A DNA stretch of 64,000 nucleotides from Massilia putida (GTDB taxonomy: Bacteria; Pseudomonadota; Gammaproteobacteria; Burkholderiales; Burkholderiaceae_D), in contig NZ_CP019038.1 in assembly GCF_001941825.1 (NCBI RefSeq), positions 5,828,001 to 5,892,000 on the forward strand, written 5' to 3'. Under the pieces are notes generated by a model. That model saw only the letters and a program-made list of their open reading frames with translations. It ran no database searches and was not told the origin of the DNA. The position numbers and the translations under genes are program-made. Below, piece by piece: positions 1 through 64,000 of this stretch. Each line of letters starts with the position of its first letter. The stretch's first letter is position 1.

Positions 1-962
1 GCCGCCAGGCGCTCGACCCGAAGCCGACCAGCGTCAACGCGCTCGTGATGTCGATGACGGACCTGATCGAACGCGCGGCCGGTCCGGCGATCGGCGTGCG
101 CACCCGTCTCGCGGCCGCATTGTGGATGACGCTGTGCGATCCGAACCAGCTCGAGTCCGCCTTATTGAATCTCGCGAACAATGCGCGCGACGCCATGCCG
201 GAAGGCGGCCTGCTCATCATCGAGACGGAGAACGTGACGCTCACGCCCGCCCAGGCGCGCCGCCACGGCGACCTGCGGCCCGGCGAATACGTGCAGGTGA
301 GCGTGCGCGACAACGGGGCCGGCATGGCGCCGGACGTGGTGGCGCGCGCGTTCGACCCGTTCTTCACGACCAAACCGATGGGGCAGGGTACGGGCCTGGG
401 CCTGTCGATGGTGTACGGCTTCGCGCACCAGTCGGGCGGCAACGTGCGCATCGAATCGCGGCCCGGGCAGGGCACGGAAGTGCGCCTGCTGCTGCCGCGC
501 CACCTCGTGGAGACGCCGGCGGCGGAACCCGCGGACGTGGAACCGCCGCTGCAAGCCGGCAGTCGCAAGGGCGTCGTGATGGTCGTCGACGACGAGGCCG
601 ACATCCGCGCCGTGATGAGCGAGGTGCTGGAATTGCAGGGCTACACGGTGCTCGTCGCCTGCGACGCCCCGCAGGCGCTGCGCCTGCTGCAGGACACGCG
701 GCCGGACATGCTCGTGACGGACGTCGGACTGCCCAACGGCATGAACGGCCGCCAGCTGGCCGACCACGTGCGCGTGCAATGGCCCCAGCTGCCCGTGCTG
801 ATGGTGACGGGTTACGCGGAAAGCACCGTCATGAAAAACGAAAAGCTGCCGGCGCAGATGGAGATCCTGACCAAGCCGTTCGCCATGAATGCGCTCGTGG
901 ACAAGGTCGGTAACATGCTGGCGCTGGGCGTCGGTACGGAAACGGGCGCCGAAGCCGCCTGA
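1..962 (+). CDS. Hybrid sensor histidine kinase/response regulator, C-terminal part (5' truncated by window edge)
   Basis: The reading frame is open from the left edge (first full codon at base 3) to the TGA at 960-962, so only about 319 C-terminal residues are visible. The first half is a HATPase_c domain: N-box NLANNARDAMPEGG, G1 box VRDNGAGM, F-box FDPFFTTKPMGQ and G2 box GTGLGLS, typical of a kinase that phosphorylates its own His. The second half, after a Pro/Ala-rich linker, is a receiver domain with the acidic pair in VVDDEADIR, the phosphoacceptor Asp in VTDVGLPNG, the Thr in MVTGYAE and the Lys in LTKPFA, so it looks functional. Sensor and DHp regions lie outside the window, and the signal is unknown. 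The next gene on this strand is a tRNA. Confidence 0.9.
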   Translation, partial: RQALDPKPTSVNALVMSMTDLIERAAGPAIGVRTRLAAALWMTLCDPNQLESALLNLANNARDAMPEGGLLIIETENVTLTPAQARRHGDLRPGEYVQVSVRDNGAGMAPDVVARAFDPFFTTKPMGQGTGLGLSMVYGFAHQSGGNVRIESRPGQGTEVRLLLPRHLVETPAAEPADVEPPLQAGSRKGVVMVVDDEADIRAVMSEVLELQGYTVLVACDAPQALRLLQDTRPDMLVTDVGLPNGMNGRQLADHVRVQWPQLPVLMVTGYAESTVMKNEKLPAQMEILTKPFAMNALVDKVGNMLALGVGTETGAEAA

Positions 963-982
963 CCGCCGTTTACGTCGACGTG

Positions 983-1079
983 GGGTGGGCGGCCCCGTGC
1001 CCACGCGCGGCCTTCGCGCATGGCATACGTCACGCGTGGGCACGTTTCAATCGAGGCCCCCGGCCTCAAATGCCCACCC
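983..1079. repeat. Palindromic intergenic repeat, family A, copy 1
   Basis: The element begins GGGTGGGC (983-990) and ends with its exact complement GCCCACCC (1072-1079). It contains internal inverted blocks such as GTGCCCACGCG against CGCGTGGGCAC, and a GAGGCC/GGCCTC arm. Related elements occur at 23755-23825 and 36063-36176. It lies between the kinase gene and a decayed carbonic anhydrase fragment. The structure resembles a REP/MITE-like non-autonomous repeat; no coding potential is seen. Confidence 0.6.
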
Positions 1080-1100
1080 AACGGGATAGGTTTGTTCGTC

Positions 1101-1256
1101 AAGCTTATGGGCGATCTCCAGGCCGCCGATGATCTCGCGGCTGATCACATTGCCCGCGATGCGCACCGTCAGCAGATCGCCCAAGCCGGCATCGAAGATG
1201 ATTTCCGGCGACGTGCGCGAATCGATGCAGTTGACGACGACGGCCATCGGATGCCG
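1101..1256 (-). pseudogene. Beta-carbonic anhydrase remnant
   Basis: Read on the minus strand this stretch encodes about 52 residues with the hallmark active-site block of beta-carbonic anhydrases: HPMAVVVNCIDSR (Cys zinc ligand plus the Asp-Arg dyad), then PEIIFDAGLGDL and VRIAGNVISREIIGGLEIA. The intact family is roughly 200 residues. Here the N-terminal helices are missing, and so is the later His-x-x-Cys that completes the zinc site. After the HKL triplet the frame runs into repeat-A sequence and stops. The fragment is therefore an internal relic, flanked by a palindromic repeat on one side and the tRNA-Arg promoter on the other. It is most likely non-functional. Confidence 0.75.
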
Positions 1257-1315
1257 CCCGGTACATCGCGGGACGGGAACGCGGCGGCCCGGGCGGGGTA
1301 CCTGCCGGGCGCACA

Positions 1316-1344
1316 TTGTGGGAGGGACGTGGGTCGAGTACAAT
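1316..1344 (+). promoter_or_regulatory. Probable sigma-70 promoter of tRNA-Arg
   Basis: A TTGTGG -35 element (1316-1321) is separated by 17 bases from a TACAAT -10 element (1339-1344). The predicted start falls about 15-20 bases before the mature tRNA 5' end at 1367. Spacing and a 5/6 match at -10 support it. Confidence 0.5.
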
Positions 1345-1366
1345 AGTCGACTGCCATCGGCAGCGT

Positions 1367-1441
1367 GTCGCCATAGTACAATGGATAGTACAAGGTCCTC
1401 CTAAGACTTAGATGCAGGTTCGATTCCTGCTGGCGACACCA
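1367..1441 (+). tRNA. tRNA-Arg (anticodon CCU)
   Basis: The 75-base sequence folds as a full cloverleaf. The acceptor stem GTCGCCA pairs with TGGCGAC; the D stem is GTAC/GTAC; the anticodon stem AGGTC/GACTT carries loop CTCCTAA with anticodon CCT; and the T arm is GCAGG-TTCGATT-CCTGC. The 3' CCA is encoded. The anticodon reads AGG, a rare arginine codon in GC-rich genomes. The tRNA ends 99 bases before the uup start codon. Confidence 0.95.
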
Positions 1442-1540
1442 CCACACTTCGTACCGACCGATCCCCCTTCGGTACAATGCCTGCTTTCTCACACTTTTAC
1501 TGATGTCCGCGCACCGATCGTCGTCGCGGCCGCTTACACC

Positions 1541-3457
1541 ATGGCTGTCATTTCCCTCTCTTCCGCGCAACTGGCATTCGGCCACGTCGCGCTGCTCGAT
1601 CATGCCGATTTTTCGCTGGAAGCCGGCGAGCGCGTCGGACTCATCGGCCGCAACGGCACGGGTAAATCCTCGCTGCTGAAAATCATTTCCGGCCGCTCGA
1701 AACTGGACGACGGCCTGCTCGTGATGCAACAGAACGTCAAGATCGCGTACGTCGAGCAGGAGCCCGTGTTCGACCCGGACATGACCGTGTTCGACGCCGT
1801 CGCCGCCGGCATGGGCGACCAGCAGGCGATGCTGGCCGAGTACGAGTCGCTGACGGGGCAATTTGGCCAGGGCAATGACGACGCGATCATGGACCGCATG
1901 CACGATCTGCAGGCCAAGCTCGATGCGACGGATGCCTGGAACCTCGGCAACAAGGTCGAGACGACGCTGGACCGCCTGGGCCTGGCCGGCGAGGCGAAGA
2001 TGGGCACCTTGTCGGGCGGTATGCAGAAGCGGGTGGCGCTGGCCGTCGCGCTCGTGTCCGGTCCGGACGTGCTGCTGCTGGACGAACCGACGAACCACCT
2101 GGACTTCACGTCGATCCAGTGGCTCGAAGGCCTGCTGCGCGAATTCCGCGGCTCCGTGCTGTTCATCACCCACGACCGCCGCTTCCTCGACAACGTCGCG
2201 ACGCGCATCGTCGAACTGGACCGCGGGCGTCTGCTCTCGTTCCCCGGCAACTTCAGCAAATACCAGGAGCGCAAGCGCGAACTGCTCGCGATCGAAGAAG
2301 TGGAGAACGCCAAGTTCGACAAGGTGCTTGCACAGGAAGAAGTGTGGATCCGCAAGGGCGTGGAAGCGCGCCGCACCCGCAACGAAGGCCGCGTGCGCCG
2401 CCTGGAAGACTTGCGCCTGCAGCGCGCCGCGCGCCGCGACCAGCAAGGCCAGGTGCGCATCGATGTCGCGACCGGCGAGCGTTCCGGCAAGATCGTTGCG
2501 GAGCTGGAAAACATCTCGAAGAGCTATGGCGACAAGGTGATCGTCAAGGATTTTACGGGCACGATCATGCGCGGCGACAAGGTCGGCCTCATCGGCCCGA
2601 ACGGGGCCGGCAAGACGACGCTGCTGAAGATCATCCTCGGCGAAGAGACGGTGGACAGCGGCAACGTCAAGCTGGGCACGCGCCTGAACGTCGCCTATTT
2701 CGACCAGATGCGCGCGCAGCTGAACGAGGAAGCGACGCTGGCCGACACGATTGCGCCAGGCAGCGACTGGGTCGAGATCAACGGCCAGCGCAAGCACGTG
2801 ATGAGCTATCTGGGCGACTTCCTGTTCGCGCCGGAGCGCGCGCGTTCGCCCGTGAAATCGCTGTCGGGCGGCGAGCGCAACCGCCTGCTGCTGGCGCGCC
2901 TGTTCGCCAAGCCGGCCAACTGCCTCGTGCTGGACGAGCCTACCAACGACCTCGACATCGACACGCTGGAATTGCTGGAAGAACTGTTGACGGATTACAG
3001 CGGCACGGTCTTCCTCGTCAGCCACGACCGTACGTTCCTCGACAATGTCGTCACGCAAGTCATCGTGTCCGAAGGGGAGGGAACGTGGCGGGAATTTGTC
3101 GGCGGCTACAGCGATTGGGAACGCGTGAAAAGCGCCGCACCGGCCGCGTCGGCGGCAGCACAAAAAGCCGCGCCGGCGAAAGCACAGGATATGTCATCCA
3201 GCGCACAGAACGCATCCGGCAAGAAGGTAAAGTTGAGTTACAAGGAGCAGCGAGAGCTGGAAGAACTGCCGCAGCTCATCGCCAGCCTTGAAGACGAGCA
3301 GTCGGCCATCACGGCACAGCTGAATGCGCCCGACTTCTACAAGACCAATCCCGCCGACGCGCGCCGCATGAACGCACGTTTCGCGGAAATCGAGGAATTG
3401 CTGCTCGACGCCCTGGAGCGTTGGGAGCGCCTCGAAGCGCGCGCGCGGGGAGATTAG
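1541..3457 (+). CDS. uup: ABC-F family ATPase Uup
   Basis: This is a soluble protein of 638 residues with two ABC cassettes in tandem and no membrane segments, the ABC-F layout. Cassette 1 has Walker A GRNGTGKSS near residue 37, signature LSGGMQKRVALA near 157 and Walker B VLLLDEPTNHLD. Cassette 2 has GPNGAGKTT near 352 and signature LSGGERNRLLLA near 441. A charged coiled-coil tail from about residue 565 (KLSYKEQRELEELPQL and on) is the C-terminal domain that marks Uup, a DNA- and ribosome-associated factor whose loss raises transposon precise excision in E. coli. An in-frame ATG upstream at 1412 lies inside the tRNA; the ATG at 1541 (MAVISLSSAQLAFGH) gives the family's usual N-terminus and a length near the E. 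coli protein. Confidence 0.93.
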   Translation: MAVISLSSAQLAFGHVALLDHADFSLEAGERVGLIGRNGTGKSSLLKIISGRSKLDDGLLVMQQNVKIAYVEQEPVFDPDMTVFDAVAAGMGDQQAMLAEYESLTGQFGQGNDDAIMDRMHDLQAKLDATDAWNLGNKVETTLDRLGLAGEAKMGTLSGGMQKRVALAVALVSGPDVLLLDEPTNHLDFTSIQWLEGLLREFRGSVLFITHDRRFLDNVATRIVELDRGRLLSFPGNFSKYQERKRELLAIEEVENAKFDKVLAQEEVWIRKGVEARRTRNEGRVRRLEDLRLQRAARRDQQGQVRIDVATGERSGKIVAELENISKSYGDKVIVKDFTGTIMRGDKVGLIGPNGAGKTTLLKIILGEETVDSGNVKLGTRLNVAYFDQMRAQLNEEATLADTIAPGSDWVEINGQRKHVMSYLGDFLFAPERARSPVKSLSGGERNRLLLARLFAKPANCLVLDEPTNDLDIDTLELLEELLTDYSGTVFLVSHDRTFLDNVVTQVIVSEGEGTWREFVGGYSDWERVKSAAPAASAAAQKAAPAKAQDMSSSAQNASGKKVKLSYKEQRELEELPQLIASLEDEQSAITAQLNAPDFYKTNPADARRMNARFAEIEELLLDALERWERLEARARGD

Positions 3458-3500
3458 CCCATGCGTTAGCCGCGGGCCAGGCGCCCGCTGATGGAGGAAC

Positions 3501-4226
3501 ATGACTGAGCATGACGACCGCTACGCCGTGCCCGCCACGGCAGCCATCCCGGCCGACGCTCCCATGTTCAACCGCGCGGCCTGGATCCGCATTCTGCCCT
3601 TCGCCGCTTACCTGTTCTTCATCGTCATCGGCGACGTGCTCGAGCGCCTGGGTGTCCGGCAGGACGCCCTGCGCTGGCTGTACCCCGTCAAGATCGCCCT
3701 CGTGGCCCTGTTGCTGGCGCTGTTCTGGCGCCGGTATCAAGAACTTTCCCGTTTTCATCTCCGATCGTTGCACGCGCTGATCGCGCTGGCGACGGGCATC
3801 GTCGTGCTCGTCCTGTGGATCAGCCTGGACGCCGGCTGGATGCTCGTCGGTTCGCCGTCCGGTTACGATCCGCGCGTCGACGGCCGCGTCGACTGGCTGC
3901 TGGTCTCGATCCGCATCGCCGGCGCCGCGCTCGTCGTGCCCGTCATGGAGGAATTGTTTTGGCGTTCTTTCCTGATGCGATGGGTGGACGCCCCTGATTT
4001 CGAGTCGGTTGCGCCCTCTCAACTCAGTATCAAAAGCTTCGTCATTACCGTCCTGCTGTTCGGCTTCGAACATAACCTCTGGCTTGCCGGGATCGTTGCG
4101 GGCGCAGCCTACAGCCTGCTGTACATGCGTCACCGCAACTTGTGGTCGCCGATCCTGGCGCATGCCGTGACCAATGGCCTGCTTGGCGTGTGGGTGGTTC
4201 GAACCGGAAACTGGTCTTACTGGTAA
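3501..4226 (+). CDS. CPBP/CAAX-type intramembrane protease of the exosortase-associated (TIGR03008-like) kind
   Basis: This 241-residue polytopic membrane protein has hydrophobic helices from about residue 30 onward. The CPBP (Abi) protease motifs are present: EELFWRS near residue 150, an FGFEHN segment near 187 and HAVTN near 220, which together supply the Glu and His residues of an intramembrane metalloprotease. A TIGR family of CAAX-protease-related proteins (TIGR03008) is found in genomes with exosortase and PEP-CTERM proteins, and the position just upstream of epsL and the EPS genes fits it. The ATG at 3501 follows a GGAGGA ribosome site. Its substrate is unknown; processing of exported PEP-CTERM proteins or immunity-type proteolysis are both possible. 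Confidence 0.8.
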   Translation: MTEHDDRYAVPATAAIPADAPMFNRAAWIRILPFAAYLFFIVIGDVLERLGVRQDALRWLYPVKIALVALLLALFWRRYQELSRFHLRSLHALIALATGIVVLVLWISLDAGWMLVGSPSGYDPRVDGRVDWLLVSIRIAGAALVVPVMEELFWRSFLMRWVDAPDFESVAPSQLSIKSFVITVLLFGFEHNLWLAGIVAGAAYSLLYMRHRNLWSPILAHAVTNGLLGVWVVRTGNWSYW

Positions 4227-4259
4227 GCCGTCCGGCCTAACTTCAAGAAGATAAAAACC

Positions 4260-5456
4260 ATGTTGACATCCCGCGTACGTCCTCTTGCCCTGTTGCTGTG
4301 CTCCCTCTTCGCGCTGCCGGCCGGTGCCGGTCCCAGCGATGCGCTCCACGTGTACGGCGGGGTCGCCTACGGCCACGACGACAACCTGCTGCGCATCCCG
4401 GACGGCCAGGCCGCGTTCGACGGCACCCGTGCCGATTCGTGGTGGGAGCGGGAGGCCGGACTGATTTTCGATAAAACCTATAGCCGGCAACGGATTTCCA
4501 TCGTGGCCAAGCTGTCGAAGTACGACTTCAACCACTTCAAACAGCTCAATTACGATGGCAAGGACTTGCAGGCAACCTGGTTCTGGCAACTCGGCAACCA
4601 CCTCGAAGGCAGGGTCGGCACGACCTACGAACAGGTGCTGGCGCCGTACACCGATTTCCAGAGCAACGAGCGCAACCTGCGCCGCAGCCGCACCCAGTTC
4701 GCGGAGGGCGCGTGGCGTTTCCACTCGTCCTGGCGCGTGCGCACGGGCTTCCAGCGCGACAAATACGACTACGAGCTGTTCGCGCAACGCTACAACAACC
4801 GCACGGAGGATGCGAGCGAGGTCGAGCTCGATTATCTGCCGAGCAGCGGCAGCACGGTCGGTCTCGTGGCGCGCCGCGTGAAGGGCAAGTATCCATACCC
4901 GCGTCCCGTGGGCCCGTTCCTCCTCAACGACAATTTCACGCAGGACGAGCTGAAGGCGCGCGTGCTGTGGCTGGCCACGGGCTCGACGACCTTCGATGCC
5001 CTCGTCGGCTACACGCGGCGCGATCAGCCATCCTTCGGCACGGGCAAGACGAGCGGCGTGGCCGGCAAGATCAAGGCCACCTACCAGCCGCGCGGCAAGA
5101 TGACCTATAAAGCCGCGGTCTGGCGCGACTTCGCGCCGCTGGAAAGCACGGTGGTGAGCTATACGCTGAACAAGGGCGCCAGCGTCGGCGCGCAGTGGGA
5201 CGCGACGGCCAAGATCAAGGTGAATGCGGACGCCGTCTACGAACGGCGCAACTACAACGCGCGCGAATCGTTTGCCAGATTGGGCGATATCCGCGATTCC
5301 ATCCGCACGAGCAGCCTGTCGGCGACGTGGGCGCCGCGGCCGACCGTGCAGGTATCGGCCGGGCTTGCGCATCAGGCGCGCAGCGGGTCGGTCGTGCTCG
5401 GCACCGGCAGCTTCAAGTCGAACAGCGTGACGCTGTCGGCCAATGCGCAGTTCTAA
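4260..5456 (+). CDS. epsL: EPS outer-membrane beta-barrel protein EpsL
   Basis: The 398-residue protein begins with a signal peptide (LALLLCSLFALPAGA, cleavage probably just after). The rest is rich in alternating aromatic/polar strands typical of outer-membrane beta-barrels, and it ends with a hydrophobic strand finishing in Phe (SVTLSANAQF), the usual C-terminal beta signal. Position at the head of an exosortase-type EPS locus matches EpsL of XrtB-linked loci (TIGR03014), thought to act in the final outer-membrane step of polysaccharide export. Eight bases separate it from epsB. The barrel role is inferred from sequence pattern and locus order rather than from a catalytic motif. Confidence 0.82.
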   Translation: MLTSRVRPLALLLCSLFALPAGAGPSDALHVYGGVAYGHDDNLLRIPDGQAAFDGTRADSWWEREAGLIFDKTYSRQRISIVAKLSKYDFNHFKQLNYDGKDLQATWFWQLGNHLEGRVGTTYEQVLAPYTDFQSNERNLRRSRTQFAEGAWRFHSSWRVRTGFQRDKYDYELFAQRYNNRTEDASEVELDYLPSSGSTVGLVARRVKGKYPYPRPVGPFLLNDNFTQDELKARVLWLATGSTTFDALVGYTRRDQPSFGTGKTSGVAGKIKATYQPRGKMTYKAAVWRDFAPLESTVVSYTLNKGASVGAQWDATAKIKVNADAVYERRNYNARESFARLGDIRDSIRTSSLSATWAPRPTVQVSAGLAHQARSGSVVLGTGSFKSNSVTLSANAQF

Positions 5457-5464
5457 ATGTGTCT

Positions 5465-6844
5465 ATGACCGTCAATGACATACCACTGATCTCGTTCTTT
5501 CAGCGCGTCCTCGATCCGCTGATCATCATGGGCACGCTGTACCTGTCGGCGCTGCTGTTCCATGAACCGTTTTCGGGGTATCTGCTGGTGCTGATGGTGC
5601 TGGCCTTCTTCATTTCGTCGGCCGTGTACCAGCACATCGATCCGTACCGCACGTGGCGCAGCGGCCGGATGTGGGCCTATGCGCGCGACACCGTGTTCGG
5701 CTGGTGCGTGACCCTGGCCGTGCTGATGTTCCTCGGCTCGTCCAGCGGCCTCAAATACTATTACGACCAGCGCGTGCTGCTGGCCTGGGCCGTCGCCACC
5801 CCGCTGATCCTGCTGGGCAGCCACATCGCCGCCCGCGTGACGAACCGGCCCGGCAATACGAGGGAAGTGCGGTCCGTGGTGGTGGTCGGCGTCAACGACG
5901 TGGGCCTCAAGTTCGCCGGCATCTGCGACCGCCATCCGAACCTGTTCATGCAGGTGCGCGGCTTCTTCGACGACCGCGACGGCGAGCGCCGGCCGGCCGA
6001 ACTGCCGCACCCGATGCTGGGCAAGACGGACGAGCTGGCGCAGTACGTGCGCAACAACGGCATCAAGATGATCTTCATCAGCCAGCCGATCTCGGCGCAG
6101 CCGCGCATCCGCAAGCTCATCGACGAGTTGCAGGACACCACGGCGTCCGTCTATTTCCTGCCGGACGTCTACATCTTCGACCTGATGCAGGCACGCTTCG
6201 ACAACGTCGGCGGCATGCCCGTGATCGCGATCTGCGAGACGCCGTTCATGGGCCTGAACAGCATGGTCAAGCGAACCTCCGACATCGTGCTGTCGTGCAT
6301 CATCCTGCTGCTGCTGGCGCCGCTGATGCTGGCCATCGCCGTGGCCGTCCGGTTGAGTTCGCCCGGTCCCGTCATCTTCCGCCAGCGCCGCTACGGCCTG
6401 TATGGCGAAGAAATCATCGTCTACAAATTCCGTTCGATGAAGGTGATGGAGAACGGCAATATCGTCGTGCAGGCGCGCCAGGGGGACGAGCGTGTGACGC
6501 CCATCGGCGGCTTCCTGCGCCGCACGTCGCTCGATGAATTGCCGCAGTTTATCAACGTGCTGCAAGGCAGGATGAGCATCGTCGGGCCGCGTCCGCACGC
6601 GGTCGCGCACAACGAACAATATCGCAAGCTGATCAAGGGATACATGCTGCGCCATAAGGTCAAACCGGGTATCACCGGTTGGGCGCAGGTCAACGGGTTG
6701 CGTGGTGAAACCGCCACGCTGGACAAGATGGAAGCGCGTATCCAGTACGACCTCGACTACCTGCGCAACTGGTCGCTGTGGCTGGACCTGTGGATCATCC
6801 TCAAGACGGTCAAAGTGGTGCTGACGCGCGAAAACGCGTTCTGA
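5465..6844 (+). CDS. epsB: Undecaprenyl-phosphate sugar-1-phosphate transferase EpsB (WcaJ/WbaP-like)
   Basis: EpsB probably starts EPS repeat-unit synthesis by moving a hexose-1-phosphate, commonly glucose, from its UDP form onto undecaprenyl phosphate at the inner membrane. Of 459 residues, about the first 115 hold four membrane helices. A nucleotide-binding-like domain follows (VVVVGVNDVGLKFAG). A further helix then leads into the bacterial sugar transferase domain (residues ~270-455) with GPVIFRQRRYGLYGEE, YKFRSMKVM, RRTSLDELPQFINVL and KPGITGWAQVNGLRGET. The frame is open further upstream inside epsL, but ATG 5465 gives the family N-terminus. A GTG at 5459 is an alternative. The donor sugar cannot be read from sequence. 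Confidence 0.9.
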   Translation: MTVNDIPLISFFQRVLDPLIIMGTLYLSALLFHEPFSGYLLVLMVLAFFISSAVYQHIDPYRTWRSGRMWAYARDTVFGWCVTLAVLMFLGSSSGLKYYYDQRVLLAWAVATPLILLGSHIAARVTNRPGNTREVRSVVVVGVNDVGLKFAGICDRHPNLFMQVRGFFDDRDGERRPAELPHPMLGKTDELAQYVRNNGIKMIFISQPISAQPRIRKLIDELQDTTASVYFLPDVYIFDLMQARFDNVGGMPVIAICETPFMGLNSMVKRTSDIVLSCIILLLLAPLMLAIAVAVRLSSPGPVIFRQRRYGLYGEEIIVYKFRSMKVMENGNIVVQARQGDERVTPIGGFLRRTSLDELPQFINVLQGRMSIVGPRPHAVAHNEQYRKLIKGYMLRHKVKPGITGWAQVNGLRGETATLDKMEARIQYDLDYLRNWSLWLDLWIILKTVKVVLTRENAF

Positions 6845-6985
6845 TGTGGGGTCACTTAGGGCCGACTTAAAGAGGCAAATTCAAACGGATCGTCGCTTGC
6901 GGCGGCGGATGGGCTGCGTAGAATAATTGATGAGATTGCAATTTTTTATTGACTTTGCATAACATTTCGCCGGGGAAGCAGGCAC

Positions 6986-8101
6986 ATGAAAAAAGCGCTG
7001 ATCACGGGTGTCACCGGGCAGGACGGTTCTTATCTCGCTGAATTGCTGCTCGCCAAAGGCTACGAAGTGCACGGCATCAAGCGGCGCGCCTCGCTGTTCA
7101 ACACGGAGCGGATCGATCACATCTACCAGGACCCGCACGTCGAAGACAACCACTTCCACCTGCATTACGGCGACCTGTCCGATACGTCGAACCTGAACCG
7201 CATCCTGTGCGAAGTCAGGCCCGACGAGGTGTACAACCTGGGGGCCATGAGCCACGTGGCCGTGTCGTTCGAATCGCCGGAATACACGGCCGACGTCGAC
7301 GCCCTCGGCACCTTGCGCCTGCTGGAAGCGATCCGCTTTCTCGGCCTGGAAAAGACCACGCGGTTCTACCAGGCATCGACCTCGGAACTGTACGGCCTCG
7401 TGCAGGAAACGCCGCAGCGCGAGACGACGCCGTTCTACCCGCGCAGTCCGTATGCCGTGGCCAAGCTGTACGCCTACTGGATCACAGTCAATTACCGCGA
7501 AGCGTATGGCTTGTATGCCTGCAACGGCATCCTGTTCAACCACGAATCCCCGCGCCGCGGCGAGACATTTGTCACGCGCAAGATCACGCGCGGCCTCGCG
7601 AACATTTCGCAGGGCTTGGAGCACCAACTGTTTCTCGGCAACCTCGACGCGCTGCGCGACTGGGGCCACGCGCGCGACTATGTCGAGATGCAATGGCTCA
7701 TGCTGCAACAGGACGCGCCCGAGGATTACGTGATCGCGACGGGGCGCCAATATTCCGTGCGCCACTTCGTCGACGTGGCCGCGCGCGAGCTGGGCATCGA
7801 GATCGCGTGGCAGGGCGAGGGCGTGCACGAACGCGGCGTGATCGCCGCCATTCACGGCGACAAGGCGCCCGGCGTCGTGGTGGGCCAACCGATCGTCGCC
7901 GTCGACCCGCAATTCTTCCGTCCGACGGAAGTCGAGACGCTGCTCGGCGATCCGGGCAAGGCACGCCGCCGGCTGGGCTGGGAGCCGCGGACGTCTTTCG
8001 AGGCGATGGTGCAGGAAATGGTGGCGCACGACCTCGAGACGGCGCGCCGCCACAAGCTGCTGGCATCGCATGGCTACAACGTTGCAATTTCATTGGAGTG
8101 A
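6986..8101 (+). CDS. gmd: GDP-mannose 4,6-dehydratase
   Basis: Gmd converts GDP-mannose to GDP-4-keto-6-deoxymannose, the first step toward GDP-L-fucose. The 371-residue protein is an extended short-chain dehydrogenase: the NAD(P) motif [14 protein letters not shown] is at residues ~7-20, STSELYG supplies catalytic Thr/Ser and Glu, and [10 protein letters not shown] carries the YxxxK pair. [16 protein letters not shown] is a strongly conserved Gmd segment. Length matches the family. A 141-base gap separates it from epsB, so it may have its own promoter. The fcl gene follows after three bases. Confidence 0.95.
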
Positions 8102-8104
8102 ACG

Positions 8105-9085
8105 TTGAATACTCAACCCCGCATCTACGTGGCCGGCCATAACGGGCTGGTCGGTTCGGCCATCGTGCGCGTGCTGCGCGCGCAAGGCCACACGAACATC
8201 GTCACGCGCAGCCACGCGGAACTGGAATTGACCGATCAGGCCCAGGTCCGCGAGTTCTTCCGCAACGAGCGCATCGACCAGGTCTACCTGGCCGCCGCCA
8301 AGGTCGGCGGCATCCACGCGAACAACACGTATCCGGCCGAGTTCATCTACGACAACATGATGGTGCAGGCGAACGTCGTGCACGAAGCGTGGCGGAACGG
8401 GGTGAACAAGCTGTTGTTCCTCGGGTCGTCGTGCATCTACCCGCGCCTCGCGCAGCAGCCCATCAAGGAAGAGTATCTGATGAGCGGCATGCTGGAGCCG
8501 ACCAATGAACCGTATGCGATGGCGAAGATCGCCGGCATCAAGTTGTGCGAAAGCTATAACCGCCAGTACGGCACGGATTACCGCAGCGTGATGCCGACGA
8601 ATTTGTACGGCCCCGGTGACAACTATCACCCGGAAAACAGCCACGTGATCCCGGCCCTGATGCGGCGCTTCCACGAAGCCAAGGTGAGCGGCGCGCCCGA
8701 AGTCGTCATCTGGGGCAGCGGCAAGCCCATGCGCGAATTCCTGTACGTCGACGACATGGCGGAAGCCAGCGTCTACGTGATGAATCTCGACCACGACACG
8801 TATGCCGCCAACACCGACCCGATGCATTCGCACATCAACGTGGGCACCGGTGAAGACGTCACGATCGCGGACCTCGCGCGCCTCGTCGGCGAGACGGTCG
8901 GCTACCGCGGCCGCATCGGCTTCGACACCACCAAGCCCGACGGTACGCCGCGCAAGCTGCTCGACGTGTCCAAGCTGAAATCCCTCGGCTGGCAGGCACG
9001 CACGCCGTTGCCGGAAGGGTTGCGGCGCGCGTACGCGGCCTTCGTCGACCTGATGGCAGCCCAGGAAAAACGGGCCGCGGCATGA
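8105..9085 (+). CDS. fcl: GDP-L-fucose synthase
   Basis: Fcl (WcaG) is the epimerase/reductase that completes GDP-L-fucose synthesis from the Gmd product. The 326 residues include the Rossmann motif [14 protein letters not shown] at the N-terminus, the [11 protein letters not shown]xxxK pair, and [19 protein letters not shown] and [20 protein letters not shown] blocks typical of the family. The start is TTG at 8105: a GGAG site (8095-8098) overlapping the end of gmd is correctly spaced, and the first beta strand begins at residue 6. Gmd and Fcl are translationally close and probably co-transcribed. Confidence 0.95.
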
Positions 9086-9207
9086 GCGCCGCGGCCGGGG
9101 CCATACGGCAGAGTGTTAATTGACGAACAGATACCGAGCCGTGCGGCTCCCAGAATGAACGGGCTATAAAAAGAGTTCCACCAGTTTTCATCCATCAGGA
9201 AACCAAC

Positions 9208-10236
9208 TTGAACAACAACCACGTGGCTGCCATCATGAAGACATCTTCCCCTACGACTCCCAAGCGCGTGCTGTGCGCCGCGCTGATCCTGGTTGCGGCA
9301 ACCTTGAGCGCATGCGGCGACAAGGCGAAGGAAAAGAAACCCGGCCAGGCGCTGGCGAGCGTGAACGGGGAAGAGGTCACGGTGCTCCAGCTCAACGAGG
9401 AATTGCAGCGCGCCGGCGTCTCGGCCACCCAGCAGGATGCAGCCAGCAAGCAATTGCTGCAGGCGCTGATCGACCGCCAGCTGTTGCAGGAAGCGGCGGA
9501 GAAGGAAAACCTCGACCGCGACCCCAAGGTCATGCAGGCGATCGACCGCGCAAAGTCGCTGATCATCGCGCAGGCCTACTTGCAGAAGCGCATCGGCAAC
9601 GTGGCGAAGCCGACACAGGCGGAAGTCGAGGACTATTTCAACAAGCATCCGGAATTCTTTTCCAACCGTAAGCAGTTCAGCATGAACGAGATCGTGATCT
9701 CCGCCAACGACCTGACACCCGAGGTGCGCAGCGCGGCCGACAGCGCGAAGTCGCTGGAAGAGGTCGCGGTGTGGCTGGATGCGCACAAGATCAAGTACGG
9801 CCGCAACCAGGTCACGCGCTCGACGGCCGACGTGCCGCCGCAGTTGTCGTCCAAGCTGCTGGGCATGCCCAAGGGCCAGCTCTTCGTCGTCAAGGAAGGT
9901 CCGCGCGCAATGTTCATCTCCGTCGCCGACGTCAAGGATGCGCCGGTGAACCTGCAGGTGGCGTCCAGCCAGATCGAACAATTCCTCATGAACCGGAAGA
10001 ACAAGGAACTGGCCGCCGCCGAGCTGCAGCGCCTGCGTTCCAGCGCCAAGATCGAGTACCTGAACAAATCGATGATGCCCGATCCCAAGGCCGCGCCCCC
10101 CAGCGCGGTGGCGAACGCCGATTCCGCAGGGGCGCCCGCGCCGGCCGCCGTCCCTGCGGACAGCGCAACACCGGCCGACAACACATCCGGACCCGACAAG
10201 GCAGCGCTCGACCGCGGCGTCGCCGGACTGAAGTAA
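9208..10236 (+). CDS. epsD: EpsD-family peptidyl-prolyl isomerase lipoprotein
   Basis: The protein of about 342 residues carries a lipoprotein signal peptide ending in LSAC, so it should be anchored to a membrane on the periplasmic side. The body resembles SurA/PpiD-type parvulins: a helical SurA_N-like region with LINDRQ-like text (LIDRQLLQEAAEKENL) and a rotamase-like segment (ISANDLTPEVRS, then VPPQLSSKLLGMPKGQL). It matches EpsD (TIGR02925) by locus order. TTG 9208 has an AGGA site seven bases upstream; ATG 9235 would give a more conventional signal peptide but lacks a ribosome site. The C-terminal 60 residues are Ala/Pro-rich. A role in folding secreted EPS-machine parts is inferred. Confidence 0.85.
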   Translation: MNNNHVAAIMKTSSPTTPKRVLCAALILVAATLSACGDKAKEKKPGQALASVNGEEVTVLQLNEELQRAGVSATQQDAASKQLLQALIDRQLLQEAAEKENLDRDPKVMQAIDRAKSLIIAQAYLQKRIGNVAKPTQAEVEDYFNKHPEFFSNRKQFSMNEIVISANDLTPEVRSAADSAKSLEEVAVWLDAHKIKYGRNQVTRSTADVPPQLSSKLLGMPKGQLFVVKEGPRAMFISVADVKDAPVNLQVASSQIEQFLMNRKNKELAAAELQRLRSSAKIEYLNKSMMPDPKAAPPSAVANADSAGAPAPAAVPADSATPADNTSGPDKAALDRGVAGLK

Positions 10237-10269
10237 ATCGAATCATTTGACGAACAAGAAGGAGTGAAC

Positions 10270-11058
10270 ATGAAACGACTCGTACACTGGATGATTGCGG
10301 CAGTCCTGACACTCAGCGCCGGCATGGCGGGCGCGGCGGAAATCCTGCTCGGCCCGGGCGATGTGGTCAAGGCATCGGTCTACGGCAGCCCCGATCTCGC
10401 GGTCGAAACCCGTGTCTCGGAAAGCGGCACCATGACCTTCCCGTTGCTGGGCGAAGTGCAGGTCGGTGGCCTGACGACGCAACAGGCGGAAAAGAAAATC
10501 GGCAACCTGCTGGAGAAGGGCGGCTACCTCAAGAAGGCCCAGGTCAACCTCCTGATCACCACGCTGGCAAGCCAGCAGGTGTCGGTGCTGGGCCAGGTCA
10601 ACCGTCCGGGCCGCTATCCGGTCGACGGTCCCCGCAAGGTGCTCGACCTGCTGGCCCTGGCCGGCGGCATCGGCCCGGAAGGTGGCGACATGGTCAGCCT
10701 GGTGCGCACCCGCAACGGTGTCACCACGCGCGAAACCATCGACGTCGTCGACATGGTGCGCAAGGGCGAGCTGAACCGCGATTATGAAGTCGCCGGCGGC
10801 GACATCATCTTCGTCGAGCGTGCGCCGCGTGCCTACATCACGGGCGAGGTGCAGCGTCCGGGACCGTTCCGCCTGGAGCGCGCGATGACCGTCCAGCAGG
10901 CCCTGTCGGCCGGCGGCGGCCTGACGCAGCGTGGCACCCAGCGTGGATTGCGCATCACGCGCCGCGATGCGAACGGTGCCCAGCACACGATCGATGCGAA
11001 GGCGGATGACCTCGTGCAGGTGGACGACGTCATCACGGTCAAGGAATCCTGGTTCTGA
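10270..11058 (+). CDS. epsE: Polysaccharide export protein EpsE (Wza/BexD-like)
   Basis: EpsE is the periplasmic/outer-membrane export component of the EPS machine. The 262-residue protein has a signal peptide (MIAAVLTLSAGMAGA) and a Poly_export domain starting at LLGPGDVVKASVYG. Two SLBB beta-grasp repeats follow, marked by VSVLGQVNRPGRYPVDG and AYITGEVQRPGPFRLER. The start was set at ATG 10270, six bases after an AAGGAG site, rather than GTG 10264. No lipobox is visible, unlike classical Wza. It pairs with the co-polymerase EpsF downstream. Confidence 0.92.
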   Translation: MKRLVHWMIAAVLTLSAGMAGAAEILLGPGDVVKASVYGSPDLAVETRVSESGTMTFPLLGEVQVGGLTTQQAEKKIGNLLEKGGYLKKAQVNLLITTLASQQVSVLGQVNRPGRYPVDGPRKVLDLLALAGGIGPEGGDMVSLVRTRNGVTTRETIDVVDMVRKGELNRDYEVAGGDIIFVERAPRAYITGEVQRPGPFRLERAMTVQQALSAGGGLTQRGTQRGLRITRRDANGAQHTIDAKADDLVQVDDVITVKESWF

Positions 11059-11278
11059 TCCGAGGGGATCTTGATAAACCTGCCGCCGTCGCAGAGCCGG
11101 CCTGCGATGCTCCGCGTCGGCGGACCGGCCGCACCGTAAGTACGGCTGCGCTTCTCGGCCAGCCCTGCTTCCGCTCGCTACGGTTTCTCAAGGCCCCGAT
11201 ACGCTGGTGGTGTGCTGAGTTTTCGCTTTAGGTAACGCAGTCCTGGGTTTTTGTTCCACTCCGTTTTAAAGGTTCATC
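11059..11278. other. Intergenic region epsE-epsF, no recognised element
   Basis: These 220 bases hold GC-rich inverted segments around 11080-11130 (GCCGCCG and CGGCGG arms) and a pyrimidine-rich stretch. No open frame, terminator with a T-run or known riboswitch could be recognised. The T-run near 11250 is not preceded by a clear hairpin. Confidence 0.4.
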
Positions 11279-12688
11279 ATGAACGTTCACCAATTCCTGC
11301 TGATCTTGCTTGCACGAAAGAAGATCATTCTGACGACTCTTTTGGTCACGGTCGCGCTGGCCCTCGGGTTCAGCCTGATCCAGGCCAAGACGTACAAGGC
11401 AACGGCATCCGTTCTGTTGAACTACAAAGGCGTGGATCCGCTGACCGGGCTGACGATGCCCGGCCAGCTGCTGCCGGGCTATATGGCCACCCAGATCGAC
11501 ATCATCAGCAGCAAGAACGTGGCGCTGCGGGTCGTCGATGCGCTGCATCTGGCCAATAGCCCGGCCGTCATCGAACAGTTCAGGGATGCGAACGACGGCA
11601 AGGGATCGGTGCGCGACTGGCTGGCCGACCTGCTGCTGAAGAAACTCGAGATCGTGCCGTCGCGCGAATCGTCCGTCGTCGAGATCAGTTTCAAGGGCGC
11701 CGACCCGCAATTCGCGGCCGCGGTGGCCAATGCGTTCGCCGACGAGTACCAGAAGATCACCGTCCAGCTCAAGACCGACCCGGCCAAGAAGACGGCCGCG
11801 TACTTCAACGAGCAGACCAAGCAGTTGCGCGACAACCTCGAAGCGGCGCAGGCCCGCCTGTCCAAGTACCAGCAGGAGAAGGGCATCGTCAGCCTCGACA
11901 ACAACCGCGTGGACGTCGAACTGGCGCGCCTGAACGAATTGTCGGCCCAGCTCGTCGCCGCGCAGACGGCCGCGATCGAAGGCAATTCGCGCCAGGCCGC
12001 CGCCGGTTCGGCGCTGACGTCGCCCGACGTGGCCAACAACGCCCTGATCCAGTCGATGCGGTCCAACGTCGCCCAGGCCGAAGGCAAGTTCGCCGACACG
12101 GCCCAGCGCTATGGCCGCAACCACCCGCAATACCAGGCCGCCAAGGCCGAGCTCGACAAAGTCCGCGGCGAACTGAACGCCGCTCTCGGCACCGTGTCGC
12201 GCAGCGTCGGCGCGAATGCCCAGGTGCTGCGCCAGCGCGAGGCGGAACTGCGCGAAGCCGTGGCCCAGCAGAAAGCGAAAGTGCTGGAAATGAACCGCGC
12301 CCGCGACGAACTGGGCGTGCTGCTGAAAGACCTCGACAGTGCCCAGCGCGCCTTCGATTCCGCGTCGCAGCGCTTCTCGCAGACGCGCATCGAAGCGCAG
12401 TCCGAACAATCGGACATCTCGCTGCTGAACCCGGCCGTGCCGCCGACCGAGCCGTCGGGCCCGCGTGTGCTGCTGAACACGCTGGTGGCGTTCCTGCTCG
12501 GCACCATCCTCGGCGTCGGCCTGGCCCTGCTGCTGGAACTGCTGAACCGGCCGGTGCGTGCGGCCAGCGACGTCAAGGACATGCTGGGCATCCCCGTGCT
12601 CGGCACGATCGAATGGAAATCGCCGCGTGGACGGACGGGCGGTATCCGTTCCCTGATGACGCCGCGCCGCCTGCTCCGTCTCAACTGA
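11279..12688 (+). CDS. epsF: EPS chain-length determinant EpsF (Wzz-type co-polymerase)
   Basis: EpsF is an inner-membrane polysaccharide co-polymerase that sets chain length and contacts the export protein. Of 469 residues, one membrane helix lies near residues 14-36 ([20 protein letters not shown]). A long periplasmic coiled-coil domain follows (residues ~150-380, many [18 protein letters not shown] heptads). A second helix lies near 395-420 ([21 protein letters not shown]) before a short cytoplasmic tail with [11 protein letters not shown]. The layout matches TIGR03017. The kinase-like partner EpsG starts four bases after its stop. Confidence 0.92.
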
Positions 12689-12691
12689 TCC

Positions 12692-13573
12692 ATGGACTCG
12701 AACATGAACTCTCCGATACTCAACACGCTACCCGCGGGCCCGGGACCCGAGACGAGCATGGGCGCGCTCCTGCTCGATTCGGGCAAGCTCAAGCCGGAAG
12801 ATGCCGAACGCGTACTGCGCATGCAGAAGGAGACCGGCATCCGCTTCGGTGAAGCGGCCGTGCGCCTGGGGCTGGTCAGCGAGGACGATATCCAGCAGGT
12901 GCTGGCGCGCCAGTTCTCGTATCCCTATCTGCAGAAGGGGCAGGCCGGCCTGTCGCCGAAACTGCTCGCCGCCTACGATCCGTTCTGTCCGCAAGTCGAA
13001 GCGCTGCGCGCCATCCGCAGCCAGCTGATGCTGCGCTGGTTCGCGCGCGGCCGGCGTGCCCTGGCCATCGTCGGCGTCGATCCGGAAGACGGCGCCGCGC
13101 TGTTCGCGTCCAATCTGGCGATCGTGTTCTCCCAGCTGGGCGAGCAGACCTTGCTGGTGGACGCGAACCTGCGCGCCCCGCGCCAGCAGGAAGCGTTCGC
13201 GCTGAAACCGCGCCAGGGCCTGTCCGACCTGCTGGCCGGCCGCGCCGACCTCGACGTGATCGCGCGCGTGCCCGCGTTCGTCGACCTGTCGATCATGCCG
13301 GCCGGTACCATGCCGCCGAACCCGCAGGAATTGCTGGCGCGCGAAGGCTTCCGCAACCTGAACACGCAGCTGGAAAGCCGCTACGACATCGTCCTGTACG
13401 ACGTGTCGCCGTTCCAGATCGGCATGGATTCCGTCGCCGTGGCGAGCCGCGCCGGCGGTGCCCTGCTGGTGACACGCAAGAACTACACCCGCATTTCGCA
13501 CATCGGTCGCGCCGCCGAGCAACTCGTCGATGCCGGCTGCGAAGTCCTCGGCTCGGTGGTGATGGAGTTCTGA
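12692..13573 (+). CDS. epsG: EpsG, chain-length tyrosine-kinase-like protein with degenerate Walker A
   Basis: The family (TIGR03029) is the BY-kinase-like cytoplasmic partner of EpsF. This 293-residue copy has an N-terminal helical region (residues ~22-85) resembling the MshE/GspE N-terminal domain, with two LxxxGxxxxxDxxxVL-type helices (LDSGKLKPEDAERVL and LGLVSEDDIQQVL). A MinD/BY-kinase fold follows. The P-loop position (IVGVDPEDGAALFASN, residues ~126-140) lacks the GKS/GKT of an active Walker A, while Walker A-prime LLVDANLRAPR is kept. No C-terminal tyrosine cluster is present. The protein may have lost kinase activity, or may bind nucleotide weakly, yet still regulate EpsF. It sits one base before xrtB. 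Confidence 0.85.
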   Translation: MDSNMNSPILNTLPAGPGPETSMGALLLDSGKLKPEDAERVLRMQKETGIRFGEAAVRLGLVSEDDIQQVLARQFSYPYLQKGQAGLSPKLLAAYDPFCPQVEALRAIRSQLMLRWFARGRRALAIVGVDPEDGAALFASNLAIVFSQLGEQTLLVDANLRAPRQQEAFALKPRQGLSDLLAGRADLDVIARVPAFVDLSIMPAGTMPPNPQELLAREGFRNLNTQLESRYDIVLYDVSPFQIGMDSVAVASRAGGALLVTRKNYTRISHIGRAAEQLVDAGCEVLGSVVMEF

Positions 13574-13574
13574 C

Positions 13575-14477
13575 ATGGATACCGGAGTACGCGCCGGCAG
13601 AATCCGGCAGCATGCGCCGGACATGCGTGCGCTGCGCGCCGTCCTGCCCGAATGGTGGCCGGTCTTCCTCGGCCTGGCGATCCTGTTCGTTCCCACGTTC
13701 TACGACCTGTTCACCGGCCCCTGGGTCGGCGAAGAGCAGGGCCACGGCCCGATCATCTTCGGCCTGGCGCTGTGGCTCATCTACCGCAAATGGCCCGAGG
13801 TGCTGGAGGCGACCACGCCCGCCCGTACCAGCTGGACCGGCTGGCCCGTGCTCGCCATCGGACTCGTGGCGCACCTGCTCGGCCGTTCGCAGAACATCCT
13901 GATGTTGCAGATCGTGGCGATCATCCTCGTCATGGCGGCCGTGCTGCTCGTCAAGCGCGGCGGCCGCGCGCTCGCCGTGCTGTGGTTCCCGTTCTTCTTC
14001 ATGCTGTTCATGGTGCCGCTGCCGAGCGAATTCGTGGCGGCCGTGACGATGCCGATGAAGATGGCCGTGTCCTGGGCCACCGAACACCTGCTGTTCGCGT
14101 TCGGCTACCCGATCAGCCGCTCGGGCGTGATCCTGCAGATCGGCCAGTACCAGCTGCTCGTGGCCGACGCCTGCGCCGGCCTGCAGACGCTCTTGACGCT
14201 GGAAGCGCTGGGCCTGTTCTACCTGAACCTGATGCGCCACCCGTCGGCGTTCCGCAACATCGGCCTGGCCCTGTTCATCGTCCCGATCTCGTTTTCCGCC
14301 AACGTGATCCGCGTCGTCGTGCTGACCCTGATCACCTATTACTTCGGCGACGCGGCGGGGCAGGGTTTTCTGCACGGTTTCGCCGGCATGGTCCTGTTCG
14401 TCACGGCGCTCGTGCTGATCCTGTCGATCGACTCCGCGCTGCAGTGGTTCATCCGGCGCAGGGAGGCGGCGGCATGA
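13575..14477 (+). CDS. xrtB: Exosortase B (XrtB)
   Basis: Exosortase is a polytopic inner-membrane cysteine transpeptidase proposed to recognise and cleave PEP-CTERM tails. The 300-residue protein has about eight membrane helices and the three invariant catalytic residues: Cys200 in VADACAGLQTL, Arg246 in SANVIRVVV and His267 in GFLHGFAGM. Position between epsG and epsI, together with EpsA, EpsD and EpsL homologues, indicates the XrtB type rather than XrtA (no PrsK/PrsR here). Two likely substrates with PEP-CTERM tails are encoded at 35353-36063 and 40566-41138. Its stop overlaps the epsI start. Confidence 0.93.
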   Translation: MDTGVRAGRIRQHAPDMRALRAVLPEWWPVFLGLAILFVPTFYDLFTGPWVGEEQGHGPIIFGLALWLIYRKWPEVLEATTPARTSWTGWPVLAIGLVAHLLGRSQNILMLQIVAIILVMAAVLLVKRGGRALAVLWFPFFFMLFMVPLPSEFVAAVTMPMKMAVSWATEHLLFAFGYPISRSGVILQIGQYQLLVADACAGLQTLLTLEALGLFYLNLMRHPSAFRNIGLALFIVPISFSANVIRVVVLTLITYYFGDAAGQGFLHGFAGMVLFVTALVLILSIDSALQWFIRRREAAA

Positions 14478-15166
14478 ACCGGAAACTCCTCGCCAGCGTG
14501 ATCCTGGGCGTGGCCATGGCGGGCACGTCCGCACTGACGGGCGCGCTCACGCCGAAGCAGAAGGTGGCGGCCGTCCAGGAGCGCTTCGACCTCGACGCGA
14601 TGATACCCAAGCGCTTCGGCAACTGGACGGTCGACAACAACGTCGTGCCGCTGACCCCCGACGAGACGCAGAAGGAACTCATCGCCACCTTGTACGACCA
14701 GACGCTGGCGCGCACCTACGTCAACGATGCGGGGCAGCGCGTGATGCTGTCGATCGCCTACGGCGGCGACCAGAGCAAGCAGCTGCAACTGCACCTGCCC
14801 GAAGTGTGCTACGTGGCGCAGGGCTTCGACATGGTCCAGGACCACAAGGGCGAACTCGCCACGCATTTCGGCAGCGTCCCCGTCAAGCGCCTCGTTGCGC
14901 GCCAGAACGCGCGCAATGAACCGATCACGTACTGGGTGACGATCGGCGACAAGGCCGTCATGTCCGGCCTCGGCCAGAAATACCAGCGCTTCCTGTACGG
15001 CCTGACCGGCAAGATTCCCGACGGCATGCTCGTGCGCGTGTCGACGATCGAAGCGGACGAGCACAACGCCTACCGCGTGCAGGACCGCTTCGTGAACCAG
15101 ATGCTGGACGCCATGTCGCCGCGCGACCGCCTGCGCTTGCTGGGCGCGTCCACGAACAAGGGCTGA
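14474..15166 (+). CDS. epsI: Exosortase-associated protein EpsI
   Basis: The 230-residue protein has an N-terminal membrane/signal segment (LLASVILGVAMAGTSALTGAL) and an EpsI domain (DUF3485 type). A conserved LPEVCYVAQGFD motif near residues 110-122 contains the family's lone Cys. EpsI is fused to or encoded next to exosortase in many genomes; its function is not established. The start ATG at 14474 overlaps the xrtB stop (ATGA), indicating coupled translation. The frame extends upstream inside xrtB, but only this start gives the family N-terminus. Confidence 0.9.
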   Translation: MNRKLLASVILGVAMAGTSALTGALTPKQKVAAVQERFDLDAMIPKRFGNWTVDNNVVPLTPDETQKELIATLYDQTLARTYVNDAGQRVMLSIAYGGDQSKQLQLHLPEVCYVAQGFDMVQDHKGELATHFGSVPVKRLVARQNARNEPITYWVTIGDKAVMSGLGQKYQRFLYGLTGKIPDGMLVRVSTIEADEHNAYRVQDRFVNQMLDAMSPRDRLRLLGASTNKG

Positions 15167-15171
15167 CGTCC

Positions 15172-16638
15172 ATGCAGAACTTTCTCCTGTACTTCTATAC
15201 CTCGCTGCCGTTCATCGTCGTCGTGCTGCTGGCGGTGCTGGCGGTCGTCGGGATGGGCGTCGGGATGGTGTGGCCGCGCTTTCTCGCCTACGTTTACATT
15301 GCGGTATTCTTCTTCCGCAACTCGACGAGCTACGGTTCGCTGGCGACGATGGGTACGCCCGGCGTCTACAGCCGCGGTTCGGGCGTGCTGTTCTTTCCGC
15401 TGCTGCTGTGGTGCATGTTCGGTGCGTGGTGCTGCGCGCGCGTGTCGGCCAGCTTTCAACGCTATCCGGCGCCGCCGTGCAATCTGCGGCCGTGGTTCCT
15501 CGCCTGGCTCCTGCTGCTGGGGGGCCACGTGGCCGTCGGAATGTTCTCCAACGTCACGCTGGCGGAAGTGCTGGCGCCGTCCGGCTTTTCCAACATCATC
15601 TGGATGGCGCCGCTCGTCTCGCTGATGCTGTTGTCGTTCCGCACCCGCGAACACGCGATCGAATTGTCGCGCTTCATCATGCTGGCGGGTCTCGGCCGCG
15701 CCATGTTCGGCCTCGCGCGCTGGGCCTTCCTCGGCGGCGACCCGAACAATGTGTATGCGAACATGAACGACATCAAGATCAAGCTGACGTTCTTCGACAT
15801 CAACGACAGCCTGCTGTGCACGATCGCCTTCGCCATCGCCGCCGTCAACCTGTTCCAGGTGTTCAAGAACAAGCGCTCGCTGTTCTGGACGGCCATCGAC
15901 TGGGCCACGCTGTGCACGACGGCCGCCTGCATCGTGCTGTCCTACCGCCGCAGCGCGTGGATCGGCTTCGTGCTGGCCTTCCTCATCATCATGATGCGCT
16001 TCCCGTTGCAGCGCCGCATCCACATGATGGCGCTTGGCGCGCCGGTGATGGGCGCGGGCCTGCTGTATGCGGCGATCAAGCGCCTGGGCCACACGAAAGG
16101 GGCGGGCAGCGGCCTGTCCAGCCTGTTCTACGACATGGAGTCGAAACGCTTCGGCGCCGAGAGCGAGCGCGTGCTCGAACTGAAATATGCGCTGGCCGAT
16201 TTCATTTCCCATCCGTTCACCGGCATCGGCACATGGGGCCGCTACACCGGCTACCAGCACATTTCATGGCAGACAGGGCAGGACGGCGGCCTGTTCCTGC
16301 ACAGCGGCGTGCTGCACATCGCCTTGAAAGCCGGCCTGCCCGGGCTGGTCCTGCTGGGCGGGACGATCTGGGTGTTCACCCGTTTCGCGCGGCGTGCGCT
16401 GCGCACGTTGCCGCCCGATCTGCTGGGCCTGGCGACGGCCGGCGCCGCGGGCCTCGCGTTCATGCTGCCCGACCTGCTCGTCGGCACGCCATTCCCGCAG
16501 GTGCGCACGACGCAGATGCTGGCAATCTGCCTGGCGCTGCCCTATGTGGCGATGGCCGTGGCCAGCGCGCAGCCGGCCGTGCAGCCCGTCGAGACCCGCA
16601 AGCGCCGCCACGTCAACCTGGTGCCGGCGCACGTATGA
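15172..16638 (+). CDS. O-antigen ligase/polymerase-like membrane protein (putative EPS polymerase)
   Basis: This 488-residue protein has ten or more predicted membrane helices and a large loop before the last helices. The loop carries the O-antigen ligase-like block SERVLELKYALADFISHPFTGIGTWG with Arg and His residues (about 320-350), as in Wzy_C/WaaL proteins. In a locus with an initiating transferase, flippase and Wzz-type protein, the expected missing part is the Wzy polymerase. This is the only candidate in the window, so polymerase is favoured over ligase. It starts five bases after epsI and overlaps the flippase gene by four bases. Confidence 0.8.
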   Translation: MQNFLLYFYTSLPFIVVVLLAVLAVVGMGVGMVWPRFLAYVYIAVFFFRNSTSYGSLATMGTPGVYSRGSGVLFFPLLLWCMFGAWCCARVSASFQRYPAPPCNLRPWFLAWLLLLGGHVAVGMFSNVTLAEVLAPSGFSNIIWMAPLVSLMLLSFRTREHAIELSRFIMLAGLGRAMFGLARWAFLGGDPNNVYANMNDIKIKLTFFDINDSLLCTIAFAIAAVNLFQVFKNKRSLFWTAIDWATLCTTAACIVLSYRRSAWIGFVLAFLIIMMRFPLQRRIHMMALGAPVMGAGLLYAAIKRLGHTKGAGSGLSSLFYDMESKRFGAESERVLELKYALADFISHPFTGIGTWGRYTGYQHISWQTGQDGGLFLHSGVLHIALKAGLPGLVLLGGTIWVFTRFARRALRTLPPDLLGLATAGAAGLAFMLPDLLVGTPFPQVRTTQMLAICLALPYVAMAVASAQPAVQPVETRKRRHVNLVPAHV

Positions 16639-18164
16639 ACCTGAGCCTTCTCCGCAACGCCTTTTCGAACCTGCTCGGCGCCGTGATCCCGGCGCTGGTG
16701 GCGCTGGGGACCGTGCCGCTCGTCGTCAAGGGCCTGGGCGATGCCAGCTATGGCGTGTATTCGCTCGTGACGGCGATCGTCGGCTATTTCGCCGTCATCG
16801 ACATCAACGTCACGGCCGGCTCCGTCAAGTTTATCGCGGAATTCAACGCAGACCGAAGCAAGCCCGGCGCCCAGGAGCGCATCGACGAGACCGTGTTCTT
16901 CGGCCTGTCCGTGTATTCGCTGCTGGGCATCGTCGGCGGACTCGGCTTGTTTTTCGGCGCGCACTTCTTCGTCACCCGCGTGTTTTCCGTACCGGCCGCG
17001 CTCGAGCACGAGGCGGTCTCGACCTTGAAGCTGGCGGCGCTCGGCTTCTTCCTCGGCCAACTGCAGAGCTATCTGCAAAGCGTGCCGCAATCGCTGATGC
17101 GCTACGACGTCGCGAGCCGCATCGAGATGCTGTTCGGCACCGGCGTGCCGCTGCTGACGGTGGCGGTGCTGATGCTGGGCTATGGCTTGTTCGAAGTGAT
17201 CCTGCTGCGCGTGATCACGAGCGCGATCAATTGCGCCGTGCTGTGGCGCTGCATCCGCCGCCTGTTGCCTGAACTGCATTACCGCCGGCCCGGCGCGGCC
17301 ATCCGCAGGGAACTGCTGGGCTTCTCCGCTTACTCTTTCCTGAGCCGCTTTGCGAGCCTGTCGTATGCGTATGCCGACAAGCTGATCATCGGCGCGCTCG
17401 TCGGCGTCACGGGCCTCGCGTACTTCACCGTCGCGTCCACGCTCGCGAACCGTATCCTGAGCCTCACGTACCGGCTGTCCGGCGTGTTCTTTCCGGCCGC
17501 GAGCGCGCTGGCCGCGCGAGGCGAGCTCGAGCGTTTGAACCACCTGTACCTGAAAGCCAGCCGTTATGTCGTGTTCATCAACGCATCCGTGCTGGTGCTC
17601 GTCGCCGTGTTCGCTTACCAGATCCTGTACTACTGGATGAACCCGCAGTTCGCGCGCGCGGGGCAGGTCGTGCTGGCCGTGATGGCGCTGTCGCAATTCA
17701 TCGATTCGCTGACGAGCCTGCCGTCGCTGGTGAACGACGGCATGGGGCATCCGCGCTTTTCCGGCATGTTCGCGCTGGTGCGCGCCGTGTTCGGCCTGCT
17801 GGTCGTGTACCTGGGCGTGGCCGGCTGGGGCATCGACGGGGCCGCGTGGGGCCATCTGATCGCCTCGGTCCTGCTGACCTGTGCCTTCCTCGTCGCCGTG
17901 CACGGCCGCACCGTGCCCGCGCGGCTGGGCGAGCTGGTGCGCAAGGCCTACCTGCCCAGCGTGGCCGGCGTGGCCGTCGTGGCCCTGGTCGCGAACGCGG
18001 GCAACCGGCTGTTCGACGGCGGCCCGCTCGATCTGGTGCTGCTCGTGCTGCTGACGGCGGGCCTGCTGCTGGTCTACGGCGGCCTGTTCGTGATCGAGAA
18101 GGATGACAAGGACATGGCCTGGACGAGAGTCAAGGGCCTGTTATCGATGAGGAAAGCGGCTTGA
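16635..18164 (+). CDS. Polysaccharide flippase (Wzx-like, MOP superfamily)
   Basis: The 509-residue protein has about 12-14 membrane helices and the RfbX/Wzx-type N-terminus NAFSNLLGAVIPALVALGTVPLVVKGLG, followed by GDASYGVYSLV and a middle segment SRFASLSYAYADKLIIGALVG typical of polysaccharide flippases. It should move lipid-linked repeat units across the inner membrane for polymerisation. The ATG at 16635 overlaps the stop of the preceding gene (ATGA). Its own stop overlaps the TTG start of the next glycosyltransferase (TTGA). Confidence 0.88.
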   Translation: MNLSLLRNAFSNLLGAVIPALVALGTVPLVVKGLGDASYGVYSLVTAIVGYFAVIDINVTAGSVKFIAEFNADRSKPGAQERIDETVFFGLSVYSLLGIVGGLGLFFGAHFFVTRVFSVPAALEHEAVSTLKLAALGFFLGQLQSYLQSVPQSLMRYDVASRIEMLFGTGVPLLTVAVLMLGYGLFEVILLRVITSAINCAVLWRCIRRLLPELHYRRPGAAIRRELLGFSAYSFLSRFASLSYAYADKLIIGALVGVTGLAYFTVASTLANRILSLTYRLSGVFFPAASALAARGELERLNHLYLKASRYVVFINASVLVLVAVFAYQILYYWMNPQFARAGQVVLAVMALSQFIDSLTSLPSLVNDGMGHPRFSGMFALVRAVFGLLVVYLGVAGWGIDGAAWGHLIASVLLTCAFLVAVHGRTVPARLGELVRKAYLPSVAGVAVVALVANAGNRLFDGGPLDLVLLVLLTAGLLLVYGGLFVIEKDDKDMAWTRVKGLLSMRKAA

Positions 18165-19372
18165 AGGTCTTGATGGTTTCGGAAGACTTGCCGGGCACGC
18201 AGGTGGGCGGCCTGGGCAAGCATGTCGTGACGCTGTCGAACGCGCTGCTGGAACTCGGGCACGACGTCGATATCATGGGGCGCAGCGACCGCTTCCACGC
18301 AGGCAGCGCCGCCGACATCGGCTTCAACGGACGCGTGCTGCCCGGCTTCGATTTTTCCCGGCCGGGCTGGAAGGAAGCGCAATTGGGGTTCTTCAATCCC
18401 GTCAAGCGGCCGTGGTTCGCGCGCACCATCGCGCGCGCGCTGCTGCGCGAGGCCGCGAAATACGACGTCGTGCACTACCACGGCCACCTGCCGATGGCGG
18501 GGCGCTACGTGCCGCACGACGTCAACTTCGTGCAGACCCGCCACGACCAGGGGAGCGAGTGCATGATCCACCTGCGCTTCAAGCAGGAACACGTGTGCAC
18601 GACGATGGACCCGCGCGATTGCGCCGCGTGCATCCACCCGACGCCGAACGCGCTGCGGCGCGAAGTGTCCGGGATGGCCGTGCGCCGCTACCGGTCCGAG
18701 ACGGCGCAGGCGTTCTCGCGCCACAAGACGATCTTCGTGTCCGACTTCCTGCGCCAGGCGTTCCTGCGCGCCGTGCCCGACGCGGATTTGTCGCGGGCGC
18801 GCGTGATCCACAACTTCATCCGCTACCCGTATCTCAAGGAACGCGCGGTGCCGCCCGGCGAGGTGAAGGCGGGGCAGATCCTGATCGTCGGCCGCATCGA
18901 CGCGGGCAAGGGCTTCGGCGAATTCCTGGCGCAGGTCCAGGGCTGGCTGCCCAAGCATGCGCAAGTCGCCATCATCGGCGACGGCCCGCTGCGCGGCCCG
19001 CTGGAGAGCCGCTACGCGGGGCCGCAGGTGCGCTTCCTCGGGTGGCTGCCGTACGACGACGTGATCCGCATGTCGGCGCGCAGTCACGTGCTCGTGATCC
19101 CGTCCGTGTGGGAAGAGCCGTGCGGCACCACCGTGCTGGAAGCGCTGGCCCTCGGCAAGCAGTGCGTGGCGCTGGCGCGCGGGGGCACGCCGGAACTGGC
19201 GGCCTACCAGTATTACGACGGCCAGCTGCAGCTGGCCGAGACCATGCCGCGGCTCGTGGAGCGGCTGGCCCACATCCTGGAACGCGCGCCGGTGACGGTG
19301 CCGCTCCCGGATGCCTTCCCGATGGACGTGTTCCATGCCATTCCCCAGATCCTGGACTTCTATCACGAGTGA
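18161..19372 (+). CDS. Glycosyltransferase family 4 (GT-B)
   Basis: The 403-residue cytoplasmic enzyme probably adds a sugar to the EPS repeat unit. The N-terminal Rossmann half begins KVLMVSEDLPGTQVGGLGKHV with the glycine loop of GT4 enzymes. The C-terminal half has ILIVGRIDAGKGFGEFL, FLGWLPYDDVI and the donor-binding IPSVWEEPCGTTVLEALALG motif with its paired Glu residues. A cysteine-rich stretch around residues 127-152 (CMIHL...CTTMDPRDCAACIHP) is unusual and may bind a metal. The start is TTG 18161 with an AGGA site; the later ATG would remove the first beta strand. Sugar specificity is unknown. Confidence 0.88.
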   Translation: MKVLMVSEDLPGTQVGGLGKHVVTLSNALLELGHDVDIMGRSDRFHAGSAADIGFNGRVLPGFDFSRPGWKEAQLGFFNPVKRPWFARTIARALLREAAKYDVVHYHGHLPMAGRYVPHDVNFVQTRHDQGSECMIHLRFKQEHVCTTMDPRDCAACIHPTPNALRREVSGMAVRRYRSETAQAFSRHKTIFVSDFLRQAFLRAVPDADLSRARVIHNFIRYPYLKERAVPPGEVKAGQILIVGRIDAGKGFGEFLAQVQGWLPKHAQVAIIGDGPLRGPLESRYAGPQVRFLGWLPYDDVIRMSARSHVLVIPSVWEEPCGTTVLEALALGKQCVALARGGTPELAAYQYYDGQLQLAETMPRLVERLAHILERAPVTVPLPDAFPMDVFHAIPQILDFYHE

Positions 19373-20149
19373 ATGATGAACAAACCGACTTTCTCGATCG
19401 TCACCTGCACCTGGAACAGCGCCGCCACGCTGGCCGACACCCTCGCGTCCGTCCAACGCCAGACGTGCCAGGACGTGGAGCACATCTTCGTCGACGGCGG
19501 ATCCACCGACGGCACCCTGGAGATGATCGCCGCGTACCCGGGCAAGAAGCGCGTGCTGCGCGACGTGGGCGGCGGCATCAGCCGCGCCATGAACCAGGGC
19601 ATCGAGGCGGCGACGGGCGAATACGTGGCGCACCTGCACTCGGACGATTACTACGCCAGCGACGACGTGCTGGAGACCGTCGCCGCACGCTTTGCGAGCG
19701 AGCGCGTCGACTGGGTGTTCGGCACCGTGCAGGTCTTGAAGGACGGCCAGTTGATTCCGCCATACCGCCTGGTGCCGTTCAGTTATCACGCGTTCGCCGC
19801 GGGGCGGGCGTCCGTGCCGCATCCGGCCGTCTTCATCCGCCGCAGCGTGTTCGGCCGCGTGGGCATGTTCGACGAAAAGCTCAAGTACGCGATGGACATC
19901 GACCTGTGGCTGCGGCTGGGGCGGGTGGCGCGTCCGGCCACCATCGACCGTCCGCTGACGGTGTTCCGCGACCATGCGGGCAGCGTCTCGTCGGCCAACA
20001 AGATCAAGGCGCGCCAGGAAGAGTTCCAGGTGCGCCGCCGCTACCTGAACCAGGCGCCGCTCGCCTTCGGCATTTATTGCCTGCGCTACCTCAAGCGCAT
20101 GCGGGCGCTGCGCGCCGAAGCGCACGCGGGCGCACCGGCCGTCGCGTAA
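19373..20149 (+). CDS. Glycosyltransferase family 2 (GT-A)
   Basis: The 258-residue enzyme has the GT2 fold: FSIVTCTWNSAATLADTL at the N-terminus, the nucleotide-binding FVDGGSTDGTLE, the SDDYY metal-binding DxD-like motif near residue 85, and a C-terminal MDIDLWLRLGR block. It resembles WcaA/colanic-acid-type transferases. ATG 19373 directly follows the stop of the GT4 gene, so the two are coupled; ATG 19376 is an equally good start. It is the last gene before a 376-base AT-rich gap, so it probably ends the first EPS transcription unit. Confidence 0.88.
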   Translation: MMNKPTFSIVTCTWNSAATLADTLASVQRQTCQDVEHIFVDGGSTDGTLEMIAAYPGKKRVLRDVGGGISRAMNQGIEAATGEYVAHLHSDDYYASDDVLETVAARFASERVDWVFGTVQVLKDGQLIPPYRLVPFSYHAFAAGRASVPHPAVFIRRSVFGRVGMFDEKLKYAMDIDLWLRLGRVARPATIDRPLTVFRDHAGSVSSANKIKARQEEFQVRRRYLNQAPLAFGIYCLRYLKRMRALRAEAHAGAPAVA

Positions 20150-20525
20150 TGCGATCGTAATGTTTGTTCAGAATTAATTAATCAACATAATTGTCGAAGT
20201 TATTAAAAGGATGGTCAATCGATAAACTTTGCCGAATTGTCCGCACAGTTTTCAAACAGTCTTTTCTGTTAAAAAACGGCTTTTATACACCTGGAAATAT
20301 TACTGTTGATAAGGGATTCATTCGGGCGTTGGATTTGTATGATGCGCGCGAAAATCTTTGATTTCTAAGGGAATATTTTCCGCAAATAAATTTATTTGCG
20401 GTACTATTTCTCCTATCGAACAGCGCTCATTTGATATCGCGGAGCGCTTCAAAGCAATCAGGCCCAGGCGTTCTGCCGACGGGCTGAATCCCTAGTCGTC
20501 CAGTTAATATTTCTCGGAGCATTAC
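20150..20525. other. AT-rich intergenic regulatory region upstream of the secreted lyase gene
   Basis: This 376-base stretch is markedly AT-rich against the GC-rich surroundings. It contains no open frame. It holds a 22-base perfect palindrome at 20380-20401 (listed separately) and several TTG/TATA-like hexamers, but no pair clean enough to name as a single promoter. It probably carries the promoter for the 20526 gene. Confidence 0.55.
20380..20401. promoter_or_regulatory. 22-base perfect palindrome, possible operator
   Basis: Half-site CCGCAAATAAA is followed at once by its exact complement. There is no loop and no T-run, so a symmetrical protein-binding site is more likely than a terminator. 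It lies about 125 bases before the start codon of the secreted heparinase-like protein, in an AT-rich promoter region. Confidence 0.5.
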
Positions 20526-22757
20526 ATGAAATTTCATCGGAAGGGCATCGTCGCCGTTGCTGCACTCTCGTCGCTGCTGGTGTCGTTCAGCGCGCGTGCC
20601 GACTGGGCCCAAGCCACCGATCCGCTCGTCGTTCAACCCGCTCCGGCCAACGGTGCGGTGCAGGCGCAGAATCCGCCGGGCTTCGCCTGGGCACGTCATC
20701 CTACCGGCGCGGCCAGCTACGAGGTCGAGATCACCCCGGTGGGCGGCTCGCCGGTGAAAGCCACCGTCGACCGCAACTGGTACCTGCCGACCAAGGCGCT
20801 GGCACTGGGCAACTACACGTGGCGTGTGCGCCCGGCCGGCTCCACCGAATGGTCGAGCCCGCGTTCCTTCGCGATCACGAGCAGGTCGACCACGTTCGAA
20901 GTGCCCGACAACGCCACCCTGCGTTCGCGCATCCTGAACAAGGCGCGTCCCCGTTCGCTGGGCCCGACCTTCACCCCGTACTCGACCTGGAGCACGGCCA
21001 AGAAGAACGACCTCGACCCGTACGTCAGCCGCCTGATCAACGAGGTCAAGCTGCAGATGACGGCGCTGCCCGACCTGTCGGACTCGCGCTGGCCGATCGT
21101 CATCTCGGCGCCGCTGACGGCGCAGATGGCGGCGCAGCAGACCGACGTGCGCAACCGCATCAACGAATCGACGCGCCAGTTGGAAGCGGCCGCGCTCCTG
21201 TGGCGCCTCAAGAAGGATCCGATCTACCTGAACGAAGCGCTCAAGCGTGGTGACCAGCTGGCGTCGCTGAATCCGGCCGGCCCCACCAGCTACGCCAACC
21301 AGGACCAGGCCACGCGCCAGATCACGCTGGAACTGATCAAGGGTGCCGACCTGCTGGCCGGCGACCTGGATGCGACCCGCAAGGCCAAATGGCTCGCCGT
21401 CGCCAAGACCCGCGCGACCGAGATGTTCAGCAATATCTCGGGCGATAACGGCCGCCTCGACCAGTACCCGTTCGACTCGCACGGCAATACGCTGATGGTC
21501 TACATGGCGCTGATCTCGACGCTGGCCCTGGGCGACATCCCGGAAGCGCAGACGTGGTTCGACTTCACGTTCCGCGACTACGTCAACACCCCGTCGCCGT
21601 GGTCGGGTTCGGAAGGCGGCTATGCCAACGGCACCGCCTACGCCGAGTACGCGGCCGGCTACATGACGGCCCTGTGGGATCCGATCGTCCAGGCGACCGG
21701 CGTGAACATGTACGCCAAGCCGTGGACGCTGGGCTTCCTCGACTTCGCGACCGAATTCACGCCGCCGGGCGCCAAGGTGCACGCCTTCGGCGACGGTTCC
21801 GAGACCAAGCCGGATCCGCGCGTGTTCCATGCGTTTGCGAACCGCATGGTGTCGCCGCGCGCGGCGTGGTACGCGGCCAACCTGCAGGGCCTCGAGGATT
21901 CGCTGTCCGTCGTCCAGGCGCCGTATCCGATGCCGGTGGCCAGCACCGCGCTGAAAGTCCCGCCGTCGAACTCGGCCTACTATCCGAGCACCGGCTGGGT
22001 GGCGATCCACAGCGACATCGGCTCGACGAACCGCACGTCGTTCTTCTTCAAGTCCAGCCCGTACGGCTCGTTCAACCACAGCCACGGCGACCAGAACGGT
22101 CTGCTGCTGTCGGTGGCCGGCCAGCCGCTGCTGGTCAAGGCCGGCTGGTATGACTGGTACGGTTCGCCGCTGTGGACCGACTGGTACCACCAGACCAAGT
22201 CGCAGAACGCGGTCACGTTCGACGGCGGCAAGGGCCAAGTCGTCTCCGGCTACCGCGAGCAGCTGCAGCACAACGCCCGCGTCACCGGCTTCTCGGCCCA
22301 GTCGACCTACGATTATGCCGAAGGCGATGCGACCCCGGCCTACGCCGGCCAGCTGACGATGGCCAAGCGCCAGATCTGGTACCTGCACGACCAGAACTCG
22401 ATGGTGGTGCGCGACAAGCTGCAAGCCGTGGTGGCGCACACCTACGAGTGGAACTTCCATGCGCCGGTGACGATGACGGTCGAAAGCCCGTCGAGCGTGA
22501 AGATCACGGCCGGCGGCCAGTCGGTGTGCGTGCGTGACCTGAACGGCAATGCACCGTTCGCCAAGTGGACCGGTCCGGCGCCCAAGTCCGGCGTGACCGA
22601 AGACCACGGCGCGTTCTACCTCAAGAACGACGGCAAGTCGGTGGCCGAGTTCCTCGTGCTGCTGGACGTCGGCTGCCAGCGTCCGACCGTCAAGTTCGCC
22701 ACGTCGGGCACGACGCGCACCCTCACCGTCGGTACGCAGACCGTGAACCTGAACTAA
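20526..22757 (+). CDS. Secreted heparinase II/III-like (DUF4962-type) polysaccharide lyase
   Basis: The 743-residue protein has a signal peptide (IVAVAALSSLLVSFSARA, cut before DW) and an N-terminal fibronectin-like/DUF4962 domain (PANGAVQAQNPPGFAW). An alpha/alpha-toroid follows (residues ~130-470). The C-terminal heparinase II/III beta-sandwich is marked by FNHSHGDQNGLLLSVAGQP and WYHQTKSQNAVTFDGGKGQ, which hold the family's His and Tyr candidates. It probably cleaves or trims an acidic polysaccharide, perhaps the EPS made by this locus, outside the cytoplasm. The gene has its own AT-rich upstream region and a downstream terminator, so it may be controlled separately. There is no PEP-CTERM tail. 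Confidence 0.85.
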   Translation: MKFHRKGIVAVAALSSLLVSFSARADWAQATDPLVVQPAPANGAVQAQNPPGFAWARHPTGAASYEVEITPVGGSPVKATVDRNWYLPTKALALGNYTWRVRPAGSTEWSSPRSFAITSRSTTFEVPDNATLRSRILNKARPRSLGPTFTPYSTWSTAKKNDLDPYVSRLINEVKLQMTALPDLSDSRWPIVISAPLTAQMAAQQTDVRNRINESTRQLEAAALLWRLKKDPIYLNEALKRGDQLASLNPAGPTSYANQDQATRQITLELIKGADLLAGDLDATRKAKWLAVAKTRATEMFSNISGDNGRLDQYPFDSHGNTLMVYMALISTLALGDIPEAQTWFDFTFRDYVNTPSPWSGSEGGYANGTAYAEYAAGYMTALWDPIVQATGVNMYAKPWTLGFLDFATEFTPPGAKVHAFGDGSETKPDPRVFHAFANRMVSPRAAWYAANLQGLEDSLSVVQAPYPMPVASTALKVPPSNSAYYPSTGWVAIHSDIGSTNRTSFFFKSSPYGSFNHSHGDQNGLLLSVAGQPLLVKAGWYDWYGSPLWTDWYHQTKSQNAVTFDGGKGQVVSGYREQLQHNARVTGFSAQSTYDYAEGDATPAYAGQLTMAKRQIWYLHDQNSMVVRDKLQAVVAHTYEWNFHAPVTMTVESPSSVKITAGGQSVCVRDLNGNAPFAKWTGPAPKSGVTEDHGAFYLKNDGKSVAEFLVLLDVGCQRPTVKFATSGTTRTLTVGTQTVNLN

Positions 22758-22817
22758 GCCGGCGTATCGTCGCCAGGGCCTGCCTACCGCCGTGCTACAC
22801 TCGGCGCGCCGGCGCCA

Positions 22818-22858
22818 GATCCTCCCCGGGCTCGCGCCCGCGGAGGATTCGTTTTTTT
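22818..22858 (+). terminator. Rho-independent terminator after the lyase gene
   Basis: ATCCTCC (from 22819) pairs with GGAGGAT (to 22848) with extra GC pairs inside (CGGGC/GCCCG), followed by seven T at 22852-22858. The next start codon is only 40 bases away, so the following gene needs read-through or a promoter overlapping this site. Confidence 0.7.
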
Positions 22859-22897
22859 CCGCGCGAGCGGAATTGTTTTTTTGCGCCGACCCCGACG

Positions 22898-23755
22898 ATG
22901 ACGACACAGGTATTCCTGATCCAAGCCCACAAGGACCTGGACCAGCTCAATGCGCTGGTCGAACAGCTGCGCGACGACGACTTCATCGTGTACGTGAACC
23001 TCGACCGCAAATGCGCGCTCGATCCGAACGCGGTGCACCCGTTCGCGCGCCGGATCGAGAACCGTGTCGACGTCCACTGGGGCACGTTCAGCCAGGTGCA
23101 GGCCGTGCTCAATTCGCTGGAACAGATCGTGGCCGAGGTGCCCGCGTTCGACAAGGTGATCTTCCTCAGCGCGCAGGATTTTCCACTGCTCTCGAACGCG
23201 CGCCTCAAGGCAGCGCTGGCGGAACTGTCCGGCAGCGAACTGCTCGACACGGTCGCCATCGGCACCGGGCCGGGGCAGTGGGCGGCCGGTTTCCGCTACC
23301 AGTATTTCCATCGCGGCGAGGGTCCGCCGCTGGCGCGCCTGGCCTGCCGCGTCGCCAACCGCGCGATGCGCGCGACGGGCATCACGCGCCGGCTGCCAGG
23401 CGGCATGCGGCCGTACGGCGGCTCGTCGTGGTGGGCGCTGTCGCAGGCATGCGTCCTGGACATCCTCGCGCGCGTCCGACGCGACCCGCGCCTCGTGCGC
23501 TTCTTCCGCCGTTGCGCATGTCCGGACGAGATGTTCTTCCAGACGCTCGTGATGAATTCGCCCTTCGCGTCCCGCGTGCTGGGCCAGAACTTCCGCTATG
23601 TCCAGTGGCCGGAACACGGCGCGCGCAATCCGAAGATCCTCGACGAGGGCGACTTCGAGCGCATCGCCGCGTCGCGCGCCCATTTCTGCCGCAAGATCGA
23701 CAGCGCGGCCAGCGCCGGCCTCGTGCCGCGCCTGCTGGCCTTGCGGGCCGCGTAG
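22898..23755 (+). CDS. Core-2/I-branching-type beta-1,6-N-acetylglucosaminyltransferase (GT14-like)
   Basis: The 285-residue protein opens with TTQVFLIQAHKDLDQLNALV and continues with VYVNLDRKCALDP, WGTFSQVQAVLNSL and FLSAQDFPLLSN. PDEMFFQTLVMNSPF follows near residue 210. This order is characteristic of the branching-enzyme (GT14) family, which in bacteria adds branching GlcNAc or xylose residues. It may place a side branch on the EPS. The chosen ATG has no clear ribosome site, and a terminator lies just upstream, so its expression level is uncertain. A palindromic repeat follows directly after its stop. Confidence 0.82.
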   Translation: MTTQVFLIQAHKDLDQLNALVEQLRDDDFIVYVNLDRKCALDPNAVHPFARRIENRVDVHWGTFSQVQAVLNSLEQIVAEVPAFDKVIFLSAQDFPLLSNARLKAALAELSGSELLDTVAIGTGPGQWAAGFRYQYFHRGEGPPLARLACRVANRAMRATGITRRLPGGMRPYGGSSWWALSQACVLDILARVRRDPRLVRFFRRCACPDEMFFQTLVMNSPFASRVLGQNFRYVQWPEHGARNPKILDEGDFERIAASRAHFCRKIDSAASAGLVPRLLALRAA

Positions 23756-23825
23756 GGTGGGCGGCCCCGCCCACGCGTAACGTTTGCGTTATGCCGGCTT
23801 CCTCGCGGGCACGGGGTGCCCACCC
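23755..23825. repeat. Palindromic intergenic repeat, family A, copy 2
   Basis: The shortest copy has perfect 8-base termini: GGGTGGGC (23755-23762) and GCCCACCC (23818-23825). Its first base overlaps the stop codon of the GT14-like gene. It lies inside the EPS locus between two genes on the same strand. Confidence 0.6.
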
Positions 23826-23902
23826 TGCTGGAACAGCAACCGTGCGCGCTGACGAGTAAGTTAGAATCGGTTTTCATGCGTTGTTCATACGACAAGGAAT
23901 CC

Positions 23903-25129
23903 ATGCGCAGACTGTCTTCGTCCCGTTCCATTCTGTTCGTCGTACGCGACCCGTTGCCGCCGGTCCGGGCCGACGTGCGGACCCTGTTCGGCACCGAGAT
24001 GCCGCGCTACGGCGTGGCGACCGAACTGGTGGGGCAGGGCGGCAGCGGCGACGCATCGCCCTGGCCGGCCGGCGGCATGCACGTCGTCGGCTCGCTGCGC
24101 AGCCGGTTCGCCAGCGTGTGCGCGCCCCTGTGGGACTTGCTGGGCCTCGTGCGTGCGCTGCGCCGCGGCCGCCCGGACTGCATCCAGGTGCGCGACAAGA
24201 TCGCCAGCGGCGTATTGGGCCGCGCGGCCGCCGCGCTGCTGCGCGTGCCGTTCCTCTACTGGATGTCGTTCCCCATCGTGGAAGGCTTCGAGGTCAGGCG
24301 CGACGACATCGCCCGCCATGGCCGCGGTTTGAGATGGATGGGCCATGCGCTGCGCGCGTGGGCGTCGCGCCTGGCGATCTACCGCGTCGTGCTGCCGGGC
24401 GCGCGCCACGTGTTCGTGCAGAGCGATGCGATGGCCGACTGGCTCGTCGCGCAAGGGTTCGACCGGGCCCGCATGACGGCGGTGCCGATGGGCGTCGACG
24501 CCAGCCTGTTCGACCGCGCCAGCGTGGCGCCCGTGATCGATCCCCGCCTGGACGGCCGCCGCGTCGTGCTCTATCTGGGCCGCATCGCGCGCTCGCGCCG
24601 GTCCGACTTCCTGCTCGACGTGGCCGAACTGCTGCGCGCGCAGAAGCCGGACGTGCTGCTCGTGATTGCCGGCGACGCCCCGTCCGACGACGAGATGGCC
24701 TGGATGCGCCGCGAGATCGCCCGCCGCAACCTCGACGACCACGTGCTCCTGACGGGCTGGCTGCCCCAGCGCACGGCCCTCGGCTATGCGGTGCGCGCCG
24801 AGGTGGGCTTGTCGCCGATCCCGCGCGGCACGCTGTTCGACGTGTCGTCGCCGACGAAGCTGGTCGAATACCTGGCGCTCGGCATCCCCAGCGTCGCCAA
24901 CGACATTCCCGACCAGAAACTTGTCATCGACGAGAGCGGGGCCGGCCTGTGCGTGCCGATGGAAGCGCAGATGTTCGCCGACGCCGTACTGCGGTTGTTA
25001 AATGACGGGGCGCTCGCGGCCGAGTTCGCGTTACGTGGCCCACCGTACGTAAAAAGTCACCGTACTTATGATATTCTGGGCAACAATGTTGCAAAAATTT
25101 ACAAGAGCATCCTGACGGAACCCTCGTGA
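23903..25129 (+). CDS. Glycosyltransferase family 4
   Basis: This GT-B enzyme of 408 residues has an N-terminal half beginning SILFVVRDPLPPVRADVRT and a C-terminal GT1/GT4 domain with VVLYLGRIARSRRSDFLLD, LLVIAGDAPSDDE and VLLTGWLPQRTALGYAV. The donor-site region reads GTLFDVSSPTKLVEYLALGIP, a variant in which the usual EGFGL motif is replaced by a FDVSSPTKLVEY form, as in some fucosyl/mannosyl transferases. ATG 23903 follows an AAGGAA site; the in-frame ATG at 23876 has none. Its TGA overlaps the GTG start of the next gene. The acceptor is unknown. Confidence 0.85.
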   Translation: MRRLSSSRSILFVVRDPLPPVRADVRTLFGTEMPRYGVATELVGQGGSGDASPWPAGGMHVVGSLRSRFASVCAPLWDLLGLVRALRRGRPDCIQVRDKIASGVLGRAAAALLRVPFLYWMSFPIVEGFEVRRDDIARHGRGLRWMGHALRAWASRLAIYRVVLPGARHVFVQSDAMADWLVAQGFDRARMTAVPMGVDASLFDRASVAPVIDPRLDGRRVVLYLGRIARSRRSDFLLDVAELLRAQKPDVLLVIAGDAPSDDEMAWMRREIARRNLDDHVLLTGWLPQRTALGYAVRAEVGLSPIPRGTLFDVSSPTKLVEYLALGIPSVANDIPDQKLVIDESGAGLCVPMEAQMFADAVLRLLNDGALAAEFALRGPPYVKSHRTYDILGNNVAKIYKSILTEPS

Positions 25130-26418
25130 GCATGTCGATGTGGACCTACTCGCTGAAGTGCTCGCTGCGCTCGCTCGTACGCGAAGTGGTCCGCAATGTG
25201 TGGGGCCGGATCTTCGTGTATCCGGGCCTCGTCGCGAACGAGCGCTCGCGCGCGGCGCTGGCGGCGTATGTCGCGCGGCGGGCCCGCCGGGTCGGCGTGC
25301 CGCTCGACGGCGACGGCACGTCGCTGGCCCGGCTGCCGCCCGGCATCCAGATGCTCACGAAGACCGAGGTCCGGCAGCACCCGGAAAAACTCGTGCGGCC
25401 ACGCGGTCCGGGTTCGTGGATCCGCACGACCATCACGACGAGCGGCACGTCGGGTTCGCCCTTGACCATCGTCCAGTCGCTGGGCAATCTCGTGCGCGAG
25501 GAAGGTTTCGTCTACCGCCAGATGCGGTGGATCGGCTGGCGCCACGGCCAGCGGCGCGCCTGGATCCGCGGCGACATCGTCTGCCCCGACCACCCGCCGG
25601 ACGGCCGCTACTGGTGCCGCGACTGGGTGGGCAATATGCTCATGATGTCCTCGTACCACCTGTCGAACGACACGATCGGCCGCTATATCGATGCACTGGA
25701 ACGCTTCGATCCCGTCGTGATCCACGCGTACCCGTCGTCGATCGCGGCGCTGGCGGCCTGGCTGAACGCGGCCGACCGCACCTATCGCGGACGCGCGCTG
25801 CGCGGCGTGATGACGTCGTCCGAGACGCTCGAGCCGGACGTGCGCGCGGCCGTGGAGCAGGCGTTCGGCGTGCGCGTGTTCGACTGGTATGGCCAGGCCG
25901 AGCGCGTGGCGGCCATCGGCACATGCGAGGAAGGGCGTTACCACGTCCTGACCGATTACTCCGGCGTCGCGCTGCTGGAGGCGGAGGGCGGTGCCTGCGA
26001 ACTGGTCGGCACGTCGCTGAACAATGCCGCGATGCCGCTTGTGCGCTACCGCACCGGCGACACCGTGATCCCGGATGGTGAGCCGTGCCCCTGCGGCCGG
26101 GTGTTCCCGACGATCAGGGCGGTGATCGGGCGCCAGGAAAAGATCGTCACCTTGCCGGACGGCCGCATCATCGCGCGCCTCGACCGCATCTTCCAGGGGC
26201 ACGACCGGCATCTCGTCGAAGGGCAGGTGTTGTACCGCGGCGCGGGAGAGTTCGTGCTGCGCGTCGTGACGGCCGACGGGTTTTCGGACGCGGACGAACG
26301 GGCGCTGATCGACAAATTCCTGCTGCGCGTGCCCGGCGTGAAAGTGCGGGTGGAGCGGGTGGACGCGATTCCGCGCGGGCCGAACGGCAAATTCGAATTC
26401 ATTGCGATCGAAAGCTGA
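25126..26418 (+). CDS. PaaK/CapK-like adenylate-forming enzyme (phenylacetate-CoA ligase family)
   Basis: The 430-residue protein belongs to the phenylacetate-CoA ligase/CapK branch of adenylate-forming enzymes. Visible motifs are the phosphate loop TTSGTSGSPLTI near residue 103, the A-box DWYGQAERVA near 255, and VRYRTGDTV with CPCGRVFPTI near 305-325. The C-terminal domain ends in IPRGPNGKFEF with the conserved Lys. CapK-type members are common in capsule/EPS clusters, where they may activate an acid for acylation or amide decoration of the sugar; the substrate is not known. The GTG start at 25126 overlaps the preceding TGA. A 109-base gap follows. Confidence 0.82.
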   Translation: MSMSMWTYSLKCSLRSLVREVVRNVWGRIFVYPGLVANERSRAALAAYVARRARRVGVPLDGDGTSLARLPPGIQMLTKTEVRQHPEKLVRPRGPGSWIRTTITTSGTSGSPLTIVQSLGNLVREEGFVYRQMRWIGWRHGQRRAWIRGDIVCPDHPPDGRYWCRDWVGNMLMMSSYHLSNDTIGRYIDALERFDPVVIHAYPSSIAALAAWLNAADRTYRGRALRGVMTSSETLEPDVRAAVEQAFGVRVFDWYGQAERVAAIGTCEEGRYHVLTDYSGVALLEAEGGACELVGTSLNNAAMPLVRYRTGDTVIPDGEPCPCGRVFPTIRAVIGRQEKIVTLPDGRIIARLDRIFQGHDRHLVEGQVLYRGAGEFVLRVVTADGFSDADERALIDKFLLRVPGVKVRVERVDAIPRGPNGKFEFIAIES

Positions 26419-26527
26419 AACGTGCGCACCGCAGCAAAATCATGATGTATTATCGAAATATTGTCCAATTTATAAGGGCGCATACGTTGGAACCACGACA
26501 GAAAGCGACGACCGGGGAGGCGCGCGC

Positions 26528-27610
26528 GTGAAGGCGCCGGCGCCACGGGTCCTGATGGTCGGCACCGCGCTCGAAGGCAGGGGCGGGGTGGCGGCGGTGG
26601 TCTCCGTGTTGCGCCGCCATGGACTGTTCGAGCGCGAATCCGTGCGCTACGTGGCCACCCACCGCGAGGGCACGCCGCTCGTGAAAGCGCGCGGCGCGTT
26701 GGCCGGCTTCTGGCAGACGCTCGCCGCCTGCGTGAAAGGGCGCCCGGCCGTCGTCCACGTGCACGCGGCGTCGCATGCGAGCTTCCTGCGCAAGTCGGTC
26801 GTGCTGCTGATCGCCCGCCTGGCCGGCTGCAAGACCATTTTCCACCTGCACGGCGGCGGATTCCGCACCTTCGCCACGCAGGAATCGGGCGCCTTGCTGC
26901 GGCGCTGGATCCGCCACACGCTGGAGGCGAGCTCGCTCGTGATCACGTTGTCCGAAAGCTGGGCGCAGTTCGTGCACACCTTCGCGCCGCGTGCCCGCGT
27001 GGCCGTCGTGCCGAATGCCGTGCCGCTGCCCGACCTGCCCGCGCAAGACCAGGCGATTCCCGGCCGCGTGCTGTTCCTCGGCCGGCTCGAAGCGGCCAAG
27101 GGCGTCTACGAATTGCTGGAGGCGGGCGCGCGCATCGTGCGCGAAGCGATCGGCCCGAGTCCGCTGCGCCTCGTGTTCGGCGGCGAAGGCGATGCGCAAG
27201 GCGTGCGCCGGCGTGCGGCCGAGCTGGGCATCGCGGACCGGATCGAACTGCCGGGCTGGATCGGCCCGGAAGCACGCGATGCCGAATTGCACAAGGCGGC
27301 CGTGTTCTGCCTGCCTTCCTACGCGGAAGGCCTGCCGATGTCCATGCTCGAAGCGATGGCGGCGCGCAAGGCCGTCGTCGCGACAAACGTTGGCGGTATT
27401 CCGGAAACTCTGCGCGACGGCGACAACGGCCTCTTGGTGCCGCCGCGCGACGAACAGGCGCTTGCCAGAGCGCTTGCACGACTCCTGGGCGACACCGCCC
27501 TGCGCGACCGGCTGGCGGAACGTGCGCGCGCAACCATCGAACAACAATACTCAACCGAGGTAGTGTGCGGGCAATTGTCCGCGATCTACCGTGAACTGGC
27601 GGGGGCATAA
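26528..27610 (+). CDS. Glycosyltransferase family 4
   Basis: This 360-residue GT-B enzyme has APRVLMVGTALEGRGGVAAVV at the start, AVVHVHAASHASFLRK and TIFHLHGGGFRTF in the acceptor half, and RVLFLGRLEAAKGVYELLEA plus LPSYAEGLPMSMLEAMAARKAVVAT in the donor half. The latter is the E-x7-E type site of retaining GT4 enzymes. The start is GTG 26528: a GGGGAGG site ends seven bases before it, and upstream in-frame codons look non-coding. The stop overlaps the next start by one base. It probably adds one residue to the EPS repeat. Confidence 0.88.
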   Translation: MKAPAPRVLMVGTALEGRGGVAAVVSVLRRHGLFERESVRYVATHREGTPLVKARGALAGFWQTLAACVKGRPAVVHVHAASHASFLRKSVVLLIARLAGCKTIFHLHGGGFRTFATQESGALLRRWIRHTLEASSLVITLSESWAQFVHTFAPRARVAVVPNAVPLPDLPAQDQAIPGRVLFLGRLEAAKGVYELLEAGARIVREAIGPSPLRLVFGGEGDAQGVRRRAAELGIADRIELPGWIGPEARDAELHKAAVFCLPSYAEGLPMSMLEAMAARKAVVATNVGGIPETLRDGDNGLLVPPRDEQALARALARLLGDTALRDRLAERARATIEQQYSTEVVCGQLSAIYRELAGA

Positions 27611-29583
27611 TGATGAGTGAAGCGACAGGGATGGTCTGGCTGGTCAACCGATTGCGCTGCATGTCCGTGGCCGAGGTCGGCTACAGGATCCGGCAGGCGG
27701 CCGTCACACGCGTGGCGAAACGCGTACGCGCCCGCGCCGCGCCGCCGCTGCCGCGCGCCCGCACGTTCAATCGCGGTGCGCCGGACGTCGGCGCACCGGC
27801 CCTGTCGCAAGCGGAACGCGACATGCTGCTGGCCGACGCCGACAGCATCTGCGCCGGCCACGTGGTCCTGTTCGCCAACCGGCGTTTCGATGTCGGCATG
27901 CCCCCCGTGTGGAACCGCGATCCGGACACCGGCGTCGTCGGACCGTCCATCTACGCGGGCGATATCGCGATCACGAACCGCGAGCAGGTCGGCGACATCA
28001 AGCACGTGTGGGAGCTGAACCGCCACCTGCACCTCGTTCGCCTCGCGCAGGCTTGGACCGCGACGTCCGACGCGGCCTGGCTGCACGCGCTGCACACCCA
28101 GTTGCGCAGCTGGCTCGACCAGTGCCCGCCGCTCGTCGGCCCCAACTGGACGAGCTCGCTGGAACTGGGCATCCGCCTCATCAACTGGGGCCTCGTGTGG
28201 CAGTTGATCGGGGGCGAGAGCAGCGGCCTGTTCGCGGGCGAGGAGGGACAACGCCTGCGCGCCGACTGGCTCGATTCGATTCATGCCCATTGCACCGCGA
28301 TCGCGCGGCACCTGTCGCGCCACTCGTCGGCCAACAATCACCTGATCGGCGAACTGGCGGGGCTGTATGTGGGCGCGTCGATCTGGCCGTGCTGGAAAGC
28401 GTCCGGCGCGTGGCTGGAACAGGCCCGGCGCGAACTGGAGCACGAGGCGCAGGCGCAGTTCTCGCGCGACGGCGTCAATCGCGAGCAGGCGTTCGCCTAC
28501 CACGTGTTTTCCAGCGAATTCCTGTTCGTGGCGGGCCTCGTCGGCCAGGCGTGCGATCACCCGTTCTCGCGCGCCTATTGGACGAGCCTGCAGCGCGCGC
28601 TGCGTTTTCTCCGTTCCGTGCGCGACGTCAACGGCAATGTGCCAATGGTGGGCGACGCGGACGACGGCATCGTGTTCCGGCTGGATGCGCCCGGCAGCGA
28701 CCGCGCCGAACAATTGCTGGCGCTGGGCGACGCCGTATTGCGCCGCATGAACCCGAGCCACCCCGGCGTGCGCTGGCTGCTGCACGCGCTGCCCGGCAAG
28801 CGGCCGGAAGCGGATCCGCACGAATCGGACACGGGCTGGGCATTCCCGGACGGCGGCTATCTGCTGTTCGGCTCGCACTTCGGCGAGGCCGATGAAATCA
28901 AGGGCATGGTCGATTGCGGCCCGCTCGGCTATCTCGGCATCGCCGCGCACGCCCATGCGGACGCGCTCGCGCTGACCCTATCGGTGGGCGGCGAGGAGTG
29001 TCTCGTCGATCCGGGCACGTATTCGTACTGGCAGGAACACAAGTGGCGCGATTATTTCCGTGGCACGTCGGCGCACAACACGGTGCGGATCGACGGGCTC
29101 GACCAGTCGGTGTCGGGCGGGCGCTTCATGTGGCTGAAAAAGGCGCGGGCCTCCATCGAGCGGATGCCGCAGTCGCCGCACGAATTCGATTTCCGCGGCG
29201 CGCACGACGGCTACGAGCGCCTCGCGGATCCGGTGCGGCATATGCGCAGCGTCCGTTACGACGCCGCCAGCGCGACCCTGACCGTGCGCGACGAGATCGC
29301 CGCCAAGAAACATCACCAGGTCGAGCTGTTCTGGCATTTCGCGCCCGGCCTGGACACGCGGCTGAACAGTTCCGGCCTGCACGTGCGGGGCAAGCGCTTC
29401 GCGCTGCAGATGCATGCGCACGGCGCGGACCTCAAGCTGGAATTGGTGCGCGGCAATGAAAATCCGCCGCTCGGCTGGTATTCGCGCAGCTACGAAAGCC
29501 GGCAACCGTGCGACGTTTTAAAGATCAGCACCGTATCGTCCGCCGTCCCGGTCGAGTGCAAGTTTACAATAGCGTTTTTCTAA
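27610..29583 (+). CDS. Heparinase II/III family protein without a signal peptide
   Basis: The 657-residue protein has an N-terminal alpha-helical toroid (EVGYRIRQAAV, then WTSSLELGIRLINWGLVWQL and HSSANNHLIGELAGLYVG). The C-terminal heparinase II/III beta-sandwich has AHAHADALALTLSVGGEECLVDPGTYSY split by YFRGTSAHNTVRIDG. No signal peptide is visible, in contrast to the secreted relative at 20526. Such proteins are frequent in bacterial EPS clusters and annotated as alginate-lyase-like; a lyase or uronate-epimerase role in polymer modification has been suggested but is unproven. ATG 27610 overlaps the previous TAA by one base. Confidence 0.85.
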   Translation: MMSEATGMVWLVNRLRCMSVAEVGYRIRQAAVTRVAKRVRARAAPPLPRARTFNRGAPDVGAPALSQAERDMLLADADSICAGHVVLFANRRFDVGMPPVWNRDPDTGVVGPSIYAGDIAITNREQVGDIKHVWELNRHLHLVRLAQAWTATSDAAWLHALHTQLRSWLDQCPPLVGPNWTSSLELGIRLINWGLVWQLIGGESSGLFAGEEGQRLRADWLDSIHAHCTAIARHLSRHSSANNHLIGELAGLYVGASIWPCWKASGAWLEQARRELEHEAQAQFSRDGVNREQAFAYHVFSSEFLFVAGLVGQACDHPFSRAYWTSLQRALRFLRSVRDVNGNVPMVGDADDGIVFRLDAPGSDRAEQLLALGDAVLRRMNPSHPGVRWLLHALPGKRPEADPHESDTGWAFPDGGYLLFGSHFGEADEIKGMVDCGPLGYLGIAAHAHADALALTLSVGGEECLVDPGTYSYWQEHKWRDYFRGTSAHNTVRIDGLDQSVSGGRFMWLKKARASIERMPQSPHEFDFRGAHDGYERLADPVRHMRSVRYDAASATLTVRDEIAAKKHHQVELFWHFAPGLDTRLNSSGLHVRGKRFALQMHAHGADLKLELVRGNENPPLGWYSRSYESRQPCDVLKISTVSSAVPVECKFTIAFF

Positions 29584-29620
29584 CACCGTTTTTCCAAAAC
29601 TAACAAAGGGATAGTTTCAA

Positions 29621-30733
29621 ATGCTCATTTATCTGGTCGCAGGTGCCCGTCCCAACTTCATGAAGATCGCGCCGATCGTGCGTGCGCTGCAGGCACGTCC
29701 GGATGCACCGGCGTTCAAGATCATCCACACCGGCCAGCACTACGACCGCGAGATGAACGACGTGTTCTTCGAAGAACTCGGCATTCCGCAGCCGGACGTG
29801 TTCATGGCCGCCGGCGGCGGCAGCCACGCCCAGCAGACGGCCAAGATCATGATCGGCTTCGAGGAACTGTGCACGGCCACGCGCCCGGACGCCGTGCTCG
29901 TCGTCGGCGACGTGAATTCCACGCTGGCGTGCTCGATCGTCGCCAAGAAACTGAACATCCCCGTCGCCCACGTGGAGGCCGGCCTGCGCAGCTTCGACAT
30001 GGCGATGCCCGAGGAAATCAACCGCCTCGTCACCGACAGCATCTCCGACTGGTTCTTCGTGACGGAACCGTCGGCCGTCGAGCACCTGCGCCGCGAAGGC
30101 AAGAAGGATGAAGCGATCCACTACGTCGGCCACGTGATGGTCGACAACGTGTTGTACCAGGCCGACAAACTGGGGCACGCCGACACGTCCGCGTTCGAGA
30201 CGAGCGCGTGGAAGGCGGCGCGCCAGAACGCGGGGCAGCGCTACGGTGTCGTCACCTTGCACCGCCCCAGCAACGTCGACGACGCGGCCACGTTCACGCG
30301 CATCGCCGGCGCGCTGAAGGAGATCGCGACGGAACTTCCGCTGATCTTCCCGGTGCACCCGCGCACCCGCGCCAACCTCGAGAAATTCGGCATCGACCTG
30401 GGACCGAACGTCACGCTGGCCGGCCCGCAGGCGTATATGGCGTTCCTGAACCTGTGGAAGGACGCGGCCGTCGTGCTGACGGACAGCGGCGGCCTGCAGG
30501 AAGAAACGACGGCGCTGGGCGTGCCGTGCGTGACGATCCGCGAGAACACGGAACGTCCCGTGACCGTGGACGAAGGTTCGAACGTATTGGCCGGCACCGA
30601 CCCGGCCGCGATCATGCTTGAGGCGCGCAAGATCCTGCGCGGCGAGGGCAAGCAGGGCCGCCGGCCGCACCTGTGGGACGGCCGTGCGGCGGAACGCATC
30701 GTGGATGTCCTGACGAAGGAAATCCGCGGGTAA
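29621..30733 (+). CDS. wecB: UDP-N-acetylglucosamine 2-epimerase (non-hydrolysing)
   Basis: WecB interconverts UDP-GlcNAc and UDP-ManNAc. The 370-residue GT-B-like protein shows ARPNFMKIAPIVRAL, HTGQHYDREMNDVFFEELGI, GDVNSTLAC, HVEAGLRSFDMAMPEEINR, HPRTR, DSGGLQEE and the REN-TERP segment, all conserved in this enzyme. Length is normal. No UDP-ManNAc dehydrogenase (WecC) is encoded in the window, so the product may be used directly by the TagA-type transferase next door, 17 bases downstream. Confidence 0.95.
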   Translation: MLIYLVAGARPNFMKIAPIVRALQARPDAPAFKIIHTGQHYDREMNDVFFEELGIPQPDVFMAAGGGSHAQQTAKIMIGFEELCTATRPDAVLVVGDVNSTLACSIVAKKLNIPVAHVEAGLRSFDMAMPEEINRLVTDSISDWFFVTEPSAVEHLRREGKKDEAIHYVGHVMVDNVLYQADKLGHADTSAFETSAWKAARQNAGQRYGVVTLHRPSNVDDAATFTRIAGALKEIATELPLIFPVHPRTRANLEKFGIDLGPNVTLAGPQAYMAFLNLWKDAAVVLTDSGGLQEETTALGVPCVTIRENTERPVTVDEGSNVLAGTDPAAIMLEARKILRGEGKQGRRPHLWDGRAAERIVDVLTKEIRG

Positions 30734-30750
30734 CGCTATGGGGTAGACAC

Positions 30751-31500
30751 ATGAACGAGCGCATCACGCTGATGGGGTGTTCCATCGACAACCTGACGAT
30801 GGAAGAGACATTGCAGACGGTCGAGGGCTTCATCCATACGGGAAAGCCCCATCAACACGTGGTGGTCAACGTCGACAAGCTGGTCAAGGCCAGCCGCGAT
30901 CCGGAACTGCGCCGGATCATCAACGATTGCGCGCTCGTGAATGTCGACGGCATGCCGGTCGTGTGGGCGTCGCGCCTGCTGGGCCGGCCGTTGAAGGAGC
31001 GGGTCGCGGGCTGCGACCTGTTCGAGGCGCTGATGCGGCGCGCCGGCGAGAAGGGCTGGCGCGTGTTCCTGCTCGGCGCGAAAGAAGACGTGGTGAGCAA
31101 GGTCGCGTCCACGTACCGGAATAAATATCCGGACCTGGTGCTGGCCGGCTACCGCAACGGTTACTGGAAGGGTGAGGCGGAAGAGGCGGACGTGGTCGAA
31201 CAGATCCGCGCCGCGCGCCCCGACCTGTTGTTCGTGGCGATCAGTTCGCCCAAAAAAGAGCAGTTCCTCGGCCGCTGGCAGGCCGAGATGAAGGTGCCGT
31301 TCGCGATGGGCGTGGGCGGGACCTTCGACGTCGCGATCGGACACGTCAAGCGCGCGCCGCTCTGGATGCAGAAGTCCGGGCTGGAATGGTTCTACCGTTT
31401 CCTGCAGGAGCCGCGCCGGATGTTCCGCCGATATTTTATCGAGGACATGGCCTTCATCTGGCTGTTCCTCAAAGAGTTGAAGTTGAAGGGCGCTCGATAG
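30751..31500 (+). CDS. WecG/TagA/CpsF-family glycosyltransferase (GT26)
   Basis: The 249-residue enzyme has the family's signature blocks: NVDKLVKASRDPELRRII, VNVDGMPVVWASRLLG, RVAGCDLFEALMRRAGEKGWRVFLLG and VAISSPKKEQFLGRW, ending in GVGGTFDVAIGHVKRAPLWMQ and LEWFYRFLQEPRRMFRRY. TagA members transfer ManNAc and WecG members ManNAcA to a lipid-linked acceptor. Pairing with wecB and absence of wecC favours ManNAc as donor (inference). The ATG at 30751 was chosen over frame-open upstream codons that lie inside wecB. Confidence 0.9.
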   Translation: MNERITLMGCSIDNLTMEETLQTVEGFIHTGKPHQHVVVNVDKLVKASRDPELRRIINDCALVNVDGMPVVWASRLLGRPLKERVAGCDLFEALMRRAGEKGWRVFLLGAKEDVVSKVASTYRNKYPDLVLAGYRNGYWKGEAEEADVVEQIRAARPDLLFVAISSPKKEQFLGRWQAEMKVPFAMGVGGTFDVAIGHVKRAPLWMQKSGLEWFYRFLQEPRRMFRRYFIEDMAFIWLFLKELKLKGAR

Positions 31501-31634
31501 CGTCCACGAGGTTGTAGCACACCAAAACACCAAACAGGGATGGCGCGGGCATGGAGCCGGCGCCGACAACATAACGATGCGCGCCGGTTCCGAGAACACG
31601 GCGGCAGCAACACTTTTACGAAAGAAGAGCATTC

Positions 31635-32633
31635 ATGAAGATCCTGGTTACTGGCGGCATGGGTTACATCGGTTCGCACACGGTCGTGGAACTGCAAAAC
31701 GCCGGCCACGAGGTGGTCGTGTACGACAACCTGTACAACGCGGTTCGTTCCGTGCAGGAACGCGTCCAAAGGATCACCGGCAAGCCGTTCGAGTTCGTCG
31801 AAGGCGACATCCGCGACCGCGCGGCCATGGAAGCCGTGTTCGGCGCGCACAAGATCGATGCCGTGATCCACTTCGCCGGCCTGAAGGCGGTCGGCGAATC
31901 GGTGGCGCAGCCGCTGCGCTACTACGACAACAACGTCTACGGCAGCATCGCGCTGTTCGAGACGATGGCCAAGTTCGGCTGCAAGACCCTCGTGTTCTCG
32001 TCGTCGGCCACCGTCTACGGCGATCCGGCCTCGGTGCCGATCAAGGAGGATTTCCCGCTGTCGGCCACCAATCCGTATGGCCGCAGCAAGCTGATGATCG
32101 AAGACATCCTGCGCGACGTGTTCAAGGCCGAGCCGGACTGGCGCATCGCACTGCTGCGCTATTTCAACCCGGTCGGCGCCCATGAAAGCGGCCTGATCGG
32201 CGAGGAGCCCAACGGCATCCCCAACAACCTGGTGCCGTACATCGCCCAGGTCGCCAGCGGCCAGCGCGAAAAACTGTCCGTGTACGGTGGCGACTATCCG
32301 ACCCCGGACGGCACCGGCATGCGCGACTACATCCACGTCGTCGACCTGGCCATCGGCCACGTCAAGACGCTCGACAAGCTGGCGAAGGGGGCCGGCCTGC
32401 ACACGTACAACCTCGGCACCGGCAACGGCAACAGCGTTCTGGAAATGGTGCATGCCTTCGAGAAGGCGTGCGGCAAGCCGATTCCGTACCAGATCGTGGA
32501 CCGTCGCCCAGGCGACATTGCCAAGTGCTATGCCGACCCGACGAAAGCGCGCGAGGAACTCGGATGGACCGCACAGCGTGACATCGCGCAAATGTGCGCC
32601 GATTCCTGGCGCTACCAGACTACCCCAAAATAA
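31635..32633 (+). CDS. galE: UDP-glucose 4-epimerase
   Basis: GalE interconverts UDP-glucose and UDP-galactose, and in some members the N-acetyl forms. The 332-residue extended SDR has [16 protein letters not shown] at the N-terminus, the DNLYNA loop, [10 protein letters not shown] with catalytic Ser/Thr, and [12 protein letters not shown] with the YxxxK pair. [20 protein letters not shown] is the conserved GalE segment. It supplies galactose for the EPS. It is preceded by a 134-base gap with no terminator, and followed after 18 bases by the nucleotidyltransferase gene. Confidence 0.95.
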
Positions 32634-32651
32634 ACGTATGAGGACCGAACC

Positions 32652-33818
32652 ATGAAAGCGATGATTCTTGCAGCAGGCAAAGGTACGCGCGTACGTCCGC
32701 TGACCTACGACCTGCCGAAACCGATGATCCCCGTGCTGGGCAAACCCGTGATGGCTTACCTGATCGAACATTTGCGCAAGCACGGCGTGACCGAGATCAT
32801 GGTGAACGTCAGCCACCTGCACGAAAAGATCGAGGAATACTTCGGCGAGGGCGAGCAATACGGCGTCCAGATCGGCTATTCCTTCGAAGGCTATACGAAG
32901 GAAGACGGCGAAGTCGTCGCGGTGCCGATCGGCTCGGCCGGCGGCATGAAGAAGATCCAGGAATTCGGCGGCTTCTTCGACGACACGACCATCGTCCTGT
33001 GCGGCGACGCGCTGATCGACCTCGACCTCAAGGCCGCCCTGGCGGAGCACCGCCGCAAGGGCGCCATGGCGTCGGTCATCACGAAGGAAGTCCCGTGGGA
33101 CAAGGTGTCGAGCTATGGCGTCGTCGTGACCGACAAGACGGGCCGCATCACCCAGTTCCAGGAAAAGCCCAAGCAGGAAGACGCGCTGTCGAACTTCATC
33201 AGCACGGGCATCTACATTTTTGAGCCGGAAGTGATCGACCTGATTCCGTCGGGCGTGGAGTTCGACATCGGTTCCCAGCTGTTCCCGCTGCTGGCCGAAA
33301 AGGGCATGCCGTTCTATGCCCAGGGCCGTCCGTTCAACTGGCTGGACATCGGCAGCGTGAGCGATTACTGGGAAGTGCTGCAGAACGTGCTGACGGGCGA
33401 GGTCAATCATATGGACGTGCCGGGTATCCAGATCGAGCCCGGCCTGTGGACCGGGCTGAACACGAGCATCGACTGGCGGGGCACGACGATCAAGGGCCCC
33501 GTCTACATCGGTTCCGGCGTCAAGATCGAGGCCGGCGCCACGATCATCGGCCCCACGTGGATCGGTCACGGCAGCCATATCTGCGAGGGTGCCGAGGTCG
33601 TCCGTAGTGTGCTTTTCGAGTACACTCGCGTGTTGAACGACGTGACATTGCATGAAATGATCGTCTTCAAGGATTACAGCATCGACCGCGCCGGCGAGAT
33701 GAAACACTCCTCCGAATACAGCTCGTCGGAATGGCTGAACGCGCGCGACCGCCGCCGCAGCCGGCGCAAAGAGCAGGCCGAAGAATCAGATTCGACATTA
33801 GAGAAAGCTAACGCATGA
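32652..33818 (+). CDS. NDP-sugar pyrophosphorylase-like nucleotidyltransferase with left-handed beta-helix
   Basis: The 388-residue protein has the nucleotidyltransferase fold: MKAMILAAGKGTRVRPLTYDLPKPMIPVLGKPV (G-x-G-T-R signature and the PKPM lysine), LCGDALIDLDL and ISTGIYIFEPEV. From about residue 265 a hexapeptide-repeat beta-helix follows (GTTIKGPVYIGSGVKIEAG...IIGPTWIG). This two-domain form is found in mannose-1-phosphate guanylyltransferase-like and glucose-1-phosphate transferases. As a true ManC is encoded next, this one could make UDP-glucose or a second GDP-mannose supply; specificity is undetermined. The C-terminal 35 residues are charged and probably disordered. It overlaps manC by four bases. 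Confidence 0.83.
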   Translation: MKAMILAAGKGTRVRPLTYDLPKPMIPVLGKPVMAYLIEHLRKHGVTEIMVNVSHLHEKIEEYFGEGEQYGVQIGYSFEGYTKEDGEVVAVPIGSAGGMKKIQEFGGFFDDTTIVLCGDALIDLDLKAALAEHRRKGAMASVITKEVPWDKVSSYGVVVTDKTGRITQFQEKPKQEDALSNFISTGIYIFEPEVIDLIPSGVEFDIGSQLFPLLAEKGMPFYAQGRPFNWLDIGSVSDYWEVLQNVLTGEVNHMDVPGIQIEPGLWTGLNTSIDWRGTTIKGPVYIGSGVKIEAGATIIGPTWIGHGSHICEGAEVVRSVLFEYTRVLNDVTLHEMIVFKDYSIDRAGEMKHSSEYSSSEWLNARDRRRSRRKEQAEESDSTLEKANA

Positions 33819-35233
33819 AAATTTACCCAGTCATCCTCTCCGGCGGTGCCGGTACCCGCTTGTGGCCGCTGTCGCGGGCCGTCATGCCCAAGCAGCTGCT
33901 GCCGCTGGTGACGGACAAGACGATGCTGCAGGAAACGGCGTTGCGGGTCCGCGGCTGGCCGGGGGTGATGGCGCCGCTGATCGTGTGCGGCAACGAGCAC
34001 CGCTTCCTCGTGGCCGAGCAGATGCGTGACATCGGCATCACGCCGCACGGCATCCTGCTCGAGCCGGCAGGCCGCAACACGGCCCCGGCCGTGGCCGCGG
34101 CCGCGCAATTCCTGCTCGCGCAGGACCCGGACGCCGTCATGCTCGTGCTGCCGGCCGACCACGTGATCGAGAAGAACGACGCGTTCCGCCTCGCGGTCGA
34201 GCGCGCCGCGGCCCAGGTCGAGCAAGGTGGCCTGGCCACGTTCGGCATCGTGCCCGGCAGCCCGGAAACGGGCTACGGCTACATCCGCCGCGGCGAGCCG
34301 CTGCCGGGTTGCGACGACTGCTACAAGATCGACCGCTTCGTCGAGAAGCCCGACCGCAACACGGCCGAAGGCTTCGTCGCCGACGGCGGCTTTTACTGGA
34401 ACAGCGGCATGTTCATGTTCCGCGCCGACCGCTTCCTGGCCGAAATCGACAAGCACGCGCCGGCGATCGCGCAGGCCGCCGGCGCCGCCGTGCAGGCCGC
34501 GTACAGCGACCTCGACTTCTGCCGCCTGGACGAAGCCGCGTTCTCCGCGAGCCCGTCCGATTCGATCGACTACGCCGTGATGGAACACACGCGCGACGGC
34601 GTCGTCGTCGCGGCCGACATCGGCTGGAGCGACGTCGGTTCCTGGTCGGCGCTGGCCGACGTGCAAGCCAAGGATGCCAACGGCAACGCGGTGCGCGGCG
34701 ACGTCTACCTCGACAGCACGAGCAACACGCTCGTGCGCGCCGAGAGCCGCATCGTGGCCGTCGTGGGCGTGAAGGACCTCGTCGTCGTGGAGACGAACGA
34801 TGCCGTGCTGGTCGCGCACAAGGACCTGGTCCAGCGCGTGAAGAACGTCGTCGACCACCTCAAGGGCAGCGAGCGCACGGAACACCTGGTCCACACGAAG
34901 GTGTACCGTCCGTGGGGCTATTACGAGGGCATCGACGCGGGCGAACGCTTCCAGGTCAAGCGCATCTGCGTGAAGCCGGGCGAAAAACTGTCGCTGCAGA
35001 TGCACCACCACCGCGCCGAGCACTGGATCGTCGTGTCGGGCACGGCGCGCGTCACCTGCGGCGAGAAGGTCACGCTGCTGGCCGAGAACGAATCGACGTA
35101 CATCCCGATCGGCATGACGCACCGCCTGGAAAACCCGGGCAAGCTGCCGCTGCACCTCATCGAAGTGCAGTCCGGCAGCTACCTCGGCGAGGATGACATC
35201 GTCCGTTTCGAAGACGTCTACAAACGCGCGTAA
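33815..35233 (+). CDS. manC: Mannose-1-phosphate guanylyltransferase/mannose-6-phosphate isomerase (type II)
   Basis: This bifunctional enzyme makes GDP-mannose, the precursor used by Gmd. The N-terminal guanylyltransferase has VILSGGAGTRLWPLSRAVMPKQLLPL, LEPAGRNTAPAVAAAA, VLPADHVI and FVEKPD. The C-terminal PMI-type cupin (from ~residue 350) has YRPWGYYEGIDAG, KLSLQMHHHRAEHWIVVSGTA with metal-binding His residues, and YIPIGMTHRLENPG. The 472-residue length is normal. Its ATG overlaps the preceding stop (ATGA). A strong terminator follows 12 bases after its stop, marking the end of the EPS locus. Confidence 0.95.
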   Translation: MKIYPVILSGGAGTRLWPLSRAVMPKQLLPLVTDKTMLQETALRVRGWPGVMAPLIVCGNEHRFLVAEQMRDIGITPHGILLEPAGRNTAPAVAAAAQFLLAQDPDAVMLVLPADHVIEKNDAFRLAVERAAAQVEQGGLATFGIVPGSPETGYGYIRRGEPLPGCDDCYKIDRFVEKPDRNTAEGFVADGGFYWNSGMFMFRADRFLAEIDKHAPAIAQAAGAAVQAAYSDLDFCRLDEAAFSASPSDSIDYAVMEHTRDGVVVAADIGWSDVGSWSALADVQAKDANGNAVRGDVYLDSTSNTLVRAESRIVAVVGVKDLVVVETNDAVLVAHKDLVQRVKNVVDHLKGSERTEHLVHTKVYRPWGYYEGIDAGERFQVKRICVKPGEKLSLQMHHHRAEHWIVVSGTARVTCGEKVTLLAENESTYIPIGMTHRLENPGKLPLHLIEVQSGSYLGEDDIVRFEDVYKRA

Positions 35234-35244
35234 ACGTACCTGCC

Positions 35245-35278
35245 GCGTCCGCATTGAAACCATGCGGACGCGTCTTTT
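35245..35278 (+). terminator. Rho-independent terminator closing the EPS locus
   Basis: GCGTCCGCA (35245-35253) pairs perfectly with TGCGGACGC (35263-35271) across a nine-base loop and is followed by a T-rich tract (GTCTTTT). It lies just after the manC stop. Confidence 0.8.
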
Positions 35279-35352
35279 CCGCGAGTCTACAGTGCGGGTG
35301 GCCGCGCGCATGCGGCATACAATGCATCGTCAGAACCCATCGGGGAAACATC

Positions 35353-36063
35353 ATGAAGACGATCATTGCGGCCGGCGTCCTGGGCGCGGCCCTGGCCGGC
35401 GTCGGCGGCACGGCGGCGGCAGGCGACATCATCGGCGGTTCCGCTCTGCTGGACGCGAGCAGCCACGCCCAGCTGGAACGCTGGCTCGGCGCCGGCGAAT
35501 TCAACCTCAGCAATGTGTACACCTTGCACCCCGGCGATACGTCGGCCGCCTTCCATGCCGGCGCGGACGGGAAGGGCGCGACCTTCACCCTGTTCGACGT
35601 GACGAACGACGCCGGTGCCAGTTTCCTCGTGGGCGGCTACAACCCGCAAAGCTGGGCGTCGAACGAAGGGTGGCACGAGACCCAGCGCGACTGGCAACGC
35701 ACGGCCTTCCTGTTCAATATGACGACGCCGGCCGTGTACCGCCAGGTGCTGACCGACTACGTGCTGCCGAGCCAGGGCCTGCGCCAGACGTATAACGAGA
35801 CCGGCTACGGTCCCATCTTCGGCTCCGGGCCCGACCTGTACGTCAACGACGCCTTGACGGCGGCCACGTCGTGGCAACTGAGCTATGGCAATCCGGTGAA
35901 CGAGGGCCGCAGCATCATCGACGGCACCCTGCACGGCGAGATCGTGAAGCTGAACGCGATCGAAGTGTTCGCGATTTCGCCTGTGCCCGAACCCGGCGCG
36001 GCGGCCATGCTGCTGGCCGGCCTCGGCATGGTGGGCGCGGCGGTGCGCAGGCGCAAATTGTAG
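35353..36063 (+). CDS. PEP-CTERM protein with a TLDc-like domain
   Basis: The 236-residue secreted protein has a signal peptide (IIAAGVLGAALAGVGGTAAA). It ends in the PEP-CTERM sorting tail: VPEPGAAAMLLAGLGMVGAA followed by basic RRRKL. It should therefore be exported and processed by the exosortase encoded upstream. The central region (WLGAGEFNLSNVYTLHPGD, FHAGADGKGATFTLFDV, FLVGGYNPQSW, RTAFLFNMTT) follows the pattern of TLDc domains (W, then short strands, GGY/W and an FLF strand), known mainly from eukaryotic oxidation-resistance proteins. The domain call is by eye. ATG 35353 follows a GGGGAAA site; it starts about 75 bases after the EPS terminator. Confidence 0.78.
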   Translation: MKTIIAAGVLGAALAGVGGTAAAGDIIGGSALLDASSHAQLERWLGAGEFNLSNVYTLHPGDTSAAFHAGADGKGATFTLFDVTNDAGASFLVGGYNPQSWASNEGWHETQRDWQRTAFLFNMTTPAVYRQVLTDYVLPSQGLRQTYNETGYGPIFGSGPDLYVNDALTAATSWQLSYGNPVNEGRSIIDGTLHGEIVKLNAIEVFAISPVPEPGAAAMLLAGLGMVGAAVRRRKL

Positions 36064-36176
36064 GGTGGACAGTCGAGGCCAGGGGGCCTCAAACGAAACG
36101 TGCCCACGCGGCTGCAACAAACGGCGAACGTCGCGCCTGGGTACGTTCGTATGTGAGGCCACCGGCCACACCTACC
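36063..36176. repeat. Palindromic intergenic repeat, family A, copy 3 (degenerate)
   Basis: It starts GGGTGGAC next to the stop of the PEP-CTERM gene. It shares with copy 1, in inverted order, a GAGGCC...GGCCTCAAA arm and the block AACGTGCCCACGCG. The right end (CACCTACCC) has drifted from the perfect terminus of the other copies. Confidence 0.5.
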
Positions 36177-36230
36177 CCACCCGACTAAGCGGTTCTTAAG
36201 TTGTTTGCCTTGCAAGCTGTGGCATGATGA

Positions 36231-36258
36231 ACGGGAGCTCGACGCTCCCGTTTTTTTT
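36231..36258 (+). terminator. Rho-independent terminator immediately upstream of the TIGR03790 gene
   Basis: ACGGGAGC (36231-36238), loop TCGAC and GCTCCCGT (36244-36251) run into eight T (36251-36258). It could end the preceding PEP-CTERM transcript. It stands only 16 bases before the next start codon at 36275, so it could also act as an attenuator in that gene's leader. Confidence 0.8.
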
Positions 36259-36274
36259 CTACGCCGCCAAGCAC

Positions 36275-37309
36275 ATGACCTGGATCCCGAGATTCTGCCT
36301 GCCTCTGCTCGTTTGCATCGCCGCCTTCGTCGCGGTACCGGCCCATGCCCAATTCGTCAGCGAATCGCATCTTCAGCCGGATCAACTGGCGATCGTCATC
36401 AACGATGCGGAACCGAACAGCGTCAAGGTCGGCGAGTACTACCGCAAGCGGCGCGGCATCCCGGCGGCCAACGTCGTGCACGTGCGCATTCCCGGCAAGC
36501 CGCACGAGATCAGCTTTGATCGCTTCGCACAGCTGAAGGAAGAGATCGATGCGCACCTGGGCCCCAACGTGCAGGCGGTGCTGATGGTGTGGACGGCGCC
36601 GTACAAGGTCGAGTGCAATTCGATCACGGGCGCCTACACTCTCGGGGTCGATCCCGCCCAGTGCATCAAGACGTGCCTGCCGGGACGGCCGAGTCCTTAC
36701 TTCAATTCCAGTTCCGCGCGGCCGTACACCGACTTGAAGATCCGGATCTCGATGCTGCTGCCGACGGAATCCGTGGAGCAGGCCAAGGCCTTGATCGACC
36801 GCGGGGCCGGGGCGGGCTTCCGCATCGTGCCCGCGAGCGCGTATTTCCTGACGACGTCGGAAAAGCCGCGCAATTCGCGCGCCGCGTTCTTCCCGCCGGC
36901 CGGCAAAATCGCGGCCCGCAAGCTGACGACGAAGCCCATACAGGCCGATGTGCTGGAAGGCGAGAAGGACATCATCATCTACGAGACTGGCATGGCCGAG
37001 GTCGCCAAACTGGACACCCTCGGCTTCCTGCCCGGTGCGCTGGCGGACCACCTGACGTCGCTGGGCGGCGACCTGCTCGGCGGCGACCAGATGAGTGCCT
37101 TGCGCTGGCTGGAAGCGGGCGCGACCGCCAGCTATGGCACGGTGAGCGAGCCTTGCAATCACTGGCAAAAATTCCCGAACTCGACGGTGCTGCTCAAGCA
37201 CTATGTGCAGGGCAATAGCGCAATCGAAGCCTACTGGAAAAGCGTCGCCTGGCCCACCCAGGGCCTGTTCATCGGCGAACCGCTGGCCGCACCCTACCGC
37301 AAACGCTGA
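36275..37309 (+). CDS. TIGR03790-family exported protein
   Basis: The 344-residue protein has a signal peptide (LPLLVCIAAFVAVPAHA, cut before QF). The domain begins QLAIVINDAEPNSVKVGEYYRKRRGIPAANVVHVRIPG, the typical opening of TIGR03790. The remainder shows no known catalytic set; a Cys-containing segment (CNSITGAYTLGVDPAQCIKTCLPG) and GGDLLGGDQMSALRWLEAGATASYGTV are notable. TIGR03790 is an uncharacterised family reported to be confined to exosortase-bearing genomes, which fits this position. ATG 36275 was chosen because the upstream in-frame ATG at 36224 would place a terminator hairpin inside the coding region. Confidence 0.8.
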   Translation: MTWIPRFCLPLLVCIAAFVAVPAHAQFVSESHLQPDQLAIVINDAEPNSVKVGEYYRKRRGIPAANVVHVRIPGKPHEISFDRFAQLKEEIDAHLGPNVQAVLMVWTAPYKVECNSITGAYTLGVDPAQCIKTCLPGRPSPYFNSSSARPYTDLKIRISMLLPTESVEQAKALIDRGAGAGFRIVPASAYFLTTSEKPRNSRAAFFPPAGKIAARKLTTKPIQADVLEGEKDIIIYETGMAEVAKLDTLGFLPGALADHLTSLGGDLLGGDQMSALRWLEAGATASYGTVSEPCNHWQKFPNSTVLLKHYVQGNSAIEAYWKSVAWPTQGLFIGEPLAAPYRKR

Positions 37310-37316
37310 CCCGTCC

Positions 37317-37341
37317 TGGATTAGTCCAATCGGGCTAATCC
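37317..37341. other. Inverted repeat (hairpin) after the TIGR03790 gene
   Basis: GGATTAG with flanking TCC pairs with GGG-CTAATCC around a four-base loop, giving about ten pairs with one wobble. No T-run follows, so it is a weak terminator candidate or an mRNA 3' stabiliser. The rest of the 257-base gap to the next gene shows no recognised element. Confidence 0.45.
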
Positions 37342-37566
37342 GTGGTCATGATGTTGTCAATCTGTGCATTTAATATGGATTTGTTAAGTGTTGCACGGAA
37401 AGGAACCTCGAAAAAACGTCGCAAGCGGCCGCAATGTCGTTTACGAAGCACAGCTGTACGAGTCGTCCCGCCGGTCCGCCGTAGCGGAGCATCAGAACGA
37501 CAGTGCAACGCGCAGCAGGTTTTTCGATGTTCCTGACAAATCATTTCCCCAATTCCAGGACACCCC

Positions 37567-40548
37567 ATGAAACCTATGCACTCCCCAGGACGCATGACCG
37601 TGCTCGCGGCCCTGCTGGCGGCCCTGTCGGCACGCGTGTTCGCCGCGCCCGGCGGCGTCGTCATCAGCCAGGTCTACGGCGGCGGCGGTAACGCCGGCGC
37701 CACCTACAAGAACGACTTCATCGAGCTGCTGAACACGGGCGACACGGCCATCACCCTGACCAACTGGAGCGTGCAATACGCGTCGGCCACGGGCACCGCG
37801 TGGCAAGTGACGAAGCTGCCGGCGAGCGTGACGCTGGCAGCGGGCCAATACTACCTCGTGCACGAGGCCCTGGGTGGCGGCGGCAGCGTCGCCCTCACGC
37901 CGGATGCCAGCGGCACCATCCCGATGAGCGCGACGGCCGGCAAGGTCGCGCTCGTCAACACGACGACGGCGCTGGCGGGCAGCAAGCCGGTCGACAACGT
38001 CGTCGACCTCGTCGGCTTCGGCACCACCGCCAGCTATTACGAAGGCTCGGGCCCGACGGCGGCGCCGTCGAACACGCTGGCCGTGCTGCGCAAGAATAAC
38101 GGCTGCCTGGACAGCAACGACAACAGCAGCGACTTCGTCACGGGCGCGGCAAGCCCACGCAACACGGGCAGCGACCGCGTGTCGTGCAGCGGCGCAGCGC
38201 TGCCGCAGCCGATCGTGCTGGCGTGCCCGGGCAGCGTGGGCGTCGACGTGGGCGCGGGCACGACCGCGCCGCTGCAGGCGAGCGATGCCGACAGCCTCGT
38301 CAACAGCGCCGTCATCAGCAAGGGCGCCGTCGCCGGCATCAGCCTGACCGGCTTCACGGCCGCCACCTTTGATCACCGCATGGCCACCGCCAACCTCGTC
38401 GTCGACGCGAGCCTGCCGGCCGGCACGTATCCGGTCGAGATCACGTTCGCCAACGACGCGAGCCAGAGCGCCAGCTGCACCGTCAACGTGGCCGTCAACG
38501 GCATCGTCAAGATCCCGCAGATCCAGGGCAGCGGCCTGACGAGCCCGTACGTGAACACGGTGCAGTCGACCACCGGCGTCATCACGAAGAAGCTGGGCAG
38601 CGGCTTCTACATCCAGGATCCCCAGGGCGACGGCGATCCGAACACGTCCGACGCCATCTTCGTGTTCGGCGCGTCCACGGCCGCCAAGGAAGGCGACCTC
38701 GTGCGCGTGACGGGCACCGTGACGGAATTCACGCCGAGCGGTGCCAAGCGCTCGTACACGGAACTGAAGGACGTCAGCGCGGTGTCCGTCCTCAGCAGCG
38801 GCAACACGATTCAGCCCGTCAACATTGACCTGCCGGCCGAACTGAGCCACTACGAAGGCATGCTCGTGCGCTTCGCCAATCCGCTGACCGTCAACGGCAA
38901 CAGCTATCTGGGCGACCGCGGCGAGCTCGTGCTGGCCAACGGGCGCCGCGAAACGCCGACGAACCGGTATCGTGCCGGCACGGTGGAAGCGAACGCGCTG
39001 ATCGCCGCCAACGCGCAAAACATGGTGGTGCTGGACGACGGCATCTTCACGGTGCCGGCGCACATCCCGTACCTGGCAGCCGATAAGACCGTGCGCGCCG
39101 GCGACACGGTGACGGACCTCGTCGGCGTGCTCGACTTCGGCGCCATCGGCGGGGGCGGCGGCTGGTACAAGCTGCAGCCGACCGCGACGCCCGTGTTCAG
39201 CCGTACGAACGCGCGCGAGGATGCGCCGACCGTGGCCGCCGGCAACGTGCGCGTGGCCAGCGCCAACGTGCTGAACTTCTTCACCACGTTCACGGACGGC
39301 ACCGACGCCTGGGGCCATACGGGGCAGGGCTGCACCATCGGCTCGTCCGCGCCGTCCAAGAGCAATTGCCGCGGCGCCGACAACATCACCGAGTTCAACC
39401 GCCAGCGCGACAAGATCGTCGACGAGCTGAAGGCGATGAACGCCGACGCCGTCGGCCTGATGGAAATCCAGAACAACGGCGACGTCACGGTGGGCTACCT
39501 CGTCGACGCGCTGAACCAGGCGATCGGCGCGCCGACGCCGACATATGCGTACGTGGCGAAACCGGCCGCGACGGGCACGGACGCGATCCGCGTCGCGATG
39601 ATCTATAAACCGGCCGTGCTTGAGCCGGTGGGCGGCGCGCTGTCGGACGGCGACGCCGTCAACAACCGCCCGCCGATGGCCCAGACGTTCAAGGTCAAGG
39701 CCAACGGCGCGAAGTTCTCGCTGATCGTCAACCACCTGAAATCGAAGGGCGGCTGCGGCGGCGCGGGCGCCGGCGACACGGACAGCGGCGACGGCCAGGG
39801 TTGCTGGAACGCCACCCGCATCCGGCAGGCCCAGCGCCTGTTCAACTATTTCATCCCGACCGTCGTGGCAGCCGCCGGCGACCCGGACGTGCTGGCCGTG
39901 GGCGACTTCAACTCGTACGGCCACGAAGACCCGATCGCGTTCCTGACGGACAACGGCATGGTCAACGAACTGGAGCGCTTCGTGCGTCCGAACGGCACCC
40001 CGTATTCCTACGTGTTCGACGGCCAGAGCGGCTATCTCGACCATGCGCTGGCCAGCAGTGCGCTGGATCCGCAAGTGGCCGGCGTGAGCGAGTGGCACAA
40101 CAATGCGGACGAGCCGGACGCGATCGACTACAACCTGGGCGACACGGCCGACGACCCGTACGTGAACAATCCGTTCCGCGCGTCGGACCACGATCCGGTC
40201 GTCGTGAGCCTGAACCTGGCGCCGGCCTTCGTCGACGTCACCGGCAGCGTGAAGATCGTGCCGGGCGCACTCGGCTACAACCGCGTCACCGGCAAATTCA
40301 CCGGCAGCGTGGCGTTCACGAACACGAGCGGCGCGCCGCTGTCAGGCCCGCTGCAATACGTGCCGCAGGGCTTGCCGGCCGGCGTCACGCTCGACAACAA
40401 GAGCGGCGACTTCAACGGCGCGCCATATGTGACCCTGCCGGGCAGCGGGCTGGCGGCGGGCGCGACCGTGACCGTGTCGCTGACCTTCACCAACCCGGCC
40501 AAGACGAATATCACGTTCACGTCGAAACTGTATGCCGGCACTTTTTAA
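37567..40548 (+). CDS. Large secreted ExeM/NucH-type endonuclease
   Basis: The 993-residue exported protein has a signal peptide (VLAALLAALSARVFA) and an N-terminal lamin-tail domain (GGVVISQVYGGGGNAGATYKN...FIELLNTG, residues ~28-150). A middle OB-fold region follows (TGVITKKLGSGFYIQDP). The endonuclease/exonuclease/phosphatase domain (residues ~550-880) has VASANVLNFFTTF, the catalytic Glu in LMEIQNNG, VNHLKSKGG, AVGDFNSYG and SDHDPVVV. A final beta-sandwich ends with GTF and lacks a PEP-CTERM tail. ExeM/NucH proteins degrade extracellular DNA and modify biofilms. Release may depend on a type II-like system such as the one at 43.6-53 kb (inference). Confidence 0.88.
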   Translation: MKPMHSPGRMTVLAALLAALSARVFAAPGGVVISQVYGGGGNAGATYKNDFIELLNTGDTAITLTNWSVQYASATGTAWQVTKLPASVTLAAGQYYLVHEALGGGGSVALTPDASGTIPMSATAGKVALVNTTTALAGSKPVDNVVDLVGFGTTASYYEGSGPTAAPSNTLAVLRKNNGCLDSNDNSSDFVTGAASPRNTGSDRVSCSGAALPQPIVLACPGSVGVDVGAGTTAPLQASDADSLVNSAVISKGAVAGISLTGFTAATFDHRMATANLVVDASLPAGTYPVEITFANDASQSASCTVNVAVNGIVKIPQIQGSGLTSPYVNTVQSTTGVITKKLGSGFYIQDPQGDGDPNTSDAIFVFGASTAAKEGDLVRVTGTVTEFTPSGAKRSYTELKDVSAVSVLSSGNTIQPVNIDLPAELSHYEGMLVRFANPLTVNGNSYLGDRGELVLANGRRETPTNRYRAGTVEANALIAANAQNMVVLDDGIFTVPAHIPYLAADKTVRAGDTVTDLVGVLDFGAIGGGGGWYKLQPTATPVFSRTNAREDAPTVAAGNVRVASANVLNFFTTFTDGTDAWGHTGQGCTIGSSAPSKSNCRGADNITEFNRQRDKIVDELKAMNADAVGLMEIQNNGDVTVGYLVDALNQAIGAPTPTYAYVAKPAATGTDAIRVAMIYKPAVLEPVGGALSDGDAVNNRPPMAQTFKVKANGAKFSLIVNHLKSKGGCGGAGAGDTDSGDGQGCWNATRIRQAQRLFNYFIPTVVAAAGDPDVLAVGDFNSYGHEDPIAFLTDNGMVNELERFVRPNGTPYSYVFDGQSGYLDHALASSALDPQVAGVSEWHNNADEPDAIDYNLGDTADDPYVNNPFRASDHDPVVVSLNLAPAFVDVTGSVKIVPGALGYNRVTGKFTGSVAFTNTSGAPLSGPLQYVPQGLPAGVTLDNKSGDFNGAPYVTLPGSGLAAGATVTVSLTFTNPAKTNITFTSKLYAGTF

Positions 40549-40565
40549 CGATTGATCGAGACACC

Positions 40566-41138
40566 ATGATGAACCTGAAAAACCTGCTCATTTTCCCGCT
40601 GTCCCGCGCGCTGCTGGCGCTCTATCTGCTGGCCGGGGCCGCGACCGCGAGCCCGGTCTACCACGTGGCCCTCGACACGGCCGGCACGAGCGGCGACGGC
40701 TTCATGCAGATCGACTTCCTGCCGTTCGGCACCACCGACGTGCTGACCGCGACGATCAGCGGCCTCGACGGCGCCTTCACCGGCACGCCCGACCTCGTCA
40801 ACGTGACGCAGTCGGGCGGCGCGTTCACGTTCAGCAGCGATGCGTTCTCGGAATTCTTCCAGTCGATCCTGCTGGGCGGTACCTTCGGCTTCGACGTGAC
40901 GTTCGGCGGCGTGCCGGTCAATCCCGGCAGCACCGGCCTGACCGTCAGCCTGCTCGACAGCGCTGGCGGCTATCTGTCGTTCAACGCGGCCCAGATCAGC
41001 CTCGTGGCCGGCGAGCCGCCTGCCGTGGTGGTCGATCCCGCGTTTGCTGCCGTGAATCCGGTGCCGGAACCGGCGGATTGGTTGCTGGTTGCCACCGGCT
41101 TGATGCTGCTGGGTGCGATGCGACGCCGGCGCGCCTGA
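40566..41138 (+). CDS. PEP-CTERM sorting domain protein
   Basis: The 190-residue exported protein has a signal peptide (ALLALYLLAGAATAS). A beta-rich body of unknown function follows (FMQIDFLPFGTTDVLTATI...FGFDVTFGGV, repeated Gly/Thr-rich strands). A canonical PEP-CTERM tail closes it: VPEPADWLLVATGLMLLGAM followed by RRRRA. It is a probable exosortase substrate. It starts 17 bases after the nuclease stop and may be co-transcribed with it. ATG 40566 and 40569 are both possible. A family-B repeat follows downstream. Confidence 0.85.
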   Translation: MMNLKNLLIFPLSRALLALYLLAGAATASPVYHVALDTAGTSGDGFMQIDFLPFGTTDVLTATISGLDGAFTGTPDLVNVTQSGGAFTFSSDAFSEFFQSILLGGTFGFDVTFGGVPVNPGSTGLTVSLLDSAGGYLSFNAAQISLVAGEPPAVVVDPAFAAVNPVPEPADWLLVATGLMLLGAMRRRRA

Positions 41139-41153
41139 CCCGTTATTTTGAAT

Positions 41154-41253
41154 CGTCGCTCCCGCGAAAGCGGGAATAGTACCCACTGCACTATTCCCTC
41201 CATGCTGAGCGTTTTAAGCCAGCTCAGCATGGGTCCCCGCCGTCGCGGGGACG
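41154..41253. repeat. Palindromic intergenic repeat, family B, copy 1
   Basis: The left end CGTCGCTCCCGCG is the exact complement of the right end of copy 2 at 62744-62868. The right end (CTCAGCATGGGTCCCCGCC ... GGGGACG) matches the complement of copy 2's left end. Internal CGGGAATAGT/ACTATTCC arms can pair. Such elements are common between genes in this bacterial group and may act as REP-like terminators. Confidence 0.65.
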
Positions 41254-41366
41254 GGGGTGGTCTTATTTATTCTTTAAACATATGAATTTCAAATAGAAAT
41301 CATATTGTTCAGCGAAGTTTGCTTGGTGCATATTCGATCCTGTTGTCGCCGAGACAAGGATCTACG

Positions 41367-42056
41367 ATGCGCGCGCATGTCCTCGTGGTCGACCCCGACC
41401 CCTTCGTTCGCCAGTTGCTGGAACTGAACCTGACCCGTGCCGGCCATCGCGTCGAGCTGTGCACGGACGCCGAGTCGGCGCTCGGCGCGATCGGCGCCGG
41501 CCCGCCCGACATGCTGCTGCTGGAATGGGACTTGCCCGGCCAGTCGGGCGAGGCGCTGATCCGGCGCCTGCACGCGCAGGCGCGCACGCATGACCTGACG
41601 ATCATCATGGTGTCCGCCCGGACCGGGGAGCACGACAAGATCCTCGCGCTGGAATCCGGCGCCGACGACTATCTCACCAAGCCGTTCAACCCGCGCGAGC
41701 TGCTGGCGCGCATGCAGGCCGTGCTGCGCCGGCGCGTGCCGCACGGGGCCGTCGACGCCGTGCAGATGGCGGGCCTGCGCCTCGATCCGCACACGCAGCG
41801 CGTCGTGGCCGGGACGCGCCGGGTGGCGCTCGGTCCCGTCGAATTCCGGTTGCTCAATTTCCTGATGCACCATCCGGAGCGCGTGCATACGCGTTCGCAA
41901 CTGCTGGACCAGGTCTGGGGCCGCCACGCCGTGCTCGACGAGCGCACGGTCGATGCCCACGTGGGGCGCCTGCGTCACGCGCTGCAGCCGAGCGGGCACC
42001 AGGAACGCATCGAGACCGTGCGCGGCACCGGCTACCGCTTCGTCGCCTGGTCTTGA
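41367..42056 (+). CDS. PhoB/OmpR-type response regulator with altered phosphoacceptor
   Basis: The 229-residue protein has an N-terminal receiver (residues 5-118) and a C-terminal winged-helix DNA-binding domain (VEFRLLNFLMHHPERVHTR, then DERTVDAHVGRLRHAL and VRGTGYRFV). Aligned by eye to PhoB, the phosphorylated Asp is Glu53 (LLLEWDLPG), the acidic pocket Asp10 is Pro10 (VVDPDPFVR) and the switch Thr is Ser. Lys in TKPFNP is kept. It may act without phosphorylation. The start ATG 41367 comes after AAGGATC; the upstream in-frame ATG at 41319 lacks a site. Its stop overlaps epsA (TTGA), so both are probably expressed together. Confidence 0.88.
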   Translation: MRAHVLVVDPDPFVRQLLELNLTRAGHRVELCTDAESALGAIGAGPPDMLLLEWDLPGQSGEALIRRLHAQARTHDLTIIMVSARTGEHDKILALESGADDYLTKPFNPRELLARMQAVLRRRVPHGAVDAVQMAGLRLDPHTQRVVAGTRRVALGPVEFRLLNFLMHHPERVHTRSQLLDQVWGRHAVLDERTVDAHVGRLRHALQPSGHQERIETVRGTGYRFVAWS

Positions 42057-42826
42057 GCGTGGACCCCGTCGTCATCCTCAGCCGCCAGGAGCAGGAATAC
42101 CTGCTGTGCGCCATCGAGTCCGGCTTGCGCGTGGCGAACCGGCGCCAGTTCTTCCTGTGGACCCAGGGCCAGGTGCAGGCGCTGCTGCCGCATCAGGTGC
42201 TCGTCGGCCTCGAACTCGGACCGGGCGGGGCGCTGGCGCGGCTGGAATGCGTGCATGGCACCGTGCTGGCGCCGGGCGCGCAGCAGACGTTGACGGATGC
42301 GCACGACGGCCTGGCGCTGCGCATCGCGCGCCATTGCGTGCGGGGAGGGAGACTGCCGGTGCTGGCCGATTTCGGCGCGGCCGGGCGGCAGCCGCTGGAG
42401 GGCTTGCGCGACGAAGTCGGGCAGATGGGATTCGACAGCGTGCTCGTGCACGGCACCGGACCGACGAGCGGGGGCGGCAGCGTGTTCGTGCTGTTCGGCT
42501 TGGCCGCGCGGCCGGACGCGCGCCATGCCTATTTTCTGGAATTGCTGCTGCCGCACCTGCACCTGGCGCTGGAACGGCTGCCGGGTAGCGGCATCGCCGC
42601 GGGGGCGGCGCCGGCCCGTCCGCTGAGCGCGCGCGAGGCCGAGATCGTCGGCTGGCTGCGGGCCGGGAAGAGCAATGACGAGATGGGGAAGATCCTCGGG
42701 ATCAGCGGACTGACCGTCAAGAACCATCTGCAGCGCATCTACCGCACGCTCGGCGTCAGCAACCGGGCGCACGCGCTGGCGCGCTGCATGGATTTGCGGC
42801 TGCTGGAGGATGATGCTGTCCAGTAG
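42053..42826 (+). CDS. epsA: EpsA-type LuxR-family transcriptional regulator of the EPS/exosortase system
   Basis: The 257-residue protein has a GAF-like or unclassified N-terminal domain (residues 1-175, EYLLCAIESGLRVANRRQFFLW). A C-terminal LuxR helix-turn-helix follows: LSAREAEIVGWLRAGKSNDEMGKILGISGLTVKNHLQRIYRTLGV. The architecture and the link to an XrtB locus match the EpsA family (TIGR03020). It probably regulates EPS genes; it is encoded about 7 kb downstream of manC rather than beside epsB. TTG 42053 overlaps the regulator upstream; GTG 42059 is an alternative. Confidence 0.85.
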   Translation: MSVDPVVILSRQEQEYLLCAIESGLRVANRRQFFLWTQGQVQALLPHQVLVGLELGPGGALARLECVHGTVLAPGAQQTLTDAHDGLALRIARHCVRGGRLPVLADFGAAGRQPLEGLRDEVGQMGFDSVLVHGTGPTSGGGSVFVLFGLAARPDARHAYFLELLLPHLHLALERLPGSGIAAGAAPARPLSAREAEIVGWLRAGKSNDEMGKILGISGLTVKNHLQRIYRTLGVSNRAHALARCMDLRLLEDDAVQ

Positions 42827-42836
42827 CCGCCGCGCA

Positions 42837-43094
42837 TCAGGATTGCGGTGCGTCGGCCGCGGCGCGGCGCATCGCTTCGTAGCGGAAGGCTTCGGCGTTT
42901 GCATCGATGATGCGCAGGCCTTTGCAGCCGTCGGCCGCGCAATCCGGTGCGGGCGAATTGGCGCTGACCTGTGCGGCGGTTCCGATCATGGCGGCGGTCT
43001 GGGTCGGCTGGTCGATCTGGGCGCCACTGCCGCAGGCGGCGAGGAGAACGGTGAGGCTGAGGGCGAAAGCGGTACGGACGGCAGAGATTTTCAT
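42837..43094 (-). CDS. Small lipoprotein of unknown function
   Basis: This 85-residue minus-strand protein has a lipoprotein signal peptide with lipobox LLAAC followed by GSG. The mature part is 60 residues, Ala-rich, with two Cys (PDCAADGC) and a polar tail. Start choice is uncertain: ATG 43094 gives a conventional signal peptide, ATG 43118 adds eight residues, and neither has a strong ribosome site. It is convergent with epsA (10 bases apart). No family is recognised. Confidence 0.6.
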   Translation of the reverse strand: MKISAVRTAFALSLTVLLAACGSGAQIDQPTQTAAMIGTAAQVSANSPAPDCAADGCKGLRIIDANAEAFRYEAMRRAAADAPQS

Positions 43095-43575
43095 GATGTT
43101 GGGCAATGCAGAATTCATGGATGAGCTACTGTAGCGTCCGTTTTTCCGCAGCTCAACTTTTTTTTTGTTATTTTCGTGCAAATATTGTCATTTCGAAAGA
43201 TTTTTCCGTGGAAATGAACGAAGATGAGCGATGATGATAGGAAATATCCTGAGAGAAACTTTAAATGCGCTCAGGAAAAAAAATCGCACAAAAGCTACGC
43301 AGCTTTTTCTTCAATTGCACAAAAATCATAAGGGATTCCACACAGTCAACAGGGTATGCTAGTGAGCCCGCACCGCCGCCCCCGGGAATGGGGGAACGAT
43401 CGTCCTGATGCTGTTCCGGTAAGCAAAACGGCGTTAAAATTTTGTGAGTATGAAATCCGTGTGCGGTGTCTCGACCGACGATCGTGGTGCGGGCCCGAAA
43501 TGATTTGTCGCCATGACGGGCCCATGGTAGCCTTCACGCAAGGCTTTACATTAGAGCAATAGAGGAGTCGGTTGG
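43095..43575. other. Intergenic region between the lipoprotein gene and the secretion operon
   Basis: These 481 bases separate two divergent genes, so promoters on both strands are expected. The region is AT-rich up to about 43340. It holds a small AAAAGCT/AGCTTTT hairpin near 43290-43312 and a CCTGAG/CTCAGG inverted repeat near 43247-43275. A possible open frame at 43356-43562 has no recognisable product. No known riboswitch was identified. Confidence 0.5.
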
Positions 43576-44019
43576 ATGTATCGTGTGCAGAATCAGGACA
43601 CCGCCGCGCGGGTCCGCCAAGCCGGTTTTACCCTGCTTGAACTTTTGGTAGTTATCGTTATCATCGGCCTCCTCGCGGCCTATGTCGGGCCCAAGTATTT
43701 TTCGCAACTGGGCAAGTCCGAGGTGACCGTCGCCAAGGCGCAGATCGAAGCGTTCGAAAAATCGCTGGACACCTATCGCCTCGACGTCGGCCGCTATCCC
43801 ACGACCGAGGAAGGCTTGAACGCACTGCTGACGGCCCCGCCCACGGCGGGCGCCAAGTGGAACGGTCCCTACCTCAAGAAAGGTGTCCCGCTCGATCCGT
43901 GGGGCCATGCCTACCAATACCGTGCGCCCGGCAGCAAGGGCGAGTACGAAGTCGTCTCGCTCGGCAAGGACGGCCAGCCGGGCGGTGAAGGCGAGAACGC
44001 CGACATCAGCTCTCAATAA
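43576..44019 (+). CDS. gspG: Major pseudopilin GspG-like
   Basis: The 147-residue protein has a short leader ending in a prepilin peptidase site (RQAG cut before FTLLELLVVIVIIGLL) with Glu5 present. The C-terminal GspG domain is typical: RYPTTEEGLNALLTAPP, WNGPYLKKGVPLDPWGHAYQYRAPG and YEVVSLGKDGQPGGEGENADI, including the acidic calcium-site region. This is the first gene of an eleven-gene operon. It is probably the main subunit of a short pseudopilus. A GGAG site precedes ATG 43576. Confidence 0.93.
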   Translation: MYRVQNQDTAARVRQAGFTLLELLVVIVIIGLLAAYVGPKYFSQLGKSEVTVAKAQIEAFEKSLDTYRLDVGRYPTTEEGLNALLTAPPTAGAKWNGPYLKKGVPLDPWGHAYQYRAPGSKGEYEVVSLGKDGQPGGEGENADISSQ

Positions 44020-44039
44020 GCGCTGCGTCTTCGGTTCCC

Positions 44040-45227
44040 ATGCAGTTCGCGGTCCGCACCCTCGCGCCCGACATGCGCATCGCCAGCGTGCTCGTCGACG
44101 CCCCGGACGAGGCGGACGCGCGTCGCCAGGTCGAAGCGCGCGGGCTGTTCGTCAGCGCCATCGAACCCGTGCACGCGCCACTGCTGCGCCGCCAGCGCGG
44201 CGGCAAGCTGTCGCTCGTCCTGTTCAGCCAGGAGCTGCTCGCGCTGCTGACGGCGGGCCTGGGCATCGTCGAAGGCCTGGAAGCCCTGCTGGAAAAGGAA
44301 GCCAGCCCCGCCACGCGGGGCGTGCTGGAACGGCTGCTGGCCGGCCTGCGCGAAGGCAAGCGCCTGTCCAGCGTGATGGCCGCGCAGCCCGCACTGTTCC
44401 CGCCGCTGTACGTCGGCATCGTGCGCGCGGCGGAAGGCACGAGCGACCTGCCGCGCGCGCTCGAACGCTATATCGAATACCAGCAGCGTATCGACACGGT
44501 GCGCGCCAAGGTCGTCAGCGCCTCGATTTATCCGGCGATCCTGCTGCTCGTGGGTGGCGGCGTGTCGGTTTTCCTGATGTCGTACGTCGTGCCGCGCTTC
44601 GCCGAGGTGTACCAGGGCGCGGGCCGCAACCTGCCGTGGATGTCGCGCCTGATGCTCGACTGGGGCCAGTTCGCGGGCCGCCATGCCGGCGCGCTGCTGA
44701 TCGGATTCGCGGCGACCGTCGCCATCGCCGCGTGGGCGATCCGGCGCACGTTGAAACGGGGCGGCGCCGCGCGCCTGCTGGCGAAACTGCCCGGCATCGG
44801 CGAGCGCGCCCGCATCTACGAACTCGCACGCCTGTACCTCACCCTGGGCATGCTGAACGAAGGCGGCATCACGCTCGTGACCGCGATCGACACCGTGCAG
44901 GGCATGGTCTCGCCCGGCGTGGCCGGCGGCTTGCGCGCCGCACGGGCCGCGATCGAGGCGGGCCGGCCGCTGTCCGACGCGTTCGAGGCGAACGGGCTCA
45001 CGACGCCGATCTCGCTGCGCATGCTGCGCGTGGGCGAGCGCACGGGCGCGATGGGCACGATGCTCACGCGCTCCGCCGCGTTCTACGACGGCGAGATCGG
45101 GCGCTGGATCGACCGCTTCACGCGTACGTTCGAACCGCTGCTGATGGCGGCCATCGGCCTCGTCGTCGGTGCCATCGTCGTGCTGCTGTACATGCCGATC
45201 TTCGACCTGGCCGGAGACATGTCGTGA
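44040..45227 (+). CDS. gspF: GspF/PilC-like inner-membrane platform protein
   Basis: The 395-residue protein has two GspF domains and three membrane helices (around residues 155-185, 215-235 and 365-390). Motifs include FSQELLALLTAGLGIVEGLEAL, AEGTSDLPRALERYIEYQ and its second-copy counterpart VGERTGAMGTMLTRSAAFYDGEIGRWIDRFTRTFEPLLMA, plus the ending VGAIVVLLYMPIFDLAGDMS. It anchors the ATPase and pseudopilus assembly at the inner membrane. It lies 20 bases after gspG, and its stop overlaps the GTG start of gspE. Confidence 0.93.
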   Translation: MQFAVRTLAPDMRIASVLVDAPDEADARRQVEARGLFVSAIEPVHAPLLRRQRGGKLSLVLFSQELLALLTAGLGIVEGLEALLEKEASPATRGVLERLLAGLREGKRLSSVMAAQPALFPPLYVGIVRAAEGTSDLPRALERYIEYQQRIDTVRAKVVSASIYPAILLLVGGGVSVFLMSYVVPRFAEVYQGAGRNLPWMSRLMLDWGQFAGRHAGALLIGFAATVAIAAWAIRRTLKRGGAARLLAKLPGIGERARIYELARLYLTLGMLNEGGITLVTAIDTVQGMVSPGVAGGLRAARAAIEAGRPLSDAFEANGLTTPISLRMLRVGERTGAMGTMLTRSAAFYDGEIGRWIDRFTRTFEPLLMAAIGLVVGAIVVLLYMPIFDLAGDMS

Positions 45228-46915
45228 ACGCGCCGGCCATCGTCCTCGATGCGGCCATGCTGACGCGCGCCCGCGCGCAGAGCCGGCAATCGCGCCGTTC
45301 GCTGGTCGAGGAACTGCAAGGCCTGTCCGGCCTGGAACCGCGCGAGATCGTGGGCCTGCTCGCGGAGCCGTTCGGTCTCACGGTGATGGAAACGCCGGAG
45401 ATGTTCGGCCAGCAGCCCGCGTTCGACCTGCTGCCGCTGGCGCAGGCGCTGGCGCGCCACTGCGTCCTGCTGCGCGCCGACGACAAGCGCCTGACGGGCG
45501 TGATCGCCGACCCGTTCGACCTGGACCTGCAGACGTGGCTGCAGGCCCAGGCCGGCGCGACGGCGGCAGCGCCGCTGCACCTGCGGCTCGCGCTGCAATC
45601 GGACATCCAGGCCTATCTCGGCAAGCACGAGGAATCCGCGCGCGCCGTCGACACGCTCGTCGGCGACAGCGGGGAGGGGCGGCGCGACGGCAAGAGCGCG
45701 ACCGTGCTGTCGTTCGCGTCCGTGTCGGAAGCCGCGAGCCCCGCCGTCAAGCTCGTGAACTCGACCTTGTACGACGCGCTGAAAGCCGGCGCGTCCGACA
45801 TCCACCTGGAGAGCACCGCGGGCGGCCTCGCCGTCAAATACCGCGTGGACGGCGTGCTCGATCACGCCGCGTCCGTCGGCGGCATCGAACTGGCGGAGCA
45901 CATCATCTCGCGCCTGAAAGTGCTGGCGGAACTGGACATCGCCGAGCGCCGCGTCCCGCAGGACGGCAGCTTCCGCGTCGAATCCGCCGGGCGCGACATC
46001 GATTTGCGGGTGTCGATCATGCCCAGCATCCACGGCGAGGACGCCGTCATCCGTATCCTCGACAAGCGCGCGATGATCGAGGCCTACGGCTCGCTCACCC
46101 TGGAAGCGCTGGGGTTCGACGCGCCGTCGCTGGCGACGCTCCGCATGCTCGCGCAGGAGGCGTACGGCATGCTGCTCGTGACGGGGCCGACGGGTTCCGG
46201 CAAGACGACCACGTTGTACGCGGCGCTGACCGAGATCCACAACGGCCGCGAAAAGATCATCACGATCGAGGACCCCGTCGAATACCAGCTGCCCGGCATC
46301 CTGCAGATCCCCGTCAACGAAAAGAAGGGCCTGTCGTTCGCGAAGGGCCTGCGTTCGATCCTGCGCCACGATCCGGACAAGATCATGGTGGGCGAGATCC
46401 GTGACCGCGAGACGGCGGAGATCGCGGTGCAGTCGGCGCTGACGGGCCACCTCGTGCTGACGACCGTCCACGCGAATAACGTGTTCGACGTGTTCGGGCG
46501 CTTCACGCACATGGGGATCGACCCGTACGCGTTCGTATCGGCGCTGAACGGCATCTGGGCGCAGCGCCTGATCCGCATGAACTGTCCGCGCTGCGCGGCG
46601 CAGTACACGCCGGGCGAGGCCGAGCTGTCATCCGCCCACCTGACGCGCGACGAAGTGCACGACTACGTCTTCATGCGCGGCGTCGGCTGCGGCGATTGCC
46701 GCGGCACCGGCTACAAGGGACGCCGCTCGATCGCCGAGATCCTGACCTTGAACGACGAGATCCGCGAACTGATCGTCGACAAGCAGCCGATCCGCCGCAT
46801 CAAGGCGGCGGCCGCCGCCAACGGCACGCGCAGCCTGCGTCTCGCGGCGCTGGACCTGGTCAAGCGCGGGGCCACGACGCTTGAGGAAATCCGGAGGGTC
46901 ACGCTGCATGCTTAG
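45224..46915 (+). CDS. gspE: GspE-type secretion/assembly ATPase
   Basis: The 563-residue hexameric ATPase powers pseudopilus assembly. An N-terminal GspE-N-like region (residues 1-130) precedes the ATPase core with Walker A GPTGSGKTTTLYAAL near 320, an Asp box, Walker B DKIMVGEIRDRETAEIA and the His box TGHLVLTTVHANN. A tetracysteine zinc motif (NCPRCAAQY...GCGDCRGTG) near 450-495 matches GspE rather than most PilB types. The start is GTG 45224, eight bases after GGAG and overlapping the gspF stop; the longer open frame upstream is a shadow in gspF. Confidence 0.93.
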   Translation: MNAPAIVLDAAMLTRARAQSRQSRRSLVEELQGLSGLEPREIVGLLAEPFGLTVMETPEMFGQQPAFDLLPLAQALARHCVLLRADDKRLTGVIADPFDLDLQTWLQAQAGATAAAPLHLRLALQSDIQAYLGKHEESARAVDTLVGDSGEGRRDGKSATVLSFASVSEAASPAVKLVNSTLYDALKAGASDIHLESTAGGLAVKYRVDGVLDHAASVGGIELAEHIISRLKVLAELDIAERRVPQDGSFRVESAGRDIDLRVSIMPSIHGEDAVIRILDKRAMIEAYGSLTLEALGFDAPSLATLRMLAQEAYGMLLVTGPTGSGKTTTLYAALTEIHNGREKIITIEDPVEYQLPGILQIPVNEKKGLSFAKGLRSILRHDPDKIMVGEIRDRETAEIAVQSALTGHLVLTTVHANNVFDVFGRFTHMGIDPYAFVSALNGIWAQRLIRMNCPRCAAQYTPGEAELSSAHLTRDEVHDYVFMRGVGCGDCRGTGYKGRRSIAEILTLNDEIRELIVDKQPIRRIKAAAAANGTRSLRLAALDLVKRGATTLEEIRRVTLHA

Positions 46916-47729
46916 TGCCTTGAAATCGGGGTTCGGCCAGTCGCTGCGCATCGGCATCGCACCGGACGCGCTGGCGCTCGTGCGCACCAGCATCTGGCCG
47001 CACGAGCGCGCGCGCCTGCTGGGCCAGGTGGCGGCGTCCGGCAACGATCCGGTTTCGCTGGGCGCGGCCCTCGGCATGCTGCTCGGCGAGCACGACGTGG
47101 CCGGCCTGCCGGCGACGGTCGTGCTGTCCGACGATCTCGTGCGCCTGTGGCAGGTGACGCCGCCGGTCGGCGCGACGCGTCTCGCCGACCTGGAAGGGGC
47201 GGCCGCGCTGCGGTACCAGGCGCTGTTCGGGGGAAGCCTCGCCGGCTGGACCCTCAGCGCCGACTGGGACGCCGCGCGCCCGTTCCTCGCGGCCGCGCTG
47301 CCGCTGGCGCTGCTCGAACAGCTGACGGCGGCGGCGTCCAGCCAGCGTTTCACACTCGTCGAGATCGTGCCGCAATTCGTCGCCGCCATGAACCAGCACC
47401 GCCGCGTGCGCCGCGCGGGTGCGTGGTTCGGCGTCGTGCATGGCGGCGTGCTGTCCGTCGCCGCGTTCGACGGCGACTTGCTCGCCGCGGTGCGCACGGC
47501 GCCGATCCCCCCTGGCGCGGACCGCGACTGGCTCGAAGGCCACGTGGCGCGCGAGGCGCTGCGCGTGGGCCTGTCGCGTCCCGAGCGCCTGCAGCTGTGC
47601 GGCCCGGCGCCGACCGGCTGGGCGAGCAGCGCGGGCCGGCTGAAATTCGCCTGCACGCTGTTCGAGGACGAGACCGATCCGTTGTGGCCCGATTGCGCGC
47701 GGCTCGCGCTGACGGGGAGGGCGCCATGA
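46908..47729 (+). CDS. PilM/GspL-like cytoplasmic protein of the secretion operon
   Basis: This 273-residue protein lies where a PilM or cytoplasmic GspL homologue is expected. It has an actin-like pattern (SLRIGIAPDALALVRT, TVVLSDDLVRLWQVTPP, LVEIVPQFVAAMNQH, GAWFGVVHGGVLSVAAFDG), but no exact phosphate loop can be assigned. No membrane helix is seen. It starts at ATG 46908 inside the gspE stop region (overlap of eight bases) with a GGAGGG site. Function is inferred from order: link between the ATPase and the PilN-like protein. Confidence 0.7.
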   Translation: MLSALKSGFGQSLRIGIAPDALALVRTSIWPHERARLLGQVAASGNDPVSLGAALGMLLGEHDVAGLPATVVLSDDLVRLWQVTPPVGATRLADLEGAAALRYQALFGGSLAGWTLSADWDAARPFLAAALPLALLEQLTAAASSQRFTLVEIVPQFVAAMNQHRRVRRAGAWFGVVHGGVLSVAAFDGDLLAAVRTAPIPPGADRDWLEGHVAREALRVGLSRPERLQLCGPAPTGWASSAGRLKFACTLFEDETDPLWPDCARLALTGRAP

Positions 47730-48277
47730 AAAAAGTCCGCATCGATTTCGCGCCGCCCAGCCTCGCCCGCGCGTGGCACCGCACGCCGCGCGGGACGTGG
47801 AGCCTGTTGATCGTCGTACTCGGGCTGGCGGGAGCGCTCGGCAGCAGCATCGCGCAATACCGCAGCTTGCAGCGCGTGGAGGCGCAACGCACGGCGCAGG
47901 CGGCCCAGGCGCAGGCGCGCGCGGTCGCACGCGCGCCCGTCGCCGCGCCCGTGCGCGCCGTACCGCCCGCGCAGGCCAGCGCCGTGAACGCGTCCGTGCA
48001 GCAGCTGAACGTGCCGTGGCGCGGCCTGCACGACGCGGTGCAGGCCGCGACGCCCGCCACCATCGCCCTGCTGGCGCTGGAACCGGACGCGAAGAAGAGC
48101 AGCGTGCGCATCACGGCGGAAGCGAAGAACAGCGACGACATGATCGCTTACGTCGAGGCGCTGCAGCACATCGACTGGTTCACCACCGTCCTGCTGGCGC
48201 GCCACGAGATCAACGAGCAGGACCCGAACCGGCCGATCCGCTTCCAGGTCGATGCCCAGTGGAGGGCCGCGCCATGA
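47726..48277 (+). CDS. PilN-like inner-membrane protein
   Basis: The 183-residue bitopic protein has a short basic cytoplasmic N-terminus (KKVRIDFAPPSLARAW), one membrane helix near residues 25-42, an Ala/Gln-rich coiled coil (RVEAQRTAQAAQAQARAVA) and a small alpha/beta periplasmic domain (IALLALEPDAKKSSVRITAEAKNSDDMIAYVEAL). That matches PilN/GspL-periplasmic architecture. ATGA overlap with the PilM-like gene upstream and with the PilO-like gene downstream suggests equal production of the alignment-complex subunits. Confidence 0.75.
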   Translation: MKKVRIDFAPPSLARAWHRTPRGTWSLLIVVLGLAGALGSSIAQYRSLQRVEAQRTAQAAQAQARAVARAPVAAPVRAVPPAQASAVNASVQQLNVPWRGLHDAVQAATPATIALLALEPDAKKSSVRITAEAKNSDDMIAYVEALQHIDWFTTVLLARHEINEQDPNRPIRFQVDAQWRAAP

Positions 48278-48855
48278 AGACGACCTTCGCATCGCCCATG
48301 CTGCGCCTGCGCTTGATGCTGCTGCGCGCGAATCCGATCGTGCTGGCCGCCGCCATCCTGATGCTCGTCTTGACCGGCGGCCTCGCGTGGACGCTGAGGA
48401 CCGTGTGGACGATGGAACGCGCGCAGGAAGCGTACGCCGCGCAGGCCAGGCAGAAAACGCCGGCCGCCGCGGCGTCCGCACCGGCGCCTGAGCCCGCGCC
48501 CGCGCAGGCGCCCGACAACCTGGCCGCGTTCTACGGCGCGCTGGGCGAGCGGGGCGGCGCCGAGCAGCAGGTCAAGACGCTGTTCGGCCTCGCCGCGAAA
48601 TCCGGCCTCGTGCTGCGCCAGGGCGAGTACAAGGCGGGCCACGACCGCAACGCGCACGTCTACACGTATCAGGTGAACCTGCCCGTGAAAGGCAGTTACC
48701 AGGCGATCTGGCAGTTCGCCATGGCGGCGCTGCGCGCGATCCCGTTCGCGTCGCTGGACGAGATCAGCTTCCACCGCGACGCCATCGGCGATGCGACGGT
48801 GGAAGCGCGCCTGCGCCTGACCTTGTACCTGCGCGACGGGACGGCGCAGCCATGA
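48274..48855 (+). CDS. PilO/GspM-like inner-membrane protein
   Basis: The 193-residue bitopic protein has one membrane helix near residues 23-42 (VLAAAILMLVLTGGLAWTL). A short coiled coil and an Ala/Pro linker follow, and then a ferredoxin-like periplasmic domain (FYGALGERGGAEQQVKTLFGLAAKSGL, then VYTYQVNLPVKGSYQAIWQF). The layout fits PilO or GspM. It is coupled to both neighbours by ATGA overlaps. The family call rests on architecture and gene order rather than strong motifs. Confidence 0.72.
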   Translation: MKTTFASPMLRLRLMLLRANPIVLAAAILMLVLTGGLAWTLRTVWTMERAQEAYAAQARQKTPAAAASAPAPEPAPAQAPDNLAAFYGALGERGGAEQQVKTLFGLAAKSGLVLRQGEYKAGHDRNAHVYTYQVNLPVKGSYQAIWQFAMAALRAIPFASLDEISFHRDAIGDATVEARLRLTLYLRDGTAQP

Positions 48856-49445
48856 GGACAGGACCGATCAAGCCGCGCCACGCCATCCTCGGCCTGGCCC
48901 TCGTCGCGGCGGGCCTGCTCGCCGCGTTCGGCGACAAGGCGCCGGCCGGCGGCATCGCCGAACCTGTCGTGCGTCCGGCCGCGCAGGCGGTGCTCGTGCG
49001 CACGCCCGCGCCCGCGCCCGCGCGCGCGCCGGTAGCACAGCCGGCCGCCAAGCCCGCGGATGCGGGACAGGCCGTGCTCGCGCTGGTGTCGCGCGACGTG
49101 CTGATCGGCGAGCCCGATGCCGCGTTCGGCCAGGGACAGAACGGCGCCGGTCCGTTCACGCACCAGGACTGGACGCCGCCGCCCCCGCCGCCGCAGCAGC
49201 AGCCCGCACCGCCGCCACCGCCGCCCACCGCGCCGCCGCTGCCGTTCACCTTCATCGGCAAGTCGGTCGGCGACGGCGTCTGGGAGGTCTACCTGGCCCG
49301 CGGCGCCCGCACGTATGTCGTGCGCGACAAGGGAGAGGTGATCGACGGGACGTACCGGGTCGATGCCATCACCCCGCCGGTCCTGACCCTGACTTACCTG
49401 CCGCTGAACCAGGTTCAGCAGCTCAATATTGGAGTATTCGATTGA
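48852..49445 (+). CDS. PilP/GspC-like proline-rich periplasmic protein
   Basis: The 197-residue protein has an N-terminal hydrophobic segment (ILGLALVAAGLLAAFG) and long Ala/Pro linkers, including a run of prolines near residues 112-130. The C-terminal domain is a small beta domain (LPFTFIGKSVGDGVWEVYLARG, then YVVRDKGEVIDGTYRVD and LTYLPLNQVQQLNIG) resembling the HR domain of GspC/PilP, which contacts the secretin. Database entries for this kind of protein in Burkholderiales sometimes read secretion system X translation initiation factor, which looks like a misnomer. Its stop overlaps the secretin start (TTGA). Confidence 0.7.
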   Translation: MRTGPIKPRHAILGLALVAAGLLAAFGDKAPAGGIAEPVVRPAAQAVLVRTPAPAPARAPVAQPAAKPADAGQAVLALVSRDVLIGEPDAAFGQGQNGAGPFTHQDWTPPPPPPQQQPAPPPPPPTAPPLPFTFIGKSVGDGVWEVYLARGARTYVVRDKGEVIDGTYRVDAITPPVLTLTYLPLNQVQQLNIGVFD

Positions 49446-51553
49446 TTGCTCGCCCAACTCTGGCCCGCCGCCTGCTCCCGGCCGTACTGGTCATCCTGCT
49501 GTCCGGCTGCGCAGCACAAATGGCTTACCGCGAGGGGAACGAGCTCGTGGCGCAGGACAAGGTCGAGGCGGGGCTCGTGAAGTACCAGGAGGCGGTGGCC
49601 GCCGATCCGTCCAACGTCCAGTACAAGGCCGCTTACCTGCGGGCGCGCGACGCCGCGACGAACCGCCTGCTGCCGCAGGCCGACCGTGAACTGGCCGACG
49701 GCAAACCCGAACTCGCGGTGGCGGATTACCGCCGCGTGCTGGCGATCGATCCTCTCAACGAACGCGCGCGCGCCGGCCTGCGCCAGGTCGACGCGGACCG
49801 CCGCCACGGCGTGCTGTTGCAGGAAGCGCAGACCGCGCTGGAACGCAAGGACTACGACGCGGCGAAAACCAAGCTGACCGCGATCCTGACCGAGCGCCCG
49901 ACCTACGAACCGGCGCGGCAGATGCTGGCCGACGTGAACGAGAAGATCGCGGCCAACTCGCCCGAGGCGGCGCTGGCGGCCGCGTTCCGCGCGCCCATCA
50001 GCCTGGAATTCCGCGACGCGCCCATCAAGCAGATCTTCGAAGTGATCGCACGCCACTCGGGCCTGAACTTCCTGTTCGACAAGGACGTCAAGACGGACCA
50101 GCGCGCGTCCGTCTTCCTCAAGAACAGCACGGTGGAAGCGGCCGTCTACTATCTCCTGATGACGAACCAGCTGGAACGGCAGGTCATGGACGGCAACACG
50201 ATCCTGATCTACCCGAACATCGCGGCCAAGCAGAAGGAATACCAGGAGATGACGGTCAAGACCTTCTACCTGGCCAATGCGGACGCCAAGACCGTCGGCA
50301 ACACCCTGAAGACCATCCTGAAGTCGCGCGACGTCGTGGTGGACGAGAAGCTCAACCTCGTGATCCTGCGCGACAGCCCGGAAGCCGTGAAGCTGGCGTC
50401 GCAGCTGGTGGCGCTGCAGGACGTGCCCGAGGCCGAGGTGATGCTCGACGTCGAGGTGCTGGAAGTGCAGCGCAACCGCCTGCTCGACCTGGGCATCGAC
50501 TGGCCCACGAGCCTCTCGTTCGCGCCGCTGCAGGCGGCGGGCGGCGCCGCGATCACGGTCGACCAGCTGCGCCACCTGAACGGCAGCACGATCGCCGTCG
50601 GCGGCGTCTCCGGCGCCGTCACGGCCAGCAAGACGGACGGCGATTCCGACACCCTGGCCGCGCCCCGCATCCGCGTGCGCAACAAGGAAAAGGCCAAGGT
50701 CGTCATCGGCGACAAGCTGCCGACCATCACGACGACCATTTCGTCGGGCGTGGGCGGCTTCGCGTCCGAGTCGGTGAACTACGTCGACGTGGGCCTCAAG
50801 CTCGACGTCGAGCCGACGATCTACCTGAACAACGAGGTCGGCATCCGCATCTCGCTCGAAGTGAGCAATCTCGTCGACACCGTCACGACGAAGGGCGGCA
50901 CGACGGCCTACCGCATCGGCACGCGCTCGGCGTCCACGATGCTGCAGCTGAAGGATGGCGAGAACCAGGTGCTGGCGGGCCTGATCAAGAACGAGGACCG
51001 TTCCAGCGCCAAGAGGCTGCCCGGCGTGGGCGATTTGCCCATCCTCGGCCGGCTGTTCGGCAGCCAGCAGGACACCCGCAACAAGACCGAGGTCGTGCTG
51101 TCGATCACGCCGCACCTGATCCGCAACCTGCAGCGGCCGCCGGCATCGAGTTCCGAATTCAGCGCCGGCACGGAGGCCAGTTTCCGGCGCCGTCCCGACA
51201 CGACGGCGCGCGCGCCGGTGCAGGTGCCGGCGCAGGGCGCGCGCGCGCAGCCGGGCGCCCAGCCCGCGCGCGCGGCTGCGCCTGCGCAACCCGCGCAGCC
51301 GCCGTCCGCCGCCGCGCAGCCGCCGGTGTCGGCGCCGCTGCCGGTGATCGAGGAGGGCAGGATGGTGCCGGCCACCAGCGTCGGCGGCATCGGCACGCTG
51401 CCGGCGGCGCCGGCGTCAAGCTCGCCGTCGGAACTGCCGTCCGCGCCCGCGGTCGAGATCACGCCGCTGCCGCAGCCGGAGCCGACGCCCATGCCCCAGC
51501 CGGCCAACCAGCCCGTGCCCGCGTCGCAGGCCGCGTTCCCGAACCAGAAATGA
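49442..51553 (+). CDS. gspD: GspD/MshL-like secretin lipoprotein with N-terminal TPRs
   Basis: The 703-residue outer-membrane channel has a lipoprotein signal (VILLSGC) and three TPR-like helical repeats (residues ~25-165, [24 protein letters not shown]). Secretin N-domains follow ([49 protein letters not shown]). The core secretin domain ends near residue 565 with [29 protein letters not shown] and [12 protein letters not shown]. The last 130 residues are a Pro/Ala/Gln-rich tail, unusual in length. TTG 49442 overlaps the previous stop, with GGAG eight bases upstream. Self-piloting by its own lipid anchor is likely, as no GspS is encoded. Confidence 0.9.
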
Positions 51554-52029
51554 AGGCCCGGCGCCCGCGCGGCTTCACCCTGATCGAGCTGCTCGTCACG
51601 CTGGCGATCCTGGCCCTGGTCGGGACGCTCGTGGTGCCGACCGCGCAGATCGCGCTGCAGCGGCGCCACGAGCAGGAACTGCGCGTCGCGCTGCGCGAGA
51701 TCCGCGCCGCCATCGACGCGTACAAGAAGGCCGGCGACGAGGGCCGCGTGGCGCGCGCGGCCGGCGCCAGCGGCTATCCGCCGAAACTGGAGGTGCTGGT
51801 CGAGGGCGTGCCGGACCAGCGCAGCCCGAAGAAGGCGAAGATCTATTTTCTGCGCCGTCTGCCACGCGACCCGTTCAACGGCGACGCGGATCTGAAAGAT
51901 GCCGAGACGTGGGGCAAGCGCAGCTACGCCAGCGAGGCGGACGAACCGAAGGAGGGCGACGACGTCTATGATGTCTACTCGACCTCCGGCAAGGCCGGCC
52001 TGAACGGCATCCCTTACAACCGCTGGTGA
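51550..52029 (+). CDS. Pseudopilin (GspG/GspH-like) 2
   Basis: The 159-residue protein has a prepilin leader KARRPRG followed by [17 protein letters not shown], with Glu5 and a hydrophobic helix. The body is polar ([28 protein letters not shown]) with [12 protein letters not shown] and a C-terminal [22 protein letters not shown] that recalls the end of GspG. It is probably a minor pseudopilin. ATGA overlap with the secretin gene; four bases separate it from the next pseudopilin. Confidence 0.85.
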
Positions 52030-52033
52030 GCAT

Positions 52034-52414
52034 ATGGACAGGACACGCAAGCGGGGCTTCACCCTGATCGAACTGCTGGTCGTGCTGGGCATCGTGGCGC
52101 TGCTGCTCACGCTCGCGGTGCCGCGCTTCTTCCCGAAGATCGACAGCACCAAGGAGACCATCCTGGCCGAGAACCTGCGCAATACGCGCGCCGTGATCGA
52201 CCAGTTCCATGAAGATACCGGGCGCTATCCGGAATCGCTGCAGCAACTCGTCGAGAAAAAATACCTGCCGGCGCTGCCGTTCGATCCGATCGCGGAAAGC
52301 GACTCGGCCTGGGTCGTCGTGCCGCCGGAGGAAGGCGACAAGGGCGGCGTCTACACCATCCGCAGCGGCGCGCCGGGCACGGGGCGCAACGGCAAGCCCT
52401 ATGCGGAGTGGTAA
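52034..52414 (+). CDS. Pseudopilin (GspG-like) 3
   Basis: The 126-residue protein has leader MDRTRKRG followed by [22 protein letters not shown], with Glu5. The globular part (ILAENLRNTRAVIDQFHEDTGRYPESLQQLVEKKYLP, then GVYTIRSGAPGTGRNGKPYAEW) is GspG-like but shorter. It is probably another minor pseudopilin. The next gene starts inside its 3' end (14-base overlap). Confidence 0.85.
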   Translation: MDRTRKRGFTLIELLVVLGIVALLLTLAVPRFFPKIDSTKETILAENLRNTRAVIDQFHEDTGRYPESLQQLVEKKYLPALPFDPIAESDSAWVVVPPEEGDKGGVYTIRSGAPGTGRNGKPYAEW

Positions 52415-53153
52415 GGCGCTCCGGCGCGAGGGCGGCTTCACCTACCTCGGCCTGATCATCCTCGTGACCGTGATCGGCCTGGTCGGCGCGGCCACGCTGA
52501 AAGTCGACGCGCTGCTGCGCCGCGCGCAGGCCGAGAAAGACCTGCTGGAGACCGGCGCCGCGTTCAGCGAAGCGCTGCGCACCTATGCCGAGGCGACGCC
52601 CAAGGGCCAGCCGTCGCAGCCGCCGTCGCTGCAGGAGCTGTTGAAGGATCCGCGTTTTCCCGGCGTGCGGCGGCACCTGCGCAAGATCTTCATCGACCCG
52701 CTGACGGGCAAGGCCGAGTGGGGCATCGTGTGGGCCAATCCCGGCGACCGGCGCGGCGTGCTGGCCGTGTACAGCCTGTCCAAGGCGAAGCCGCTGAAGG
52801 TGGCGAATTTCGACGCGCGCTTTTCCGGCTTCGAGAACAGGCAGCACATCTCGGACTGGAAGTTCGTGGCGACTGGGCAGGGGCTCGTGCAGGGACAGGT
52901 GCTGGCGCAAGGGAAGCCCCAGGCGCAGATCCAGCCGTCGCTGTTCCAGCCGCCGTCCGGGGGCGTGCCGGCCGAGCCGCCGTCGCTGTTTCCCGGACGG
53001 GGCGCGGCGCAGTCGGATGCGGCGCCGCCCGTGCCGCCGATGCAACCGGCAGACGCGCCGCCGGCCGAGAAGGCCGAGGGCGACGACAGGGATGCGAAGG
53101 AGGCGAAGGACGGCGAGCCGGCGCCGCCGTCCGCCGCGGGCGACGGCCGCTAG
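52401..53153 (+). CDS. Pseudopilin-like protein 4 lacking Glu5, with a proline-rich tail
   Basis: The 250-residue protein has a prepilin-like start (KALRREGG, then FTYLGLIILVTVIGLVGAATL). Position 5 is Gly rather than Glu, a change also found in tip pseudopilins such as GspK. The globular domain spans about residues 30-150 (LLETGAAFSEALRTYAEATPKG, HISDWKFVATGQGLVQGQVLAQG). Residues ~165-250 are Pro/Ala/acidic low-complexity sequence. ATG 52401 was chosen because it places the cleavage site ten residues in. It ends the operon and converges with murJ, four bases apart. A tip or cargo-recognition role is a guess. Confidence 0.78.
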   Translation: MRSGKALRREGGFTYLGLIILVTVIGLVGAATLKVDALLRRAQAEKDLLETGAAFSEALRTYAEATPKGQPSQPPSLQELLKDPRFPGVRRHLRKIFIDPLTGKAEWGIVWANPGDRRGVLAVYSLSKAKPLKVANFDARFSGFENRQHISDWKFVATGQGLVQGQVLAQGKPQAQIQPSLFQPPSGGVPAEPPSLFPGRGAAQSDAAPPVPPMQPADAPPAEKAEGDDRDAKEAKDGEPAPPSAAGDGR

Positions 53154-53157
53154 ACCG

Positions 53158-54702
53158 TCACTTGGCGCGGCGCATGAACTGGCGCGGACGGAAGCCCAGC
53201 GCCAGCAGCACGGCGAAATAGACGATGGCGGACACGCCGATGATGAGGAACAGCGCCCCGGCGCGCAGCACCGGGTGGGCGCGCAGCGCGGCCCAGTCGA
53301 GCTGCGCCTGGCTGAACCACGCCACGCCGCCCATCAGCGCGACGGCCGCGACCACTTTCAAAAAGAACGGCAGCCAGCCCGCATGCGGCACGTAGATGGC
53401 GCGGCGGCGCAGGCCCGTGAACAGGAAGCTGGCATTGATGCAGGCGCCCAGGCCGATCGACAGCGCGAGGCCCGCCACGCCGAGCACCGGCACGAACACC
53501 AGGTTCATCAGCTGCGTGGCGACGAGCACGCCGACGGCGATCTTCACCGGCGTGCGGATGTCCTGGCGTGCATAGAAGGCCGGCGCGAGGATCTTGACGA
53601 GGATGATGCCGAGCAGGCCGGCCGCATAGGCCATCAGCGGCGCCGTGGCGGCGCTGACGGCGTGCGCGTTGAAGGCGCCGTAGTTGAACAGGGTCGCGAT
53701 CAGCGGCTCGGCCAGCGCGGCCAGGCCGACGGCCGCCGGGAGGGCGAGCAGGAACGTCAGGCGCAGGCCCCAGTCGAGCAGGGCGGAGTATTCGACGGGG
53801 TCGCCGTCCGCGTTCGCCTTCGACAGGCTGGGCAGCAGCACGGTGCCCAGCGCGACGCCCAGCATGCCGGTCGGGAATTCCATCAGCCGGTCCGCGTACT
53901 GCAGCACGGAGACGCTGCCGGCGCCCAGGCGCGACGCGATATTCGTGTTGATGAGCAGGCTGATCTGCGCAGCCGACACGGCGAACACGGCCGGCCCCAT
54001 CTTCTTGAGGATGCGGCGCACGCCGGGATCCGACAGGCCGGCGAAGGGATTCACCGACAGGCGCGGCAGCATGCCGATGCGCTTCAAGGCCGGGATCTGG
54101 ATGCCGACCTGCAGCACGCCGCCGACCATCACGGCGACGGCCATCGAATAGATCGGCACGTCGAAATACTTCACCATGAACAGCGAAAAGAAGATCGAGG
54201 ACAGGTTCCACAGCACGGGCGTGAACGCCGGGATCTTGAATTCGCGCCAGGTATTCAGCACGGCGCCGGCCAGCACGACGAACGACATGCACAGGATGTA
54301 CGGGAACATCAGCCGGGTCATGACGACGCCGGCGTCGAACGCCGGGCCGGTCAGGCCGCTGGCGATGACGTACAGGACGATCGGCGCGCCGATGATGCCG
54401 ATGAGGCTGGTGACCAATGTCGCCCACACGAGCGTATTGGCCACGTGGTCGACGAGGGTGCGGGTGGCGGCGTCGCCTTGCTGGCTCTTGTACTCGGCCA
54501 GGATCGGCACGAACGCTTGCGAGAACGCGCCCTCGCCGAACAGGCGGCGCAGCAGGTTGGGCAGGCGGAACGCGATGTTGAAGGCGTCGGTGTAATCGCT
54601 GGCGCCGAAGGCACGGGCAAAGAGGGAATCGCGCAACAGGCCGGTGATACGGGACAGCATCGTCATGCTCGAGATGGCTGCCAGGGTCTTGAGTAGGTTC
54701 AT
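53158..54702 (-). CDS. murJ: Lipid II flippase MurJ
   Basis: MurJ moves lipid II across the inner membrane for peptidoglycan synthesis. The 514-residue protein has 13-14 predicted helices and the family N-terminus SSMTMLSRITGLLRDSLFARAFGASDYTDAFNIAFRLPNLLRRLFGEGAFSQAFVP, with the conserved arginines. AVTAQISLLINTNIAS-like text (AVSAAQISLLINTNIASRL) and SVLQYADRLMEFPTGMLGVALGTVLLP are further MurJ signatures. It lies divergent to rpsT, a common betaproteobacterial arrangement. Confidence 0.95.
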   Translation of the reverse strand: MNLLKTLAAISSMTMLSRITGLLRDSLFARAFGASDYTDAFNIAFRLPNLLRRLFGEGAFSQAFVPILAEYKSQQGDAATRTLVDHVANTLVWATLVTSLIGIIGAPIVLYVIASGLTGPAFDAGVVMTRLMFPYILCMSFVVLAGAVLNTWREFKIPAFTPVLWNLSSIFFSLFMVKYFDVPIYSMAVAVMVGGVLQVGIQIPALKRIGMLPRLSVNPFAGLSDPGVRRILKKMGPAVFAVSAAQISLLINTNIASRLGAGSVSVLQYADRLMEFPTGMLGVALGTVLLPSLSKANADGDPVEYSALLDWGLRLTFLLALPAAVGLAALAEPLIATLFNYGAFNAHAVSAATAPLMAYAAGLLGIILVKILAPAFYARQDIRTPVKIAVGVLVATQLMNLVFVPVLGVAGLALSIGLGACINASFLFTGLRRRAIYVPHAGWLPFFLKVVAAVALMGGVAWFSQAQLDWAALRAHPVLRAGALFLIIGVSAIVYFAVLLALGFRPRQFMRRAK

Positions 54703-54745
54703 AGCCCGCGATTATAGCTGGGCACGCATAAAAGCGAACCAGGAT

Positions 54746-54774
54746 TTGCCCTTCGATGAAACCTTCGCTATAAT
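54746..54774 (+). promoter_or_regulatory. Sigma-70 promoter of rpsT
   Basis: TTGCCC (54746-54751), a 17-base spacer and a perfect TATAAT (54769-54774) lie about 105 bases before the rpsT start codon. The resulting leader of roughly 95 bases is of the kind used for S20 autoregulation in E. coli; regulation here is not shown. Confidence 0.75.
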
Positions 54775-54878
54775 CGAGGGCTGTATTGAATTCTGTTAGC
54801 AGACACTCGTTTGGCAGGCACTGGAATGGGCCGGTTTGAATGTTTGCAAACGCAACTTGACCCCGATTAGGAAATTCC

Positions 54879-55145
54879 ATGGCAAATACCGCACAGGCGC
54901 GCAAGCGCGCTCGTCAGGCAGTTAAGCAAAACGCGCACAACTCGGCTCAGCGCTCGACCCTGCGTACCGCAATCAAGGCCGTCCGCAAGGCCATCCAGGC
55001 AGGCGACAAGGCCGCTGCCTCGCAAATCTTCCAGCAGTCCGTGTCGACCATCGACAGCATCGCTGACAAGAAAATCATCCACAAGAACAAGGCCGCTCGC
55101 CACAAGAGCCGCCTGGCTGCCGCCATCAAGGCCCTGTCGGCTTAA
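54879..55145 (+). CDS. rpsT: 30S ribosomal protein S20
   Basis: S20 is a small basic protein bound to 16S rRNA. The 88 residues match the family closely: [20 protein letters not shown] at the start, [19 protein letters not shown] in the middle and [20 protein letters not shown] at the end. The ATG at 54879 follows a weak AGGAAATT site. It is monocistronic, with a promoter at 54746-54774 and a terminator at 55225-55258. Confidence 0.97.
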
Positions 55146-55224
55146 TACACCCGACAGCGACGCGCACGCGGCCAAGGCCGCGTTGTCCGCGTGGCGTTAT
55201 TGAGTCCAGGAGACTCATTAACAA

Positions 55225-55258
55225 AAACCCGCCTCGACGCAAGTCCGGCGGGTTTTTT
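55225..55258 (+). terminator. Rho-independent terminator of rpsT
   Basis: AAACCCGCC (55225-55233) pairs with GGCGGGTTT (from 55247) and ends in six T (55253-55258). Confidence 0.88.
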
Positions 55259-55309
55259 GTTGCCTGAAACCGGTGTCAGAGCCCGGGTCAGAGCCCGTTT
55301 TTAGGCAAC

Positions 55310-55334
55310 AAAAAAGGCAGCCCGCAGGCTGCCT
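55310..55334 (-). terminator. Rho-independent terminator of the small exported protein gene
   Basis: On the minus strand AGGCAGCC, loop TGCG and GGCTGCCT are followed by a run of T (complement of the A-run at 55310-55315). It lies 18 bases beyond the stop of the minus-strand gene. Confidence 0.85.
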
Positions 55335-55352
55335 GGATGCGCTTCGATGCGC

Positions 55353-55562
55353 TTATTTGCTTGCCGGCTCGGCCGAAGCGGCGTCGGCTGCGGCGGCCTT
55401 CTTGGCCTTCTTGTGGTGCTTCTTCATTTTCTTCGCGGGAGCGGCAGGCTGCTCGGCGGCGGCCGATGCGGCCGGAGCGGCTGCGGCCGGGGCCGGAGCC
55501 TGGGCGGCGAAAGCGGAAACGGCGAACAGGGAAGCAACCAGGCCAGCGATCAGTTTGGACAT
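55353..55562 (-). CDS. Small exported Ala/Lys-rich protein
   Basis: The 69-residue protein has a clean signal peptide (SKLIAGLVASLFAVSAFA, cut before AQAP). The mature part is an Ala/Pro segment followed by a basic block (KKMKKHHKKAKKAA) and an Ala/Ser tail. ATG 55562 has a good AAGGAA site; the frame upstream is open but unlikely to be coding. Similar low-complexity acid-shock-like or Asr-type proteins occur in this bacterial group, but no function can be assigned. It has its own terminator. Confidence 0.75.
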   Translation of the reverse strand: MSKLIAGLVASLFAVSAFAAQAPAPAAAAPAASAAAEQPAAPAKKMKKHHKKAKKAAAADAASAEPASK

Positions 55563-55697
55563 TTCGGGTTCCTTTAAAGAAGAAGGTGATCCACAACGGT
55601 GAATCTGCTCCCTTAACGGCGCCACAGAGTTGCCGGTTGACAGCTTTTTTGCTCAGCCTACATTAAATTTTGGAAAGGTTGATCTATCGCAAACGCA

Positions 55698-56264
55698 TCA
55701 ACCCTTGCTCCCAACGGCGGCGGCCGGCACTTCCATCCATTCGCCCGGCATCAAGGGATGCGTCGCCAGCGAGAACGGCCCGATGCTCGAGCGCACCAGG
55801 CGCAAGGTCGGCAGCCCGACGGCGGCCGTCATGCGCCGCACCTGGCGGTTTTTCCCTTCCTCGAGCGTGATCGCGACCCAGCTGGTCGGCTTGTCGTGGC
55901 GCACGCGGATGGGCGGGTTGCGCGGCCACAGCCAGTCCGGCTCCGCAATCAACGTGGCGCGGCACGGCTTCGTCGTGAAGTCGCCCAGGTCGATCGGGGC
56001 TTGCAGGCGATCGAGACTGGCGCGGTCGGCGACGCCTTCCAGCTGCACCAGATAGGTCTTCGCTTCCTTGTGGTCCGGATGGGCGATCTGGTGCTGCAGT
56101 CGGCCGTCGTCCGTGAGCAGCATCAAGCCTTCGCTGTCGGCGTCGAGGCGCCCGGCCGGGTAGATGTTCGGGATGTCGAGGTAATCGGCGAGGGTCTCGC
56201 GCGCGTCCTCGCGCGAGAACTGGCACAGCACCTGGAAGGGTTTATTGAACAGGATGAGGGACAT
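55698..56264 (-). CDS. rluE: 23S rRNA pseudouridine synthase RluE-type
   Basis: RluE makes pseudouridine 2457 in 23S rRNA in E. coli. The 188-residue protein starts SLILFNKPFQVLCQFSRED and has the catalytic Asp in AGRLDADSEGLMLLT. LWPRNPPIRVRHDKPTSWVAITLEEGKNRQVRRMTAAVGLPTLRL follows, which is specific to the RluE branch. It lacks an S4 domain, as RluE does. The ATG at 56264 sets the family N-terminus; the longer open frame overlaps the icd promoter region and looks spurious. Confidence 0.92.
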   Translation of the reverse strand: MSLILFNKPFQVLCQFSREDARETLADYLDIPNIYPAGRLDADSEGLMLLTDDGRLQHQIAHPDHKEAKTYLVQLEGVADRASLDRLQAPIDLGDFTTKPCRATLIAEPDWLWPRNPPIRVRHDKPTSWVAITLEEGKNRQVRRMTAAVGLPTLRLVRSSIGPFSLATHPLMPGEWMEVPAAAVGSKG

Positions 56265-56409
56265 GGGGGATGGTTTTTGGAGCAAAATAGCGAGCCTGCG
56301 GCACGTCGCGATCAATACTGGTGCATAATGTTGTGTCAGTGTTGCGTCTTCGACAAGACCGACGCCACCCATTATTCTAATCGACCGGCCGACGCCCACT
56401 CCGGAGAAC

Positions 56410-57666
56410 ATGATGGTTCAACATATTAAAGTACCTACCGATGGTCAAAAGATCGCTGTCAACGCAGACTTCACGCTGAACGTCCCCGACCAGCCGGTCA
56501 TTCCCTATATCGAGGGCGACGGCACCGGCGTCGATATCACGCCCGTGATGCTGAAAGTCGTCGACGCGGCCGTGGCGAAGGCCTACGGCGGCCAGCGCAA
56601 GATCGCATGGATGGAAGTGTTTGCCGGCGAGAAGTCGACGCAGGTCTATGGACCGGACGTCTGGCTGCCGACCGAGACGCTGGACGTCGTGCGCGAGTAC
56701 GTCGTCTCGATCAAGGGCCCGCTGACGACGCCGGTGGGCGGCGGCATCCGCTCGCTGAACGTGGCGCTGCGCCAGGAACTCGACCTGTACGTCTGCCTGC
56801 GCCCCGTGCGCTACTTCAACGGCGTACCGTCGCCGCTGCGCGAGCCGCACAAGACGGACATGGTCATCTTCCGCGAGAACTCGGAAGACATCTATGCCGG
56901 CATCGAATGGGCCGCCGAGTCGCCCGAGGCGAAGAAGGTCATCGAGTTCCTGACGCGCGAGATGGGCGTGCGCAAGATCCGCTTCCCGGAGACGTCCGCG
57001 ATCGGTGTCAAGCCGGTGTCGCGCGAAGGCACGGAACGCCTCGTGCGCAAGGCGATCCAGTATGCCGTCGACAACGACAAGCCGTCCGTGACCATTGTCC
57101 ACAAGGGCAATATCATGAAGTACACGGAAGGCGGTTTCCGCGACTGGGCGGATGCGCTGGCGCAACGCGAATTCGGCGCGGAACTGATCGATGGCGGCCC
57201 GTGGTGCAAGTTCAAGAACCCTCGCACGGGCAAGGACATCGTCGTCAAGGATTCGATCGCGGATGCGTTCCTGCAGCAGATCCTGCTGCGTCCGGCCGAA
57301 TACAGCGTGATCGCCACGCTGAACCTGAACGGCGACTATATCTCCGATGCATTGGCGGCCCAGGTGGGCGGCATCGGCATCGCGCCGGGCGCCAATATGT
57401 CGGATTCGGTCGCGATGTTCGAAGCGACGCACGGCACAGCGCCGAAGTATGCGGGCAAGGATTACGTGAACCCCGGTTCGCTGATCCTGTCGGCCGAGAT
57501 GATGCTGCGCCATATGGGGTGGACGGAAGCCGCCGACCTCATCATCAGTTCGATGGAAAAGGCGATCGCGTCCAAGCGCGTCACCTACGACTTCGCGCGC
57601 CTGATGGAAGGCGCGACGCAGGTATCGTGCTCGGGCTTCGGCGAGGTCATGATCGAGAATATGTAA
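56410..57666 (+). CDS. icd: Isocitrate dehydrogenase, NADP-dependent
   Basis: Icd oxidises isocitrate to 2-oxoglutarate in the TCA cycle. The 418-residue protein matches the E. coli-type enzyme: [39 protein letters not shown] with the substrate-binding and regulatory Ser, [31 protein letters not shown] and [23 protein letters not shown]. The initial ATG doublet (56410 and 56413) leaves one residue uncertain. It is transcribed divergently from rluE and followed by a terminator. Confidence 0.96.
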
Positions 57667-57687
57667 GCAGTTCGATTGACGCACATC

Positions 57688-57714
57688 AAGCCCCGTCTAC
57701 GTGCGGGGCTTTTT
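57688..57714 (+). terminator. Rho-independent terminator of icd
   Basis: AAGCCCCG (57688-57695), an eight-base loop and CGGGGCTT (57704-57711) run into five T. It lies 22 bases after the icd stop codon. Confidence 0.88.
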
Positions 57715-57761
57715 GTTTCCGTACTAATATAGAGAGAGGGTGGGGTCCGGACGTCGGGCAT

Positions 57762-57786
57762 AAAAAAACCCCGCCGTAGCGGGGCC
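57762..57786 (-). terminator. Rho-independent terminator of the cold-shock gene
   Basis: On the minus strand CCCCGC and GCGGGG pair around a four-base loop, followed by seven T (complement of the A-run 57762-57768). It lies just beyond the minus-strand stop codon at 57805. Confidence 0.85.
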
Positions 57787-57804
57787 TTCTGCTTCCGAGG
57801 GTGC

Positions 57805-58008
57805 TTACGCGCCGACGATGTTGGAAGCTTGCTTGCCTTTCGGGCCTTGCGTGACTTCGAATTGGACTTTTTGACCTTCTTTGAGGGTCTTAAAACCGTT
57901 CATATTGATTGCGGAGAAGTGCGCGAACAAATCTTCGCCGCCGTCATCAGGGGTGATGAAGCCAAAACCTTTGGAATCATTGAACCACTTAACAGTACCT
58001 GTTGCCAT
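57805..58008 (-). CDS. Cold-shock domain protein (CspA family)
   Basis: The 67-residue single-domain RNA chaperone has both RNA-binding motifs: [16 protein letters not shown] (RNP1, KGFGFI) and DLFAHFSAI (RNP2-like, LFAHF). The ending is [23 protein letters not shown] 58008 follows a GAAGGT site; the open frame upstream is leader sequence. The leader is about 70-80 bases if the promoter at 58089-58118 is right, shorter than the long leader of E. coli cspA. It could be any of the CspA/CspE-like paralogues. Confidence 0.95.
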
Positions 58009-58088
58009 AAAATAACCTTCGATTAAAAACGAATCACACGAGCCATAAAAGCAAGAAGCTTCTTGCCCCCTCCTCAGCCTGCTCACTT

Positions 58089-58118
58089 CTTATCAACAAG
58101 TACATAAGTACATGTCAA
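58089..58118 (-). promoter_or_regulatory. Possible promoter of the cold-shock gene
   Basis: On the minus strand a perfect TTGACA -35 (complement of 58113-58118) is followed after 18 bases by GATAAG (58089-58094), a 4/6 match to the -10 element. An overlapping alternative with TTGACT lies about 35 bases further upstream. Confidence 0.4.
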
Positions 58119-58171
58119 TAACTGCATTGTTGGTGCAATAATCTTGTAAGTCAAGCGGTTTTGAACACGTG

Positions 58172-58189
58172 TTGTGAAAATTTTCACAA
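58172..58189. promoter_or_regulatory. 18-base perfect palindrome in the csp-clpS divergent region
   Basis: Half-site TTGTGAAAA is followed directly by its complement. The 326-base region 58009-58334 between the divergent csp and clpS genes contains this palindrome. Next to it, at about 58193-58219, is an imperfect hairpin (GCCAAAAATCAA against TTGATTTTGGC). No gene is seen there. A regulator site shared by both promoters is possible. Confidence 0.45.
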
Positions 58190-58334
58190 TCGCCAAAAAT
58201 CAACCTCTTGATTTTGGCAATCGGACCGCCATCTGCGCACCAACTGGAAAACGCGTAAGATGGAAAGCAAATGGGATTACCCTGAGCGTTAGTTTCCGCA
58301 CACACGAAGATCGAAAGCAATTTAGAATACCCCT

Positions 58335-58633
58335 ATGGCAACCAAGCACGATACCGAACAGCTGCTGGAGCGGCAGACAGTCAAGCCACCTCCGTTGTAT
58401 CAGGTGGCGTTGCTTAATGACGACTACACGCCGATGGAGTTCGTGGTCGCCATCATCCAGGAGTACTTCAACAAGGATCGCGAGACGGCGACGCAGATCA
58501 TGCTTTCTGTACACCGACATGGCAAAGGGGTGTGCGGCGTGTTTTCCAAAGATATAGCGTGTACCAAAGTGGAGTTTGTATTAACGCATGCGCGCAAGGC
58601 AGGCCATCCCCTGCAGTGCGTGATGGAGGAAGT

Positions 58634-58637
<4 letters not shown>
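58335..58637 (+). CDS. clpS: ClpS adaptor protein
   Basis: ClpS binds N-degron substrates and hands them to ClpAP. The 100-residue protein has the core motif [17 protein letters not shown] (with the substrate-pocket NDD-T-MEFV set), then [17 protein letters not shown] and the ending [13 protein letters not shown]. Its stop overlaps the clpA start (ATGA), the standard arrangement. Confidence 0.96.
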
Positions 58638-60934
<2,297 letters not shown>

Positions 60935-60954
60935 GCGATCAGTATCGCTGCACC

Positions 60955-60985
60955 GAAAGCCCGCCTCGTGCGGGCTTTCTTTTTT
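60955..60985 (+). terminator. Rho-independent terminator of clpSA
   Basis: GAAAGCCCGC (60955-60964) pairs with GCGGGCTTTC (60970-60979) around a five-base loop and is followed by six T. Confidence 0.9.
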
Positions 60986-61091
60986 GTCATTCACATGTCA
61001 CAAAAGAATGTGTGGCTGTCACATATAGTCATTTTGTTGTCATATGGCATTTCTATAATCGGTCGCATCCCTCCCATCCGGATACGACCCC

Positions 61092-62723
61092 ATGCGACTC
61101 GCACACCTCCACACCGGCACCAAGATCATCGGCGCCTTTGCCGTGGTGTCCCTAGCCATCGTCATCATTTCCATCGTCGCGCTGTGGCGCATGCAGGCCG
61201 CCGACGCCATCACGAACGACCTCGTCAACAATAAACTCGCCCGCCAGCAGATGACGGCCGAGTTGCTGGGCTTGACGCGCCTGAACGGTGCGCGGGCCGT
61301 GGCCATCGCCCGCAGTGACAGTCTCGAAGCCGCCGACTACTTCCAGAACATGCTCACGCAGGGGGACAAGAACGCGACCGCCCTGGAGTCGAAACTGGGT
61401 GCGCTGCCGTCCGTGGCGGAGGAACGCGCGCTGATCGACGCCGTCGCGCAGCGCAAGGCCGCTTACCTGAAAGTACGCCAGCAAGTCTTCCAGGCCAAGG
61501 ACCTCGGCAAGACGCAGGAAGTCGAACAGTTGGCGGCCGGCGACCTGGCCGCCACCTTCGACGCCTACACCCGCGCCCTCGACGCGCTGCTGGCCTGGCA
61601 GACCCGCGAAGCCCACGCGATGGCCGCCACGTCCGCGCAGGCGTTCGCCTTGAGCCGCGTGCTGCTGCCCGCGTTCGGCGCGGCCGCCTTGCTGATCGGT
61701 TGCGCGGCCGGCTGGCTGCTCACGCGCAGCATCGTCACGCCGCTGCAGGATGCCGTGGCGCTCGCCGAGCGCGTTGCGAAAGGCGATCTTTCCGCCACCA
61801 TCGCCCATGACCGCGGCGACGAGATCGGCCGCCTGTTCGATGCACTGAACCATATGACGGGTGGGGTGTCGGCCACCGTCGTCCAAGTGCTCGACAGCGC
61901 CAGGATGATCGACGGCGCATCGGCCGAGATCGCGGCCGGCAACCGCGACCTGTCGCACCGGACGGAAGAGCAGGCCCGCAGCCTGCATGCGACCGTGCAG
62001 GCGATGGCCGACCTGACCGAGGCGGTCGAACAGAACCACGTCAACGCGCACGACGCCAACGAGCTCGCGCTGGCCGCATCCGGTGTGGCGAAAGAGGGCG
62101 CCGGCGCCGTCGAGCAGATGGTCGCGCGCATGGAGACGATCCGCCAGTCGGCCGCGCGCATCGGCGACATCACCGCGATGATCGACGGCATCGCGTTCCA
62201 GACGAATATCCTGGCCTTGAATGCGGCCGTCGAGGCGGCGCGCGCCGGCGAGCAGGGACGCGGCTTCGCCGTCGTCGCCGGCGAGGTGCGCAATCTGGCC
62301 CAACATTCGGCGGCGGCCGCCAAGGAAATCAAGAACCTCATCGGCGAATCGACGGGCGCCATCGAATCCGGTGCCGGCATCGCCAGCGCGGCGGGCGGCA
62401 CGATGCGCGAGATCCTCGGCCGCGTGCAGCAGGTGGCCGATCTGCTGCATGCGATCGACGGCGCCAGCTCGGAACAGGCAGCCGGCATCGCCCGCGTGCG
62501 CCGCGTCATCGCCGACATGGACGAGGCGACCCAGCAGAATGCCGCCATGGTCGAACAGGCGGCGGCCGCGGCGGCAACGCTGCGCGCGCAGGCGGAGGAG
62601 CTGACGGGCGTCGTGTCCACGTTCCGCGTGCGGGGCGACCAGGCGGAACCTCACGTGCTGGTGGCGGAAGACGAGGGCGCGCATGGGCGCGGCCTGGCGC
62701 TGCCGGCGCCGGCGTATGCCTGA
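61092..62723 (+). CDS. Methyl-accepting chemotaxis protein
   Basis: The 543-residue receptor has a membrane helix at residues ~11-32 and a periplasmic four-helix-bundle sensor (~35-190, Tar/4HB type). A second helix near 197-217 leads into HAMP (SIVTPLQDAVALAERVAKGDLSATI) and the cytoplasmic signalling domain, whose hairpin IDGIAFQTNILALNAAVEAARAGEQGRGFAVVAGEVRNLAQ is strongly conserved. There is no C-terminal NWETF-type tether. Short methyl-helices suggest the 36H class. A TATAAT at 61054-61059 may be part of its promoter, but no good -35 is seen. The ligand is unknown. Confidence 0.94.
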   Translation: MRLAHLHTGTKIIGAFAVVSLAIVIISIVALWRMQAADAITNDLVNNKLARQQMTAELLGLTRLNGARAVAIARSDSLEAADYFQNMLTQGDKNATALESKLGALPSVAEERALIDAVAQRKAAYLKVRQQVFQAKDLGKTQEVEQLAAGDLAATFDAYTRALDALLAWQTREAHAMAATSAQAFALSRVLLPAFGAAALLIGCAAGWLLTRSIVTPLQDAVALAERVAKGDLSATIAHDRGDEIGRLFDALNHMTGGVSATVVQVLDSARMIDGASAEIAAGNRDLSHRTEEQARSLHATVQAMADLTEAVEQNHVNAHDANELALAASGVAKEGAGAVEQMVARMETIRQSAARIGDITAMIDGIAFQTNILALNAAVEAARAGEQGRGFAVVAGEVRNLAQHSAAAAKEIKNLIGESTGAIESGAGIASAAGGTMREILGRVQQVADLLHAIDGASSEQAAGIARVRRVIADMDEATQQNAAMVEQAAAAAATLRAQAEELTGVVSTFRVRGDQAEPHVLVAEDEGAHGRGLALPAPAYA

Positions 62724-62743
62724 TCAGTCAACGTTTGTTCGAC

Positions 62744-62868
62744 CGTCGTCCCCGGGCAGGCGGGGACCCATGCTGAGTCACGGAAGTCGCTGTCCTGGAA
62801 GCATTGCGCGTACTCGGCAGGCCGACTCCGGAAGCCCAGCATGGGCTCCCGCCTGCGCGGGAGCGACG
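62744..62868. repeat. Palindromic intergenic repeat, family B, copy 2
   Basis: This is the inverted counterpart of the element at 41154-41253. It begins CGTCGTCCCCGGGCAGGCG with ACCCATGCTGAG and ends CCCAGCATGGGCTCCCGCC ... CGCGGGAGCGACG. Both ends can form hairpins. It lies between the chemotaxis receptor gene and a convergent metabolic gene. Confidence 0.65.
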
Positions 62869-62872
62869 TTCT

Positions 62873-62932
62873 AACTCAGATCGCCGCCAGCGAACTCAAA
62901 TCCCCGCCGGCGAACTCAGATCGCCGCCAGCG
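62873..62932. repeat. Three tandem 20-base repeats at the 3' end of the PLP-enzyme gene
   Basis: Copies lie at 62873-62892, 62893-62912 and 62913-62932. The first and third are identical (AACTCAGATCGCCGCCAGCG); the second differs at three positions. The third copy contains the stop codon and last codons of the minus-strand gene, so the gene end has been triplicated downstream. Confidence 0.85.
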
Positions 62933-64000
62933 CCCGCGCCAGATCCGCCCGCTGATCCTCCACGTGCTCGATCCCGACGGATAACCGGATCAACCCGTCT
63001 CCGATCCCGAGCCGCGCCCGCTGGTCCGCCGGAATGGTCGCATGCGTCATGATGGCCGGGTGCTCGATCAGGCTCTCGACGCCGCCGAGGCTTTCGGCCA
63101 GGGTGAACACCTCGCACTGTTCGAGGAAGCGGCGGGCGCCGGCGAGGTCGGTGTCGAGGTCGATGGAGATGATGCCGCCGTAGCCGTGCATCTGGCGCCG
63201 CGCCAGCTCGTGCTGCGGATGCGACGCGAGGCCAGGGTAGTAGACGTGCCGCACTTTCGGCTGGCCTTGCAGCCACTGCGCCAGGTCGAGCGCGTTGCCG
63301 TTGCTGCGTTCGACGCGCAACGCCAGCGTCTTGATCCCGCGGAGCACGAGGAAGCTGTCGAACGGGCCCTGGATGGCGCCGACGGCATTCTGGATGAAGC
63401 CGAGGCGTTCGCGCCACGCCTGCTGGTGCGGCTGGCCGCCGACGACGGCGATGCCGCCGATGACGTCCGAGTGGCCGTTCATGTACTTGGTCGTCGAGTG
63501 CACGACGATGTCGATGCCCAGTTCCAGCGGGCGCTGGTTGACGGGGCTCGCGAACGTGTTGTCGCACACCGTCATCACGCCGCGCTCGCGGCACAGTTGC
63601 GCGATCGCGTGCAGGTCGGCGAGCTTAAGCATCGGGTTCGTCGGCGTTTCCACCCACACCATCTTCGTGTCGGGCCGCAGTGCGTTGGCGAGCGCCAGCG
63701 GGTCGGTCAGGTCGACGTAGGTGAAGTCGTGCCCGGCGCTCGCGCGGCGCACGCGTTCGAACAGCCGGTACGTGCCGCCGTACATGTCGTCGCCGGCCAC
63801 GATGTGCGAACCGGCCGGCAGCAGTTCCAGCACGGCCGCGATGGCCGCGAGGCCGGACGCGAACGCGTACGCGGCGCCGCCGCTTTCGATGTCGGCCACG
63901 CAGCGTTCCAGCGCCCAGCGCGTGGGGTTGTGCGAGCGGCCGTAGTCCAGGCCCTTGTGCACGCCGGGGCTTTCCTGGGCAAAGGTCGACGTCGCGTAAA
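62916..64000 (-). CDS. Trans-sulfuration PLP enzyme (cystathionine gamma-synthase/lyase family), 5' end beyond window
   Basis: About 361 C-terminal residues are visible on the minus strand; the frame is open to the right edge (YATSTFAQESPGVHKGLDYGRSHNPTR), so the start lies outside. The family features are the substrate/PLP-phosphate segment YGRSHNPTRWALE, DDMYGGTYRLFE, VWVETPTNPMLK, DNTFASPVNQRPLELG and the PLP-lysine motif HSTTKYMNGHSDVIGG. The ending is IRLSVGIEHVEDQRADLARAL. The enzyme acts in methionine/cysteine interconversion. Synthase, beta-lyase and gamma-lyase activities cannot be told apart here. Confidence 0.9.
   Translation of the reverse strand, partial: YATSTFAQESPGVHKGLDYGRSHNPTRWALERCVADIESGGAAYAFASGLAAIAAVLELLPAGSHIVAGDDMYGGTYRLFERVRRASAGHDFTYVDLTDPLALANALRPDTKMVWVETPTNPMLKLADLHAIAQLCRERGVMTVCDNTFASPVNQRPLELGIDIVVHSTTKYMNGHSDVIGGIAVVGGQPHQQAWRERLGFIQNAVGAIQGPFDSFLVLRGIKTLALRVERSNGNALDLAQWLQGQPKVRHVYYPGLASHPQHELARRQMHGYGGIISIDLDTDLAGARRFLEQCEVFTLAESLGGVESLIEHPAIMTHATIPADQRARLGIGDGLIRLSVGIEHVEDQRADLARALAAI

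Follow-up and report, generated by a model that had tools for sequence, protein, structure and literature searches.

The Pul/Oxp system of Geobacter and its link to OmpB reportedly have their original source in Mehta et al. 2006. In the available text of PMC3543383, OmpB is a multicopper oxidase exported by this 'Pul/Oxp' atypical type II secretion system (T2SS), and the Geobacteraceae Pul system, with its pseudopilins PulG, OxpG and TklG, is required for OmpB secretion and lies near cell-division and DNA-uptake genes. The accessible part of PMC10599522 repeats the link between the Geobacter system and OmpB. A literature search on GSU1777 found no publication, and for multicopper oxidases with T2SSs PMC3543383 was the only relevant publication found, among at least six listed. 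Among other machines, MSH loci are without a peptidase and many systems remain 'generic', according to the available portion of PMC6668835.

Here we analysed a 64-kb stretch of DNA (the window), which carries eleven ORFs on the plus strand at 43576-53153 in the order GspG, GspF, GspE, PilM/GspL-like, PilN-, PilO- and PilP-like, secretin and three minor pseudopilins (ps1-ps3). Judged from the ORF coordinates, nine of the ten junctions are overlapping or have a 4-bp gap, the extremes being a 14-bp overlap (ps2-ps3) and a 20-bp gap (G-F). Overlaps of 4 bp join F-E, M-N, N-O, O-P, P-D and D-ps1, with an 8-bp overlap at E-M and the 4-bp gap at ps1-ps2. ORFs, junctions and family matches agree with the eleven-gene, plus-strand operon with stop-start overlaps given in the preliminary description.

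The first ORF encodes a GspG-type major pseudopilin (P0001, 43576..44019) that has Glu5 and scores well above the equivalog cut-off (TIGR01710, 178.6 bits; cut-off 88.85). It is succeeded by a GspF/PilC-type inner-membrane platform protein (P0002, 44040..45227; PF00482 (T2SSF) 155 bits; TIGR02120 249.6 bits, below its cut-off of 424) and by a GspE/PilB-type assembly ATPase with a GTG start (P0004, 45224..46915; PF00437 (T2SSE) 397.5 bits), the latter assigned also on its motifs and its place in a tree. A motif scan found the Walker A, Asp-box and CxxC pairs of this ATPase intact and did not find the MshEN c-di-GMP motif core. The next protein, P0005 (46908..47729), has no Pfam or NCBIfam match, and those of its best sequence matches for which a source was given point to Massilia; its AlphaFold2 model (pLDDT 88.1) matched cyto-EpsL (1yf5, 2.5e-11) and PilM (5eox, 4.7e-11) in Foldseek, and it is predicted to be an actin-fold platform protein similar to PilM and cyto-GspL. 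The PilN-like protein (P0006, 47726..48277) matches PF05137 at 25.3 bits (cut-off 22.8). The PilO-like protein (P0007, 48274..48855) is named by position, its Geobacterales counterpart matching PF04350 PilO at 35.6 bits, and the protein in the PilP/GspC position (P0008, 48852..49445) by position and conserved gene order, with no family match in the window operon or in that of Geobacterales.

The secretin (P0009, 49442..51553, TTG start as called) is identified by PF00263 (125.3 bits), PF03958, PF07660 and its tree placement as a TPR lipoprotein secretin. By eye, its N-terminus holds a lipobox-like LLSGC; its TPR matches are weak, with none above cut-off, and its C-terminal part is a Pro-rich tail with no cohesin domain. 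Both ps1 (P0010, 51550..52029; PF07963 34.1 bits; supported by the family alignment) and ps2 (P0011, 52034..52414; PF07963 33.9 bits) have Glu5. By contrast with these, ps3 (P0012, 52401..53153), a GspK-like tip candidate, is without Glu5, as were all of its relatives in a motif count (0/64 readable sequences with Glu5), and the absence is as in GspK; the structure model of ps3 was too poor for use (pLDDT 50.6). It is likely that ps3 and the PilM-like protein are the counterparts of GspK and cyto-GspL. The operon proteins match the GspE, GspF, GspD, PilB, PilQ and MshL equivalog or subfamily models below their cut-offs, and among the eleven proteins no family above cut-off names a GspH, GspI, GspJ, GspK, GspC, GspL or GspM. 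The operon contains no major pilin, no retraction ATPase and no prepilin peptidase, two such peptidases being encoded elsewhere in the genome. For the machine that was first proposed, 'minimal' is too strong a word: the place of the GspH/I/J/K set is not empty, as the operon has three minor pseudopilins, one of them Glu5-less like GspK. The gene list in the preliminary description appears to resemble the one that subsystem annotation labels 'predicted secretion system X', a name under which our literature search found no publication.

Phylogenies of the ATPase and the secretin place the operon apart from its better-known relatives. In an unrooted ATPase tree of 65 rows, in which the program flagged long branches, the Burkholderiales and Geobacterales sequences form one clade (100/100), separate from GspE (100/99), PilB (99/96) and MshE (100/100), with the MshE rows as its nearest neighbours. 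A secretin tree of 52 rows, built on a MAFFT alignment, contains the same Burkholderiales and Geobacterales split at 100/100; here the Geobacterales rows do not stand next to those of Burkholderiales but are nested within them, and MshL is represented by a single row on a long branch. Neither protein of the clade falls with the GspE/GspD, PilB/PilQ, MshE/MshL or RcpA references. The operon has the GspG-type major pseudopilin of a canonical T2SS, with its ATPase and secretin standing outside the T2SS groups, as they do outside the MSHA and type IVa pilus groups. The suggestion of a T2SS/type IV pilus mosaic distinct from both is supported; these trees, which would have refuted it had both proteins fallen inside T2SS or MSHA clades, put neither of them there.

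The system is widespread. At E <= 1e-80 we found matches in 58 of 62 genomes of the genus and in 53 of 120 genomes (36/78 genera) of a Burkholderiales order sample. A class sample gave matches in 6/185 genomes at the same threshold, two of the six from its own order, and within its class the system seems to be concentrated in Burkholderiales. For the order survey 60 loci were fetched, and two without a secretin call (L225, L226) were left out of the count of gene orders; 49 of the remaining 58 have the order F-E-(M)-N-O-P-D-ps1-ps2 and three more have it rotated. This conservation indicates that the arrangement is not due to chance. Genes in these loci were called by a codon-usage script, which places start codons and small genes only approximately and has produced some artefactual fusions or gene losses (M merged with N in L019); the gene labels derive from profiles built on these same loci. 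The operon is therefore not a local oddity, and belongs to a class that is common in Burkholderiales and shared with Geobacterales, the metal-reducing relatives of Geobacter.

Some members of the class carry additional features. A C-terminal cohesin domain is present in 27 of the 46 secretins scanned (A5; for example L144:8467-10860). We rejected this domain as a defining feature of the clade, as it is found in 27/46 secretins only and is missing from the window secretin. No publication was found in a literature search for the combination of secretin, cohesin domain and pseudopilin. At six loci (L031, L032, L154, L155, L180 and L181) the operon is rearranged, such that the secretin and pseudopilins precede GspF-GspE; a large RHS protein is often encoded alongside, and one of these proteins terminates in a CDI-type toxin domain. 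Trichlorobacter thiogenes (G063, L147) has two secretins of this type, separated by about 8 kb; most other operon genes are missing around the second in the sequence that was read.

Long matches to the secretin profile A1 were found in all eight Geobacterales genomes, at 401-537 bits (the match in G060 being split in two), with other secretins there scoring no higher than 175 bits. The Geobacterales operon has the order F-E-M-N-O-P-D-ps1-ps2, the whole of it as called in 6/8, and is without adjacent GspG and ps3. The MshEN motif core is present in 6/6 Geobacterales ATPases versus 5/95 from Burkholderiales. Four conserved genes follow the operon in 7/8 loci; in L144 these read as FtsE (ABC_tran), FtsX, an EnvC-like protein (named by position) and an S41/CtpA-type protease. 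The FtsE/FtsX-type neighbours fit a Pul system near cell-division genes. The Geobacterales loci appear to match the Pul/Oxp system, an indirect identification made through PMC3543383 and the neighbouring genes in eight genomes that do not include G. sulfurreducens.

The 7.5-Mb host genome also encodes a complete T2SS locus (L039), MSHA-type (L040) and Tad (L041) loci, a pilMNOPQ/T4aP-type locus (L042) and a PilD-type peptidase (L043), all named from a reading of their translations. Moreover, there is a second copy of the system (L019, C3:1688000-1707900), whose secretin is 57% identical to that of the window copy. No GspG was found beside this second copy, nor beside several other extra copies, and the major pseudopilin may therefore be shared between copies. 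On the same strand as the second copy, the cluster encodes a 3798-aa TPS/filamentous-haemagglutinin protein, ShlB, an ExbB fusion, a porin and CsgE/F/G. Read in order, TpsA/TpsB, ExbB-fusion, ExbD, TonB and small curlin-like and porin genes stand before the copy, and csgE, csgF, csgG and a curlin-repeat gene follow it (L019:6190-9013 and L152, C3:1688000-1727800). Linkage to curli genes was seen at 1/106 loci, namely L019; a similar set in G174 (L193, L274), read by eye except for a domain-checked ShlB, had no curli gene that we could see. A search by title and abstract start for CsgG with T2SS linkage in Massilia found no relevant publication among the best 10 of 23.

In the window, two possible regulators lie upstream of the operon on the plus strand, a PhoB-like response regulator (41319..42056; TIGR02154 274.8 bits, below the cut-off of 296.2) and an EpsA-type LuxR regulator (42053..42826; TIGR03020 161.5 bits, below the cut-off of 170); EpsA-type regulators are near the system at 15/106 loci. 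The next gene downstream, on the opposite strand, is a MurJ homologue, named by reading and synteny. A PEP-CTERM TLD-domain protein is encoded close to the operon at 35254-36063, the upstream half of the window contains genes that read by eye as exopolysaccharide and exosortase genes, and Rfam identifies one tRNA in the 64 kb.

We next consider the exported proteins encoded nearby as candidate cargo, which in some genomes may include copper oxidases or giant proteins. Clustering of the neighbours up to five genes away at 106 loci gave RHS-type proteins at 10, S8 proteases at 10, NucH at 9 and M4 proteases at 4. The S8 and NucH neighbours mostly reflect Massilia synteny, all nine NucH loci being from Massilia; a chitinase (L212) and an astacin (L205), both domain-checked, lie beside other copies. 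In a count that was not chosen by neighbourhood, 12 SpvB matches were found in 9/120 genomes, and four of them lie within 15 kb of a clade secretin, at three copies in two genomes. Four more belong to three genomes whose copies of the system lie elsewhere, and four are in genomes without it. Under a simple Poisson model with no correction for relatedness, 0.14 would be expected, with P of 1.4e-5 for four and 4e-4 for three. By a crude signal-peptide rule, exported proteins make up 34/119 of the first two upstream neighbours versus 28/150 further out (OR 1.74, p 0.06), and 62/238 when the four near ranks including downstream are taken (p 0.11). Given this weak enrichment, we claim no general linkage. 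The idea that the machine serves proteins encoded next door is thus well supported for some copies, those with RHS proteins or a multicopper-oxidase island, is weak in general (p = 0.06) and is unproven for the window copy. An ExeM/NucH-type extracellular nuclease is encoded 3 kb upstream of the window operon (37567..40548, plus strand; NF033681 547 bits). With its linkage confined to Massilia, we rejected NucH as proven cargo; that the window copy exports degradative enzymes, with this nuclease as a candidate, is conceivable though rather doubtful.

The strongest linkage is to the multicopper-oxidase island, in which a protein of 1678-2059 aa is encoded together with three multicopper oxidases, a small protein, an S8 protease, SCO1/SenC, and a cytochrome c with a periplasmic-binding protein; domains were checked in L158 and L265 and the other loci were compared by BLAST. 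It lies near the system in 4/4 genomes where it was seen and is directly joined to it in two. In the latter (G096 and G079), noticed because their extra system copies were fetched, the island immediately precedes the system on the same strand, and in L158 SCO1 ends 3 bp before GspF; G079 is 7% contaminated and its copies may not all belong to one organism. In G229 and G160, from two other families, it is about 14.5 kb upstream, again on the same strand. At E <= 1e-40 the second oxidase was found in 2/120 genomes, these same two, both times within 30 kb of the system, for which the chance is about 4e-4. In all four island-linked systems ps3 is followed by related response regulators, 62-65% identical to the one in L156, and the L156, L158 and L187 secretins form one clade (100/100); the island linkage may therefore be one inherited module and not a series of independent events. 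NCBIfam matches of the island oxidases are all far below cut-offs. At L265, L266 and L275-L278 the 1678-2059 aa protein is without a clear family and a histidine-kinase-like gene is nearby. A search of the host genome with the second oxidase of the island gave nothing at E <= 1e-40, and by that search OmpB-like cargo is therefore unavailable to the window copy.

Taken together, these sequence comparisons suggest that the operon encodes an Oxp/Pul-type, T2SS-like protein-secretion machine separate from the canonical T2SS, a reading to which we assign a probability of roughly 0.7. In such a machine the ATPase would drive assembly on the PilM/GspL-PilN-PilO-PilP platform, with GspG processed by a PilD-type peptidase encoded elsewhere and then polymerising into a short periplasmic pseudopilus. 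The pseudopilus would be primed by ps1-ps2-ps3, with ps3 at its tip, and folded exoproteins delivered by Sec or Tat would exit via the TPR lipoprotein secretin.

A machine for surface pili of an MSHA- or T4aP-like type, serving adhesion or motility, would account for the PilM/N/O/P-type platform and for the nearness of MshE in the unrooted ATPase tree. However, the operon is without a major pilin and a retraction ATPase, its major subunit is a GspG equivalog, its ATPase and secretin are outside PilB/PilQ and MshE/MshL, and MSHA-, T4aP- and Tad-type machines have loci of their own in the genome, which makes this explanation unlikely. We consider equally improbable a diverged paralogue of the canonical T2SS with ordinary cargo: the GspG score, the Glu5-less tip-like pseudopilin and the T2SS cargo types (chitinase, proteases) beside some copies would be expected of it, but both trees exclude the operon from the GspE/GspD groups with full support for the split, and the same genome retains a complete T2SS locus. 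Least probable is an accessory machine for DNA uptake or envelope division. FtsE/FtsX-type genes adjoin the Geobacterales copies, MurJ adjoins the window copy, and cell-division and DNA-uptake genes lie nearby in the available text of PMC3543383; yet MurJ and FtsEX are neighbours in particular clades only, both being absent from most of the order-survey loci, and that same text ties the Geobacter system to protein secretion.

Beyond the secretion reading of this one operon, we tentatively propose a separate exporter class, belonging to the type IV filament superfamily and often present in Burkholderiales and Geobacterales. Cargo seems to differ among its paralogous copies, which appear linked variously to multicopper oxidases, RHS proteins, proteases and adhesin/amyloid assemblies, and each copy might be dedicated to its own linked set: complexes of multicopper oxidases for redox reactions on extracellular metals, RHS proteins, or two-partner adhesins together with curli-type assemblies. 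Capture of cargo or of partners is a possible role for the C-terminal cohesin domains of many secretins. With this analysis, what was a label for something of unknown function gains a clade definition, a published relative and cargo that can be tested. The island in Massilia and two other families offers a hypothesis for the route by which multicopper oxidases, which may oxidise metals outside the cell, arrive at the surface. Moreover, surveys based on classical models may miss or mislabel a second common exporter of Burkholderiales.

Compared with the MSHA pilus, the operon likewise has its ATPase, platform and secretin genes in a single locus from which the peptidase is missing (available text of PMC6668835), whereas it falls in separate clades in both trees and is without an MshA-type pilin, MshM and MshN. 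With the canonical T2SS it shares a GspG-type major pseudopilin, a GspE/F-type motor and platform, a secretin and a Glu5-less minor pseudopilin; it differs in its separate ATPase and secretin clade, in a PilM/N/O/P-type platform that replaces GspL/M/C, and in that family models name no GspH/I/J. Relative to the Geobacter Pul/Oxp system, the Burkholderiales operons add GspG and ps3, are mostly without the MshEN core and have other neighbours, but they have in common the F-E-M-N-O-P-D-ps1-ps2 order, the TPR lipoprotein secretin and a single ATPase and secretin clade with the Geobacterales operon.
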